From: Diabrotica undecimpunctata
Lineage: Eukaryota; Arthropoda; Insecta; Coleoptera; Chrysomelidae
Length of the DNA stretch: 64,000 bases
Assembly: GCF_040954645.1 (NCBI RefSeq)
Contig: NC_092808.1
Coordinates: forward strand, 20,260,232 to 20,324,231
Direction of reading: 5' to 3'
A program made the translations under genes and the position numbers. Shown in pieces: positions 1 to 64,000 of this stretch; the stretch's first letter is position 1, and the number at the start of each line of letters is the position of its first letter. Under the pieces are notes generated by a model. It saw nothing but the letters and a program-made list of their open reading frames with translations, searched no databases and had not been told where the DNA came from.

Positions 1-587
1 CATGAAAAAGCTCATAATCATAACAGGCCTTCTTACTGGATGTGTACCAGTTAAGGAATACTTGTATACATGGGGCAGGTTAATGGACATTTAAGCTGCA
101 AAATCTATAGAAGAGAATTTAAAACTTGGCTTCAAAAGCATATGGTACCAATCCACTGGTCGTGTATAAACTGGTACAAGGTTTCAGAATTCTGGAGTTA
201 ATCAAAAACTACAAAATAAGAGCTAAACGTTAACTTTGTATCTTCACAAGTCGGAATCTCTGGACATAAAGAAGCCAATCTTGAGTCTATAGAAAATGTC
301 ACACTAAGAGTGCAGTACGGGTAAGATACGGCAATGCTTTTCTTATGGAGAATAAACGCGCAGGGTTGTCGGTTTTCTCCAGCTGTTGATTGCTCATTGT
401 CTCACAGGACCGGCTTGGATAAAATGCATCTACCGGCAGTACGAGTAAAATATTTTATATCATGTATACGTATACAGTAGAATAAAAAGGCATTGATGAG
501 TTATTGACAACGAAAACTATGAATTTTGCATATAAAACGTCAACATGAGATATACAATTGAATCATATTCATAAGAGTAACATTTGA
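1..587. other. No confident gene; possible decayed LINE C-terminus near the left edge
   Basis: No open frame of note. Around 20-130 the plus strand reads ITGLLTGCVPVKEYLY, loosely like the 'LLTGH..L..HL' segment before the terminal zinc knuckle of R1-type LINEs, but the cysteines that should follow are not convincing. The rest is AT-rich and unassigned. Confidence 0.2.
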
Positions 588-815
588 ACACCTCTTTACA
601 AGAACAACATACAATAACTGTAGTTTTAATGTTTTACATAAAATAGAAAAAACCTACATAATTTCTAGGAAAGAATTTGGAAACTTGGAAATGATATTAT
701 TTATAGATATTATATATAATACTCAAATTTCCAATTCTTTCATAGAAATTAGATTTTTTCTATTGTATGTAAAATATTAAAAATACAGTTATGTTGTTTC
801 TATAAATAGGTCTTC
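588..815. repeat. Imperfect foldback (MITE-like) repeat
   Basis: The left half, about 588-700, is an imperfect inverted copy of the right half, about 727-815. The core shared strings are ACAACAT, TTTTACATA.AATAGAAAAAA, and AAAGAATT(T)GGAAA read on opposite strands. The arms are at least 75 bp with a short AT-rich centre at about 700-727. No coding capacity is present. This is the form of a small non-autonomous foldback element; the superfamily is unknown because no clear target duplication could be assigned. Confidence 0.65.
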
Positions 816-927
816 ATTTCTTTTGTAAAACTTCTGCTACAAATTACCATCATTAACATAATCACCTAAATATGGCCATAAACTTGTTTGTCATAATTAG
901 TATTTGATAAACTCCAAGCTTTCCCTA

Positions 928-968
928 TTTCACCCCCTACCCATCCTAAGGATGGGTAGGGGGTGAAA
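928..968. repeat. Near-perfect 41-bp palindrome (20-bp arms, 1-nt centre)
   Basis: TTTCACCCCCTACCCATCCT at 928-947 is followed by one A (948) and then by its exact reverse complement at 949-968. The arms are GC-rich in an AT-rich context. It sits about 60 bp upstream of the first ATG of the transposase relic at 1026. It could be two back-to-back copies of a terminal inverted repeat, an insertion footprint, or a hairpin. Confidence 0.85.
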
Positions 969-1025
969 GTGCTTTTGGAAAACGAAACTACACTTCAAAA
1001 TTTAGTCCGAGTTTCAACAGAGAGC

Positions 1026-2343
1026 ATGGAGTCCCATAAGTTTAAATCCGGTGAATTATTTAACGGTTGCGCTAAACTCGTAGTGTTAAATGTGTTGTGT
1101 TTTTTACAAAATACGGAACAACTTAATGTAAGTGCTGCTGTAAGACGTACTTCGTTGATGACTGGTGTTAGCGAAAGAAGCATTTACAATTTCAAAAAAG
1201 AAAAAGAACAGAGTGGAACGTTGAAATCGCCAAAAAAACGTAAAAAACGAGTGTGTCAATCAAATTCTAGAATATTCACATATGACGAGGGTGTAAGAAG
1301 TATTCTACGGAGAATTGTTCATTGTGAATTTTTCATGAAAAATTTGCCGACATTCTTAAAGCATATATATAACTTCATACAAGGTAATGAGAATATACAG
1401 CCGTTGTCTCTGTCGAGAGGATATTATTCATTGGCGCCATAATTATTTGAGAACTATACGACGTTTGCGAAAAGACCATTGCAATATCATATATTTGGAC
1501 GAATCGTGGGTTAATTTTGGCCAATCTATAAATTACGAATGGTGCGATACTACGATACAAAACAGTCGTGATGCTTTTCTCAAAGGTTTAAGTACTGGCT
1601 TAAAAGCACCTACTAAATGAGGTCCAGGATATGTTTTATTGCATGCAGGTTTTTCAGGAGGTTTCCTTCCTGGCACACAGCGTGGTTTTCTGGCAAAGAA
1701 AAATGATGGCGACTATCACGATGAAATGGATGCCGCATATTTTGAGTCGTGGTTTAAGGAGGCATTAATATCAAATTTACCAAATAATGGTCGCAGGAAT
1801 GTCATTGTAATGGACAATGCATCGTACCACACCCGTAAAGAGAGATTCCCTAACAATTCCTGGAATAAAGCTGCAATCAAGGAATGGCTAGTGGAAAAAG
1901 ACATTTTTTTCGAGGAGTGTTATTTGAAATCCGAGCTATTAGAAGCAGCGTGTGCTTTTAAGGATCAATACGATAAGTATCATCTTGATGAGTATGCTTC
2001 ACAACATAATGTTTATATTTTAAGGCTTCCTCCATATCACTGCGAATTGAATCCTATAGAAATGGTGTGGAACCAAGTTAAGCGATATGTAGGTACCCAT
2101 AATACCACTTTTAAAAACGACAAGGTACGCCAGTTGATCGGCGACGGTTTCGCACGCGTCACAGAGCAAAATTGGCGCAATTATGTCACTCATGTTGTTG
2201 AGAAAACTGAAACTGAGATGTGGACTGCGGACAACCTGCAAGATGACGTAGACCAATTGATAATACACGCGAACACAGGGGAGAGTAGCGAAAGCGAATC
2301 CGACATCTCGGATGTAGAGGACGACTTTAGTATAATTAATTGA
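1026..2343 (+). pseudogene. IS630/Tc1/mariner-superfamily transposase relic (DD81E spacing)
   Basis: Cut-and-paste DNA transposase. The N-terminal part (1026-1440) has a helix-turn-helix (RRTSLMTGVSERSIYNFKKE) followed by a basic stretch (KSPKKRKKR). After a frameshift near 1400 the DDE catalytic core continues in a second frame from 1387 to 2343. The triad residues are the D of IIYLDESWVN, the D of VIVMDNASYH and the E of LNPIEMVWNQVK. I count 81 residues between the second D and the E, far above the 34 of classical Tc1 and close to the published DD82E ('Sailor') class; that family label is inference. The C-terminus is acidic (SSESESDISDVEDD). It is inactive: there is one frameshift plus an in-frame TGA at 1618-1620. 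An open frame also exists upstream of 1026 but uses GTG, so ATG 1026 is the likelier start. A CACCCTGTA motif at 2468-2476 may mark the right terminus; no matching left terminus was found. Confidence 0.85.
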
Positions 2344-3590
2344 ATATCTGTGAGTAACCTCGATTATTTTACACTGTATAACCAATAAAATGCATTTACC
2401 AGTCAATCAGAGTATGGGCTTTTCGGATATTGGGCTGGGTGCACGGAAATCGAGTTCCCGGAGGTTCCACCCTGTATATTTATAGCTATCAATAGATGTA
2501 TTTTTTTTTATAGATGTGGTATGATCCCGAATAATTTCATACCTACATTTCAAACCTAAAATTAAGGACTTATTTCAAGGGTTTGTTAAAAGTATAACCC
2601 GCCAATATCAAAATTGTGAGAATGCTTCATAAAAAATGAAACTGCCATAAAAAAATTTAACATCATATTTTTATACTCCATAGGTATGCTAAACAAAGTC
2701 TAGATCTTTAATTCTTTTTATGACAATGACTTTAGTGATTTAGGCACAAATAACCAAAAATAAAAACGAATTAAAATACATTCACAAATACATAAATTCC
2801 TGGCATTCATAATGATATACACCTTGTTAATACTAATATTGCGATTGTCGAATTTAATACTAAAATCATGTCACAAATTTCCATTATTTCGGTACTCATT
2901 TGCTAATTTAACACTCTCTGTCAACTTAGTCAACTTATACTAAGGATGGTGACTATATCACGATCATTTGTTAAGTTTTGTGGTGCGGTAAAAGAGACAA
3001 CAGACAACCTGTTGGAAATCGCCGACCATAACTCTAGTTTTAGTCGGGGCCATTTTTCATCTACGCTGGATCCAACACAGGCCACGCTACCATGTGATTT
3101 ACAGACATCAGCACGCCAACGACCGTTTGTTGTTTTCAGGACCAACGGCGGGCTTTTATGATCTAGAAAATAAGTAGGTAGAAGAAAAAGGTAAAATATC
3201 AACGAAGAAGGATGTCTAATTAATTTGTTCCATATTAAAACGGTAGATAGAAATAAAAAAAAGATTTATGTATTTCATATAGACAAACCTTTTAAAGACT
3301 TATATTTGTATCAGGGATTCCCATTGTTTTTCTTTCGTTGACCGCTTGTGAAACAAAAATCTACTTTATTGACTTCCTTACAATTTATTCTGTATTCTAC
3401 AATAAAACCAATAAAACGTTTAAAATAAATACCATATTTTAATACATATAAATATAATATAAACAGTCGTAATATATAATATAAATAAAGTTATCTTTAG
3501 TATGTCTGCTGGTAAATTTAAATTTACGAATTATTTTTGATATTACATCTATTTTCTAGTTACAGAATCGAAATCCATGAAATTACGCCG
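2344..3590. other. No recognised gene
   Basis: AT-rich sequence. Short overlapping frames on both strands at about 2930-3200 share a slightly GC-richer segment but show no domain I recognise. Confidence 0.5.
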
Positions 3591-3597
3591 TTTTAAT

Positions 3598-5573
3598 ATG
3601 AATACACAAGGTATGATACATAATGTTCCAAAATCGGTTCGCTTTCGCGCATGGCGTAGTCAAGAACGCTTATTCCCGCAACGTCTGAATGTATTTTAAT
3701 TGTATAGAAAAGACTTTTAATTTTAAGTTTTTTTTTATATAATTTGGCTAATTTAATTATAATAATTATAAAAAGATGATAAAATTATGTTATTATAATA
3801 TTTAATCATAAATAATTTTGAAGTTAATTTAAGTTTATTGATTTTTGGTACAGTTATTTTGTTAACATAGATATCCTTTATAAAACAAGTTTTAATTATC
3901 TTTTATTAGACAGATACAGAAAAGTGGTAATGAAGGTACACAAAATTTGTACGTATATACCTACTGAACTAAACACAAAATCAAAATAAATAATGATAAA
4001 GTCAACTTTATTTATATCAAATGAGCTAGCTGGCCATCGAATATAAGTGTAGTGAGGTCACACAATATTGCACAACCTTTAAAATGACATCTTTTGTAAT
4101 ATTCACACATAAATTATCTTGGTATTGTTTATAATAATGATAACATTATATATTTTAATAATGATAACATGATTTAACAAAGAAACATTTTGGAAGATGC
4201 TAAATTGATTTCCTTCGAAACAGTTCTTATTGTAAATTGCATAGCAGGCTGAGGCTAGTCTCTTACTTAACAAATCGATATGAAAAAACCATTTAAGGTT
4301 TCGTGACTAATAATTAATAAAAATAAAGATTTAGACTTACGTCGTTGACCTAGAAGTAGTAAGAAGTTGCTCAACATACTTTTTGGACTCTCTGTGTTCG
4401 GCTCTTTGTACGCGTTTCTTTTGGCTGGTTAAAAGGGTAGCCGATTTTGATTTAGGCAAATAAAGACTAGGTACTGCCTCAGGTTTGAGTTTTAGACCCT
4501 TTTTAGAAACGTAATTTAAAAGTTCCTGTTGTAGATTTCTTTGGTAATCTTCAGTTTTAAAATGTTTAGAACAAATTCTTGCAGTATTACAATTAAAATG
4601 ATCCTATCTACAACAAGATATAATCCACAATTTTCTGGTCACACTATCTTTAGGAAATGTATGAAACATAAAGATTTTATCTTCATTGTCACTATTGCAA
4701 CAAGCAATTGCACAAATAAAAACCTTCAGTTTTACAAAAAAATACTATACAGTATAAATAAACAGTAACTAAACACCATTTGTATAAAGACACATGTAAG
4801 CATATATCTAAATTATTTTTCTATTATAAAATAGATGACTCAGTCAGTATTGAGTTACTTTAAAATATATTTATCTCATAACTTGCAATTTGCAATAGTC
4901 ACCATTGATAACCGATATTATTGTTGAACTTTTATTTTTATACAAGCTTTCTGACTTGCCGGTGTAAAGACATCTGAAGTCGATATTTATTGTGTTTTGC
5001 GTTTGAACTAATTTGTGTCTTATTTTCATATTATTATATTGTTTGATAAGTAAATTTTGCATATAATAATCGGTAGGTTATAGTAATGTGTATATTTTTT
5101 ATTTTCCTAAATTTCATTATAACTCATCTAAAATACCATATTGAATTGTAAAACAGATTTTTCTTTATTGTAATCTATTTTGTTTTTATTTCAGTAAAAC
5201 TGCTTGGAAGTGAGTGATAGTGAATCAGAATAAGAAAATCAAATCTACTACTATTTATCTATTCACAGTATTTCCTCTGTAGAAAATTTTTAAATTTCAA
5301 CGGATATTATTAGTATATGTATGAAAACAAAAATAAATATTTCGCCTGGATTCCTAAGAAAAGTAAAGGTTTTACGCTACTGAAAATATATTTTTTATTC
5401 AGTTAGAACCAAAACAAAACATTAAAAAAAAATAGATCATTTTTTGACCATAATTTCAAAATTTATGTGTACGTTAAGCTGTAATAATGGGTTCGAGGTG
5501 GTTCGGGCGGTCTTGACTACGTCACACTCCTGGGCCAGCTGTCAAATGTCATGCGCATACCTTGTGTATTCAT
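3598..5573 (-). mobile_element. Possible THAP-carrying DNA element bounded by inverted ends
   Basis: ATGAATACACAAGGTATG at 3598-3615 is the exact reverse complement of 5556-5573. A second inverted pair (TCTTGACTACG, about 3653-3665 versus 5511-5521) lies inside the first with nearly equal spacing on each side (about 36-38 bp). The only coding remnant between them is a THAP zinc-finger exon on the minus strand. THAP domains occur in P-element-type transposases and in domesticated host proteins, so a non-autonomous P-like element is a reasonable reading. No catalytic domain is visible. Confidence 0.45.
4341..4726 (-). pseudogene. THAP-domain (C2CH zinc finger) exon with in-frame stop
   Basis: Site-specific DNA-binding module. 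Reading the minus strand from about 4726 down: the first zinc ligands fall in KVFICAIACCNSDNE, then FHTFPKDSVTRKLW (the conserved P and W), then ARICSKHFKTEDY (the C-x2-H pair with following F), then LKPEAVPSLYLP, the AVPxx box that closes THAP domains. A basic tail follows (SQKKRVQRAEHRESKKYVEQLL). The exon ends at 4341 against a consensus splice donor GTAAGT (minus strand, 4340-4335), so it was once spliced. A TAG lies inside the domain at 4604-4606, so this copy is probably dead. The next exon was not found. Confidence 0.75.
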
Positions 5574-6100
5574 TGTACCATGCGCCGTTTGCCGATGGAT
5601 GTTGATTGATTGACAGACATTAGCAACGGAGAATATCGAGTTATAAACAATGTTATGTCAGTATGTTGGTAATCACTTTTAGTTTTATCTAAATTTTTAA
5701 ATTAATTTTCTTGCTTGAACAAGACCGCACGACGGTGGTCTATTTCGAACACAAATAAAGCTATATTTTTATTTTCTTTTAATTAGTATTTTTAAAACAC
5801 AATATTTTTTTTCTACTTATAGGGTATTTTGTTCCATCTGATGGAAATATTTTGTTTGTTTATGCCTACCTTGTATTAAATTAAAGTAGATCAAAAATAA
5901 GTGATCTATTTGACATAATAATTTTGACAGCTTACCACACTTACAAAAAATCAAATTGTTCTTCTATTTTACAAAAATTGACCAAAACAATAATGAGACT
6001 ATATTAAAAAACACAAAGAGTTCAGCAAAATTCTATGACAAAAAATACAGAAAAATTAATCACGTGGACAGTTTCTTAGGTTTTTTGCTGAATACGCTCC
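5574..6100. other. No recognised gene
   Basis: AT-rich. A small frame at 5956-6222 matches nothing I know and overlaps the antisense piggyBac tail at its end. Confidence 0.5.
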
Positions 6101-8330
6101 TCACAGCATGCTACGATATGATCCATGCATACCTAACAAACATTTGCAAAATGTGCAAAAATATTAGGTTTTTCTTTTCTTGCAGTATTTGCAATTCCCT
6201 CTTTTACCTGGTGGTGGATTAGGTCGGTTTTGTGTCGGCATTCCTGAGTATTTCATAACAGCTTGTCGAATGTTAGAATGTAATCCTGTCGTTGTAGCAC
6301 TTGATTCCAAATAACTTTTTACTAGGTCTCCTTCTAATTTTTTAATAAATTGTTTTCGTTGTTTAGTATATTCCATATTGGGATTATTATGTTTGGTAAT
6401 TACAAAAGCGTTTATACTGGTGATATTTAAGACCCAAATAAAAAATTACAAGTGGCCATCGTTTAGGATTTATAGACACATTGTAAGATGCCATTTTATC
6501 TACAATGTCTACTACATTTGGTATCATTATAGAATAAAATCGATAGCTATCAACCGGTAGAGCAGACAGGATTCCGAAAAGGTTACAGTACAGCGGATCA
6601 TCTTCTTATAGTCAGAACTCTAATAGAGAAAGTAAATGAATATCACTTGAACTTATATATTGGCTTCGTTGATTATAAAAAGGCATTCGACTCCATAGAA
6701 CTTTGGGCAATAGAGAGAGCTATGAACAACTGCAGGATAGACTCCCGATACAGAATGCTCATACACAATATTTACAAGAAAGCTACAATGAAAATACAAA
6801 TTGATGCGAAAACCAAAGCTATACCAATCAACTGAAGAGTTCGCCAGGGAGATGTTATCTTACCAAAGCTATTCACACTAATCCTGAAGACGTGTTCAAA
6901 GACATTAGCTGGGCAGATAAGGGAGTAAATGTTAATGGAAGAAAACTGAGTCATTTAAGATACGCTGATGACATTGTAATATTCGCTACAAGTTTCGAAG
7001 AACTACAGACCATGATGAAGCAACTATTTAAAGCTTCGGAAAAAGTAGGTCTTAAGATGAACTTGGAAAAAACAAAAATAATGACAAATACACCGAACAT
7101 TCCAGAAATAACATTGAACGACATAAATTTAGAAACAGTAAGCGAATACATCTACCTGGGACAGATAATGAAAATTAACAAAGAAAATCAAACTGCCGAA
7201 ATTACCAGAAGAATAAGGTTAGCGTGGACAGGATTTGGAAAACTGAGTTGGATCTTGAAAAGCACTAAAATAGAACAGTATTTGAAAACCAGAATTTACG
7301 ATCAGTGTATCCTCCCTATACTCACGTATGGTTCACAGACGTGGACCACCACGTGGATCACCAAGTCCAATATGGATAAAATAGTAAAAGCACAAAGAGC
7401 GATGGAAAGATCAATGCTCGGGGTGAGACATATAGACAAAAAAACAAACAAATGGATTAGAAGCAAAACCAAAGTAAAAGACGCAGGAGAACATGCTGCC
7501 AAATTAAAATGGAGCTTCGCAGGACACAATGCCCGACTGAAGGACAAGAGATGGAACCACGAAATACAACAGTGGAGGCCATGGTTAGGAAAGAGAAGCA
7601 GAGGAAGACCACAAATAAGATGGGCTGATGACATTAAGAAGATCGGAGGACACAACTGGAAGCAAGTGGCCCAAAATAGAAAACACTGGATTGATTTGGG
7701 GGAGGCCTATGTCCAAAGTTGGATTACTTAACGCTGAAGAAGCAGAAGATAGAATAAAATCATGGCTTCTTGCGAGTTTCGTCTACTGTATCAATGTGAT
7801 GAAAGGATGAAACTAGTAACACATTTTTATTCTTTTTGGTTACATGCGATATCACCATCATATGTGCTCCAAAACCAAAAACAGAGGAACCTGCAGGGCG
7901 GTCTTTCATATTAGTCATAATTGGGGACCATCGTTTTCTTTGGGGCCGAATCGTACCCACAACCGTTAGCCTGTGTTCTCTTTCCATTCGGATAACAAAG
8001 TTTCAAGTAACAAACCAGCGATCCATCGTAATATTTCTTCCTGTTCCATAGAGAGGTTCACACATCCTTGTAGTAACTGTTGCACATGAATTCTCTACTT
8101 TATATGGTCCAGCAGGTTGTTACACAGCATATATTTCCATATTATTAGTGTAAAATGATTTTGCGTCGACAGTAGCAAATACTTGGTTTGTTTGGAATGC
8201 CCATGCGGAAGCTACACCTTCTCATCGAGAGTTACTTAGTCAGCAACGGTATAACAAGATTGACTGTTTTTTACAAATTGAGGGGGCCTTGTAACTGGCT
8301 ACCTACATTCGAGGGTTGGAAATCTTTTGA
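6101..8330 (-). pseudogene. piggyBac-family transposase relic, split by a LINE
   Basis: TTAA-specific DNA transposase relic in two blocks: N-terminal/central part at 8330-7749 and C-terminal part at 6541-6101. Upstream block: VTLDEKV (equivalent of the 'TIDE' acidic motif), RRCSFRMGIPNKPS, a shifted frame with AKSFYTNNMEIYAV and QPAGPYKVE, then RMCEPLYGTGRNITMDRWFV (the second catalytic Asp), REHRLTVVGTIRP, SSVFGFGAHM and KKNKNVLLVSSFHH. Downstream block: FYNDTK, VVDIVDKMASYNVSINPKRW, NAFVITKHNNPN, FIKKLEGDLVKSYL, then the cysteine-rich tail GNCKYCKKRKT-stop-YFCTFCK. It carries several frameshifts and stops, so it is inactive. The break coincides exactly with a 13-bp duplication flanking a LINE (6542-7748). 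Confidence 0.9.
6542..7748 (+). mobile_element. 5'-truncated LINE inserted in piggyBac, 13-bp target duplication
   Basis: Non-LTR retrotransposon fragment with ATAGAATAAAATC at both edges (6529-6541 and 7749-7761). Reverse transcriptase motifs in order: EQTGFRKGYSTADHL, GFVDYKKAFDSIE, then after a stop near 6833 VRQGDVI, LSHLRYADDIVIFA (catalytic YADD intact), GLKMNLEKTK, YIYLGQI, ILPILTYGSQTWT, and the C-terminal RGRPQIRWADDIKKIGGHNW...LGEAYVQSW. The style is that of the RTE-like 'endonuclease-reverse transcriptase' proteins of insects. The 279-aa frame from 6892 to 7731 is open. The 3' end is GAAGAAGCAGAAG. The endonuclease domain is absent, as expected for 5' truncation. Confidence 0.92.
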
Positions 8331-9405
8331 TTCCAAGCCTTACTTCAAAGGACTTGTGAGTGGATGTATCTCCATAGGTTTGGTTCTTCAGTGACCGTTG
8401 AAGGATAAGGATTGTTAATGTGAGCAAATATAACTCCAGAGAAATAAAATCACCTTTAGTTTATCGACTTATAATTAACTATTTTTAGAGTGAAGAAGCC
8501 TCAATACGAACGTAGTTGACAGTACAATATCAAATAATTCTTTCTTTATCACACGTAAAAGAGAAAACCGTATTTATGAGAAAAATGCCCGATTTCGGCG
8601 TAGAGAAATATTTTATATATGAATTGAGAGTGTTTTAAAATGCACATGCCTCAAGGGCGTGCGAGAATGAACTAATAAAATACTACTTGATGCGTAAAAG
8701 TGAAGATTACCCCTCTTGTATTTAGGTGTGAAAACTATTTAAGAGGCTGTGGCGCCAATGAGTCGGGTATCCCGAGAGCAAACTTGATAAATTGACTATT
8801 TTACTTATTCTACACTAAGAAAAATCTAAAAAATTACATTTTTATTTTATATTTTAAAAACAATATGTTCATTTCTGGAACACAAATGTTTCAAAAATCT
8901 CTCTTATCGGAGCTCGTTTATCGGTTTAGAGTCTTTTAGAGTCATCTCTGGTTTGTTTATTATCAAAATGTATTACTTTTAACAAAAATCTAAATCGTCT
9001 TTGTGCCATGGTCGCTACAAATATTTTTGATCTCATGCCATCGTATGCTTAAAATTCTTCTAAATTTCTTCGAGAGAGCAGTGATCCAAACCTGCTAAAT
9101 ATAACAAACCAATAAAAGCTCTCATTTCCGGAACGGATGTAAGTTTGACGTCGTTTTGTATCTTCCAGATATCTCTCTTATATAAATATTGCGTTATAAT
9201 ACTACAAGTTCAATAATATTTTGCGTAATGAATAGCAGTTACTGATTATGGATTCGGGTCCCAAGATCTGACAGAGAAAGATCATACGACTTCTGCGGTT
9301 GTCAACAAGTGAAATCCCTATAAAAAGTCACTTAAGTTATATAAAAATAGAAAAATTAAAATATACACATGGAATTTTGAAAGGTCATTCGAATTAAAAT
9401 GTTTT
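8331..9405. other. No recognised gene
   Basis: AT-rich. It may include more decayed piggyBac upstream sequence near 8330-8400 on the minus strand, but no motif could be read. Confidence 0.5.
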
Positions 9406-9409
9406 TATT

Positions 9410-10035
9410 AGCGTTAAGGTGGATCGGGAGGTTTTAGCTAAAGTTTCTATTAAGCGTGGCGTCAGATAGGGATGTGTTATGTCACTGATGTTGTTTAAAG
9501 ATTACTTTGAATCAGTATTTGAAATAGCATTAAACAACTGTAGCGAAAGTGTTAAAATCGGTTAAATTATTAGTGATGTAGGTGAAAATATTATATATAA
9601 TAGTGAAAAAATATTAATAACAGTAGATTCGCAGATAATTCCGCCATAATGGCATAGAATCTAGATCTTCAAACTCTGTTGAATGCAGTAAATAACTAAT
9701 GCAATAAAAAGGGCTTAACCATCAACGCAAAGAAAACGAAATGGATGGTGGTCGGAAAAATGAATATTGGTGACGACCAAATTTCGACCAGAATAGAATT
9801 GGGATTCAACAGCTTTATTAGCTGGTGTTGTGTATTATGCAATAGAAGTATCTCGTTAAACACGGATCTAAGAGTGCTAAAGTGCTACGTCTGGTCTACT
9901 TTACTTTATGGATGTGAAACCTGGACAATAAAAGTGAAAAATCTAAATATATTGGAAGCGTTGTGGTATTTCCAGAGCATGCTCAAAATCCCGTGGACAG
10001 CACACATATCCAACGAATAGTCAAGGAAGTGTTTC
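9410..10035 (+). pseudogene. LINE reverse-transcriptase relic
   Basis: Heavily mutated RT thumb and C-terminal part. Readable pieces across frames: KVSIKRGVR-stop-GCVMSLMLF, ESVFEIALNNCSESVKIG, INAKKTKWMVVGKMNI, SISLNTDLRVLKCYVWSTLL, YGCETWTIKVKN and MLKIPWTAHISNE. The YADD region is destroyed. The C-terminal phrase matches the LINE family whose better copies lie at 13.6, 49 and 62.6 kb. Confidence 0.8.
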
Positions 10036-10059
10036 ATAGTGTTACCGAAAATTTGAGTT

Positions 10060-10620
10060 GAGCCTCTTTATTATTAAAGGTGCCGTGGTCCTTTGTTGTG
10101 GAAATCATCTTTGGCTCGGCAATCCTCTGTGGGATTCGTCGCCATGTGGAATTCTAATGATTAGTCGCGTGGCTTGGGCAACCTCATTAGTGATAGGTGG
10201 TCTTTCGTTTAAGTGGAATAGATTCCAATCATTTGGATCTGCTACGGTGATATCTGCTTCTTCGATATGATGGCCGTTAAACTTTGCGTCGAAAAATTTA
10301 ATCCATCGGTTCAAGATTAAGGCCGTATCACTTAGTATATTCCCTTCTTTATTCTTACAGCTCCGTATTCTTGACTTAAACTCTTTACTCATTTTGTTTG
10401 GATTTCTGTAGAACTTTCGAGTTTCGTTTTGATTTTTTAGCCAATTTATGTTTTTTAACTACTTCTCTTCAAATCGCCTTTTTTCTTCTATCTAACTTTT
10501 TTTCCCTTCTTAGGCGCCGGTATTCCTCCTTTGCTTGGTTGCTTGTTGTGGAAATCATCAGTATGAATTCATTTACTATATTGCGCATAAAAGCAAAACA
10601 AAGCGAGGTAGTGTAAGATG
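10060..10620 (-). pseudogene. LINE endonuclease-RT linker relic
   Basis: Reading the minus strand: AKEEYRRLRREKKLDRRKK, then KLESSTEIQTKMSKEFK, RIRSCKNKEGNILSDTALI, LNRWIKFFDAKFNG and ITNEVAQATRLI. This is the segment between endonuclease and RT of RTE-like elements ('...IRSCKD..GN.L.....L.RW..+F..L'). The open part is 10392-10105; the following 'NNKSPG' region is frameshifted. It abuts the oppositely oriented LINE relic at 9.4-10.0 kb. Confidence 0.8.
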
Positions 10621-10904
10621 TTTCACGACTGACGAAAAATGCATGTAAACTATTTATATCCAAAGATAAATATTTGCGGCTGTTTAGATAGTGTAACAAA
10701 AAATATGAATGTGTAATGTAATAAAAGTATTTGGGCTAATGTATCCAAGTACAACAGAGCGCCAATGTGACAAAAACCAAATAAATTAAGGCTGGCTAGC
10801 GGAAGGAGCCGGAGAATGACTTCTTGATACTCAAAAGAGGATTCGGCCAATTTGCATGCCCTACAGAGACCGTAAAATAAGAAAATGAATGACAAGGTAA
10901 TAAA

Positions 10905-10906
<2 letters not shown>

Positions 10907-10982
<76 letters not shown>
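10907..10982. repeat. (TA)n microsatellite
   Basis: About 38 uninterrupted TA units. Confidence 0.99.
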
Positions 10983-10988
<6 letters not shown>

Positions 10989-11129
10989 TGCAAATGAAAG
11001 TGATAGACTATAGAAGTTTCTCTAAAATGTGATTGGGCGTCAAGAAAGTAATAACATAAACTTTCCAAAGTATCTTGTAAAGCTGTATACCCTTATTGCT
11101 GAAATGAAAAGGAAAACAGGTATTAATTG

Positions 11130-12565
11130 AAATATACTAAGTAACATAGAAATCCGAACACCCAGTTTAAATGATTTTATTTCAATAAAATTTGGTATAA
11201 TTTATTTATCTTACTGAAAAAAACAAGTGATAAAGTTTTTAGCCTTATCAGTTGGAGATTCCGGTTTTTATACTTTTTGTTTTTAAATTCACCAACAATC
11301 TAAAAATGGATATTTCAGCAGCAATAAAGATCCAAATTTGGCTGATTGTGCTTCTTGACATTCTTTACGATTGGTTACGATGCCTAGAGTACGGAGACCT
11401 GTACGATTTCGTCAACTTAGTGAGTTTAATAGGGGCCGTATAATGGGACTTCGGGAATCTGGACTTTCTTTTCGGGAAGTTGCAGTTAGAGTGCAAAGAA
11501 GTGTAGATACTGTGGTTAGGTGTTGTCAAGCATGGCTTCAAGAAGTCCGTACGCAAAGAGCAAGGGGCACTGGACGCCGCCGTAGAACAACAGACCGTGA
11601 AGATCGCCGTCTAAGATCATTGGCCTTAACGAGACCGTTTCTCCCCTACCAGCTCCATTGCAAATGAATGGTTTGCAGAACACGGAAGATCTATTGGCAT
11701 GCAGAGTGTTTACCGACGAATGAGAAGTTTTGGCCTGTTTTCATACCGACCACACTGGGTCCTCCCTTTAACTCCAGAACACCGCCGTAATCGCCTTCAG
11801 CGGTGCAGAGAACGGTCACTCTGGAATCAGGAATGGAACAGTATTATCTTTAGTGACGAGTCTCGATTTTGTTTAGGTATGCATGATGGTCAAGCGAGGG
11901 TTAGAAGGCGACGTGGTGAAAGGAGAAATCCACAGTTTTTTGTTGAAAGACATGTTCATCACACTGTTGGAGTTATGGTTTGGGGTGCTATAGCTTATGG
12001 TTCCAGGTCACCTTTAATCTTCATCAGAGGTAACATGAACGCGCAGCGTTATATCCAAGAAGTTCTAGACCCCCACCTTTTACCCTATCTTGACACCCTG
12101 GCAAATCCAACTTTCCAACAAGATAATGCCCGACCACATGTTGCAAGAGTCACAATAGACTTCTTTCAACATAATGATGTCACATTGTTAGCGTGGCCAC
12201 CAAGATCTCCCGACTTATCCTCAATTGAGCACGTGTGGGATATGATGGGTAGGAGATTGCTCAATTTATAACGTCCTCCTCAGACTCTACAAGCACTTCG
12301 AGAGGAGTTGGTGGTTGCCTGGAATGAGATACCACAAGAGGACATTCACCGCCTGATCAGAAGCATGCCTAGGCGCGTTAGAGAATGCGTAACAGATCGG
12401 GGTGCATTGACACATTATTAATGGTAAAAGGGCTTTAAGGCAATGCAATCATTTTGAAATTTTAATCATTTACTTATTATGCTTCATTAAGTACTTATAC
12501 AAAATTTTATTAAAATAAAATCATTTAAACTGGGTGTTCGGATTTCTATGTCACTTAGTATATTT
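11130..12565 (+). mobile_element. Tc1-family DNA transposon with 71-bp terminal inverted repeats
   Basis: Left repeat 11130-11200 and right repeat 12495-12565 are inverted copies differing at about three positions. The outer part reads TATACTAAGT(A/G)ACATAGAAA and then TCCGAACACCCAGTTTAAAT. A TA lies at each outer end, as expected for TA-targeting Tc1/mariner elements. Total length about 1.44 kb, typical for the family. It contains a single transposase gene in forward orientation. Confidence 0.92.
11380..12421 (+). pseudogene. Tc1-like transposase (DD34E), one frameshift and one stop
   Basis: N-terminal paired-type helix-turn-helix: RQLSEFNRGRIMGLRESGLS and FREVAVRVQRSVDTVVRC, then the basic linker GTGRRRRTTDRED. 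A frameshift lies at about 11640-11650 (PFL / TSSIANEWFAEHGRS). The catalytic domain follows: IIFSDESRFCL (first D), VGVMVWGAIAYGSRSPL, TFQQDNARPHVA (second D) and SPDLSSIEHVWDMMGRR (E). I count 34 residues between the second D and the E, the classical Tc1 spacing. A TAA at 12269-12271 interrupts the last helix; the same frame then continues to a terminal TAA at 12419-12421 (LREELVVAWNEIPQEDIHRL). With only two lesions this is one of the younger DNA transposons here. Confidence 0.92.
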
Positions 12566-13588
12566 AGTCTTAATAACCACAAATTTAATACCTAGCCAAA
12601 TATATACAGTATAATTTATATGCTACCCTCCACCATTTTATGTACAGTTAACCTAGTTACTTATATACTAAAAAATTCTCTGGTTATACACAATTGATCC
12701 CTGATGATCTGATTTTACAAATAATAAAATATAAAAAAAGATTTATTGAATACCTAAAAAGGTAATTTATTGCCTACTAGAGATGTAACTCTGTACTTCG
12801 ACTTTCAATTAAATGTCCTAAAAAAAAAGTAATAAGGACACTATTCTGACGGAATAGACGTCCAAGGGTTAAATATATAATAATAAAATATCAATAAAGA
12901 ACTCTCTGATTAAATGTGTACACATAAAACCGTACAACAGAGTTGAAACGGAGGATTTAAACCTCAACCTTTAGTTGACAATTAGTCCTTAAACGTTATT
13001 TAGAATTATTTTAGAAAAACTGACTGGTCTTTATTATTATGTTAAATAGCACGAATTAAAGTTAAAAAAAATATTACAAAAAAATATTAAAATTGATGAG
13101 TAAACTGAATACAAATTAGCAGTGTTCCACACTCTAAATGAGGGAGGTCTTTCGGCTGGTTTCTTGAAAGTTGTTCGGAAATAATATTGTAAGATCTGGA
13201 CCTCTGAGGAATATTTAAGACAGAGGAGAATCAACCTGGAACCAGGTGTAACTCCGACTAGGGAATAACCCTTCTTCTTTAAAAAAAAGTATCCAAAAAA
13301 AAAACAAAATAATCGAATTCTTCCCCTTGACTTCTGCTTGACTCCTAAAGTAGGTGCCTCAGAGTGGCTACAAACCAAACGGGACACTCAAAAAAAAACC
13401 AACCAAAACTTTCTGCAACTTCTTCTTCCCCAAAAAATCTTTAATATTCTAAAAAAAACTTCTAAGCCACTCCTGTCCACCCACTTTTTTTAAGCCCAAG
13501 TGTCTTTACCCGCAGTCAGAACAGAAGTCCGCGGTGGCCACTCGTTTCGAGTCAGCTAAGCATGTTTGCCAAAATGGCCGCTTCATTT
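12566..13588. other. No recognised gene
   Basis: AT-rich with homopolymer runs. A 116-codon minus frame (13037-13387) shows no recognisable domain and is low-complexity Phe/Lys. Confidence 0.5.
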
Positions 13589-13598
13589 AAAGCACTTT

Positions 13599-15206
13599 CT
13601 TCTTCTTCTTCTTCTGGTTCCTATCAGTTTCGGATGTTGGAAATCATATTGGCAATCATGACTTTGCTCACTGCGGCTCGAAACAGCTCCGTTGAGGTTT
13701 TCTTAAACCATGTTTTTAAATTGCGCAGCCATGATATTCTCCTTCTACCGGGTCCTCGCTTACCTTTGACTTTACCTTGCAATATAGACTGCAGCAGGGA
13801 GTAACGGTGCTGATTTCTCATAACGTGTCCCAGATATTGCAATTTTATGCGTTTGATCGTAAACACAATCTCTGGTTCCTTCTTCATTTTTTCTAGAACT
13901 TCCTTGTTCGTGATCCTTGCTGTCCATGATATTCTCAGCATTCTTCTATAAAGCCACATCTCAAATGCTTCAAGTTTTTTAATAGTGGTGTCTGTAAGCG
14001 TCCATGCCTCCGCCCCGTACAACAACACAGAGAAAACATAGCATCTCAAATGTCTCATTTTTGTATCTAGGGATATGTTGTGACTTTTGAAGATGGCGCT
14101 CATTTTGTTAAAGACCGTTCTTGCCTTTCCCATGCGACACTTTATTTCCTGTACATTGCTCCACTGTTCGTTTATAATAGTTCCCAGTGTCTATGTGTTA
14201 CTCGCTCTATCTGCGTCCCATTAATGTATAGATGAGCCCCATTTATATTCTCCTTGCTGATAATCATTTGTTTCGTTTTGTGGGTATTAATGTTTAGTCC
14301 GTACTGTTAACTGTACTCGTTTATTCTGTCCATTAGCCTCTGAAGTCCCTCTAAACTATCTGCTATCACCATGGTGTCGTCGGCATATCTAACATTGTTT
14401 ACTCTTTCACCATTTAGAAGGATGCCTTCCTCTATTCCGTAAAGAGCCTCGTTAAAAATTTTCTCTGAGTACATATTAAATATCAACGGCGATAGGATAC
14501 ATCCACGTAGTATTTTTATGTGATCTGTTTCTTCTCCGTTAATTTTCATGTATGCGGTCTGATTCCAGTATAGTTCTGAAATTATTCTGAGGTCTTTGTC
14601 ATCCAGGTCTGCTTCTTTTAAAATGTTTATCATCTTTGAATCAGTACCTGTACTCCGAAAAGTGCCTCTCTGGTACCCACTGCGTTAATAAAGCCGAACT
14701 GTCTGTCCGATATTTGTTCCTCGCACTTCTTATAAATTCTTCCATGGATGACTCTAAGAAACAGTTTCAACATGTGGCTCATTAGGCTGATTGTTCGATA
14801 TTCTTCGTACTTTTTAGCCCCCTGTTTTTTAGGTATCGCTATGAATTCTGATTCTAGCCATTTATCAGGGATGATTCCTGTATTGTACATTTTATTGAAG
14901 ACAGCCGTAATCCAATTTATTCCTTCTTCCTCCAAGAGTTTTAAAAATTCAGTTTCGATATTATCAGGCTCTACAGCTTTCCTGCTTTTCATCCGTTTTA
15001 TTGCTTCTTCTACCTCGGATTTAAGTATGTCCGGACCCGTCATTCTCTCTGAAAATGGATGCCTATAATCCGTTCTTTGATCTTGAAAAAGTTTCTCCAA
15101 ATATATTCTCCATTTGTCTTTCATCTCTTGGGTGTCAATGATTAATTTTCCATTGGTGTCTATGAGTTTCATTTGTGTTCGCTTTTTAAAAGTACCCGTT
15201 TTTTTA
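13599..15206 (-). mobile_element. 5'-truncated LINE with (GAA)n tail and 10-bp target duplication
   Basis: AAAGCACTTT lies at both edges (13589-13598 and 15207-15216). On the minus strand: linker and RT fingers (WRIYLEKLFQDQ, AIKRMKSRKAVEPDNI, GIIPDKWLESEFIAIPKK, YRTISLMSHMLKLFLRVI, EEQISDRQFGFINAVGTREA), then GCILSPLIFNMYSE, VNNVRYADDTMVIAD (catalytic YADD), GLNINTHKTK, SVLLYGAEAWTLT, FEMWLYRRMLRISWTARI, LQYLGHVMRN and GKRGPGRRRISWLRNL. Frames 15172-14630, 14633-14307 and 14133-13624 are open with shifts between. The minus-strand 3' end is a run of GAA. The YADD copy is intact but the element lacks endonuclease, so it is dead. Confidence 0.93.
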
Positions 15207-15216
15207 AAAGCACTTT

Positions 15217-16178
15217 AAAGTGATTAAATAATTATTGAAGTGACGGACTCGTTACAATAGATAGATATAATTATTATTTTAATGAATTATTTAATAAATT
15301 TACTACTTTTCCTTTTAATTTCCGAAGTGTTTCGTTTAATTTAAATTTCCTCGCAAATGATTCCACGGAGTAGAGCGTTAACAAGAGGTTGACTTTTGTG
15401 AAAGAGTATATAAACATCATGCATTATGGCAAACATCGCACGTTTATTATAAAAATCGACGAACAAGACGTGCTTTTCGAATGTTGGCGTAAATAGACAG
15501 TAGAAAATTGTAAAAACCGTGTCTTTTTTGCATGTCAGGATGCATCTTGATAAAATGAACAGTTAGGATAATTATAAAAGAGTTGTCACACTAAGCCATT
15601 ATTGAATGACTTGAGACATTCTTGTAAAGGTCCACCCCGATATTTGAAGCTCGTTTTATAGGACGTTTCGGAAGTGTGGTAATCCTCTCACGTTAACACT
15701 GCTCGAACAAGGATATTAGAGGTTGTAGCTCCCCGAAGTCTCGTAATGTCTCTAGTTTACGACGGACACGGTCCGAATGGGCAAGGGGCCTCCAATCCCC
15801 TTGTCGGCAGTGTCTACTCGCCCATTGCATACATACTTTATCCACTTTTGCATTGTAATTCTAACTACGGGTCGGTAGCTACATGAATTATGTACGATGC
15901 ATTAGAACTATTGAAGTGCATTTTGTCTTTTGCGTGTTCATGAATTGCAAGATGATAAATTAATAATTGAAAACTATCGAATTCGATGTAATATAAACTC
16001 CATTTCTATACCTGTTGCTGAATAATTTAATGTTACAAAAAATATTCTACCAGCAGAATATCTAAGATGTTGGTAACAATGGCTGCAATCTAAACTCGTT
16101 TTTAATTATTAATGTTTTTTAAACCGGGTACTAGAAAATAATTTTTCATTTTCGAGGTTTTGTTAAAAATATATAAAT
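15217..16178. other. No recognised gene
   Basis: Unassigned, moderately AT-rich sequence between two LINE insertions. No domain or repeat was recognised. Confidence 0.5.
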
Positions 16179-16188
16179 ATTGATACAT

Positions 16189-16984
16189 TCTTCTTCTTTC
16201 AGTACCCTGTCCGAACGTTGGCGATCGTATTGATACCATTCTCGGAGATTTAGAAGCCAGGATATTCTTCGTCGGCCTGGGCCTCTCCTTCCGGCGATCT
16301 TACCCTGTATTATGAGGTGTAGAAGGTTATACATCTCTGGATGTCTCATTACATTACCGAAATATTGTAACTTTCGAATTTTTATCGTTTTTGTTATTTC
16401 TGTGCTCTTTTTCATTCGATGTAAAACTATTTCATTTCTTATTTGATCAACCCAACTTATCCGCAATACTCGTCGATAAATCCACATCTCAAAGGACTCT
16501 AATTTTTTCATTAATGTCTTTGTAAGGGTTCAGCTCTCCATACCATACAGCAATGTGAAGAATATGTAGTAGCGTATTAATCTGATATTAAGGTTTAACG
16601 TAATATCTCTATTAATTAGAATTTTCTTTAATTTATATAAGGCTGCTCTGGCTTTTTCAATGAGTATTTTTATTTCTTTATTTATATCCCAGTTATCGTT
16701 AACGTTTGCACCCAAGTAGGTAATATTGTGGACTCTTTCTAACTTTATTCCATACGCTCTGATGTCCATTGACATTAATTCCGTTGACTTTAATGCCTGT
16801 ATCTTCAACTAAGGCTTCTTTGAAAATAAATTCGGAGTAGATATTAAAAAGTAGAGGCGATATAATACATCCTTGCCTCACTCCACGTCGTATTTTCACT
16901 GCGTCCGTCGTGTTGTGCCCAGCTCGTATGTTTGCACATTGATGCCAATACAAATTTTTGATAATAAGGAGGTCTCGGTCATCA
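16189..16984 (-). mobile_element. Short LINE copy with 10-bp target duplication and internal deletion
   Basis: ATTGATACAT flanks the copy (16179-16188 and 16985-16994). Minus-strand reading: LYWHQCANIRAG, KIRRGVRQGCIISPLLFNI and GIKVNGINVNG; the YADD block is missing, deleted internally, and the text resumes at LERVHNITYLGANVND. Then RLIRYYIFFTLLYGMES, FEMWIYRRVLRISWVDQI, KLQYFGNVMRHPEMYN and GRRGPGRRRISWLLNLREW. The tail is GAAAGAAGAAG. It is the same C-terminal type as the 13.6-kb copy. Confidence 0.92.
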
Positions 16985-16994
16985 ATTGATACAT

Positions 16995-17790
16995 ATTTTG
17001 TCTTATATCCTTTTTTAACGTTTTATCTTTTTCTTCTTCTTAGAGTCAAAGGTAGGTAACACCAAAAGAGGACGGTAAGTTTTCAGCCCACTCCAACTAA
17101 TCTTTGATTAACTGTTCTTCTTGAGACTATCCTTCCTGTAGCTGCAATTAAAGAATATCTTACTTGATGTACACTCTCCCGTCTATTTCTGAGAGCAAGA
17201 AGTTTAAGATAGCGCAAACCGCAGCCTTATAATATTCTAGGACGTCCAGAACTTCCACCACACCGATAAGTCTCATCATTGGACCACTTCCTCCAAACTC
17301 TTGACATTGGTAATGGATTAGCTTCAAATTTTCCGGAAATTTTTCGTTAACCAAAACCGGTCTCTTTTTGAATGTGAATAAATTTTTGACTATATATTAA
17401 TATTCATATTTGAAAAATATGAATATTAAATTATTATATTACTTTCGTATTATTATTATAGTAATATATTACTTTCGTAATATATTACTCTCGTTTTCTT
17501 TCATATTTCCTAAAATCTCTTTCTTGACCAATCAACTCACTCCAATAAAAAACATAACTTTCTCACTCTTTCTTTCGACCAATCCTCTTCCCGAATTAAT
17601 GAATAAAAATCACGTTGTTATTCCAAAACTAACATTTTTCGCCATATTAACTTTCACTTAGCCCAGAGGACAGAAAACGATATTATTATATCGTTTTCGT
17701 TCACGGCTGCCAAAGCAGGTGGCGCCTCTGTACGCTAACCACTGTAATCGTGAAGTTTTAGGAGACATTCGTTGGACTTTTCGAGTTTGA
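16995..17790. other. No recognised gene; small hairpin at 17399-17427
   Basis: AT-rich interval with a minor TTCTTCTTCTT tract near 17035. A 13-bp-arm palindrome (AATATTCATATTT, loop GAA) lies at 17399-17427. Frames on either strand are not recognisable. Confidence 0.5.
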
Positions 17791-17794
17791 ATTT

Positions 17795-17859
17795 GTATCA
17801 GCCCAAGTGTCTGATGAGGCTGGGATAGGCCGAAATGATTCATAACACTTTATTGATAC
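17795..17859 (+). ncRNA. Type I hammerhead ribozyme (copy A)
   Basis: Self-cleaving RNA motif with every canonical part present. Stem I outer helix GTATCA (17795-17800) pairs with TGATAC (17854-17859); an internal loop follows; stem I inner helix AAGTGT (17805-17810) pairs with ACACTT (17845-17850). The catalytic core is CTGATGA (17811-17817), stem II GGC/GCC (17818-17820 with 17829-17831), then GAAA (17832-17835). Stem III is ATG/CAT with a 3-nt loop (17835-17843). The residue before the scissile bond is A17844 in the context AUA, so cleavage is predicted between 17844 and 17845. The flank CCGATTC is shared with copies at 29.8 and 30.1 kb. Such motifs are known from PLE terminal repeats and retrozymes; a PLE endonuclease relic lies 400 bp downstream. 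Confidence 0.85.
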
Positions 17860-18249
17860 CGATTCGAGCACAAGAAGTTTAACGAATTTGTCCTCCTAGG
17901 TCATATATATTTATCATATAGCAGCTTTTGCTAGAACTTACCAAAACGTAAAAACGGACACTGACCTTAATGAAGTGACAAATAAAAGTTGATATCTGAT
18001 ATCTCATGGTTTACTGTCATTAGTGTGTAATTATTTTTATATGGGCGTATCATTGATGTTTTTGAAAAAGGTAAAGTGGACATATGTTATGACTTTAAGA
18101 GCTTTTTATGGTGTTATATTTATTATTATTTAAATCAGATTGAAATATATTTTATTTAGGTTTTGTGTATCTTTTTTGTCATTTATTGCATTGGAATTAC
18201 TTTTTATTTCTATTGAATCGTGTATCTCCCTCTTATTTTTGTTTTGTTC

Positions 18250-18700
18250 GGTTTTAAAATTTTAGTGTTTTCGAAGTCAAATTTATGCTTCTTCTCATTG
18301 TCATGTTTTGTGAGCGCAGTGACATTGTTCTTGTCATATTTGTGAGAACGAATTCTGGATTGAAGCAGTTGACTGGTTTGCCCGATATATAGACACCTTC
18401 ACAGTTAATACATGGTATCTCGTAAACAACATGTGATTTTTTGAGTTTTGGAGTTTGTGTTTTTAGTTTAGTGAAACATTTGTTTAAAAGGTTGTTGCCT
18501 TTGTGGGCCACTATGATGTTATGTTTGGCTAAAAGATTTGTAAATTGTTCTGATAAACCTTTTATATATGGAAGAGCTGTATAAGTAGTTTTGATACTGC
18601 TGGGTTTATTGTTAATTGTATTGTTGTAAAATTTATTCAGTCTAGATTTGAAAATAGTTTTGATTAGATGTTCGGGATATGCATTCTTAGAAGGGCATTT
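18250..18700 (-). pseudogene. Penelope-like element: RT end and GIY-YIG endonuclease relic
   Basis: Minus-strand reading: YPEHLIKTIFKSRLNKF, PYIKGLSEQFTNLLAKHNII, AHKGNNLLNKCFTKLK, then HVVYEIPCINCEGVYISG, the start of a GIY-YIG endonuclease with its two cysteines. This pairing of RT C-terminus with GIY-YIG defines PLEs. The downstream part of the endonuclease is frameshifted or divergent. It is 5'-truncated near 18700, where the text stops abruptly. Confidence 0.82.
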
Positions 18701-18714
18701 TTTGCTTTTTTATT

Positions 18715-18840
18715 GCAGTTGGTCACAACTAACAGACCCAGAATACAGACAGATTTTAGAATCTTGACAAAGGCAAGGGTTTGCTGCCGAAACGTTGATT
18801 TTTATGGAAAATAAAATCTAGTTCCACATCTAATATAATT
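18715..18840 (+). repeat. Possible PLE-type terminal segment
   Basis: Contains a hairpin followed by GCCGAAACGTTGA (about 18790), a combination often seen in PLE terminal repeats and reminiscent of the 3' half of a hammerhead core. The CUGANGA half is not present (CTTGACAA instead), so no ribozyme is called. Confidence 0.35.
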
Positions 18841-18905
18841 GATTGAACCTAAACCCAAGAAAAACTAATTTTATATTAAATATAGTATGGTTCAAGAAAC
18901 TCAAA

Positions 18906-18908
<3 letters not shown>

Positions 18909-18962
<54 letters not shown>

Positions 18963-18963
18963 C

Positions 18964-19018
<55 letters not shown>
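18909..19018. repeat. (TA)n microsatellite with TACA interruptions
   Basis: About 110 bp of alternating TA with a few TACATA or TGTATA variants. Confidence 0.97.
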
Positions 19019-19020
<2 letters not shown>

Positions 19021-19072
19021 TTCAAATTATCGGGTATAGTTTTCTATAGTAAAAATCTTTCTTTTTTCTAAA

Positions 19073-19117
19073 TTACTCAATATTTCGCTATTTATTTAAA
19101 AGCTTCCTCAGGAGTAA
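19073..19117 (-). ncRNA. Candidate minimal hammerhead ribozyme (copy D)
   Basis: On the minus strand TTACTC (19117-19112) is followed by CTGAGGA (19111-19105), a permitted CUGANGA core, then a weak stem II (GCT...AGC), GAAA (19086-19083), the four bases TATT, and GAGTAA (19078-19073) which pairs with the first hexamer as stem I. Stem III would be a single A-U pair with a 2-nt loop, so it is minimal at best. It may be a decayed PLE-type motif. Confidence 0.45.
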
Positions 19118-19520
19118 ACTAAAAACAATTTGAACATTACAAAAAATGGCGTACAAATACATTTTAAAACACTTACAGAATTTAAAAGATTTTGTAAATA
19201 AAAACTGACATTGAAGTATTTGAAATATTGAATGTGAAGATTAAATTGTCTTAAGCACGTTCGTTACAGCTATACGATAAAAAATTAAAATTATTTCAAA
19301 TGTAAAAATAAAAATAACAATAAAAGAAAAGTTAGAAAAATAATATTTATTTGATGAATTATTAAGGTTAGTTGTTATTAAAATGAATGTTGGCTATTTT
19401 TAATATTTATAAATTTTGTTCAATATGTTACAATATATGTTACTTAACTGTCCAGTGTCCGTTTTATAATTTAAAGTGTTTTTATTTTTATTAATGTAAT
19501 ACATTTCAAGAAATAATCAC

Positions 19521-19524
<4 letters not shown>

Positions 19525-19605
<81 letters not shown>
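19525..19605. repeat. (TA)n microsatellite
   Basis: About 80 bp of uninterrupted TA. With the tract at 18.9 kb it brackets a 0.5-kb segment. Confidence 0.98.
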
Positions 19606-19609
<4 letters not shown>

Positions 19610-20654
19610 CCAGACAAAAAAGGCATTGTGTATGGCCATATATTTTATTGCTTAGTTAAACTGACTTGTTTCTGGCTACGTTCATATTTCAATTCATCGT
19701 TTATGCTTTACAAAACAAAATGAAGCGTACAAATAAAAATATTTACTCATGGCGATCGAACGACGAAGACATTAAAACAATCTGAAGCAATAATTCGAAA
19801 AATATGGTTCAATAAAAATTATGTAAGAGCATAAATTAGAAATATAAACAGTGTAAGGCAACAATCAGAAATTTACGGTATATCCAATTGTCAATTTATT
19901 GGCACAAACGATATATAAATCGTATTCCAAAAACAAACATTTTTGGAAGAATCCAAGCAATGCAAGGTGTGAACCAATATTTTGGTAGACTTGTGTATTT
20001 TTACTGCCACTTTTAATGGTTCACAACGCGCTAAATTGCCCCCTGTGTTACTACTAATAGCTCTTTTCTTCGTTTATTTACGTATATGCTTATCCTTATT
20101 TATTACTATGTTTAAAAGTAGTAAGATATAGAAAGGCGGATAATATACCAACTGAATTCATGTGATTTAAGGTATTCGTTGTAAAACTACTATACAAAAA
20201 TATTTCACTGATTTAAATCATTGAATAATTTAAAATTTTTGATGAATTCAAATGCAGACTTGGTGTTACTAAAAATTTTAAAATTAAGAGTATTTATCGA
20301 AAAATAAATTTGCAAACTAATTCAAAGTAAGTATATAGTAAAATAAGTTATACAGGGTGATTCTCTGGGAGTTACAATAATTACATGTTTTAGAGAAACT
20401 CGGCAGAATTAATAGCTGAAAGTTTAAGGATAATGGGTTTTTGGATATACCCAATTAGTCTAAAATATTTACAGCCTCATGAGACTTCTGGTTATACCAG
20501 AAGTTGACGAAAACTTACAGGAGAATAATATAGCGATGATATTACAGGAATTAAAAAAAAAAATTAAACGAAAGGTTCACTTGCCTGGAATATAAAGTTA
20601 AAGGTGTTATTACTAAGATAAGAAATGGCGAGTGACCTTAACATTGTCGCATGA
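19606..20654. other. No recognised gene
   Basis: AT-rich. TACAGGGTGATTC at about 20352 resembles the outer bases of short insect inverted-repeat elements, but no partner end was found. Confidence 0.45.
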
Positions 20655-20667
20655 AATGCCACTGGGT

Positions 20668-21931
20668 ATCCGCAGTAGAAGCTCCAACCATAAAGGAAGT
20701 TCTCGAAGCTATTAAAGCCCAGAAAAACAAAAAGAAAAAGCCCCGGGAGTTGACGAAATACCAGCAGAATTGTATAAGGTAGGTGGCGACCACCTAGCAA
20801 GTCATATCCACGCGCTCATCAAAGACATATGGCCAAGAAGAGAAAATACTCGACGACTGGAAGAAAAGTATAGTATGCCCGATCTATAAAAAAGAAGACA
20901 AACTCCAGTCCTCACGTATATTATAAACCAGCGGCTATAACCATTAGCAGAAAATATTATTGGAGAGTATCAGACGGGCTTCCGACGGAGAAGATCGACA
21001 CTAGATCAAATCTTTACAGTCAAACAGATCTTGAGTAAATCATGGGAACATGACATTGGTGTTCACAACGTGTTTGTAGACTTCAAACAGGCATACGACT
21101 CATCCAAAAGGAACAAACTCTATAGTATATTGCCTGAATTGGCAATGCCACACAAGCTAATTAGACTCATTAAAGCCACAATGGATGAAACTCAGGCATG
21201 TGTATGACTACAAATCACCCTCTGGAAATTAACACAGAAAAACAAAAATAATGATATAGACGAGAAGAAATAAAGTACCACAAAACATTATACATGAAGA
21301 TGATATTGAAACGACTGGAAAGTTTACATACCTGGGAGATGAAATATTTGCCGACCGATTAGAAGATGGAGAAATACGGAAGAGAATAACGCAGGCAAAT
21401 AGAGCTTATTTTGCTCTCTCCCATATATTTGGTCTAAAAATGTCCACCGAAATACAAAGATGATTATAAAATCTATAAAACCTTAATTCGACCAATAGCA
21501 TGGCAGTGAAGCATGGGTCCTGAAAAAACATCCAAAAGCAAACTCGACACATTTGAAAGGAAAGTACTGAGGAGAATACCTGTGAGGGAAAACTGAATCT
21601 TCAGAAGTCGATACAACAACGAGCTTTATCAACTTTATAAGGAAGTAACACTGTTAGACTTCATTAGAACACAAATATTGCAATGGGCTGGACATTTGAT
21701 AAAAATGGGAGAGGATAGGCTACCAAAAAGAGCACTGAATGCTAGAATGCAGGGAAAGAAACCGGTTGGAAAGCCAAGAAAGCGTTGGGAAGACACAGTA
21801 AACAGCGATGCACAAGCCGTTTGAGGAATCCCTTTATGGAGAAGATCAGCCACAGACAAGCAAGGGTGGCGGCAAAAAATAAAGGAGGCCAAGGCTCAAT
21901 TTGGGATGTAGTGCCGTAGAAGAAGAAAAAG
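20668..21931 (+). mobile_element. Decayed LINE with 13-bp target duplication
   Basis: AATGCCACTGGGT flanks the element (20655-20667 and 21932-21944). Readable RT pieces over several frames: EAPTIKEVLEAIKAQKNKKK, LDDWKKSIVCPIYKKEDK, then after a rearrangement SKSKLDTFERKVLRRIPV, NNELYQLYKEVTLLDFIRTQ, ILQWAGHLIKMGEDRLPKRA and GKKPVGKPRKRWEDTVNSDA. The YADD box is lost. The 3' end is GTAGAAGAAGAAAAAG. Many stops and frameshifts show an older copy. Confidence 0.88.
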
Positions 21932-21944
21932 AATGCCACTGGGT

Positions 21945-22115
21945 TGCTTTATCATCAACAAGAACTGCAGGTAACCCTTGACAAAGAAACAATTTATTTG
22001 GGTCTTGTCTCTGAAACGTATGTCGGTCCTACAAAAATCAGACCGAACACAACCAGCCTTAAGGTGTATCATACGAAGAAGAAGAAGAAGAAGCAGAAGA
22101 AGAAAAAAAAAATAA
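21945..22115 (+). repeat. Unassigned segment ending in (GAA)n
   Basis: The sequence resuming after the target duplication ends in a GAAGAAGAAG tract at about 22076-22112. It may be the 3' end of another retroelement into which the preceding LINE inserted; its coding frame is not recognised. Confidence 0.35.
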
Positions 22116-22174
22116 AAGTTCTACAACAATTTAAATCTATTAAATGGATTTCATAGTTATTACCAGTGACGCAG

Positions 22175-22440
22175 TATAAAGCCTATGGGTTAAACACTTT
22201 AAAGAACTACTTGGTATCGAAGTGGAAAATGATGCGTTACCCAAAGGCCAAAAATCACGTAGAACCTCCTTCAACATTGGAAGTGAGAATGGCAATTACA
22301 CTCCTCAAAAATAACAAGTCCCCAGGAGTGGACTTTATCCCTGTAGAGCTCATCAAACATGGAGGTATCAGCATTATGCACCAAATTCACAGCATACTAT
22401 TCAAAGTCTGGCAAGAAGAACAAATACCAGAGGAATGGTA
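22175..22440 (+). pseudogene. LINE linker/RT N-terminal fragment
   Basis: Plus-strand reading: HFKELLGIEVENDALPKGQK, then in a second frame TLEVRMAITLLKNNKSPGVD, FIPVELIKHGGISIMHQI and KVWQEEQIPEEW. The 'LKNNKSPG.D.I..EL' block is the classic start of the LINE RT fingers. The text stops immediately after EEW. Confidence 0.85.
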
Positions 22441-23220
22441 GTATAATCTTATATTGAGAGAATTCTGGTTGGAAGTTATATTGAGAGAAAGTTGTTGGAG
22501 GCTCTAAATCTTGTACAGTAATTGGACATATCTAAAAACCCCATATTCTAAAAGTTTAAATATTTATTATGACAAGTTTCTCTACATCGTCTAATTGGAA
22601 CTCACAAAGAATCACTAAGTAGTATTTTATCATGCTGCTTCCACTCCATCCATTCTTCATTGTATCCACGCTACTTTTTAATTGTATTTCATTCTAAGAC
22701 AATATTCTTGCTTAGTTTTTTTCTCCCTCTTCATTATCCATTTTTTTTCATCACAGTAATATACCATTCACTAGGCTTCAATCCTTCTCGCTACAAACTA
22801 TCACTTCAACGAGCACATCCCCTAACCTTAACTAGTCTCACATATCCCGTCAGTCAGCCAGAATGTATCCTCTTTTTCATCTATCTCCTTCATCATTCAT
22901 TGACTACTCCACATCTCTTTCTCAAATGGTTTTATTCTCCTTTCGTTACTCTACAAACCCTGAGAAGTGTCTTCATTTTTAAAGGTACTAAAAAATCACT
23001 CTTATTTTGGAGGTGTACTGCTCAATCTCAGAAACCTCAACCCATATCTGCGGTTTATTTAAGAGCACAGAATTACCACCCAATAAAGCACACTCTCATC
23101 CGTCACAAGCTGAACCCCCTGTAGGCTCTGATTCTCTGTTTTCTATATCCTACTAAGAAAACTGCTTCTATTTTCTGCTATATAAAATCCCTGCTTATAC
23201 ATACACATAGTAACCTACTA
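22441..23220. other. Pyrimidine-rich unassigned region
   Basis: The plus strand is strongly C/T-biased from about 22640 to 23210, producing a 154-codon open frame (22660-23124) without a recognisable domain. It is compositionally similar to 58.8-59.3 kb. Coding is unlikely. Confidence 0.4.
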
Positions 23221-23224
23221 ACTG

Positions 23225-23720
23225 ACTTCATTCAGCGTACGTTTCAGTTCATCCTCTGTGACCACGACCGCCAGATCGTTGATGTAGCCCACAGCTGGAT
23301 GCTCAGCTGCATCTGCAGAAACATCATTTCTTAAAATTCGGCTCAATTACGTTAAGCTAAAGGTTTTGCTGAAGGCATGATACGTCGTATTATCTACACT
23401 AGTTATCCCTTCCATTTTATGAAAAGATCTCAACAGTTTGATTTCTTTTGTGTATCCGATAAAACTGATGAGTTTGGAATACACCAATTAACTTAATATT
23501 GTTTAGATATTTTCTATTTGTTATTCACCTTTTCTATTACCATAATCTTTATTATTCTTCTTTTTATTTTGAGACCTGCCTTTGTACTGATAGTTTCAAT
23601 CATTTCTACTTTGTTTAGTTTGCTAATTTAAATTCAGGTATTGCGAGGATGTTTATGTCATCTGCCTATCTATAATTCCAGATCTTTCTTCCACTAATAT
23701 TACCATACCATCCATCAGTG
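23225..23720 (-). pseudogene. LINE RT scraps (R1-like and another)
   Basis: 23225-23330 minus reads AAEHPAVGYINDLAVVVTED, like the catalytic 'YADDLAVVV' region of R1 elements with the catalytic residues altered to YIND. 23420-23720 minus reads ADDINILAIPEFKLAN, then STKAGLKI-like and VIEKVNNK text, a second degenerate RT palm. Both are full of stops. Confidence 0.5.
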
Positions 23721-23759
23721 ACCTCTCACGTTATCCTTTTGCATTGCACATTAAACCTT

Positions 23760-24880
23760 TCGTACATATTGCTTTAAAAACGCGAGAATAAAACCAAATT
23801 TAAATAAAGAAGTAAAAATTACTTTCATTTGAATACTGCAATATTCAAATACAAGTATTCTGTCACAATGCATGATAAATTGTTCTTAGGGTTGAATGAA
23901 GATTAGCTTTCGCATAATTTTCCAATAACACGACCCTATGCAAACATACTGATAACGTTTTACACATATCCTATTAGAATACTTGAAATATTAAAGGGAT
24001 GTGTTTGCTTCAATTGAACTCACAGGATCGTATTACATTTTCAATTAGTTATTTTACATCAGTACATAAACATTATAAGAACATTAATTTTTGTTTCTGT
24101 AATTAAAATTAGTAAAATTATAATACTGTTTGGGGTTACTTGTTTTCTTTTTCTATCCTTCATGCTCTTTAATGCGACCGATTGAAGTTCAGTGTCTGTT
24201 TATATGTCTATATCAAAAATAATCAAAAAATAATAAATATTGCAGTTGTTTCTAATATTATATGATCTAATACATCTTAGAATATTAAAATTGATTAAAA
24301 AACCATATTTTTTTGCGGAAATTTTAAAATAATGGTCGTATTACTTATTAGATTCTATTCTACGATATACTGTCGTCCTCCTCTATCCTTTATCCTTCGT
24401 AAGGATGTGGTGACATTATGGTATTCGACAAATGGTTGCTATCCATTCTTATCTCTCCTGTGCGCGGTGTGCTGCCTCAGACAGAGAGTATGCTCTCCAT
24501 GCCTGTATCCAACCTCTCCACGATATACTGTAGAATTTCTTTTTTTATTTGATGTCAAAACATAATTACGTATAAGTGACAGCATCAAGTGATTGATATT
24601 TGGTCAAAGGGGTACGAACACAAGTGATAAAATCATCAATAGTCAGCGGATGCTCAGGAGCCATCATTTGAAAAAAAAAGGTGAGGTGCAGAGGTCAACG
24701 GCAGAATATACAAAACATGCTTAAGGCCCATGCCTCGAAACTCAGAGTTTAATTATCAACAATAAAAAAAATATCTAAGAGGACCAAGATAAAGATACTA
24801 AGAACATCAGAATATCAGATAAGATAAGGGCATCAGATACTAAAGGGTACAAGTGATTTTCTAACGACCATGTTGACAGG
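23760..24880. other. No recognised gene
   Basis: AT-rich and unassigned. The short frame at 24332-24565 has no known domain. Confidence 0.4.
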
Positions 24881-24889
24881 ATGCCAGAA

Positions 24890-25425
24890 GAGAAATAGGC
24901 AAGATCGACTCATCATTCTATCTTTGCCTTTATCCTTAAGCGGGGCCAGATTCTCTAATAACATGTCTCCACAAAGTTCTATCTTGGATTTTACCAATAT
25001 CAATTTTCTTTACAACCAGGCCCTGTTTAAGCGTCTTCCACCGGGTCTACCTTAGTCTTCATCTATTTTTCCTTCCCAAAACTTTTTTTTTGGGATTTTT
25101 TTCTCCATTTTTCATTGAACCATGTGTTTTTCATTTTTTTTAATTTCTCCTCTACTGTTTTTGGCTGATTTTACCATAACTCTCTTAATTCTTCCCCATA
25201 TTTGTTCTGGATTCTCTTCTTCTTTTTTGGTTTTGACCATTTTCTCGTTGAATGCTTGTTCATAATTTCGTTTTTCATTTTATGTCATTAACCTTGTAGC
25301 CCTATTCATTCTTCGTTTCCTACGTTTAAGTTTAGAGCTGGTATAATCTGTGTCATTCTCGCTCCTACCATAAAGTGGTCAGAGTATGCGTCCAGCTTTC
25401 TGTATGTCATGATTATGACTATGAC
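24890..25425 (-). pseudogene. LINE endonuclease C-terminus and linker relic
   Basis: Minus-strand reading: RKLDAYSDHFMVGARMTQI (the SDH motif closing an AP-like endonuclease), KLKRRKRRMNRATRL, RNYEQAFNEKMVKTKKEEEN, PEQIWGRIKRVMVKSAKNS, followed by lower-confidence text to about 24890. This covers the end of the endonuclease and the start of the linker of an RTE-like LINE. Confidence 0.65.
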
Positions 25426-25559
25426 TATGAATGTTATAACTGTAAACAGGCACCATACAGGGACTTCTTTTTGTCTAGCTAGTCTCTCATGGGACACCAT
25501 CTTAGATGTGAACAATGTAGATATAGCCATTGATGATTTTATGATATTTAACCTTTTAC

Positions 25560-26600
25560 TGAGTTGGAACTCGGAGAGGCTGTTGGACGAATGAAGATCC
25601 GAAAGGTGCCTGGCATAGATGGAGTCATGCCGAAGACAATAAAACTCGCCGCACTAAGATACCCGCAGGTTTTCCTAAGATTGCTAAACAAACTGCTTGA
25701 ACAACAGCAGTTTCCAACAATGTTGAAAGAAGCTAAGGTTGTCCTTATCCCGAAAGGTAGAGCTGAAACGGAAGAGGTGAGATTTTGGCCAATTTGCCTT
25801 CTAGTTCGAAGGGCGCCCGCTTGTAAGCCCGCCTTGAGCGAGAGCTAGGAGAAAAGCATGCGGGGAGCTACCGCTAATATGGTTTTAGGGCCAAAAGGTC
25901 CACTATAGATGCGGTCACAGAAGTAACCTCTTTAGTTACTCAGGATACAAAGAGATAGGTTGCTCTGAATACTCCGAAATAAGCTAAGCTAATGAAGACT
26001 TCGCAAAGGCGAATGCTCCTCAGGGTATGTAGCGCATATAGGACGGTTTCAAATGAGGCTCTATATGTCATTGTAGCAGTAATACCGATCGTTCTGTTAT
26101 GCAAATAGCGAGCAAGGGTGTATGCGAGAAGGATGGATGTAAATATAGATGAGATTGCGAGAGAAAGAATGATAGTAGAGTGGCAGAGAGAATGGGCGAA
26201 TGACAGCGGAAAGGCAAGGTGGACAAAGGAGCTTATTCCCGATCTGACGCCGTAGTGGGAATGTAAGTTCAGGAAACTACACTACTTCCTGACTCAGTTT
26301 CTGACCGGACATGGTAGTTTTGGCACCTTTACAAATAGAATAGGCAAATCTGCCTCGGCAGACTGTACTGTTTCGGGTACCGGACGCTTCCGCCCACATT
26401 TTTAACTGCCAGAGATGGGCAAATGAGAGGGGTGATTTCGAGAGGCGAATGGGTTTTGGACTGGATGAAAGAAACATAGTAAACATAATGTTGAGAGGAA
26501 AAAATGAATGTTGAAAAGTACACTGTCTGATTTCTGGGGCGATGAAGAAAAATGAGCAGGAGGACAGTGGAGGAAATTGAACCAGAGATCTGAAATTTAT
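25560..26600 (+). pseudogene. R1-clade LINE, internally deleted
   Basis: Plus-strand reading: AVGRMKIRKVPGIDGVMPKT, LLEQQQFPTMLKEAKVVLIP and VRFWPICLL (RT fingers). A deletion removes the catalytic palm, and the text resumes with STIDAVTEVTSLV, RTVSNEALYVIVAVIPIVLL, RMDVNIDEIARERMIVEWQR, PDLTP-stop-WECKFRKLHYF, FLTGHGSFGTFTNRIGKSAS and the terminal cysteine-box region. The 'LTGHG.F......G......C' C-terminus is typical of R1. It does not lie in rDNA here, so it is a dispersed relic. Confidence 0.8.
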
Positions 26601-26984
26601 GGTTAATATTATTTATTAGTTTATGACCTAACTTCTGAACTGTTTTATGATTTACGGTAATAACCTGAAACTATAATGACTAAATAAATAAAAAATAAAT
26701 GAATAAATTTACGGTAATGACCTGAACTTCGAAAACTGATAATTGGAAAAAAAAGCCCATACGTCTCTTAAGTGCTCTGGCTCTATAAATGACTATGATA
26801 AATTCTTTTGTTTAAGAAACAATTGCAAAATAATTTTCGTTACCAACAAAAATCAACACATTCAGAACATTGAATTCAATCCTCAATGACAGTTTAAAGT
26901 TGTGGAGTTACGTCTGTGAAAAAAATATTGGTCTAAATATAATTATGCTGTCAACTTGGGAATATATTTTGTATTGATTTAGTT

Positions 26985-27250
26985 AATGTGTTCAACTGTT
27001 TGGAAAACATAAATGTTAAATGGAAACCTGGTCCAGATCGTATTCAAAGAGATTTCTTATATAATACTATATTCGTTATATCGCCAATTCTACCAAAGAT
27101 CTTTAATTTATCTCTTAGCTCAGGAATTTTCCCAGAAGCTTGGAAGAGAAGTTATGTTACTCCTATCTTTAAGACTGGTAAATAGACAGATGTTAGAAAC
27201 TATAGAGAAATTTCAAAACGCTTTTTATTTAGTAAAGTATTTGAAATCTC
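26985..27250 (+). pseudogene. Jockey-like LINE, RT finger fragment (left part)
   Basis: Reads NVKWKPGPDRIQRDFLYNTI, LSLSSGIFPEAWKRSYVTPI and FKTGK-stop-TDVRNYREIS, the Jockey/CR1-type start of the RT. The element resumes at 29.0 kb; a gypsy fragment separates the parts. Confidence 0.8.
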
Positions 27251-27354
27251 ATTACCTAATAACAAGGTTTAATAATATGGTTACGATAAATATTATGACT
27301 GATAAAACTGTAAACATATTATTTCTAATTCTATTCTATTCTAGTAAGTTCGCC

Positions 27355-29018
27355 ACTCTGAAAAACCTGGAAAACCAACACAGGTGAAAATCCAGGTAGA
27401 ATTAGGAATTGGAGTAGAAAAGTTCGCCCATACTGTTATAGTTGCTGACTTTGAAGAGAATGTTATATTAATAATGAACGTAATGAATATACATGGATTC
27501 TAATTAGATTTTAAGAATAAGGTAATCAAAGTTGGTAACGAGGAGGTATTTCTTCATTCACATGATGACAACACTGGGTAAGCAGCCGTTAAAGAAGATA
27601 GAGTCGTGCCTGCGAGAAGTAAAACGATCATAGTAGCGCGGTTACAGGGAATTGTGGACGAAGGGACACCTGTAAGATGGAGCCTTGGAACCGTGACGAC
27701 GAGGTTTGCCGAAGAATCATAATTGGAAAGGAATTGGTGACTTCAGCTAAATAAATACCTGTGAGACTTATCAATGTCAATGACTACCCAGTGACGATAA
27801 AGAAAGAGACAAAAGTAGGAACTTGTGTACCGGTCAGCCAATTCGTCAAACAGCTCGACGATTACCACAGGCTAAAAGAGAAGAAGCTGAAACGATTGTT
27901 CAGGAAATGAAGAAAGATGGGATGATAGAACCGTCTACGAGCCCATGGGTCTCTCCGGTGGTCCTGGTTAAGAAGAAAGACGGAACGACGAGGTTCTGTG
28001 TGGATTACCGTTTGCTGAACAACGTTACCAAGAAAGATAGTTATCATGTGACTCGGATCGACGACACATTGGACACATTGGCTGGAAGTAAATTGTTATC
28101 TACTGTGGATTTGAAGTCTGGATACTGGCAGGTAGAAATGGACCCAGTAGATAAAGAAAAGACAGCCTTTATCACAGGATCTGGATTATGGCAATTCAAC
28201 GTTATGCCATTTGAACTCTGTAATGCTCCTGCGTCATTTGAGAGGCTTATGGAAAATGTGTTGAGAGGGTTATCTTGGAAAACATGCCTGATTCATCTTG
28301 ATGACATAATCGTCTTGGTGGAGACATTTGAAGACCATCTGAAGAATTTAGAAAACGTTTTTAATCGACTTAAAGCTGCCCAATTGATGCTAAACCCCAA
28401 GAAGTGAAAGCTATTTCAAGGTAAAGTCAATTATCTGGGTCATATAGTCAGTAAAGAAGGAGTGGCCGTGGATAAGCGAAAAATCGATTCCATTAAGGAA
28501 TGGCCAAAACCAACTGACAAACACCAAGTGAGAAGTTTTCTGGGATTATGTACTTACTACCGGAGGTTTATTAAGAAGTTTGCAGATATCGCTAAACCAT
28601 TAACGCGACTTACAGAGGAAACAAGAGAATACCGCTGAGATACAGACTGCCAAAATGCCTTTGAGACCTTAAAAAAGCATTTAATCACAGCACCAATTTT
28701 ATTGTATCTACTGCCAGAAGGAGAGTTCATCTTAGATACAGATGCAAGTAATGTGGAAATTGGACGAGTGCTGTCTCAGATTCAAGGAGGACAGGAAAGA
28801 GTCCTTGGATATTTTAGTAAAGTTCTCTCAAAAACGTTTTTAATCGACTTAAAGCTACCCAATTGATGTCAAACCCCAAAAAGTGCCAGCTATTTCAAGG
28901 TAAAGTCAATTAACTGGGTCATATAGTCAGTAAAGAAGGAGTGGCCGTGGATAAGGGGAAAATCGATTCCATTAAGGAATGGCCAGAACCAACGGACAAA
29001 CATCAAGTGAGAAGTTGA
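27355..29018 (+). pseudogene. Ty3/gypsy protease-RT-RNase H fragment without LTRs
   Basis: LTR-retrotransposon polyprotein fragment. The end of an aspartic protease is readable (KIQVELGIGVEKFAHTVIVA, LDFKNKVIKVGNEEVF), then the RT in an open frame at 27823-28407: MIEPSTSPWVSPVVLVKKKD, FCVDYRLLNNVTKKDSY, LLSTVDLKSGYWQV and CLIHLDDIIVLVETF (canonical Y of YLDD is H here). After a TGA at about 28405 the connection reads FQGKVNYLGHIVSKEGVAVD and VRSFLGLCTYYRRFIKKFAD; RNase H begins at LDTDASNVEIG and stops. No LTR, integrase or primer site was found nearby. It lies between two halves of a Jockey LINE. Confidence 0.85.
28352..29016 (+). repeat. 186-bp direct duplication inside the gypsy fragment
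   Basis: 28352-28537 and 28831-29016 are near-identical (both from AAAACGTTTTTAATCGACTT to the AGAAGTT region). The first copy has TGA where the second has TGC, and TTATCTGGG versus TTAACTGGG, so they differ by independent changes. Confidence 0.9.
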
Positions 29019-29019
29019 A

Positions 29020-29400
29020 GAAGTGCTTGTACTATGTACTTACTTAAAATTTGTGACCGATACCTTGGAGGATAGAAGTGAAGTACATGCTATTTACATC
29101 AACTTCTCTAAGACATTTTACACAGTAAATCATTCTAAGTTGATAAATAAGTTATCGTCTTTGAGAGTATTTGGTTCATTGTTAAGTTGGATTTCAAGCT
29201 TTTTATCAAATCGTCACCAAATTGTTAACATAAATAGTGTTCTTTAAAACCTTTGGATGTTATCTCAGGGGATCCTCAGGGGAGTCACCTCTCAACAATT
29301 TTTTTTAACTGCTATATTAATAATATTGGCAACTTTGTCTTGAATAGTAATTTTTTATTGTTATTATGAGCAATATGTTGATGATTTTTAGCCTTTTAAA
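29020..29400 (+). pseudogene. Jockey-like LINE, RT palm fragment (right part)
   Basis: Reads FVTDTLEDRSEVHAIYINFS, KTFYTVNHSKLINKLSSLRV and WISSFLSNRHQIVNINSVL, then across a shift SGDPQGSHLS-like text and FNCYINNIGNFVLNS. These follow the fragment at 26985 in the usual RT order with about 40 residues missing at the junction. Confidence 0.78.
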
Positions 29401-29836
29401 AAATTACATAAATTCTGAATTAAATAATTCTGAATTTTAACTTTTCTCTGTATTTTTTATATATAAATCATAATGTTAATCAAAATATTGGTTACGCCGC
29501 TCCTGCATAAATATTTCTCTACCCTCTTGCTCAGTTGGCCGTTTAACGATTAAAATAGTGAAAACAAGCATTAAGATATGCAAACATGGGTAGAGCGATT
29601 CGAAACTCAGGACCAGTCAGTGATCCAATTCCTTCCTTCGTCTCACCGAACCGCACCCCTTCGGGGGATTATAATTGTAGTGGAAAGAGGCACATGTGCC
29701 TCCATTAATCAATGGATGTTGCTGCTAAAAGTAATTAAGCCGCTCATTTTGAAGGTTATATGATGAAACTACAGGGTGATAAATAAAAAGCTCCTTAAAT
29801 ACGTATAATATTCAATAAAAATCTTATGCGTATATG

Positions 29837-29902
29837 AATCGGTATCAATAGGATCTTATAAAGTTATTTCAGCATAACTCTGCATCATCAGAGAATACGA
29901 TT
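29837..29902 (-). ncRNA. Hammerhead ribozyme, diverged (copy B)
   Basis: Minus strand: AATCGTAT (29902-29895) pairs with ATACCGATT (29845-29837) with one bulge; core CTGATGA (29891-29885); stem II GCA/TGC; GAAA (29870-29867); stem III ATAA/TTAT with a CT loop ending U-A, then AGA pairing with TCT beside the core. All conserved core nucleotides are present, but stems I and II are weakened relative to copy A. It shares CTATTGATACCGATTC-like flanks with copy A. Confidence 0.6.
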
Positions 29903-30034
29903 TAGTGAAATCGCTTTCTGTTTCTTGAGCTATTTAGGATTTGCAATTTCAGCAAAAGCTTTGCTATCGTTTTGATGAATTGAATGGCCAAAATATATGG
30001 TGCTAGAGCACAATTCGTGAATCGTTCGATGTAT

Positions 30035-30095
30035 GGAATCGGTATGAAGAGGATCTTATTTTAACACAACCCCACACCCTCAGAGATCTGGGTAA
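30035..30095 (-). repeat. Tandem fossil copy of the same hammerhead repeat (copy C)
   Basis: Minus strand reads CTCTGAGGGTGTGG...AAAATAAGATCC, then CATACCGATTC, aligning to copy B about 192 bp away in the same orientation; the core is mutated (CTGAGGG). Downstream minus-strand sequence (AGCTTTTGCTGAAATT) resembles sequence after copy A (AGCTTTTGCTAGAACTT), supporting a monomer of roughly 190 bp. Confidence 0.5.
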
Positions 30096-30099
30096 ATAA

Positions 30100-31080
30100 A
30101 AATTCAAAAACAGAACACAAGGATAGCTACTTGAGTTAAAATATAGCAAAAATGTATCCATTTTGTGGCTGTAATGTCAGAAGACCCTGATTGCGAGAGC
30201 AACAGCTAACACAACCATGAAGAAATCTATAGCTATCTGAGAATCGGAATGCCAAAATGTTTAGAACATTTTTATAATAAAAAGAAACAAATAATTAATA
30301 CGAGTAAATAACACAAAAAAGGTGAGGAGTACTGGCATAACTTGCAATGAGAATAAAACAAAAAAGGATATGAATTCGAATAATAATAGAAAAGAAGTTA
30401 ATAAAAAGACAAAATGAAGATTTGGATTTAATTTATTTGAGATTAATTTGATACAACTTGCGCAATATGGGAAGCTTATGTCTGCTAGATGACGCGAAAC
30501 GTTAAAGGATGTTGGTAATTGTATTCAAAAAGCAGAAAGCACTGTTGAATTATTAAACATAAATTTAAAAATTTCATGTAAGGATTAGTACATGTATAAG
30601 GTTTGAATTAGTAAAGTATGCAAAAATCCTAAATAGTAAGACACTAAATTTAATTTTAACCTATATAGCAAATATTTTCGACAACTTCAGTGGTTTACCT
30701 GGAAATAAAAGGGCATCGATCCTTCTCGGTACTGCCCAATTTGATGCCCAGCGGGTCGCCAATCTTCCTCTGTTAAAAAGTTAATTGTACAATATGGTTT
30801 GCTCTTTTGTTGGAAATTCACAAAAGGATATAGAAAGTATTTGCCACTTAAGCGAAAATAACATAATGCAGAATTTGTAGTCCCTTTCACATCAGGAGGT
30901 TAGAGATTCTATTATCTCTTAATACCACCCATTCACAATATACATACATACATAAACATGAAGAGTATATCGTAGATATTTTTATTTTTAGTGTGTTGAT
31001 TTTAAAGGTGCATTAGAGGAATATATGTGAATTTATAAAAAAAGATTTGAAACCATTGAGATGTAATTACTATTTAAATG
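30100..31080. other. No recognised gene
   Basis: AT-rich. A 67-codon minus frame at 30687-30890 has no recognisable domain. Confidence 0.45.
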
Positions 31081-31084
31081 GGAA

Positions 31085-33060
31085 TAAGCCACAATTAAAG
31101 GTTAAAGTACGTTTATTGACGTTTCAATTTCCACTTCGGAAATCGTGCTCAAAATAAAAACATTAGTAAATTAAACAAATTTTGTTTTTTTGTTACTTGG
31201 TAAAAAATTCTTCTAATAATTTAATTTTATCTGCTTCATTTATATTGATAATTCAGACATAAATTATACATTTTTAAGTAGACGACTTTAAAATGCTATT
31301 GTCAATATTGTTGAGTTGCGTTCCTGGGACGACTTTACTTGTAAGATAGTTCATTCGATTACATGAAATCAACTTTAACTTGAGAATATCCGCCAGAACA
31401 AATCATAGCATGTAATTCGTCTTTAAAAAAACAAACACATGCCATGATGACAGTAAAAATTTCCTGTTAGTGATTCCATAGTAAATTATGAGGGAAAAAC
31501 CAGGAAAAAAACCTCATAATACTATCCCGACATGGTAAGTATTTGGTCGTGCATTTAGTTTACTTTCAATAAACACCAAATTCTGATTTTATATGTTTGT
31601 TATTGAAAAAAAATAAATGATGTATCCTCTATATGTTACCGACTTACTAATACTGGTATTTTCCTTTTAATAACTTCCTTTTTTAATATGGGTAACCAGA
31701 TCCTACTACATTCTGCCGAGGAATTTGCGACACAATTGGTCTCATTTAGCATAATTAGAGCCGCTTCTTTGATTTTTCTCTTTTTACCATCCGATTCTTT
31801 TAGGACTATATTTGAATCATTCCATTGAATCCTATGTTCATTATCCCATGCGTGTTTACATATTTGAGATCTATCAAATTCTCCATTTTGAATATAAGAT
31901 TGATGTTCACTTATTCTAACATTTAATGGCCTTGATGTTTCACCTATATAAAACTGATCGCATTCACAAGGTATTTTATACATGCAATTCTTTGTCCTTT
32001 CTTGTTCATTGTTAGGTTTGGTTTTAGACAAAATAGATCTAAATGTGTTTGTTGTTTTGAATGTTGTTGAAATGTTGAATTTATTTCCTATCCTTTTAAG
32101 TTTTTCTGATAATCCTTTTATGTATGCTACTGTTATTTTCCTCGTATTATTCCTTTTGTATGCTTTAGGATCTCGTTCTAAGTTTCGAATTTTCGTTAGA
32201 ACAAGTAACTTTGGCTCTATCGTATAAGGATTTAATGATTCCCTTTTTAATATTAATATTGTGATTTGATTTGAAATTTAAATATCTGTTGGTATGTGTT
32301 GGTTTTCTATACACCTGAGTCTCATACCCAGTATCGTTCTTAGAGATTAAAATATCCAGGAAAGGTAGTGTGTTATTATATTCCTTTTCCATGGTAAATG
32401 TTATTGTCTCTTCTTAATCGTTTATATCATTCAGGAATGTGTCCAACAATTTTGATTCATGAGGCCATATTCAGATATGGCCATGCATCGTCTACATATC
32501 TCCAGCATACTGTGGGTTTTAAATTTTGTTTAGAAATAATATTTGTTTCAAAATCTTCCATAAATATATCGGCTAATAATGGAGATAAACTAGAGCCCAT
32601 TGCTAGACCAACCAAAATTTTGTTTATAGAATTCATTATTTAATTGAAAATATGTATTATCAGTACATCATGTTAATAACTCCATTATAGCTGATATGTT
32701 TAGTCCTGTTCTAGTTGCCAATGTGTCATCACTCTCTAATTTTGTCTTGACTATATTTAAAGTCTTATCTAATGGCACATTCGTAAATAAACTATTTATG
32801 TCAAAACTTACCAAAGTATTATTTGAATTATATTCAATATTGGATAATTTATTTAAAAAATGTTGTGTATTTTTTATAAATGTGTCATTTTTATTTGCAA
32901 ATGATTGTATAATATTTAATAAAAATTTTTTATAGTTCACTGCAAGGAGAATTCATGATACTACAAATTTGCTAAAGGGGTATATTCGTTTTATGAACTT
33001 TTGGTACTCCATAAAAATGAGGGGTCTTACTGTAATGAGGTGTAATTAATCTTCTCGGAT
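31085..33060 (-). pseudogene. Penelope-like element (RT + GIY-YIG endonuclease), decayed
   Basis: Minus-strand reading from about 33060: LITPHYSKTPHFYGVPKVHK (PLE RT block 'P.FYG.PK.HK'), TLVSFDINSLFTNVPLDKTL, the palm GLAMGSSLSPLLADIF-like text and WRYVDDAWPYL (catalytic YVDD preserved), LPFLDILISKNDTGYETQ and VYRKPTHTNRYLNFKSNHN. It ends with the GIY-YIG endonuclease at 32031-31636: CMYKIPCECDQFYIGETSRP, LNVRISEHQSYIQNG and ICKHAWDNEHRIQW. Open pieces are broken by frameshifts. The 3' end (31085-31180, minus) is a terminal repeat also found at 55.7 kb: GAAGTGGAAATTGAAACGTC and flanks. It is the best PLE in the window and a candidate relative of whatever mobilises the hammerhead repeats. Confidence 0.9.
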
Positions 33061-33098
33061 AACTTGTTAAACAATATTTAAACTTTAAATTAAAAATT

Positions 33099-33171
33099 CA
33101 AAGTTTATATATATAAACTTTGTCGTTAAAATTCATATATACATTGAGATGTATATATGAATTTTGACGAC
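33099..33171. repeat. Two adjacent palindromes
   Basis: 33099-33122 is a perfect 24-bp palindrome (CAAAGTTTATAT and its complement). 33122-33145 and 33149-33171 form a second hairpin with 23-bp arms (GTCGT(T/C)AAAATTCATATA...) and a 3-4 nt loop. They lie just upstream of the PLE RT start. Confidence 0.85.
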
Positions 33172-33179
33172 AAAATTTA

Positions 33180-34860
33180 AGCAGAAATTCAAAGACAAAA
33201 AGTTAGTCTACTTAAAAACAACGATATTTTTTTATATCCTCAAAAATATCTTCAACTTCTACAAAAATAGCTACATGCTATACGAATTCTTGGTATTAGG
33301 TTGGTTCAGAAAATACTATTGGCTGCTAACATGAATAGGGTGTCAGGTGTCATTTCTCCCATATCTATAATTTTTAAGCTCAATTGGAAAATGTTGTATT
33401 TCTGTTTCACATAACTTGCTTAACATAAATATTTGGTAAGAGTTCAAGTCTGCGCACCATACTTGATAATCTATTTTTGTCAATTGTTTCCTGATATCAT
33501 CGTACTATCTGCTTATTGGTCGGATTCGTTTTGTTTTTGCTCCCTACGGTTTCCACAATATGCTTTTTTTGCTCATTTTATATTATCCATCTCTGCTGCA
33601 TATATGGTTTATCTTCATTATTTGTATCATGGTTTTTGCTGACGCCTTCCGTTCTGGTTATTCTTCTACTCCAGCTTATATATTTATTATCTTTTAGTGT
33701 GAGTTTTAAAATTGTTCCTTTCCAAAATCATGGAAAAAATGTAAAATAATGTTTTTGTTAAACCCAGCGAAGGGCGCAGAAACTCAGAGTAGCCATTTAC
33801 CTGTGTCACTTTGTCACTGTGTTACTTTTGTCACTGTGTCACTTTTTTTCAAACTATACGAGAGACTTATCCTGGCCAGAATAGAAAAAAAAATCGGTTG
33901 CCTGTAAAGTCGGTTTTACGGGCGAAGATTTTACGTGACAACGTCTTTTTCTCGGTAGAATATTTATTGATATGAATATTATTAAATTGCACAATAGGAA
34001 CAAGGAATTGCCGCTATAAACTCAGTTTCTCAACTTTTGTGTCAATCTAACAATTAATCAATCAATCATAGTTTACGATAATGAAATATTAGTGTACAAT
34101 TATTTACCTTTATTGTTGTAGTTGTTGTAAATGACGAATCTACTCACGAATTGAAGACAAATCTCACGATCTCACGATTAAGGTCTTACATCTTACGATT
34201 TTTAAATTTTTTTTAAATTTCAAGTGTTTCTAATAAAATGCATGGGAGGAAATCAGCTTTTTTTAGATTGTCACCTTGAAATATCCATAAATTGACTGTA
34301 TTTTTGTATCAAAGTGGGCTACTCCAATTAACTCAATTAATATACATAAAATAATATAAACAAAGCTTAAAAGGTTCTTTATGCTTTGAAAGTGGTTTAT
34401 AAACAACTGAATTGTAATGTATATTTTACCGCCTTTAATAAATATGAAGTATAGACTAAATTTTGTGTAAAGAACAAACATTCAACAGACCTAATAGTAA
34501 AAACATATTGATTTAAGTGTGAATTTGAGATAATGTGCTGACAAAATGTTAAATCCTAAGAAAACAAAATTATGTTTTTATGTATATTCATTATACTTAA
34601 TACTCTTGGGTAAAATACCTCATATCATATATGTCTTTAGACACAGTTAATAATTTTCATTGAAGTTTAAACTATAAAGAATGTTTACAATCATTGCTCA
34701 ATATTAAATGGATAAATCCATAGCAATATTATAAAAGAATATAGGTCCCTAGGTAATTTCCTAAAATTATATCTGATACTGGTGGTTCCCCCTAAAATAG
34801 GACACTGTAAGCACTCCACATTTTCACTACAGACACAGCTGACGATACTTTCAACGATTT
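33180..34860. other. No recognised gene
   Basis: AT-rich. A short TGTCACT-type tandem (about 33803-33850) and a hairpin GCC(T)GTAAA/TTTAC(G)GGC at 33899-33922 precede the motif ACGTGACAACGTCTT (33933-33947), which recurs inverted at 35050-35064. Confidence 0.5.
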
Positions 34861-34869
34861 TCAACTTTA

Positions 34870-35070
34870 GCGATTCAACGCGCCTAATTCTCTAGTGCCG
34901 CGCGCAGCGGACCGATCATGTTTGAGTGGGAGAGAGACGCAAGGCATTCACCGGTCCGGCGGGCCTCTCTCTCGTTCGGTGACTCACTGTAACAGACGTG
35001 AGCGGGCGTTACACTTTTTCTTAAATGACTCCGAGCCACAACCTAATTTAAGACGTTGTCACGTCAAAAA
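34870..35070. other. GC-rich CpG-containing island, unassigned
   Basis: A locally GC-rich stretch (GTGCCGCGCGCAGCGGACCG, then GGTCCGGCGGGCC) in an AT-rich context. It ends near the inverted motif AAGACGTTGTCACGT (35050-35064). It could be one end of a DNA transposon whose other end carries the same motif at 33933, or a decayed promoter; neither can be shown here. Confidence 0.4.
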
Positions 35071-35094
35071 AAATGTGACAAGCACTTCATTCCA

Positions 35095-35345
35095 TAACAA
35101 GGAGGATTCAAATCCGGTAAATCTTGCACCGGCCAAGTCCTCGGACAACAGGACATATAGTACAGGGCTTCGAAGAAAAACTTATAACAGGGGTTGCTTT
35201 TGTTGATTTAATAGCAGGCTAAGACACAGTAAGGTACGAGACATTGCTCCACAAATTGTACGAAACTCCTAATGACCACCATCTAGTTAGGGTCGTATAT
35301 TCTTTGCTGCAGAACAGAGATTTGTTCGTTCCTTTCTCTTTTCCT
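35095..35345 (+). pseudogene. LINE RT palm fragment
   Basis: Reads SCTGQVLGQQDI-like text, then TGVAFVDLIAG-stop-DTVRYETLLHKLYE and DHHLVRVVYSLLQNRDLFVP. 'GVAFVDL.AAYDTV' is RT motif A; the second Asp region is damaged (A-Y to G-stop). Confidence 0.72.
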
Positions 35346-35359
35346 TCTCAAAATTTGTC

Positions 35360-36265
35360 ACAACATTATCACTTTGTATTCATCATCAGATGACATTTTG
35401 AACAACTGATTTTTTGTGGCTTTGGTATGCGAATTACAACAAAATATGTCGCCTGATGCTAGTTGCTTATTTCTCCAGCGATCAATCCGCGTTAACGTTT
35501 CGCTTTTATTCTGGTTTGAGATCACAAAAATCCTTTTAGAAACTAGAAGCAAAGTATCGTTAAATCGTTGCTGGATTGTAGCCGGAGATGGCGACTAAAG
35601 AGGTGTGGTAGAAAACTAAAAGTTTTTCTATTTGTAAATATTATTCTTGTTATGATTCAAGATGAAATTAAATTAGATAAGCCTACCCTGCATATAAATA
35701 TAAAACCATCATTAATTTTAATGATTCTTCCAAAATATCTAATTGTTTTTCCAGTGTAGTTAAGATTCGACACTATCAGTCCTCCCAATTGAAAATTAAC
35801 AGTTCGATCGTAAAGTGACACATTTTCTCAAAACTGTGTGTGAGAGCTTCTGGCCAATGCGTTTATCTCAATATATACATCGAAGTTAGCAGCGTTTTAT
35901 GCCTTTTAAATTGTTATTCTCGAATTTCTGGATATAAAAATGGCATAAAAATAAACGTAAAATCTTTATGATTGTTGCTTTTATGTTTTAGTAGGACATC
36001 TGATTCTGATGCACCTCATTCTTTATGTAACAAAGTATCCCTAATATACTGAGATACCTTTAACTTCATTTTTATTTTGGGGAGAAATAAATAAGGGTGA
36101 AATAGATTAAATCACACGCATAAAACATGTTTGTTAACTAATTATTTCTTTATATATTTATTAAATAATTTATTATTAACAATACCATATTAACAATTTA
36201 AACTTTGCATGATTTTATTATATTATTGTATTTGTAAAGGTATTTCCTAATTATAATACTGTTTA
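35360..36265. other. No recognised gene
   Basis: AT-rich. A 64-codon minus frame (35358-35552) is unrecognised. Confidence 0.45.
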
Positions 36266-36278
36266 TTGTTATATCTAT

Positions 36279-37272
36279 CATCATCATTTTGGCTTTACAA
36301 CCCTGTGTGGGTCCTAGCCTCCCCAAGAATTTTTCTCCAGTCGTCCCTATCCATCGCCTTCCTCCGCCAAGCACGTATTTCCATATTTCTCATATCTTGG
36401 TCTATGTTATCTAGGAATCTTGTTCTGGGTCTTCCTCTTCTTCTTTGACGTCCTCAGACGTCCTATCTTTATGTGTTTTACGATATCTGGTTCCTGGTAT
36501 ATCCTATAGAGTTCGAAGTTGTATCGTCTTCTCCAGACACCATTTTCATTTACCGCTCCATAGATGCGCCTTAGTATTTTTCTTTCGAAACATCCTAACA
36601 TGTTTTCATTGCTTTTTGTTAAAGTCCAGGTTTCTGAACCATATGTTAGGACTGGGCGTATTATTGTTTTGTAGAGTTTTACTTTTGTATTTCTTGATAT
36701 AACTGTAGATTTAAAAAGGAGATTAAGCCCAAAATAGCATCTATTAGCCGTGCAAATTCTGCGGTTTATCTCTGCGGTAGTGTCATTTTCAGTATTGACG
36801 AGCGTTCCCAGGTATACAAATTCGTTAACTGCTTCGATGACGTAATTTTCTATAACAAGTGGCCGTAGTGTTTGTGGTTGCGTACCTATTTTCATGTATT
36901 TTGTTTTGTTGGTGTTTATTATTAAACCCATTTTTGTAGCCGCTTCCTTTAATGCTACGTACGCCTCTCGTGCTGCGTTTTCCGTTCTCCCAACAATATT
37001 GATATCATCAGCATATGCTAAGATTTGCACAGATTTGTTATATATTGAACCGGTAGTTGTGATTTGTGACGTACGTATTACTTTTTCCAGAGCTAGATTG
37101 AATAGTATACAGGAGAGTGGGTCTCCCTGACGTAGCCCGTTATTTGTTTTAAAAGGTTCAGAGAGTTCCCCCTGGATTCGTACTTTGCATTCAACTTTTT
37201 CAAGGGTTAGTTTGGTTAAACTTACCAACTGATTTGGTACTCCTAGGTCTATCATTGCTCTAAACCCTAAAC
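36279..37272 (-). mobile_element. LINE with (GAT)n tail, intact RT palm, 12-bp target duplication
   Basis: TGTTATATCTAT lies at both edges (36267-36278 and 37273-37284). The minus strand reads LGFRAMIDLGVPNQLVSLTK, ECKVRIQGELSEPF, NGLRQGDPLSCILFNLALEK, VQILAYADDINIVGRT (YADD intact), KMGLIINTNKTKYMKIG, EFVYLGTLVNTENDTTAEIN, RPVLTYGSETWTLTKSNENM, CFERKILRRIYG, VKHIKIGRLR, and after a frameshift ends in AWRRKAMDRDDWRKILGEAR. The tail is ATGATGATGAT. The 309-aa frame starts 64 bp outside the LINE and continues in, so its first residues come from the insertion site. Confidence 0.94.
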
Positions 37273-37284
37273 TGTTATATCTAT

Positions 37285-38581
37285 ACCACCATTTAATAAT
37301 TGATGGTGCATTTTTTTTACATGTGTGTACATTCACTATATCATAGTGGTGTTGAATATATTGGTTTGTTTTATCAATGAATTTTATTTCACAACTCCTA
37401 ATAAGTTTCCTAATATAACAATACCTGTGAATGTTTGTTTATTATATTAAATAATTATTATACCTTCGACCAGAAGAAAGATCAGGCTGATTAAGTATCG
37501 CAGATAAGTAGGTGGACGGAGTCCACCTTATATATTTATTATTTGTTTATATAGTGTGTTGACCAAAGTTATTTAATAATTAACTGTTGATATCTTTCCT
37601 TGGATTTGGTCTCAGAACCTAAATATCTTTCCTTACCTCTTTTCTTTTCTAAGGTTTTTTAATCTTCTCCTTGAACCCAAAAAGTTAGGTGGCACCCTGT
37701 TTCTATCTTATCTTATTTTTGGTAATTTTACCCGTCTATCTTTTTGTTTATTTCTATATCTTTTCTAATATCTCTTATCCTGTCCCACCTTTACTTATTT
37801 CGTCCGTTGGAGCCATTCCTGGTTCCAAAAGCTAGTTTCGAACCCACGACTCGCTCTCCACCAACCATCTGGCTGCCGTCCGCAGTGTCTCCATTGGTGA
37901 CCTTTCTAGCACCATCCAAAAAAGGTTTCCGAGGTTACATCCTTTAGGACATTAAAAAATTGGGCGAAACACCTTTAAACCCTCCAAAACCTATATTTTT
38001 CAAGGTTTTTAAAGGTATTGACAGTTTTTGCGGGGTTAATCATATGTTTTGAGATTGATACAACCTAAAGCAACAAAAAAAGGATCTTGTTGATATGTTT
38101 TAGTACATTTCAAAGAAATACGTTAACTTTTATGGAGTTGTTGAACAGAAATAATAATGTCCAAATTTACTTACGGAAAAAGTAATGTACAACTCAAATA
38201 AAATGTCTTTTTATAATAATAATGTTTTAATTTATTAAAAAAAAATAAACAACTCAATTAAAATGGTTTTATCAATAAAGTTTGTATTTCGTATATGAAG
38301 TTTCTTATTAAACGAATACCTTTATAGTTGAATCGGTGAGAAAAGAAAGCGGATATGTCCATAAGCAGGCACTTTTAACATTTTGATAGAAATCCACTAT
38401 AAGTATGAAGACGCGCCGTTTTGTATAGAAAACGGACATATCCTCATACTAATAATGCTTTTATGTGTATTAGAAATTGTGATATTGTGGAAAAACCGGA
38501 TAAGTCCTGGACATGTCCACGTTTTCTACAAAAGCTACGACGCATGTCTATTCGTCCCAATACACATTTGTCATTCGTCAC
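37285..38581. other. No confident gene; weak tRNA-SINE-like hint
   Basis: Mostly AT-rich. At about 37770-37950 the minus strand carries GTGGGTTCGAAAC, a B-box-like string, about 30 nt after a weak A-box-like TGGTTGGTGGA. That could be a tRNA-derived SINE head, but no tail or repeat copy supports it. Confidence 0.3.
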
Positions 38582-39662
38582 TATGGAAGGTGTACAAGAT
38601 GATAATCTCGAATTAAAAATTAAAAAACGCGAAATCCAGAGTGTTGGAGGGCTGTTATCAATAAAAAAGCAAGACAATCTACACAACAGTATATTGATTA
38701 TAACAATCGTACTGTTCTAAGCAAAATGATTGGAGAACCATGCAGGTATGTTATTATAACCTCAAATTTTGTTAAATATTTAATTCTTACTAGACTCATT
38801 ACATTGTAGATGTAAGAAGAAATGCTTTTTGGCGAGTTCTCGTAAATATAGAAAAGATATTTTTACACAATTTTATAAATTAGAAAACAAAAATGCTCAA
38901 GACGCTTATCTTCAGTCCCTTATTGAAATATTGACAGTTGTCCGACGGCGTTCTAGACAAAACACTAAAGATAACAGGAGAAAACCACATGAATACTCAT
39001 TTTCGTACAGAGTAACAACACGCACAGGAGTTTATTCTGTTTGTAAATCTGCATGCTATAACGAAACACAGAGTAGGTCGATTGATAGAGCTTTTAGAAA
39101 AAGGACAAGTACCTGTTGACATGAGAGGTAAACAAAAACCAGCTAGTGAAAACCAGAAGAAATAGTCAATAGTGAAAAAGCCCATATTGAGTCATTTCCT
39201 GTCAAACTAGCACAGTACACGGGACGCGAAGTGAAATATTTGAACGAAAAACCAAATATAAGAATAATGTATTCGTTATTTTCGGAAAAATTTCCAGATG
39301 TTCCAGTTAAATATGGATTTTATAGAGCTGTCTTTGCCGACTTCTATCAGTTACGCTTCGGCAGGCCTCAGATTGACACCTGCAGCAAATGCGAAGAACT
39401 AGATTTAAAAATAAAGTCCCAATATTTGAATGATAATGCTAAGAGAGTAGCAATAGCTGAAAAGATGGTGCATGTACGTCGATCAAAAAAGTTGTTTGCT
39501 AAAATGAATGAGTTAGAGGCACTTACCAAAGTGGATCCATCGGTAGGAGGAATATGCATTGACTATATGCAAAATCTATTTCTACCAGTAACACCTATCC
39601 AAGATACATTGTACCTAATTCAACTTACAGTCAGTGTGTTTAACATAATCACATCATTTTGA
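38582..39662 (+). pseudogene. Spliced transposase-like gene (Sola-like?), interrupted by a LINE
   Basis: Belongs to a family of uncharacterised, transposase-like proteins common in arthropods. Exon 1 (about 38582-38745): DNLELKIK, frameshift, RNPECWRAVINKKARQS, LSKMIGEPCRC. A 64-nt intron with GT (38746) and AG (38808-38809) is removed cleanly, giving PCRCKKKCFLASSRKYRKD. Exon 2: QFYKLENKNAQDAYLQSLIE, YSFSYRVTTRTGVYSVCKSA, frameshift near 39065, LIELLEKGQVPVDMRGKQK, a stop and shift near 39165, then AHIESFPVKLAQYTGREVKY, IRIMYSLFSEKFPD, FYQLRFGRPQIDTCSKCEEL and GGICIDYMQNLFLP. A LINE enters at 39663. The Sola assignment is a guess from the domain order; the family identity needs a profile search. 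Confidence 0.7.
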
Positions 39663-40573
39663 CGATGATGGACTGATAAGATTGGTTAAGGCTACAATGC
39701 GTAAAGTTGTTTGCAAAGTCGAAATACAGGGCGAACAATCACAGGCATTTGAAACGCATGTTGGGCTGCGACAGGGAGATGCCCTTTTCAACATAGCTCT
39801 AGAAAAGGCGGTCAGGGATGCCCAAATAGACAACAGAGGAAATATTTTTAATAAATCATCCCAAATTTTGGCATATGCAGATGATGTCGACCTAGTTGCA
39901 CGCACAATACGCAAACTAGAAGAAATGTATACCACCTTGTCAAACGCCTCAAACAATATGGGCCTGCAAGTAAATGAAGATAAAACTAAGATAATGGCAT
40001 CAATACCCAACAATAGAGCCAGAAACATCGGCCACCAAGTCACGGTTGATAATTCTACCTTTGAAGTGGTGGACAAATTCACATACTTATGCTCCCTGAT
40101 CACCAAGGAGAACGTCATGACGGAAGAAATCAAGCGAAGAATAATACTAGCAAACAAATGCTATTTTGGACTGAGTAGACATATAAGAAGCTGAAACTTA
40201 AGCCAAAAAACAAAAATTACCATATACAAAACCCTTATTACCATATACAATTACGAGATATATCACAGATATAAACATATATTTGGTGGTAAAGACGTAG
40301 TATCCTTTATAAAAATAGGAAGACTAAGATGGGCAGAACATCTGGCAAGATCACAGCAGAACAACCCTCCTAGAAGAATCCTTATGTCGCAACCTGTGGG
40401 AAGTAGAAGTAGGGGTAGGCCAAACCTCAGATGGAGGGATGGTGTAGATGAGGATGGTAGACAAATAGGCGCAGCAAACTGGCAACAGTTGGTAATGGAT
40501 AGAACTGACTGGCGTAATAGACTTGGGAAGGTCGAGGCTCTTTTATAGGGCTGTAGCACCAATGATGATGATG
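39663..40573 (+). mobile_element. LINE with (GAT)n tail and 10-bp target duplication
   Basis: ATCATTTTGA flanks the element (39653-39662 and 40574-40583). Reads LIRLVKATMRKVVCKVEIQG, HVGLRQGDALFNIALEKA, SQILAYADDVDLVARTI (YADD intact), GLQVNEDKTKIMAS, FTYLCSLITKENVMTEEIKR and CYFGLSRHI, a short internal deletion, then VSFIKIGRLRWAEHLARSQQ, SRGRPNLRWRDGVDEDGRQI and DRTDWRNRLGKVEAL. The tail is AATGATGATGATG. It is the same family as the 36.3-kb copy (shared C-terminal layout and tail) and lies in the opposite orientation. Confidence 0.94.
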
Positions 40574-40583
40574 ATCATTTTGA

Positions 40584-41784
40584 TGGAAATAAACCGTTTA
40601 TAAAAAATATATTTATCCTAAATCATTCCTATTTATTTCTAAAGTTTTTTGTGTTTCCTGAAATATTTTTATTTTGACACTTCGTTGTTCGGCTGAGCTA
40701 TTCAAATGGCTAAAAGATAATATATAAATAAAAATCAGTTTTACAAACTAATAATAGCCCATGCCTTTTTGTGCACTATAATGGTCTTAATTGTTAGCAG
40801 TTTAGGACATGAATGGCACAGTTAATTTCATTTCTTCCGGTCTATATTTTTATCCGATCAATATCTTGTTATGTGCACACATCCGTCCGACTATAGTAAA
40901 GATGAAAAGTGAAAGTGGATGATTTGTAGAATGTTGCACTCATTATAAATAATGGAACAGCAATTATATAATTGGTTTTTATTCTAATAAAAATCTGCAG
41001 GGTGCGCCGCTATTTTTATTGTATTAGAAAATATATTTTGATTGATTACTTTCCTTTGTAAAATTCGTTAATTGATGTCTGATCTCATCTCTCATTAATA
41101 AATAACATTGATTTAATTTACTACGCAATTTAATTAGTATTTAAAATTTTAAGTAAGATATATGTGTGAGAATTACCTTAATAAGTCAACATGATTTAAT
41201 AATCTATGTTTTTATACTATTAGTTAATAGATTAGTAATAATATCGTCAAAATTATCCCATTGGGCCTTAGAGTTTACGTAGGAAAAACCAATAAATCTT
41301 TTTAAAGCGCCTGTACCTGGTTTCAAATGCAGTGACGAGCAGTTCCAAGAAATATATTATCGCGTAAAAACAACCATACGGTGGCGATGCAATATTAAAT
41401 AATTTGAGAAAAATATTTTACATTTGAAACCACAACATATTGTATTACTCACTTAAACAATAAATGAAATTTGCTTGTAAAGATATTGGTTTGTCTTTAA
41501 CCCATTCATGGCCAGAATTCCCTAGTGATTTTTTTGTGTAATATTTTAGCCACGGAACTTCTATGGTAGGTACTTTAAATGTAAAGACGGTACTCAAAAT
41601 CTTGTAGATGGGATGGTAGCCTGACAACTCTAGTTGTCACTGGAATGAAGCAGTGTAAATACAAAATTAAATGGAAGCATTAATATTATTTATTGAATGC
41701 AGTTACTAACATTAATTCTATGTGTAAAACAGTTGATAGGGTGTAAGACAATGTCACATTTAGTACAAAGATGGGATGTATGAT
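40584..41784. other. No recognised gene
   Basis: AT-rich. The transposase frame interrupted at 39662 may resume for a few codons after 40584 (FDGNKPFI). A 60-codon minus frame at 41445-41627 is unrecognised. Confidence 0.45.
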
Positions 41785-42730
41785 TCTTCTTCTTCTTCTT
41801 CACTGGCTTTACAACTCGGGGTGAGTCTTCGCCTCATCCACTATCGCTCTCCATCCTCTACGATCTTGCGTTTCTATTTCCCATTGTTGTACCTCAATTC
41901 TAGATAAATCGGCTTCAACATCATCCTTCCATCTTTTTCTCGGCCGGCCTACTGATCTTCTACCATTTGGTCGTTCAAAAAACACTGTCTTTAACACTCT
42001 GTCATCCTCTGATCGTACCACGTGACCTGCCCATCTTACTCGATTTGCCTTGATATGTCTAACTATGTTTTCAGTTCCATACAGAGTCACCAATTCAGCA
42101 TTGCGGCGTCTTCTTCAATCCCGTGTGAATTCATCTCTTTGAGGGCCAAATATTATTCTGAGAACCTTTCTTTCAAATACTGGAATCTTATTGATTTCCC
42201 GCCGGTTGAGAGTGCATGTTGCACTGCCATATGTAATAATTGAACGAATAATCGATTTGTACAGTGTTAATTTAGATTTTCTTTTTAGCAGCTTCGATCT
42301 TAATAATGTTGAAAGGGACTATAATGCTCTATTTCCCGCAGCTATCCTCTGCTGCTGGTTGTCCGCTGTGATTATCGCCCCCAGGTATTTAAACTCCTTT
42401 ACTACTTCGAAGTTGTGATCATTAATACTGATGTTCTGCCTAACTCTTGGTCTTGGATTTTTGGTTACTACCATGTATTTCGTTATTCGGAGACCCAGAC
42501 TACCTGTTTCCTCCTCGAGCTGTGAAAACACAGCTCTCTCACGTCTCTTGTAGAATGCGTGACTGCACCTATATCATCAGCAAAGGCCAGCAACAGTTTT
42601 GATCCTTGATCAGCAAATCCTCCTGTCAGCTCAGACGATATTTTACTTATTCTAAAGCAAAATTCATCAAGCAGCCTAGTTTTTAGATTTTTTATCATCG
42701 TTTTGCATTCAGCATCTCCAAGATTTTCTA
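41785..42730 (-). pseudogene. LINE RT relic with (GAA)n tail
   Basis: Minus-strand reading: GFHNFLENLGDAECKTMIKN, LLLAFADDIGAVTHST (FADD variant of the catalytic box), FSQLEEETGSLGLRITKYMV, FEVVKEFKYLGAIITADN, SLSTLLRSKLLKRKSKLTLY, SIIRSIITYGSATCTLN, FERKVLRIIFGPQRDEFT, ENIVRHIKANRVRWAGHVVR, RRSVGRPRKRWKDDVEADLS and DRRGWRAIVDEAKTHPEL. The tail is GAAGAAGAAGAAGAA (plus 41785-41803). No target duplication was identified. Confidence 0.9.
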
Positions 42731-42739
42731 GAAAATTGT

Positions 42740-43860
42740 GGAAACCTTGTTTAAAACTAACCCATGCTTTTTTTCTGTAAGTGTCTTAAGAGCGTCATAG
42801 TTACGACAGCACCAGGCGTTCTGGTGAGAGGTTGGTGAGCCTCCCAGTCCACAAAAGTTCGGATGTTCTATTTTACTAGACAGAGCGGTCAACTTCAGTA
42901 CTTTCAGCTTGCTAGCAAAACCACCCTTCCACTCCCTTGCCAGTTACACCAGTGCCCAGACCCATCCTGTTGGGAATCGCTGGATGGGGGCATGGGAAGA
43001 CAGGATCACTATTTGGATTGCATTTCCCGGAGCACTATAATCTTCCCGATCTTCTGGCCTAGGTACAGACCTGCCGCACGTCGTCCCACGATGACAGGAC
43101 ACATCTGCGCGGCGAGAGGGATTCGAAGCCCAAGGAACCGAATAAAACCTGGACCCCTTACTCATCAAGGAATCCGTGTCAACACAAATAGATAACGAAA
43201 ATTCCCTTACAGCTTGGTAAAGGTCGGAAACCACCGGACGTTGATGACCCAATTTGATACCGTATGGGTAGAGTAGATGCATAAAGGGTATTGCCAACTT
43301 CAGAGGGGAAGTCTACTATATTCTGGCAGAACCAATGCCTCTGTGAGTTTATCTCCAGTGAGGGTGGCACGATGGCAATATCGTGGGACTCCACCCTCCC
43401 GCTATATCTGCATTACTGTATGTACCGCTGTCTGGGATCCCTGAGAGGGCGAACAGTTGCTCGCTGCTGAGATAATACACCACCAACTACATTGGACAGG
43501 TTGCCGCCGAAGATCCTACTCCTTTACCACTTATCTCCTGCTACAGGCACGTCTCATAGGCGCACGTTCAGATTGGGATTGATTAGGCAAAGCCTCCTGC
43601 AGATATTATGTGGAACGAAAGCAGAGTGGTCCCACATACGACGGCACTGTTTGAACATTTTCTACGTAAGATACGTAAGAACTAGATCACGCAATATGCT
43701 TGTTGCTGCGATCCCGACACTTGAAGCGACAGCACACCATCTCTTGTTCCATTCCATTGCTCGACTCTTACGACTAGTAGGGACCAGCACCCTGGTGGTA
43801 TTCTTTTCATCTGTTTGCTCTTAGAAAGCTTCTAGGATTAGGCAGCAAGCTAGACAGACA
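42740..43860. other. GC-richer unassigned block, possibly the 3' part of an R1/LOA-type LINE
   Basis: Base composition is clearly higher in G+C than its surroundings. Three frames of about 110-117 codons overlap on both strands (42863-43195 plus, 42944-43297 minus, 43492-43824 plus). A text resembling 'L.TGH...' with later scattered C and H near 43530-43640 is suggestive of an R1-type tail but not convincing. Confidence 0.3.
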
Positions 43861-44200
43861 TTCTGATAGTTTTCTCAAAAATGTCCTGACCTAAAAAACA
43901 GTAGAGGTGGTTTGTAGGCGTTGACAGGGTTAGAGGTGTATTGCTTCGATCAATAAACACAATTACTGTTTCCAATTTTATTTTGATAGGACACAATACG
44001 CAATTAATCTTAGGGATTCCAGGGTTAGGTGGGCTTGCTTGCTTGTGGACTGAAAGGGACGGATGGTTTCTAGAGCTTAATTGGGTTTGGGGTGTATAGG
44101 TTTAATATTGTTGGATTTGGGGTTATTTGATTTGAGTTGTCAGATTTGAGAATCAGGTTTTATGAGTTTAGGATTTCTAAATTTTTCCCTATACTATAAA

Positions 44201-44880
44201 TCATATGGTTTGTAGGTTTTTTTAAAACTAAGAAACTTTAAAATGCGATATCCCAGCAAAAAGAGATGTTATTTTAGTAAGCTCTAATTTCAAAGATTGA
44301 GAACTATAATTTAACATCGTTTAACAGTTTTTGAAAGAAAACTTATATTACGATGCTAGATAACTGTAAAAGCGGCCAAAAACCGCTATTTTTGCACTTT
44401 TAGATTAGGATATCTCAGAAACTAGAGCTAACTTGGCAATTTAGAGTTCAAATTTGCATCTAACATACAAAAATACTTTTGAAAAGTATATTCTGATCTC
44501 TGGGTCCGAATATTGGTCAAATTTTGATCAAAATCATATGGTTTGTAGATTTTATAAAACTGAAAAATTTTAAGATGCGATATCTCAGCGAAAAAAGGAG
44601 ATACCTGAGTAAAAAGAATGGCAGTTAAAAGACTGAGATTTATTCTTTAATATTGTTAGAAGAGTCTCTGAGAGAAAAATTATATAACGATGCTACCCAA
44701 CCTCAAAAACCACCAAAAACCGCTACATTTGCACATTTTGGTTAAAATATCTTAAAAACCAGAGCCAACTTGGTAATTTGGAGGTCACATTTGGATTCAG
44801 TGCACAAAAAACGTTTTGTTATACTTTTTAAAAAGTATATTCTGATCTGTGCGTCCGAAAATTGGTCAAATTTTGTCGGC
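44201..44880. repeat. Two-copy tandem repeat, period 333 bp
   Basis: Unit 1 starts TCATATGGTTTGTAG at 44201 and unit 2 at 44534. Both contain ATGCGATATC(C/T)CAGC, a CGATGCTA segment, AACCGCTA.(T)TTGCAC, AACTTGG(C/T)AATTT, AAAAGTATATTCTGATCT and TCCGAA.ATTGGTCAAATTTT. Overall similarity is high but imperfect. Satellite-like, no coding. Confidence 0.88.
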
Positions 44881-45104
44881 CTGTCATAATTATATAGTCA
44901 TTAGGGACATACAAAGAACTGATTATTTTCGAGAATTTCTAACTACTGGGTTTGAAACAAGTTAATAATTCAGTCTCAATATGTTTTCAAGTCTCATAAA
45001 GAAAGGTGCGCATTAGTATGAGTAAACATCAAATTGCCAAAGAAAACCAAAGGGGTTTACAAAGTGTTTAAATATACCTATACAAGTACATAATTTGACT
45101 GTTG
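44881..45104. other. No recognised gene
   Basis: AT-rich spacer. Confidence 0.4.
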
Positions 45105-45290
45105 ACCCTTCTTCCCACTCGAGCATTTAAATCTCAAACAGTAATTACTTCCTTGATTTTCTTGATTCCTTCTAATACGTTCAGTGGATTATCGTACAGT
45201 TCTTCTTTATTTCCTATCGCTCCATCTTCGGTGAGGGCATAATCCCCCATGGTAACTATAATATGACCATTTTCGTCATCGGCCTGGTAA
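45105..45290 (-). pseudogene. LINE endonuclease fragment
   Basis: Minus strand reads GDYALTEDGAIGNKEELYDN, LNVLEGIKKIKEVIT, then after a stop DLNARVGRR. This matches the AP-type endonuclease phrase 'YAPTED...KEEFY.QL..V.....V.I.GDFNARVG' with the catalytic-region GD lost at the stop. Confidence 0.6.
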
Positions 45291-45584
45291 TTTTATTTAA
45301 TAATTGCTGCAATTGTAATATGTTAACATATTCCTGCATTAAAAATAAAAAATTTCTTATGAGACCTATCTAATTTTTTCTAAAAAGTTTTAACGATAAA
45401 TGGGCATATTATTCTGTTAAATGCATAATATAATAAACAATTTAGCATTTTATCGCTACGCCAACAAAAGTTACATAACACAAATATGCGAACTGCAGAT
45501 GCTGCTTCCAGATAACCACCAATTTCTACACAGTGTTCGATGGTCATACTGACACTATGGTAACATATAATTTGCAGATATATT

Positions 45585-45809
45585 TTAAACGTTTCGACGG
45601 TTCTGATAAACTTCGTAAAAAATAAAAATTATAATTAGCAAGACGATTAACCACGGGGTTATTTTGCCATTACAGGCAGATCGGACAATCAGTACAGTAC
45701 CGGCATCAAGAGAATTTGTAAATAAAGACAAGTGATTGCTTTGATCTGTGAACAGGTTAATAATTTCGTGTTTGGACAAACTTTTGCAAATTTCAATTCC
45801 ATATGACAT
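45585..45809 (-). other. Unrecognised 74-codon frame with a C-terminal hydrophobic helix
   Basis: ATG at 45809. Near the end ITPWLIVLLIIIFIFYEVYQ is a plausible single membrane-spanning segment, followed by a short basic tail. I do not recognise the family and see no splice or promoter signal. Chance in AT-rich DNA is a real possibility. Confidence 0.15.
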
Positions 45810-46020
45810 TTAATAAATGCATTTGGTATTTATTCAATAAATATATTAAGTAAAGCACACAATTCTTTTCGGGTTAGTTGAACCAAGAAAAAACATCCAG
45901 GTAGTAATACATTTTTACTCTTGAGTCGGAATCCAAGGAACTCAAGCATCTTTGGGAATATTCAGATCTGTCATTAAATCATTTATCTCTTCCTATCAGA
46001 ATAATTTTGGTCTAGCTCCA

Positions 46021-46185
46021 TGTTTAAAGTTAGAGCTGATCGTCCTGAGTTTGTACTTCACTTTCATCTGAACCTGGTAACTCTCCTAACGTGACAGGAG
46101 GTTTTGGTACAGATGTTTCTGCATCATGAGGAAGAGGGCAGCGTGGATTTTTGGCTATGCAATGAAAAGCTTTCATTTTGAGTTA
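46021..46185 (-). other. Short coding-like fragment, unassigned
   Basis: Minus strand reads MKAFHCIAKNPRCPLPHDAE, then SVPKPPVTLGELPGSDESEV and a stop. The Pro/acidic composition looks translated, like the tail of a transposase, but no family is recognised. Confidence 0.2.
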
Positions 46186-46443
46186 AACTTTTTGACATTA
46201 CAAGAGCAGATTACTGTGCAGTTCTTACTATGAGTCCTTTATTGTGGCTATACCATAGGTATTATACAGCAGAAACTTTTAATTGTACCTTCGAAAACTA
46301 GTTTGGAAGGTCCTCCACATATCTTTTGTAAAATTTATGAGATACCCAAACTTTGACTTGATTAAGTTTTAATCAAAAAGTACGCAAAATATAACAGACG
46401 AAATAAAGAATGCATTGAAGAAAATGGAAAGAAATAAAGCTTC

Positions 46444-46936
46444 TAGTTCTTCTTCTTCTTCAGTGCCTTATCCGGTCCGGATGTTGGCGATCAACAAGGC
46501 TATCATGGTTTTGTGGACTGCTCTGCGAAACAGTTCAGCGGAGGTTATCCCAAACCATAGTCGGATGTTTTTTTAACCAAGAGATACGACGGCGTCCCGG
46601 TCCTCTCCTGCCAAATACTTTACTCTGTATAACGAGTTGAAGAATTCTCAAGCTTACGCTGTTTCACTAAATTAAGCACTTCTTTTTCTTTTCTCATGCG
46701 CTGTACTACCTCAACCTTGGTGGCATGGTCCACATACAATGTTTTTAGTATCCTCCTGTAGATCCACATCTCGAAGGCTTCAATCCGCTTTTATGTGGCT
46801 TGCGTCAGTGTCCAGGCTTCAACTCCATATAGTAACATTGGAAGAATGTAGCACCTCACTATCCGCATCTTGGTTCCCAAACTGAGATCACAGCAGCACA
46901 GCAAGGATCTCAACTTGATAAATGTAGACCGTGCCT
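46444..46936 (-). mobile_element. Short LINE 3' fragment nested in the 46.4-48.8 kb LINE
   Basis: TAAAGCTTC (9 bp) flanks it (46435-46443 and 46937-46945). The minus strand reads STFIKLRSLLCCCDLSLGTK, MRIVRCYILPMLLYGVEAWT, IEAFEMWIYRRILKT, VEVVQRMRKEKEV and ITSAELFRRAVHKTIMALL, with a (GAA)n tail at its 3' end. It is the same family as the 13.6-kb LINE and antisense to its host LINE. Confidence 0.88.
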
Positions 46937-47789
46937 TAAAGCTTCGGAAGAAGATAATATCGTTATAGAAGCCGCAAGGATCGGAGGAGACAAGACAAAC
47001 TTTTAGAGAGTATAAAGAAATTGTTCAACTTATGTCTCCACCAAAGTGAAACACCTACAAGACGGCACAGTGCACTTACCGTTTTATTACACAAAAGGGC
47101 GATCCAGCAGACCTCGAGAACTACAGACTCATACGCCTATTAAACCACACCTTCATGTTATTCACAAGAATAATAACAAATAGACTAAAAATAATTAGAT
47201 TTTTACCAACCTACCGAACAGGCCGCTTTTAGGAAAAACTTTGGCACTAACGACCACCTGTAGTGCATAAAAGGGATTATACAAAAAACCACCGAATACA
47301 ACCGAACATTGGTCCTGGCTTTCGTAAACTTCTGCAAAGCCTTCGATACGATATAAAATAATAGCGTAATGAGACGGTTGGAGGATAGTCGGATATATTA
47401 TCGGTACTCCAAAATGATCGCGAATATATACAATAATGCAGCCATAACGGCAAGACTACACAAATATACAGACTGTGTAAAAATCAAAAGAGAAATCAGA
47501 AAAGGAGACATGTTATCTCCCAAACTCTTTACGGGAGTTCTGAAACATGCTTTTAAGAAATTGGGGTGGGAAGCCAAAGCAATCAATGTCGACGACGTAA
47601 TGCTCTACCACTTACGATTTTGTTTTGATAACAGATATCTTAAACGAGATTGGAACTATGCTTACTGATTTAGATGATGCTTGTAGTGAAGTTGGTTTAA
47701 ACATAAATTTTGGAAGGACGCAATATATGACAAATCTGGTATCGAGAGAAAATCCAAATGTCAACTGCAACAAAATAGGATTAAATTAC

Positions 47790-48377
47790 TTGAAAAAGAA
47801 GACTTTAATCGGTTCTTTGAGCCTTATTTTTTCTACAATAGGTAGAATGCTAACCTAGCCCATCAACTCTCCTCTTTTATCCGGGCTCGGGACCGGCTGA
47901 GGACATGAACGCGGCTTCTGAGCTATTCAATCCACCCAGTCCTCGCGCTTATAACCCCCAGGGAGAGTTCAAACACCTAAGACAAGTCACAAAAACAAAA
48001 ATCTATAAAGCAGCAATTAGACCTATATTAACATACACAAGACCTGACACATCTAAAACGAGACGAATAATAAAAACAACAGAGATAAAAATACTGCGAC
48101 GAATATCAGGGAAAAGTCTGTTGGATAGAGAGAGAAGCGAAAACATAAGAAGAGCATGCGATATAGAAGACACAAATGGATGGGCGATAAAACGGAAACA
48201 GGAGTGGAACGAACACATCAGTAGAATGACAGAGATAAGTCACCAAATGGACGAAGAAGTATTGGCAGACCAACAAAAAGATTTTAAACAGTTTAGGAGG
48301 CTAATATTGAAGAAGAAACATGCTTTAAAGCCTACACATAAAAAGGAAGAAGAAAGAAGAAGAAAACGAAGACGTTA
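47790..48377 (+). mobile_element. LINE 3' fragment nested in the 46.4-48.8 kb LINE
   Basis: Reads KTKIYKAAIRPILTYTRPDT, KTRRIIKTTEIKILRRISGK, SLLDRERSENIRRACDIEDT and NGWAIKRKQEWNEHISRMTE, ending in a GAAGAAGAAA tract at about 48344-48376. The outer LINE resumes directly afterwards. The left edge is approximate and a clear target duplication was not found. Confidence 0.78.
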
Positions 48378-48932
48378 GACTAATGTGTGCTTTCAACCAT
48401 GACTAACGGTTCCGAAACACTTTCCTTAACCTAGGCTACAGCAACCAAAGTCAGAGTAGCCCAAAGAAGAATGGGCTACTTGGACTGACTCTCAGAGACA
48501 GGGTTAGAAATGAAGAAATAAGAAAAGAAAAAGGATAGGCGTCATAGCAGGGCTGAAGTAGAACTCGACGGGCCATGTGACGGCCATAATGAATAACGGG
48601 CTGTAGACTCAAAAAATTACATTATAGAGACCACGAGCTTACAGAAGAAACAGAGATAGATCACCTACACGATGGACAGACGACGTCAAAAGAATCGCTG
48701 AGAATTGGCTGCAGGCAGCTTAAGACTGACAGAACTGAAAGAAATTAGAGGAGACCTATATTCAACTTTAAACGCAGAATGCTGAATAATGATGATGATA
48801 ACGCAAAATATATTTTATTCATGAAGAATGTTATATAAGTTTTAGCTTTAATACTATATATTCGCCACAAATAAAACACAAAGAGTCAGGTTAAACAAAA
48901 ATTTTAATGATACCAACTTAGTAAATCTTCTT

Positions 48933-48965
48933 ATATATATATATATATATATACATATATATACC
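48933..48965. repeat. (TA)n microsatellite
   Basis: Short interrupted TA tract. Confidence 0.95.
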
Positions 48966-48974
48966 TATATACCA

Positions 48975-49640
48975 TGCTCTCAGGTTAGCAAGCCAGGATA
49001 TTCTTCTTCGTCCTGGGGCCCTTTTCCTTCAATTTTACCTTGCAAAATGCATTGGAATATCTGCCTTTATTTCTCAATATAGGTCTAAAGTACTGCAGCT
49101 TACGTCCCTTCACGATGTTGACCAAACCCGCAGTTGTATTCATCCTTCGTAGTACTTCTTCAAGTCACCAGACTTTGTCTGTCCATGGTATCTTCAGGAT
49201 CCATCTGTATAACCATAGCTCAAAAGCCTAAAGATTTGATAGAGTTTCCGCCTTCAGTGTCCACGTTTCTACTCAGTATAGAAGCACTGAGTATACGTAA
49301 CATTTAAGGAGCCTTATTTTTGTTTCTAGGGTGAGGTCATGGCTTTACACAGAGCTCATAGTCAAGAATGTACTTTTTGCCTTTCCGATATGAGATTAAT
49401 CTCTTGGGTATTGTCCCATGACTCACATGACTCATTGATTATGGTTTTCAAGTAGTTGTACTGTGAGACATGTTAAATTCTCATTTGGTTCACATACAGA
49501 TTTCCTCCAGCTATGTTTTCCTTACTGATGATCATTAGCTTGGTTTTGCTGGTGTTTATATCCAGTCCATATGTTCTACTTGTTTCCGTTATTTTGTTCA
49601 TTAAGTTTTGCATCCTTTCTATGTAAATCAAATTACACAA
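48975..49640 (-). pseudogene. LINE RT C-terminal relic
   Basis: Minus-strand reading: MQNLMNKITETSRTYGLDIN, TSKTKLMIISKENIAGGNLY, QYNYLKTIINESCE, then a frameshifted thumb (YTDGS-type remnants) and RAPGRRRISWLANLRAW. It matches the GRRRISWL family of 13.6 kb and begins downstream of the YADD box. Confidence 0.83.
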
Positions 49641-50830
49641 ACTAAACGAAACAAAGACGAAAATTTGTTGACAAGTTCTTTCCAAGTCCGTCTCCTTAAA
49701 TTACTATCTAAATAAACGTTTTTTAGATATTCTTGTTCCATATCGCAGGAAGATTTTTAGTGTCATCTTTAAATAATTTGGTATTAAAAACCTCAGAAAA
49801 AACACTATCGAATCATAAATACGTCTAACCGAACGGTAACACAGAAAACCAAAACCACCAGCCCAGCGTTCGACTCGCATTAGATTGTGTACGGTCTTAA
49901 TAAAATGTAAGTAGTCGCAAACGCGCGTTATCAAAACGTACGTTAAGCACTTGTCATGTGAACCTGTTACAATAGTGCCTCCGCATTTGTGATGCAATTT
50001 GCAGGTTATATAGCTACAAAATACGATCTTCTGTATATTCTTGAACGCCAAATACATGATATCATAACCTAGACAAAGAAAAATGGGCTTAATCTGCATT
50101 CGTATTTTATGAAAACCCTTGACCAGTTCATCAAATTACATTAGAATTAGTTGAAATTATTTGAACAGCTTTTTGGTAGTAGACCTATGTAATTAGTGAT
50201 ATCACTAAGATTAATCCACGATATGTACGAAACAACACAAAAATACTCAGCCACGTAAATTGTGTGAACAATGCACTAAACGTGTGTGTACATAAAATTT
50301 TTTAGGTATTCAAGAATCTGGGAATGACGTATCATCTGAACGAGCAGCAAGGGTTGGTTGTAACAGAGCCGATACTGTAATTGATAGACAGACAGACAGA
50401 CGTTCTTGAGAGTCAAATGTTTTTGAGTTTTAATTGATGGCTACAGATATCGTAGCAGCCCGGTGGTGTAATTATTGAGGGGTTTGATAAATGGTCAGAG
50501 GTAAATTTTTAATCGTGTTTCTGTTAATGAATGTGTAGATACGTTCCCAAAGGTTAGAAGAGATGCGAAGAATCAAAAAATTTAATCATAGCCGGAAGAA
50601 CTGAAATTACTTTTTAATAACATAAAATTTTATGATCAAAAGATGAATTTTGGGTTATATAATTGGTTCTTCAATACATTTTACAAAACTTTTTTTTGTA
50701 TTTAACATTGAATTTATTTCATTATAAAACAATAAGCAATATGCGTAATATATATAAAAAAAGGTAAAAGATGCTCAACGGAACAAGTTTTTTATTAATA
50801 TACAGTAGAATTCAAAAATTCCTTGCTCCT
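49641..50830. other. No recognised gene
   Basis: A 131-codon minus frame (49704-50099) has no recognisable domain. A (GACA)n mini-tract lies near 50387-50402. Confidence 0.45.
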
Positions 50831-50834
50831 CGGG

Positions 50835-51350
50835 AGTGGAGAGGAAGATAAGGATATCATAAGGTAGCAAAGAGGGAATCAAAGCGCGCTGTAGCTACTG
50901 CTAATGAAATATCGTCTGTAAAGCTGTATGAAAAGTTAGAAACACCCAAGGGAATGAAAAGGTTATACAGCATTCCTAATATAAGAGACAAGTCAATAAA
51001 GGACTTGACTCACGTGCGGCATATTAAGAGTGCCGATGGAAGAGTGTTAAGATCCGATGTTAAAATAAAGCAAAGATGGTGTAAGTACTTTAGAAAGTTG
51101 CTAAATGAAGAACACCAGAGGAGAGACAGAGACTAATACCTAGGATAAAGAGAAATGATGTTGTCAAGGTGTTAAATAGGATGGAGAATGGTAAGGCAGT
51201 AGGAAGTGATAATTGTAGAGGTTTGGAAATGCCCAATTCATGGAGAGAGAGCGTGATGGTATCACTGTATAAAGATAAAGTGGACATTCAGGACTGTACG
51301 AACTATAGAGGGATACAGTTAATGTCACGTTCCTTAGCCTCCTGGTTAGT
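50835..51350 (+). pseudogene. LINE linker/RT finger relic
   Basis: Reads DLTHVRHIKSADGRVLRSDV, KIKQRWCKYFRKLLNEEHQR, RNDVVKVLNRMENGKAVGSD, then after an apparent internal deletion MPNSWRESVMVSLYKDKVDI and QDCTNYRGIQLMS. The order linker, 'GKAVG.D', 'P..W..S.MV.LYKDKGD...C.NYRGI.L' is standard for RTE-like LINEs. Confidence 0.85.
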
Positions 51351-51868
51351 TACTCTTTTGATTGATACCATCATATCATTTTCTTGGTGTTGACTCTCAG
51401 TTTCAGAAAAGCTGATAACCTAGCTCATTTTCATAAATTTCTTCAAATTCATTGTCATTGCAGTTAGCTCAGCTATTGAGGTTTCTTAATCTTTATCATT
51501 CCATTACGTTTTCATCTTATTCTAGCGTCATTTTTTTGTAAAAAGCTATTTTGAAAGTCATCTCTTTCACCCCACTTCATTTTGCCACTGTAATAATTCC
51601 ATCCTTGATAGTGCACGATTTCCAAAACTTTATCCAACAATTCAGATAACTGCCTTAATCTGGAGCCTTCTAAAAATTGCAAGGCATAGCCAGACGTTGA
51701 TAAAGATGTTAATAGAGACATGGGGAATCTAAAATTTGCATTCCACTACATGTCTCCTCAACTAAGCAGAAATCGTTAGCGAATTGGTTTCTTGTACTCA
51801 TACAGAGTAGATCCGAATAAAAATAAAATGAAAAAGACAGTCAAGATTTCATTTCACGTACAAATCGT

Positions 51869-51928
51869 CTATGTATCTGTTTATACGTATTTCGCTTTAA
51901 TAAAGCTCATCAGAACAGTTATTTATAG
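51869..51928 (-). ncRNA. Hammerhead ribozyme, inverted unit
   Basis: Same motif as the forward units on the minus strand. CTGATGA core at 51913-51907, stem II GCTTT/AAAGC, GAAA, stem III with U-A before the scissile bond, inner stem I CTGTT/AACAG. The outer stem I is CTATA against CATAG, one mismatch compared with the forward units. Confidence 0.9.
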
Positions 51929-52112
51929 GCGTTCTCAACGTGAAAATTAATCTTTTCTGTCTTTAGGAAGCAACGATAAAATGGCTTCGAAACGGACGCA
52001 ATAGCGACATCTTATCGTTGCCATTTACCGACATTTATCGTTACCGACATCTCAAGCCATTTTATCGTTGCTTCCTAAAGACAGAAAAAAATAATTTTCA
52101 CGTTGAGAACGC

Positions 52113-52172
52113 CTATGAATAACTGTTCTGATGAGCTTTATTAAAGCGAAATACGTATAAACAGATACATAG
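52113..52172 (+). ncRNA. Type I hammerhead ribozyme, forward unit 1
   Basis: Outer stem I CTATG (52113-52117) with CATAG (52168-52172); internal loop AATAA/ATA; inner stem I CTGTT (52123-52127) with AACAG (52160-52164); core CTGATGA (52128-52134); stem II GCTTT/AAAGC, loop ATT (52135-52147); GAAA (52148-52151); stem III AU/AU closing ACGU (52151-52158); predicted cleavage after A52159. The internal loop in stem I is where natural hammerheads make their stem I-stem II tertiary contact. Confidence 0.95.
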
Positions 52173-52519
52173 ACGATTTGTACGTGAAATGAAATCTTGA
52201 CTGTCTTTTTCATTTTATTTTTATTCGGATCTACTCTGTATGAGTACAAGAAACCAATTCGCTAACGATTTCTGCTTAGTTGAGGAGACATGTCGTGGAA
52301 TGCAAATTTTAGATTCCCCATGTCTCTATTAACATCTTTATCAACGTCTGGCTATGCCTTGCAATTTTTAGAAGGCTCCAGATTAAGGCAGTTATCTGAA
52401 TTGTGTTTCGAAACTATTTTACGGATTTAATATCAGATGTCGCTATTGCGTCCGTTCCGAAGCCATTTTATCGTTGCTTCCTAAAGACAGGAAAAGATTA
52501 ATTTTCACGTTGAGAACGC

Positions 52520-52579
52520 CTATGAATAACTGTTCTGATGAGCTTTATTAAAGCGAAATACGTATAAACAGATACATAG
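52520..52579 (+). ncRNA. Type I hammerhead ribozyme, forward unit 2
   Basis: Identical in all paired and core positions to unit 1; CTGATGA at 52535-52541. Confidence 0.95.
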
Positions 52580-52925
52580 ACGATTTGTACGTGAAATGAA
52601 ATCTTGACTGTCTTTTTCATTTTATTTTTATTCGGATCTACTCTGTATGAGTACAAGAAACCAATTCGCTAACGATTTCTGCTTAGTTGAGGAGACATGT
52701 CGTGGAATGCAAATTTTAGATTCCCCATGCCTCTATTAACATCTTTATCAACGTCTGGCTATGCCTTGCAATTTTTAGAAGGCTCCAGATTAAGGCAGTT
52801 ATCTGAATTGTGTTTCGAAACTATTTTACGGATTTAATATCAGATGTCGCTATTGCGTCCGTTTCGAAGCCATTTTATCGTTGCTTCCTAAAGACAGAAA
52901 AGATTAATTTTCACGTTGAGAACGC

Positions 52926-52985
52926 CTATGGATAATTGTTCTGATGAGCTTTATTAAAGCGAAATACGTATAAACAAATACATAG
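52926..52985 (+). ncRNA. Type I hammerhead ribozyme, forward unit 3 with compensatory change
   Basis: CTGATGA at 52941-52947. Inner stem I is TTGTT (52936-52940) with AACAA (52973-52977). Compared with CTGTT/AACAG elsewhere, the C-G pair has become U-A by changes on both strands of the helix, so pairing is kept. The internal loop also has A to G (GATAA). Confidence 0.95.
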
Positions 52986-53331
52986 ACGATTTGTACGTGA
53001 AATGAAATCTTGACTGTCTTTTTCATTTTATTTTTATTCGGATCTACTCTGTATGAGTACAAGAAACCAATTCGCTAACGATTTCTGCTTAGTTGAGGAG
53101 ACATGTCGTGGAATACAAATTTTAGATTCCACATGTCTCTATTAACATCTTTATCAACGTCTGGCTATGCCTTGCAATTTTTAGAAGGCTCCAGATTAAG
53201 GCAGTTATCTGAATTGTGTTTCGAAACTATTTTACGGATTTAATATCAGATGTCGCTATTGCGTCCGTTTCAAAGCCATTTTATTGTTGCTTCCTAAAGA
53301 CAGAAAATATTAATTTTCACGTTGAGAACGC

Positions 53332-53391
53332 CTATGAATAACTGTTCTGATGAGCTTTATTAAAGCGAAATACGTATAAACAGATACATAG
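53332..53391 (+). ncRNA. Type I hammerhead ribozyme, forward unit 4
   Basis: Identical to unit 1 in paired and core positions; CTGATGA at 53347-53353. The array ends about 60 bp downstream of its predicted cleavage site. Confidence 0.95.
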
Positions 53392-53929
53392 ACGATTTGT
53401 ACGTGAAATGAAATCTTGACTGTCTTTTTCATTTTATTTTTATCCAACAAGTTTATAATATATTCTCTTTGGTAGAGACATCTCACTATCTCAGGAACAC
53501 CCTGATCCATTCCTTCTTTAGTAAAGGCTGTTTATTGTCTCAATAATACCCTGATTCATTGGTTGAGTAATTGATGTAACATGAGCTGGAAAAACAAGAA
53601 CAAAAATTCCGTCTTCAGATCTTAGAGCTGCCTCATTGGGATGAGCACCGGAATTATTCAGAAGAAAAAGCGCCTTTTCTGGCAACTTCTCCTTCTTCAA
53701 ATAAGACTAGTCCAGGAATGAATCTTGTATGGAACCAATGGATATTGTCACAAGATATCTAGACAACTTGCTAGTTAGACAACCAGAAGATTAAAAAGGT
53801 TTTATGTTTCTAAAAAAAGCGAGGATATTTTGACTTTCCAATCACAGTCAGCTTACATCTATGGCTGCCACACGCATTGGCATGACCCAACACTGTTTTT
53901 CGGTCTTTCGGTTCACTTTTTTATATCTC

Positions 53930-54845
53930 AATACATTTACCTTATTACTTACAGCTACGGTTTTCGGGTCTCGGTAAGCTCACTAATAACCGACCCTATT
54001 GAAGCTGGTAATGGCATAAGACAGCGAGATTCCCTGAGTCCTCTGTTGTTAAACCTGATTATGGATGAAATAATAAAAAATGTAAGAACTAAAAAAGTAT
54101 ACCAAATGGGAAAAACACAACCTAAAATAATCTGCTATGCAGATGTAGCAATACTCTCTCAAAGTGAAGACGATTTACATCGTATGCTGCACCAATTTAA
54201 TATAACCGCCAGAAAATTTAATATGTTAATTTTCTCAAAAAAGACAAACTGCATGGTTACAACAACAAATTTACTGAGATGTAAATTGAAGCTGGATGGT
54301 CAGATAATAGAACAAGTGATGGAGTTTAAATATCTAGGGATCACATTATCTAGCTACGGAAAGTTTGAAACTGAAGTGGAAGATTAAGTAAATAGAGCCG
54401 CAGGCTGCTTGAATGAGACAATATGGTGAAATAAAAATATCAGGAAAGAAATTAAAGGCAGGATTTACAAAACAGTCATCAGACCAATAATGACATACGC
54501 GGCAAAAACACTACCTGACACAGAGAGACAGAAAGGATGATAGAAACAGCAGAGATGAAAACACATAGAAAAATAGATGGTAAGACACTATGAGACAGAG
54601 CTAGAAGTACAGATATACGACGTAGATGCAAGGTGGAGAATATCAAGAACTGGGTAAGAAAGAGAATAGAATAGAATAGAATGATCATATCAGCCGAATG
54701 ACAACAAATAGAGTAGTAAAGACGGTTCCCCAATAGGAACACGATCAGTAGGAAGACCACGAAAACGATGGAACGTCAACTTACTGGAGGCACATTGAAA
54801 AACAGACAGAGCCATGTCTACATAAAAAGAAGAAGAAGAAGAAGA
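53930..54845 (+). pseudogene. LINE RT relic with (GAA)n tail
   Basis: Reads SSLITDPIEAGNGIRQRDSL, SPLLLNLIMDEIIKN, MGKTQPKIICYADVAILSQS (catalytic YADD changed to YADV), LHQFNITARKFNMLIFSKKT, LDGQIIEQVMEFKYLGITLS and SYGKFETEVED, then past a stop NRAAGCLNETIW and YKTVIRPIMTYAAKTLPD. The tail is AAAAGAAGAAGAAGAAGAAG at about 54822-54845. The frame before 53930 belongs to flanking DNA. Confidence 0.9.
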
Positions 54846-54879
54846 CACTTAGCTTTGCAGATGACCAGGTAATAACAGT

Positions 54880-54882
<3 letters not shown>

Positions 54883-54931
<49 letters not shown>
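54883..54931. repeat. (AG)n microsatellite
   Basis: About 24 uninterrupted AG units just after the LINE tail. Confidence 0.98.
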
Positions 54932-54937
<6 letters not shown>

Positions 54938-55734
54938 CAGATAAGAGAAGTTTTTTTAGGGCTTATGTTTAATTCCTCATTTGCATTGTATCTTGAATGA
55001 ATTGAATTTAAAGTTTGTCGAGAAGGTCATATTATAATTTTTTTATACGAAATCATTTTTCCCCTTTGCTCAGGTGTGTATAAAGACAGTTTAGATCAGC
55101 ACCGAAGCCTTTGAAAATGGTATAAAGAGAAGAAGAAAATAGTAACAGAAATTCATTGGAAAAGGAAAACTCATATTATTTTTTTTTTCACCATCAGAAA
55201 GTAATGATTTCAACGAATAAAAAGATCACCGACTTTAAAAAAGCAGTTATTTTGACGTGAGAATTTTCTGCTGCAGATGAGGGTAATTTCTCGATATTAC
55301 ATCAAAAAAATAACAGTGTATTTGGGACATAGAAAGGTAAGTTTTCACCAAATTTCGTGAATACATTTTTTTTGAAGAAAATAAAAATAAAAATTAAAAA
55401 CTCGGTTATTTGAATTTTTCGCATAAATTTTGAGTAAAAAATGAGTGAGAAAAAAATGTAAAAACAAAAGTTGAAGATGTTTTTCTTATCTACAACTATG
55501 CCTTTAAACTTTTTTCCATAGAACTTGCAGCTTTGCCGAAAATCGTGATAAACCATTTTTTACCCTTGGAAACTAAACCCCTTCCACTTTCCGATCTCAG
55601 ATCACCCGTTATCTATTTTTCGTTTAATTTTTGTTATATTTTAGCTTTGGTCTAGTTTTTATCTTCACTTTTTTTAATAGTTACTATATGAACTGTCAAC
55701 AAAAATATACGTTTAAATTTTTTATTAGTAAATT
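54932..55734. other. No recognised gene
   Basis: AT-rich; the short minus frame at 55302-55556 is Phe/Ile/Lys-rich and unrecognised. Confidence 0.45.
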
Positions 55735-55872
55735 AAACAAAAAATTGTTTAATTTACTAATGTTTGTATTTTGAGAACGATTTCCGAAGTGGAAATTGAA
55801 ACGTCAATAAACGTATTTTAACCTTTAATTGTGGCTTTTTCCCATTGTGGATTTTTCCCATTTAAATAGTAA
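55735..55872 (+). repeat. Solo PLE-type terminal repeat
   Basis: Near-copy of the minus-strand 3' end of the 31.1-kb PLE: GTTTAATTTACTAATGTTT, TTTTGAG.ACGATTTCC, GAAGTGGAAATTGAAACGTC, TTTAACCTTTAATTGTGGCT and CCCATTTAAATAGTAATT. The 55.8-kb copy carries a small internal duplication of the TTTTTCCCAT segment. No PLE coding sequence adjoins it. Confidence 0.82.
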
Positions 55873-56170
55873 TTAATTTAAAATGTCACAAGAAAATAGC
55901 TTCAGAAGAATATACGGTGTGTGCATAAAGTGTGGAAACGGTCTATTATCTTATGACTTAAATATTTTCAAAGTTAAAGCTCTAAAAGGTCGATTTTTAT
56001 TTTTATTTTTTAACCTTTTTGGAAAAAAAGTAACTTTTACCCCCACTACCTTAGTAGATGTGACCTCATCGATAATTTTTTAAATAGAAAGGGCATATTT
56101 TTATCTAAAAAATTAAAAGCCCATATTTTTCAGAGTACAACCGTACCAAACTCATCACATTCAAACTTCA
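55873..56170. other. No recognised gene
   Basis: A 66-codon plus frame (55883-56083) is unrecognised. Confidence 0.4.
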
Positions 56171-56629
56171 GTATATGGAGTGTAAAGGAAACCTGTGCCC
56201 GTATTTCTTACAATTTAATTCAAAATTTATGTTACAAAGAAAATTATTAAAGAACTCATTTCATATTAAAGACAAACAAATAACATAATTACAACAAATG
56301 TTCAAATGAAGTGCTACTGTTGTAGGATGCAAAAGGTAGATTGTTTGTCTATTACAGATAACCAATTTCATTCAAATGATAATGGGTTTGTAATGGGCTA
56401 TGGATCAACAATACAATAAAATAAAGTGGCAACGACTGTAGTCAGTATATTGCCAAAAATCAAGTAGGCTGTAAAGACATGTCAAATTCCTTAGCAACCA
56501 GATAGTAAGTTCGTAGTTACCATTGGATATGTCAATATTAAATTGATTTGTTGTGTCACATCGATTTAGACGTCTGCACTAGTATCTTTTTGAGAAATAT
56601 TACTCTAATGGAAATTATTTGAAATTACG

Positions 56630-58345
56630 ATGGTGCTGTCAGAAAAAAAGCGAATAAAAGTTTTGATTATCTTATGTTACGACGATCGTAAAAGAAGTAT
56701 GGCGGAAGTATGCGATATCTTTAATGAAAAATATCCTGATCGAGTACCAATAAGTAAAGCGACGGTAAGCAAAATATTGTATAAATTTAATGATATTGGT
56801 AATGTTAGAGATAAGCTCAAGAGTTGCAGACCCACTGTTTTCGACAGCAATCAATTAAATGTATTACTTAAAATTGAAGAAAATCCTCATATTACAATTA
56901 CAACTTTATCAACTAACGATGATATCTGGCGTGGTACTGTTTATGAAAAAGATTAAACTTATACATGAACTCAATGAAGACGACTTTGATAGATGCATGG
57001 AGTTTTGCGAAAACATTCAAGAATTATGTTATGAAAATAATGGAGTTGAATATAATATATTGTTTTCCGACGAGGCCACTTGTCAATGTGGTACAATGGT
57101 ACCGTTAATAGGCAAAATTGTCGTTATTGGGCAACAGAAAATCCCAATTAGGCAATAGAATACCCCCAAAAAGTAAATGTATGGCCTGGGATTGTTAGGA
57201 ATGCCATTGTAGGACCGTATTTTTTGACAAGACTGTGACAGGTGAAGGGTATTTAGAGATGTTGCAAACCCATGTACAGTCCATCTAATTTACTCACCGT
57301 TGCACGTCATTATCATTGACAGAAATCGAAGTTGACATAGTTGCCAAAGTATAAAAAAATCCTGAATCCATTTTAAATCAAATAGGTCACAAATTTATTG
57401 CAAAAGTGGATTATACAACAAAACAAATTAATGTTTAATGTAAATAAATAAAAACAAAACAAGAGTTAAAAAATAATCTTGTTAAAAACAATTTGAGCCG
57501 CTTGTATGCGTCGTATAAAGATGTAAAATGGAATACATAGATATTTATTTTATTTTATGTAAAATGTAAAATAAAAAGTGTCAACACCGCAACTGTCAAA
57601 TAAGTGTTACCAATTTATGCCAAAATATCACCTTCGTTCGATTACAGTTACAGTGCGTTCCGAACAAATGTTCTTCATAAAAACGCTTTATAATGCATTT
57701 ATACAAATTAAATGAAACATATTATTGTGCATTTCTTTAAGTTAACATTAATAGAAATCTTTAAATATTATTTCTACGCGTATTTAATAAAATATGTATA
57801 GTAGCTGTAATGCCAGTGTACCTACTCGGCAAAGTGATTCTAAAAAACACCACACCTACCGCCTAAATATTTCGTGTTGGTATCATGTGACCTCAAAGGC
57901 TATGACGCGGATGACGTGCAACGGTAAGTAAATTAGATGAAGTATAGTTCCATTTTTAACCGCAACATTTCCAGATATGAATAATACTGGTCAAATAGAC
58001 CCGACCATTTGGTTTCATCACGATGGAGCAAGTCCACATTATGTTGTAGTAGTCATAAATTTTCTAAATGCAACTTTTCTCAATCGCTGGATTGGACGAC
58101 GTGGTCTCATTGAATGGCCAGCTAGGTCGCCAGATTTAAATCTCATGGACTTTTCTATTTAAGGTTATTTGAAAAGTAAAGTGTATGTAAACCGACCTAG
58201 CAATTTGGTAAACCTCAAACAGAGAATTCAGACTGAAATGTAAAAAATTACACCATTGATGTTGCCAAACGTAACCCAAGAATTCATTCGACGTCTTGGA
58301 TACTGCCAATTAAACAAAGGAGCTCAATTCGAGCATTTGTTGTAA
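56630..58345 (+). pseudogene. Mariner-type transposase relic (DD41D spacing)
   Basis: Helix-turn-helix N-terminus: MVLSEKKRIKVLIILCYDDR, MAEVCDIFNEKYPDRVPISK, ATVSKILYKFNDIGNVRDK and SCRPTVF. The catalytic domain starts in another frame: CMEFCENIQELCYENNG, ILFSDEATCQCG (first D), KVNVWPGIVRNAIVGPYFL-type text. A 658-bp inverted-repeat element interrupts at 57282-57939. It resumes: DPTIWFHHDGASPHYVVVVI (second D), NRWIGRRGLIEWPARSPDL, NLMDFSI (third D) and GYLKSKVYVNRPS, ending at TAA 58343-58345. I count 41 residues between the second and third D; DD41D is the published spacing of rosa-type elements, so that label is likely. Frameshifts and stops show it is dead. Confidence 0.85.
57282..57939. 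mobile_element. Non-autonomous inverted-repeat element (MITE-like) inside the mariner transposase
   Basis: CATCTAATTTACTCACCGTT and nine more bases at 57282-57310 are the inverse of 57911-57939 with one mismatch (29-bp arms). The interior lacks coding sequence. Host transposase text stops at its left edge and resumes after its right edge. Target duplication not clear, so the superfamily is unknown. Confidence 0.8.
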
Positions 58346-58464
58346 TTATGTTGTTTGTTTGTCTTTAATATGAAATGGCTTCTTTAATAATTTTATTTGT
58401 AAAATAAATTTTGAATTAAATTTTAAGAAATACGAGCACTGGTTTTCTTTACACTCTGTATCTT

Positions 58465-58690
58465 CTACTTTAAGTTCCATCTTCTATCGAAGGTTGGAAA
58501 TCATCATGGCTATGCGGACTCTGTTGACTGCCGCTCTAAAAAGTTCTGCACTAATGCATTCAAACCATTCCCTTAAGTTCTTAAGCCAGGATATTCTTCG
58601 TCTTCCCACATTTCGATTTCCTTGGATTTTGCCTTGCATAATAAGTTGTAATCATGCGTATTTTGCCCTCTCGTAATTTACATAATATAC
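58465..58690 (-). pseudogene. LINE C-terminal fragment
   Basis: Minus strand reads LIMQGKIQGNRNVGRRRISW, LKNLREWFECISAELFRAAV and NRVRIAMMISNLR, the terminus of the GRRRISWL LINE family. It abuts the outer end of the mariner-type element. Confidence 0.8.
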
Positions 58691-58699
58691 CCCAAAAAA

Positions 58700-60250
58700 A
58701 TTTTCTAAAATTAGATCTATATGAAGACTTGGAAATAGTCAAAGAAAAGCAAAGAAGCCCCAACTGCGTTAATCGCCATGTATCTTTCAACCGTGACTTT
58801 CAACCCTTACACCGACAACTCTTCTCATAACCCACACTTCTCAAATTTACCCCATCTTCTTTATCTGACCTCCCTCTACAAACGTCAACACCTTAATCCT
58901 TCTCAACAATTGTTGCTTTTAAAACAACCATCCTTTCTACACTACTGTCACAACACTCCCTCCAAAAGAATTTTTTCAGCCCCCTATTGTTAACATCATA
59001 TCTATTATACCTCACTATTTCATTATTTTACAATCTCCACGTTTACATCATATTCCTGTCCATTCTTTTTTCTTTTGCTATTTCTCTGTCATTTCATATA
59101 TCTACCATCCACTGATTAGTTCTAAACTCAGTAACCATTTAAACACAATCCAGCAATTTATCACAATTCACTTTCTCTCACTTTGCCAAAACCCTTAATT
59201 AACCATTGCTCCCCCCTCTCTTAGTCAACAACTTAGTACATCATACTCACAAATAAAATTTCAGGCTTTTATGTACCGAATTTAATATAATTAAAATATA
59301 TTTTGTTCAGGGTGCTAGATGCTTTAAGCATGAAGGACCTCTTTCATCTCTAATTTTGTTGATTAACTCATTTATTTTCCTTTATCCCACTCTCCTTTAT
59401 TCTTTAGTCATTTTATTTACTTTTATTCCTGCCAAGTCTCTGAGGATCTCAGCCTTTTCAATTTTTTAAATTTAATCACATATATTATAACTCTAATTCC
59501 TTCAGCCGGAAGATTTTTAATCCCATTTCTCAATCTATTGGACTCACTTATATTAAAAATTTTTACGATACGAGCAGTATTAAACTATTACATTTAAATA
59601 CGAAGTCTTACATTAGCTACAAATATATACTATTTATTTTTTCCTTGTCCTAGATTTAAGCAACATAAAAGGACATTTCCATATATTTAAGCTAATTCGT
59701 CACAAATTACACTTTTTAGACCACACTCCATACGATAAAGAGTAACATAAGCTGCCTAATGCACACGTCATTCACTTAAACATGACCTTCAACAACACCA
59801 GTAATTTACATCTTTTATATCCAATATTAAATATATATAGAAAAATTTTTTAAATCCCAACACCTGGATTGCTGTTATCATTTTAACATCATCAAAGTTT
59901 TTTAATCTTTTGGCTGTAGTAATACTATGTTTAACTAATATTGTTTCATGGTACATTGACATTTTGTTTTTGACACCGTTCATGGGTACCTTCTTATCAA
60001 TCAGTTACCAGCCGAAGTCCGTTTGAAGAGGTTTACTCTCCGGACACTGGAACTCACTTAAGCATGGGTGTATGTTACCTGAAGTAAAATTTAATTAAAA
60101 TATTAAACATCATATAATATTATTAACATCATGTACAATCTTTGGTAACACATTACATTTTAAAGGGTTTTTACCCAAATATTTTGGTGGCTCAGGCATG
60201 GTAACCTGTAAGTATAACCATTTTGTTTTTTAACCTTAGTCAAAATTTTA
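58700..60250. other. No recognised gene; pyrimidine-rich stretch
   Basis: 58.78-59.3 kb is strongly C/T/A-biased, like 22.6-23.2 kb. A 64-codon minus frame at 59789-59983 (NGVKNKMSMYHETILVKHSI) is unrecognised. Confidence 0.4.
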
Positions 60251-60254
60251 AACC

Positions 60255-60480
60255 ACGTTTGCTGTAATTAAATGGTTTATACTTATTTTAGGTATTTTAA
60301 CCTGATGATGGAACAGTTGTTCCGAAAACGTTCGTGCTTTTAATGTTGCCCTTTTAAGGGTTTTTATAAAATAAAATATACCCACGTACAAAGACTAACC
60401 TCTTTTTGTTATACGTGGTATACAGCCAGCTGCAGGAATTATTTTCCTTGTGGATTTTATTAAACAATTAAACAATTGAT
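60255..60480 (+). repeat. Possible retroelement end with hammerhead-like hairpin
   Basis: CCTGATGATGGAACAGTTGT then TCCGAAAACGTTCG: a CTGATGA, a 5-bp hairpin GGAAC/GTTCC and GAAA in the right order. An unpaired T at the stem II base, and no complementary stem I, argue against an active ribozyme. This hairpin-CGAAA layout is common in PLE ends. Confidence 0.3.
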
Positions 60481-60954
60481 ATGAATATATATTCTTCTTT
60501 TCTACCATACAAATTAAAATTTTCGCTATATATTGTGTCAACTTTTTGTATAAACCTCTTACTGAAACAAACATCGTATAACTCGAAAACCGAAATATGC
60601 AATATATGGAAAATAGAAATCACTCGAAGATTGGAATAGATCCCTGAAGGGTCGGGTATAATTCCATATGTATAAGAAAATCAGTTTTTACATTTACCCT
60701 TCAGAATTGGTCCCGAAGGTCTCGTTACAAATAGATGACTTACTTTTTCTTTTCTTATTGCCCATTTCGGAATCTACATATTTGTTTGTAGGATATGAAA
60801 AAAAGAAGCTACAACTATCACTGAAATTTTAGCTCGAAAAACTGGCAATCATTAATAAGGATGTGGTCTTAAAAGGCCCTTTAGTTTAATGTAATCGAAA
60901 TTATATTGTACTTTTTATTCAGTAATTCATAAGTAGACTTATGGATCAGAGCTA

Positions 60955-61455
60955 TTGAACAAACGATTTCTTCGAACCAATTTACCTGTTACTAGGGGGT
61001 TATTAACAGAAACAGCTGATTTTGACTTTGAGAAAATTAAAAAAAAAGAGGATTAAAACAAAAACTTTATATGACAAGCAAGCTCACGAAAGATCTTCAT
61101 TTGTAGAAGGGCAGAGTGTAATGATAAAGATAGGCAATTATTGGGTACCAGGTGAAGTGGTTCAAGAGCAAAGTACTCCTAGATCATATTTGGCGAGGAA
61201 GGATTGGGATAAGGTTCTAAGAAGGAATTCATCGTTCTTGAGACCAAATCCAAATCCTGTGTATCTGGAATCCAATAATGAGGATTTATTACCTATGTGC
61301 AAAAATGATGCCTGTAAATCAAAATGTGAGGATCAAACAGAAACATCTATAGTGATGAAAAATCAGACCAAGTAAAACAATTATACCAGTAACAGACCCT
61401 AACAAAACCCGCTCTGATCGTTGCATTATAAAACCAGCTAGATACTACTATTATC
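60955..61455 (+). pseudogene. Ty3/gypsy integrase C-terminus
   Basis: Reads GSELLNKRFLRTNLPVTRGL, LTETADFDFEKI, YDKQAHERSSFVEGQSVMIK, IGNYWVPGEVVQEQSTPRSY and SFLRPNPNPVYLESNNEDLL, then past a frameshift near 61373 TRSDRCIIKPARYY, the usual end of gypsy Pol. Upstream Pol is missing. The element's 3' end lies at 63.4 kb beyond two LINE insertions. Confidence 0.85.
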
Positions 61456-62515
61456 GGTTTACAGCGTTCTCCGACGCCTTCCGACTCCCAACCGCCATTC
61501 TTCTCTATGTAACCATAGGCCTGGAGGGATTTCTTCCCTCTCTCCAGCTTCTTCTCGGCATTCCTCTTTGTCTTCTTCCTTGTGGTGTCCACGTCAAAAT
61601 CTGTTACAGAATCCTGTCATCTGGCATTCTCTGTACATGGCCGTACCATATTAATTGTTTTGTTTTTATGTCATCAACTATTGTATGCTTGACTCCCATC
61701 ATTTCTCGTATTCTCTTATTTGGTATCCTATCTCTTCTTGATTTGCCTGCTGCTCTTTTCCAGAAGCCCATTTCTGTTGCTAGTAACAGTTTCTCTGTTC
61801 TTTGTTTCATTGGCCAAACTTCACTGCCATATGTGATTACACTTTTAAGTATGGTGTGGTATATGAGTTGTTTGTTCGCTTTAGATATTGTTTGGTTCCA
61901 CAGAATGCCGTTAGTCATGGATATGTCTTTTCTACCCTGTATGTTTCTGTCTTTTATAGCAGCATCGAGTGTTCCATCTTAAGTTATCTTCATACCCAGG
62001 TACTTGTATTCATCACAGTGTCTAATTTCTACCCCATCGTCTAATATAATGGACTGCTTTGTCCCTCCAATACACATGGTTTCAGTTTTTTTAATATTGA
62101 CTTCGAGACCCCATTTGTTATATTCTTCTATTAGCTTCCGAGTCATGTAACTCAAGTCGTCATGATCCTGAGCAATCAGTATTTGGTCATCAGCGAAACA
62201 TAAGATGTACAGTGTACTTTCGTTATGGAGAGGGATCCCCATGCCATTACATTTTCTTTTCCACAGCTTGAGTGCTTGTTCCAGATAAATTTTGAAAAGG
62301 GTAGGCGAAATACAGCAATCCTGCTTTAGTACTTTCATGACCTTAAATTCCTCAGATATCCTTGATCCAGTTTTAATTTTTGCAGTCGTTCCATTATACA
62401 GACTTTGGACTGCTTTGATAAGACCATCCTTAATGTTGGTTTGCTGTAGGGTTGACCATAGTTTACTGAGGGGTACACTGTCATATGCTTTTTGTATGTT
62501 AGATATAGAGATTAA
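61456..62515 (-). pseudogene. LINE RT relic inserted in gypsy 3' region
   Basis: Minus-strand reading: QKAYDSVPLSKLWSTLQQTN (motif A), KVLKQDCCISPTLFKIYLEQ, LYILCFADDQILIAQDHDDL (FADD), GLEVNIKKTETMCIGG, CDEYKYLGMKIT, KDRNIQGRKDISMTNGILWN, TILKSVITYGSEVWPMK, TEMGFWKRAAGKSRRDRIPN and KTKQLIWYGHVQRMPDDRI, then a shifted frame with RKKTKRNAEKKLERGK and a Trp/Gly-rich end near 61456. It is a different family from its neighbours and has no GAA/GAT tail. Confidence 0.88.
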
Positions 62516-62556
62516 TCATATTTTAATTATTGTATTTTTTTGGGCTAGTGTTTTCA

Positions 62557-63382
62557 ACTTTCAACTTTTCAACTAGTGTTAAATGGATACCGGTTAAACA
62601 ACATCAGATATGCAGATGACACCACAGTATTTGCGGACAAAGATCTACAAGTTCTTATGAACAAAATCACGTATTACAGTCAAGAATATGGACTCAATAT
62701 AAACGTTAAGAAGACAAAGCTTATGATATTTAGCAAGAAAAGGAAAACAGAAGGTCAACTCTACGCCAACCAATCCCCTGTAGAAAGAGTGACGCACTAC
62801 AACTACCTCGGCACCATAATAAATGAAGAATGGACCAACAACCAGGAGATAAGAGCACGCATCGGAAAAGCTAGATCCACCTTCAATCGAATGGGGGCCT
62901 TCTTCAAGAGTCACAACCTTTCTCTTGATACAAAAGTATGAATGCTGCGATGCTACGTCTTCTCTGTCCTTTTTTATGGTGTTGAATTGTGCCTTGTACC
63001 TTGAACGAAGATATGTGCAGAAAACTGGAAGCATTTGAGATGTGGCTATATATCAAAGAATGCTTAAGATCCCGTGGACTGTCCGAGTCACAAATGAGGA
63101 GGTCCTCAGAAGAATGAATAAGAACGGAGAGGTACTGACCACCATCAAATCTCGAAAGTTACAGTTCTTCGGACATATTATGCGAAATGCTCTCCTTCAA
63201 GTCATCCTGCAAGGAAAAATATTTGGTAAACGAGGTCCAGGAAGAAGAAGAACACCTTGGTTAAAGAACCTCAGAATCTGGTTCAATACAACATCCGTGC
63301 AGCTTTTCCGCGCTGCTGCAGATAAGATAAAGATTGCCATGATGATCGACAACATTCGCAACGGATAGGCACATCAAGAAGA
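62557..63382 (+). mobile_element. 5'-truncated LINE with 10-bp target duplication
   Basis: AGTGTTTTCA flanks it (62547-62556 and 63383-63392). Reads LNGYRLNNIRYADDTTVFAD (YADD intact), KITYYSQEYGLNINVKKTKL, THYNYLGTIINEEWTNNQEI, KARSTFNRMGAFFKSHNLSL, then after a stop MLRCYVFSVLFYG, and 63042-63368 YQRMLKIPWTVRVTNEEVLR, RKLQFFGHIMRN and GKRGPGRRRTPWLKNLRIW. Tail ATCAAGAAGAAG. It starts just before the YADD box. Confidence 0.93.
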
Positions 63383-63392
63383 AGTGTTTTCA

Positions 63393-63690
63393 GTTATTTT
63401 TAAGTTTTGTAAAAGAGGGAGATGTAACATAAATAGCTGAGTGTGAACCAACCTTAAAATGAGTTGGTTCACCTGTGAAGTTACGTCTGTCACTTGTCAC
63501 CTGAACAGATACATTTGAACAAGTCATGTAGAAGTACAAAATAATAAATATTAAACTAAGAATAGTTTCTATAAAACATTACAGGCCCGAATAATATAAA
63601 CCTACTCAATGTTTCAATAAATGTAACTCACCCTGTATAAGTCTGTTTAAGTTCTCGTTACTTTAACCAGATCATCACCACAATCATAAT
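63393..63690 (+). repeat. Gypsy polypurine tract and 3' LTR (end approximate)
   Basis: AAAAGAGGGAGA at 63411-63422 is a polypurine tract, followed at 63424 by TGTAACATAAATAGC, a typical LTR start. An AATAAA lies at about 63616. The downstream boundary is not certain and no 5' LTR is in the window. Confidence 0.55.
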
Positions 63691-64000
63691 GTTTTCAATT
63701 TAAGGTAAACAATTACTAGGCTTGAAATAAATAAAAAGAGAAATTGGAGAAGACAGAAGAATTTTTTGTCCTTTACTATGTTAAGATCATTTACCAGCTA
63801 TATATTATGATTAATCTTTCAGTCATCGAATACTAGTTATCAAGGCATATATTCTTTTTTATAGACAAGCTGTATAGTTGTTTTTCCGGTATACCTACAT
63901 TTATAAAATATATTTGTGGTTTCTGATAGAGAAACTAAAGCCGATAAAATTCCTGTTTATTTATGCCAGTGCACCTTCGGCGATGGCATCAAGGAAGGGT
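63691..64000. other. No recognised gene
   Basis: AT-rich right edge of the window. Confidence 0.5.

Follow-up and report, generated by a model that had tools for sequence, protein, structure and literature searches.

Head-to-head retrozyme arrays with paired outer ends in Diabrotica undecimpunctata and their probable insertion by a Penelope-type enzyme

Metazoan non-LTR retrozymes are tandem arrays of non-coding, low-GC units of 150–450 bp that carry type I hammerheads; they are flanked by target duplications of more than 4 bp and lie in genomes that also hold Penelope-like elements (Cervera and de la Pena 2020, PMC7229834). The hammerhead repeats of newt and axolotl, likewise of type I and with a weak palindromic stem III, form units of ~330–350 bp (PMC7229834). 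Plant LTR retrozymes also consist of a non-coding hammerhead unit and are thought to spread by means of a foreign reverse transcriptase (PMC4918200; described in PMC7229834, PMC7761336), but theirs are type III hammerheads, accompanied by LTRs, a tRNA primer site and 4-bp duplications (PMC7229834, PMC7761336). A 2020 review describes animal retrozyme repeats as having no conserved motif that would name an autonomous mobiliser, and regards Penelope-like elements as likely candidates for that role (PMC7761336).

Penelope-like elements themselves occur as inverted copies with duplications of ~8–14 bp, use two internal starts and AT-rich targets, and have both target strands extended (PMC3846280, PMC11167929). 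The purified Penelope protein of the anole, a predicted dimer, cleaves and extends both target strands, begins reverse transcription inside the RNA at two sites and prefers AT-rich targets (PMC11167929).

Here we describe a retrozyme insertion at 51637–53443 of a 64,000-nucleotide stretch of the D. undecimpunctata genome (the window, C6:20260232–20324231; Table 1). The sequence-only reading had taken it for a single tandem array of five type I hammerheads at a constant period of about 406 bp. The period is real (406–407 bp) and all five hammerheads are present, but four are on the plus strand, spaced by 407, 406 and 406 bp, and the fifth is on the minus strand in an inverted copy, so that the supposed single array is in fact a pair of head-to-head arms, the minus one 0.93 unit and the plus one 3.4 units long. 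The flanking direct repeat, put at 10–12 bp by the same reading, is a target duplication of 12 bp whose left copy overlaps the first 4 nt of the minus arm. The surrounding gene-like sequence proved to be the relic of a DDE_1 transposase, and a single reading frame stays open through the joined flanks. The absence of coding capacity also held: the longest stop-to-stop frame fully within the array is 69 codons, and the retrozyme is thus non-autonomous, with neither a reverse transcriptase nor a GIY-YIG nuclease of its own.

Table 1. Features of the insertion and of related elements, in positions of the window.
Feature	Position	Strand	Details
Second retrozyme family copy	17652–17936	+	318-bp unit; hammerhead core 17811
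Decayed Penelope-like element	31064–33088	−	92–94% identical to copy L081
Target duplication, left copy	51629–51640		12 bp, TTTATCCAACAA
Minus arm	51637–52015	−	379 nt; outer end unit position 351, inner end 379; one hammerhead
Minus-arm hammerhead	core start 51913	−	predicted cleavage 51882/51881
Filler between arms	52016–52053		38 bp; 5′ ends of the arms face each other across it
Plus arm	52054–53443	+	3.4 units of 406–407 bp; outer end unit position 171 (site A)
Plus-arm hammerhead 1	52110–52175	+	core 52128, predicted cleavage 52159/52160
Plus-arm hammerhead 2	52517–52582	+	core 52535, predicted cleavage 52566/52567
Plus-arm hammerhead 3	52923–52988	+	core 52941, predicted cleavage 52972/52973
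Plus-arm hammerhead 4	53329–53394	+	core 53347, predicted cleavage 53378/53379
Target duplication, right copy	53439–53450		12 bp, TTTATCCAACAA
DDE_1 transposase relic, host of insertion	53521–53706	−	PF03184, E 8.8e-11; right flank

With a type I hammerhead in all five units, a tandem period within 150–450 bp, a unit GC content of 35.2% (below 45–50%), no coding capacity and a duplication longer than 4 bp, the array has the characters of metazoan non-LTR retrozymes. It differs from them as published in its two head-to-head arms and, as shown below, in two recurrent outer ends; the main text of Cervera and de la Pena uses neither "inverted" nor "orientation" (PMC7229834). Compared with the newt and axolotl repeats the unit is longer (400–406 bp), of other sequence and in an insect host, and compared with plant LTR retrozymes the hammerheads are of type I and the duplications mostly of 12 bp. 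The two arms form inverted repeats of ~350 nt within 51637–52404, and a read-through transcript of this segment would form a long hairpin and might give rise to small RNAs. The window as a whole is dense in relics of mobile elements, with RVT_1 at 6805, 27784, 36410, 53779 and 61982 and DDE_3 at 1621 and 11630.

The hammerheads were sought with a descriptor that calls for the conserved core, a stem II of at least 4 bp, a 5-bp stem I, a short stem III and a cleavage nucleotide other than G. It matches six times in the window, at the five hammerheads of the array and at 17811 in a second retrozyme family, and not at all in 200 dinucleotide shuffles of the window, both strands taken together. The cleavage position 52159/52160 offered by the sequence-only reading is consistent with the motif, the predicted cleavage nucleotide being the A at 52159. 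Covariance scoring, by which that reading would have had the hammerheads judged, went against it: nothing in the 64 kb reached the Rfam gathering score, and the one array copy that matched Hammerhead_3 stayed below threshold (17.8 bits, gathering 48.5; E 2.2). We read this miss as a reflection of a very small stem III and not as absence of the motif, because the descriptor finds the hammerheads but nothing in the shuffles, and because of the pattern of variation across the family (see below). The palindrome AUACGUAU can form 2 bp within one molecule and 8 bp between two, from which we infer that the array hammerheads act as dimers; salamander hammerheads with a weak stem III are reported to cut better in that form (PMC7229834). 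An Rfam match to MIR2630 (102 bits, E 5.4e-21, gathering 144) was rejected, since it spans the head-to-head inverted repeat at 51855–52190 and the model would score any long hairpin. Modelled as a circle, the unit is predicted to adopt a branched fold of −101 kcal/mol, as low as which none of 100 shuffles came.

The unit is not unique to this locus. With up to two mismatches, its 31-nt hammerhead core occurs 1,616 + 1,602 times (~3,218) in the 1.74-Gb assembly, the backward control giving 0, and it has no exact match in viral contigs; a search with the 406-bp unit, in which 40 of 1,925 candidates were scored, gave at least 143 matches in 40 places. There are therefore thousands of dispersed copies. 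We analysed 50 loci, namely all 40 scored unit loci and 10 of the first 15 core clusters on C1 (those left out start at 2564093, 8378899, 9929258, 14493773, which is partly covered as L047, and 15076803); chosen as the closest relatives of the window unit plus the first C1 clusters, they are not a random sample. Units of 400–402 bp occur at other loci. Over 143 unit fragments from the 50 loci, the hammerhead region varies less than the remainder (mean non-majority 0.021 vs. 0.034), and within it only unit position 106, immediately 5′ of the predicted cleavage site, varies strongly: of 120 fragments, 67 have A there, 51 C, one T, one a gap and none G. The exact 37-mer has C at the cleavage nucleotide 744 times genome-wide and G twice. 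Hammerheads must have A, C or U at this nucleotide, and the variation at position 106 fits that requirement, although two founder alleles would produce the same picture.

Exact duplications of at least 9 bp, most often of 12 bp, flank 16 of the 24 two-armed loci, compared with 4 of 552 mispaired flank controls, and together with the thousands of dispersed copies they give good support to the view of the window array as an insect retrozyme copy with a target duplication. The duplication is absent at L063 and at five of the six loci with an atypical outer end (all except the window locus, L070); at L067 it has one mismatch, and at L077 it is 8 bp long.

The two arms have a fixed order. The strand changes from minus to plus in all 24 two-armed loci of the 50-locus set, and likewise in 21 of 21 changes in two listings, one of the first 100 cores and one of C17 on C1 (C17 being the exact-match form with C at the cleavage nucleotide), which together cover 182 copies in 66 clusters. 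The arms also have preferred outer ends, which cluster around unit positions ~170 (site A) and ~377 (site B), 208 nt apart: 40 of 74 outer ends fall in the A interval (150–175), 27 in the B interval (362–390) and 7 elsewhere, so that 67 of 74 belong to one or the other. Wherever both ends of a two-armed locus could be classified (18/18), the pair consists of an A end and a B end, which has a probability of ~2e-6 if the ends are independent. Exceptions are the six of 24 two-armed loci with one end outside A and B (L032, L042, L044, L054, L062, L070), among them the window locus itself with its left end at 351. In two seemingly one-armed loci, L065 and L066, a site-A stretch of ~20 nt can be seen by eye before the second target copy, which points to a very short second arm. 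In the predicted circle, site A is in a single-stranded stretch (156–178) directly 3′ of the hammerhead hairpin (24–155), and site B (368–382) comes after a second long hairpin (197–356).

Satellite DNA, with tandem and inverted copies arising through unequal crossing-over and inversion and scattered by chance, would be expected to have one period per locus, as seen here, and hammerheads do occur in satellites; target duplications, recurrent ends and an exclusive minus-then-plus order are unexpected of it, and we give it almost no credence. The inner ends of the arms bear on another explanation. Only 7 of 74 are in the B interval and none is in the A interval, while 14 lie at unit positions 268–278, where 2 are expected; TTAA near these positions could aid the pairing of cDNA ends, or the RNA there may stall the enzyme. 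Self-priming, in which one cDNA folds back and copies itself into an inverted repeat, has been put forward for the Penelope elements of rotifers on account of palindromes where the inverted copies join (PMC3846280), and the near-equal inner ends of some arrays (58/58 at L074, 53/60 at L071) would suit it. Such a snap-back predicts the same start at both ends, however, whereas A and B differ in 18 of 18, and the inner ends of the two arms are usually far apart (132/274 at L052, 96/372 at L063), which makes this a very improbable origin.

Both arms appear to have been copied from one type of template. Within an arm, units resemble one another more than they resemble those of other loci at 37 of 38 loci, all but L077; between segments of a locus the same holds at 22 of 23, all but L072. 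In the latter comparison both segments of L047 and of L080 lie on the same strand, and L042 contributes a third one that stands apart. The two arms agree in unit length (400, 401 or 402) at all seven listed loci where each arm holds two copies or more. None of the 26 multi-copy clusters among the first 100 listed cores is mixed, C17 matching exactly in every copy or in none; shuffling the allele assignment gives 9.8 mixed clusters on average. The longest listed arm has 13 copies at 402-bp spacing. A circle is the simplest explanation of this shared length, allele and similarity, and a linear multimer or later gene conversion could also have made the arms uniform. The same two-strand insertion might in particular have used a linear multimeric transcript of a genomic array, the hammerhead being dispensable. 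The anole Penelope protein uses RNA with a dead hammerhead in vitro, and the insertion of hammerhead mutants in that assay speaks against a need for the hammerhead in this step (PMC11167929); unequal crossing-over, moreover, could likewise lengthen arms. Given the variable inner ends, linear templates should shrink with each round, and arms of 13 units of a single allele, with one exact period per locus, are better suited to an endless circle; we thus consider a linear template unlikely, if still deserving of attention.

The second retrozyme family, with its 318-bp unit, was searched for across the genome and gave at least 76 matches, 40 of 1,705 candidates having been scored. Its hammerhead has the same core but different stem sequences, which indicates a fold kept with different base pairs. 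Among the 76 matches, opposite-strand neighbours within 1 kb are in minus-then-plus order in 13 of 13 cases. Seven of the eight loci examined are two-armed, and five of these seven have ends at 185 and 234, 49 nt apart; the ends of the other two are unclear (229/171 at L090, 233/92 at L095), and at the eighth locus, L088, a plus-strand match of 22 nt stands 137 bp ahead of the minus arm, in a near-palindromic stretch. An (AT)n run borders at least one side of seven of the eight loci, a hint of target preference. The two retrozyme families are weakly similar in the 24 nt that precede their start sites, to a degree reached by 0.8% of random and 1.7% of AT-rich position pairs.

Penelope-like elements of the same genome repeat the pattern. 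The C-terminal fragment of the decayed element in the window has at least 162 genome matches, 150 of 34,627 candidates having been scored, and one copy, L081, retains an 819-codon frame with RVT_1 whose protein shares 87% identity with one of Diabrotica virgifera and, over nearly its full length, 34% with one of Anolis carolinensis. Neither the window fragment nor the 819-codon frame has a Pfam match to GIY-YIG, and a PDB sequence search gave weak reverse-transcriptase matches only. PF01541 (GIY-YIG) is present in 2 of 120 listed relatives of the L081 protein; besides these, our assignment of the nuclease rests partly on a motif that we take to be characteristic of it. Among the 150 listed matches, opposite-strand neighbours less than 5 kb apart are minus-then-plus in 12 of 12 cases. 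In all six of these pairs examined for their ends, which were picked for short length, one arm ends at reference position ~1305–1310 (site a, after ATTAATTA) and the other ~36 nt further (site b, near CTTCAGAACA). The six have exact duplications of 12, 20, 9, 14, 13 and 9 bp, the longest of which includes microhomology, while mispaired controls gave 0 of 30. Twin priming by LINEs produces inverted left parts, with variable internal starts and one fixed 3′ end. A LINE might have moved the retrozyme in this way, its likeness to Penelope being a coincidence, and RVT_1 relics are frequent in the window; both starts are recurrent here, however, and the Penelope-like elements of the same genome have the same paired ends, so that we hold this to be improbable. 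The a and b ends correspond to the published "tail", which is optional on one inverted pLTR (PMC3846280).

Other observations on these elements concern their sequence. The 10-mer TACAAGAAAC is common to the retrozyme unit and L081, with TTCGGA ~20 nt before it in both (by eye), and is a lead towards a candidate binding motif. A partial tandem copy, offset by 3,030 bp, overlaps the seemingly intact L081; the two share 1,342 nt at 99.8% identity. At 55716–55913 of the window, ~199 bp are 85% identical to the end of the Penelope-like element just before site b, and 18254–18709 (−), beside the second retrozyme, resembles by eye the end of another Penelope-like element, with no Pfam match.

We propose, with a probability of roughly 0.7, that the array is a single insertion of a non-coding retrozyme, made by a Penelope-type enzyme that primed from both target strands on one, probably circular, RNA at two fixed sites. 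Genomic multimers would be transcribed, and the type I hammerheads would cut the RNA into units of ~400–406 nt that would then be ligated into circles. A Penelope-like protein, with its reverse transcriptase and GIY-YIG nuclease, would bind one such RNA and cut an AT-rich target with a stagger of ~12 bp, whereupon both target 3′ ends would prime reverse transcription, each from its own RNA site, A or B. Two reverse transcriptases would circle the same template, sometimes for many laps, so that the left arm would be minus and the right arm plus; the cDNA ends would meet and be joined, and fill-in of the stagger would give the target duplication. Because both 3′ ends would be extended on sense RNA, minus left and plus right is the order to be expected, and it is the only order seen. 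One end of each kind would follow if a dimeric enzyme held site A with one subunit and site B with the other, both on the same RNA. The scheme is similar to what the anole Penelope protein does in vitro (PMC11167929).

Some results count against this mechanism: the six of 24 two-armed loci with an end outside A and B, the two unclear loci of seven in the second family, and L088, L072 and L077. Against the link to Penelope stand the lack of a strict-pattern hammerhead in L081 and a similarity between L081 and the retrozyme unit that is at chance level (best E 0.78). In the anole assay, contrary to the proposed rule, the strands showed no difference in start site, and the sites were adjacent, at 30–40 nt (PMC11167929); such spacing is not general here, the two sites being 208 nt apart in the present family, 49 nt in the second and 36 nt in the Penelope-like element. 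In our reading, a one-of-each rule that acts within one complex could escape a bulk assay. The retrozyme also departs from Penelope-like elements in having no protein, in starts 208 nt apart on a 406-nt unit and in arms of many laps.

Both retrozymes and head-to-head copies of Penelope were known before. What appears to be new is the rule of paired ends in retrozymes, together with its match to the pattern of Penelope-like elements in the same genome: a search by title, by the start of abstracts and by passages, with most subscription papers and preprints outside its scope, found no description of divergent retrozyme arrays with two fixed ends, and passages on Penelope-like elements (PMC3846280, PMC11167929) yielded no statement that one site of each kind is used per insertion. 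A more general proposal is that animal retrozymes live as RNA parasites on Penelope-like elements and that insertion of the Penelope type obeys a one-RNA, two-primer rule, by which a dimeric enzyme holds one RNA (here circular) at two start sites and the target strands are extended from different sites; we rate its chances as about even. Where the 2020 review saw no motif that would name the mobiliser of animal retrozymes, such a signature is now given by the two recurrent ends, by their use one each, and by the return of this pattern in Penelope-like elements of the same genome. The data bear equally on the origin of inverted Penelope copies, for which self-priming was proposed (PMC3846280), and both questions can be tested with one purified protein and one RNA of ~406 nt. 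If the proposal is true, both arms of a new insertion would be primary cDNA of the same molecule, and the one-arm "tail" of Penelope and the divergent arrays of retrozymes would be explained together.
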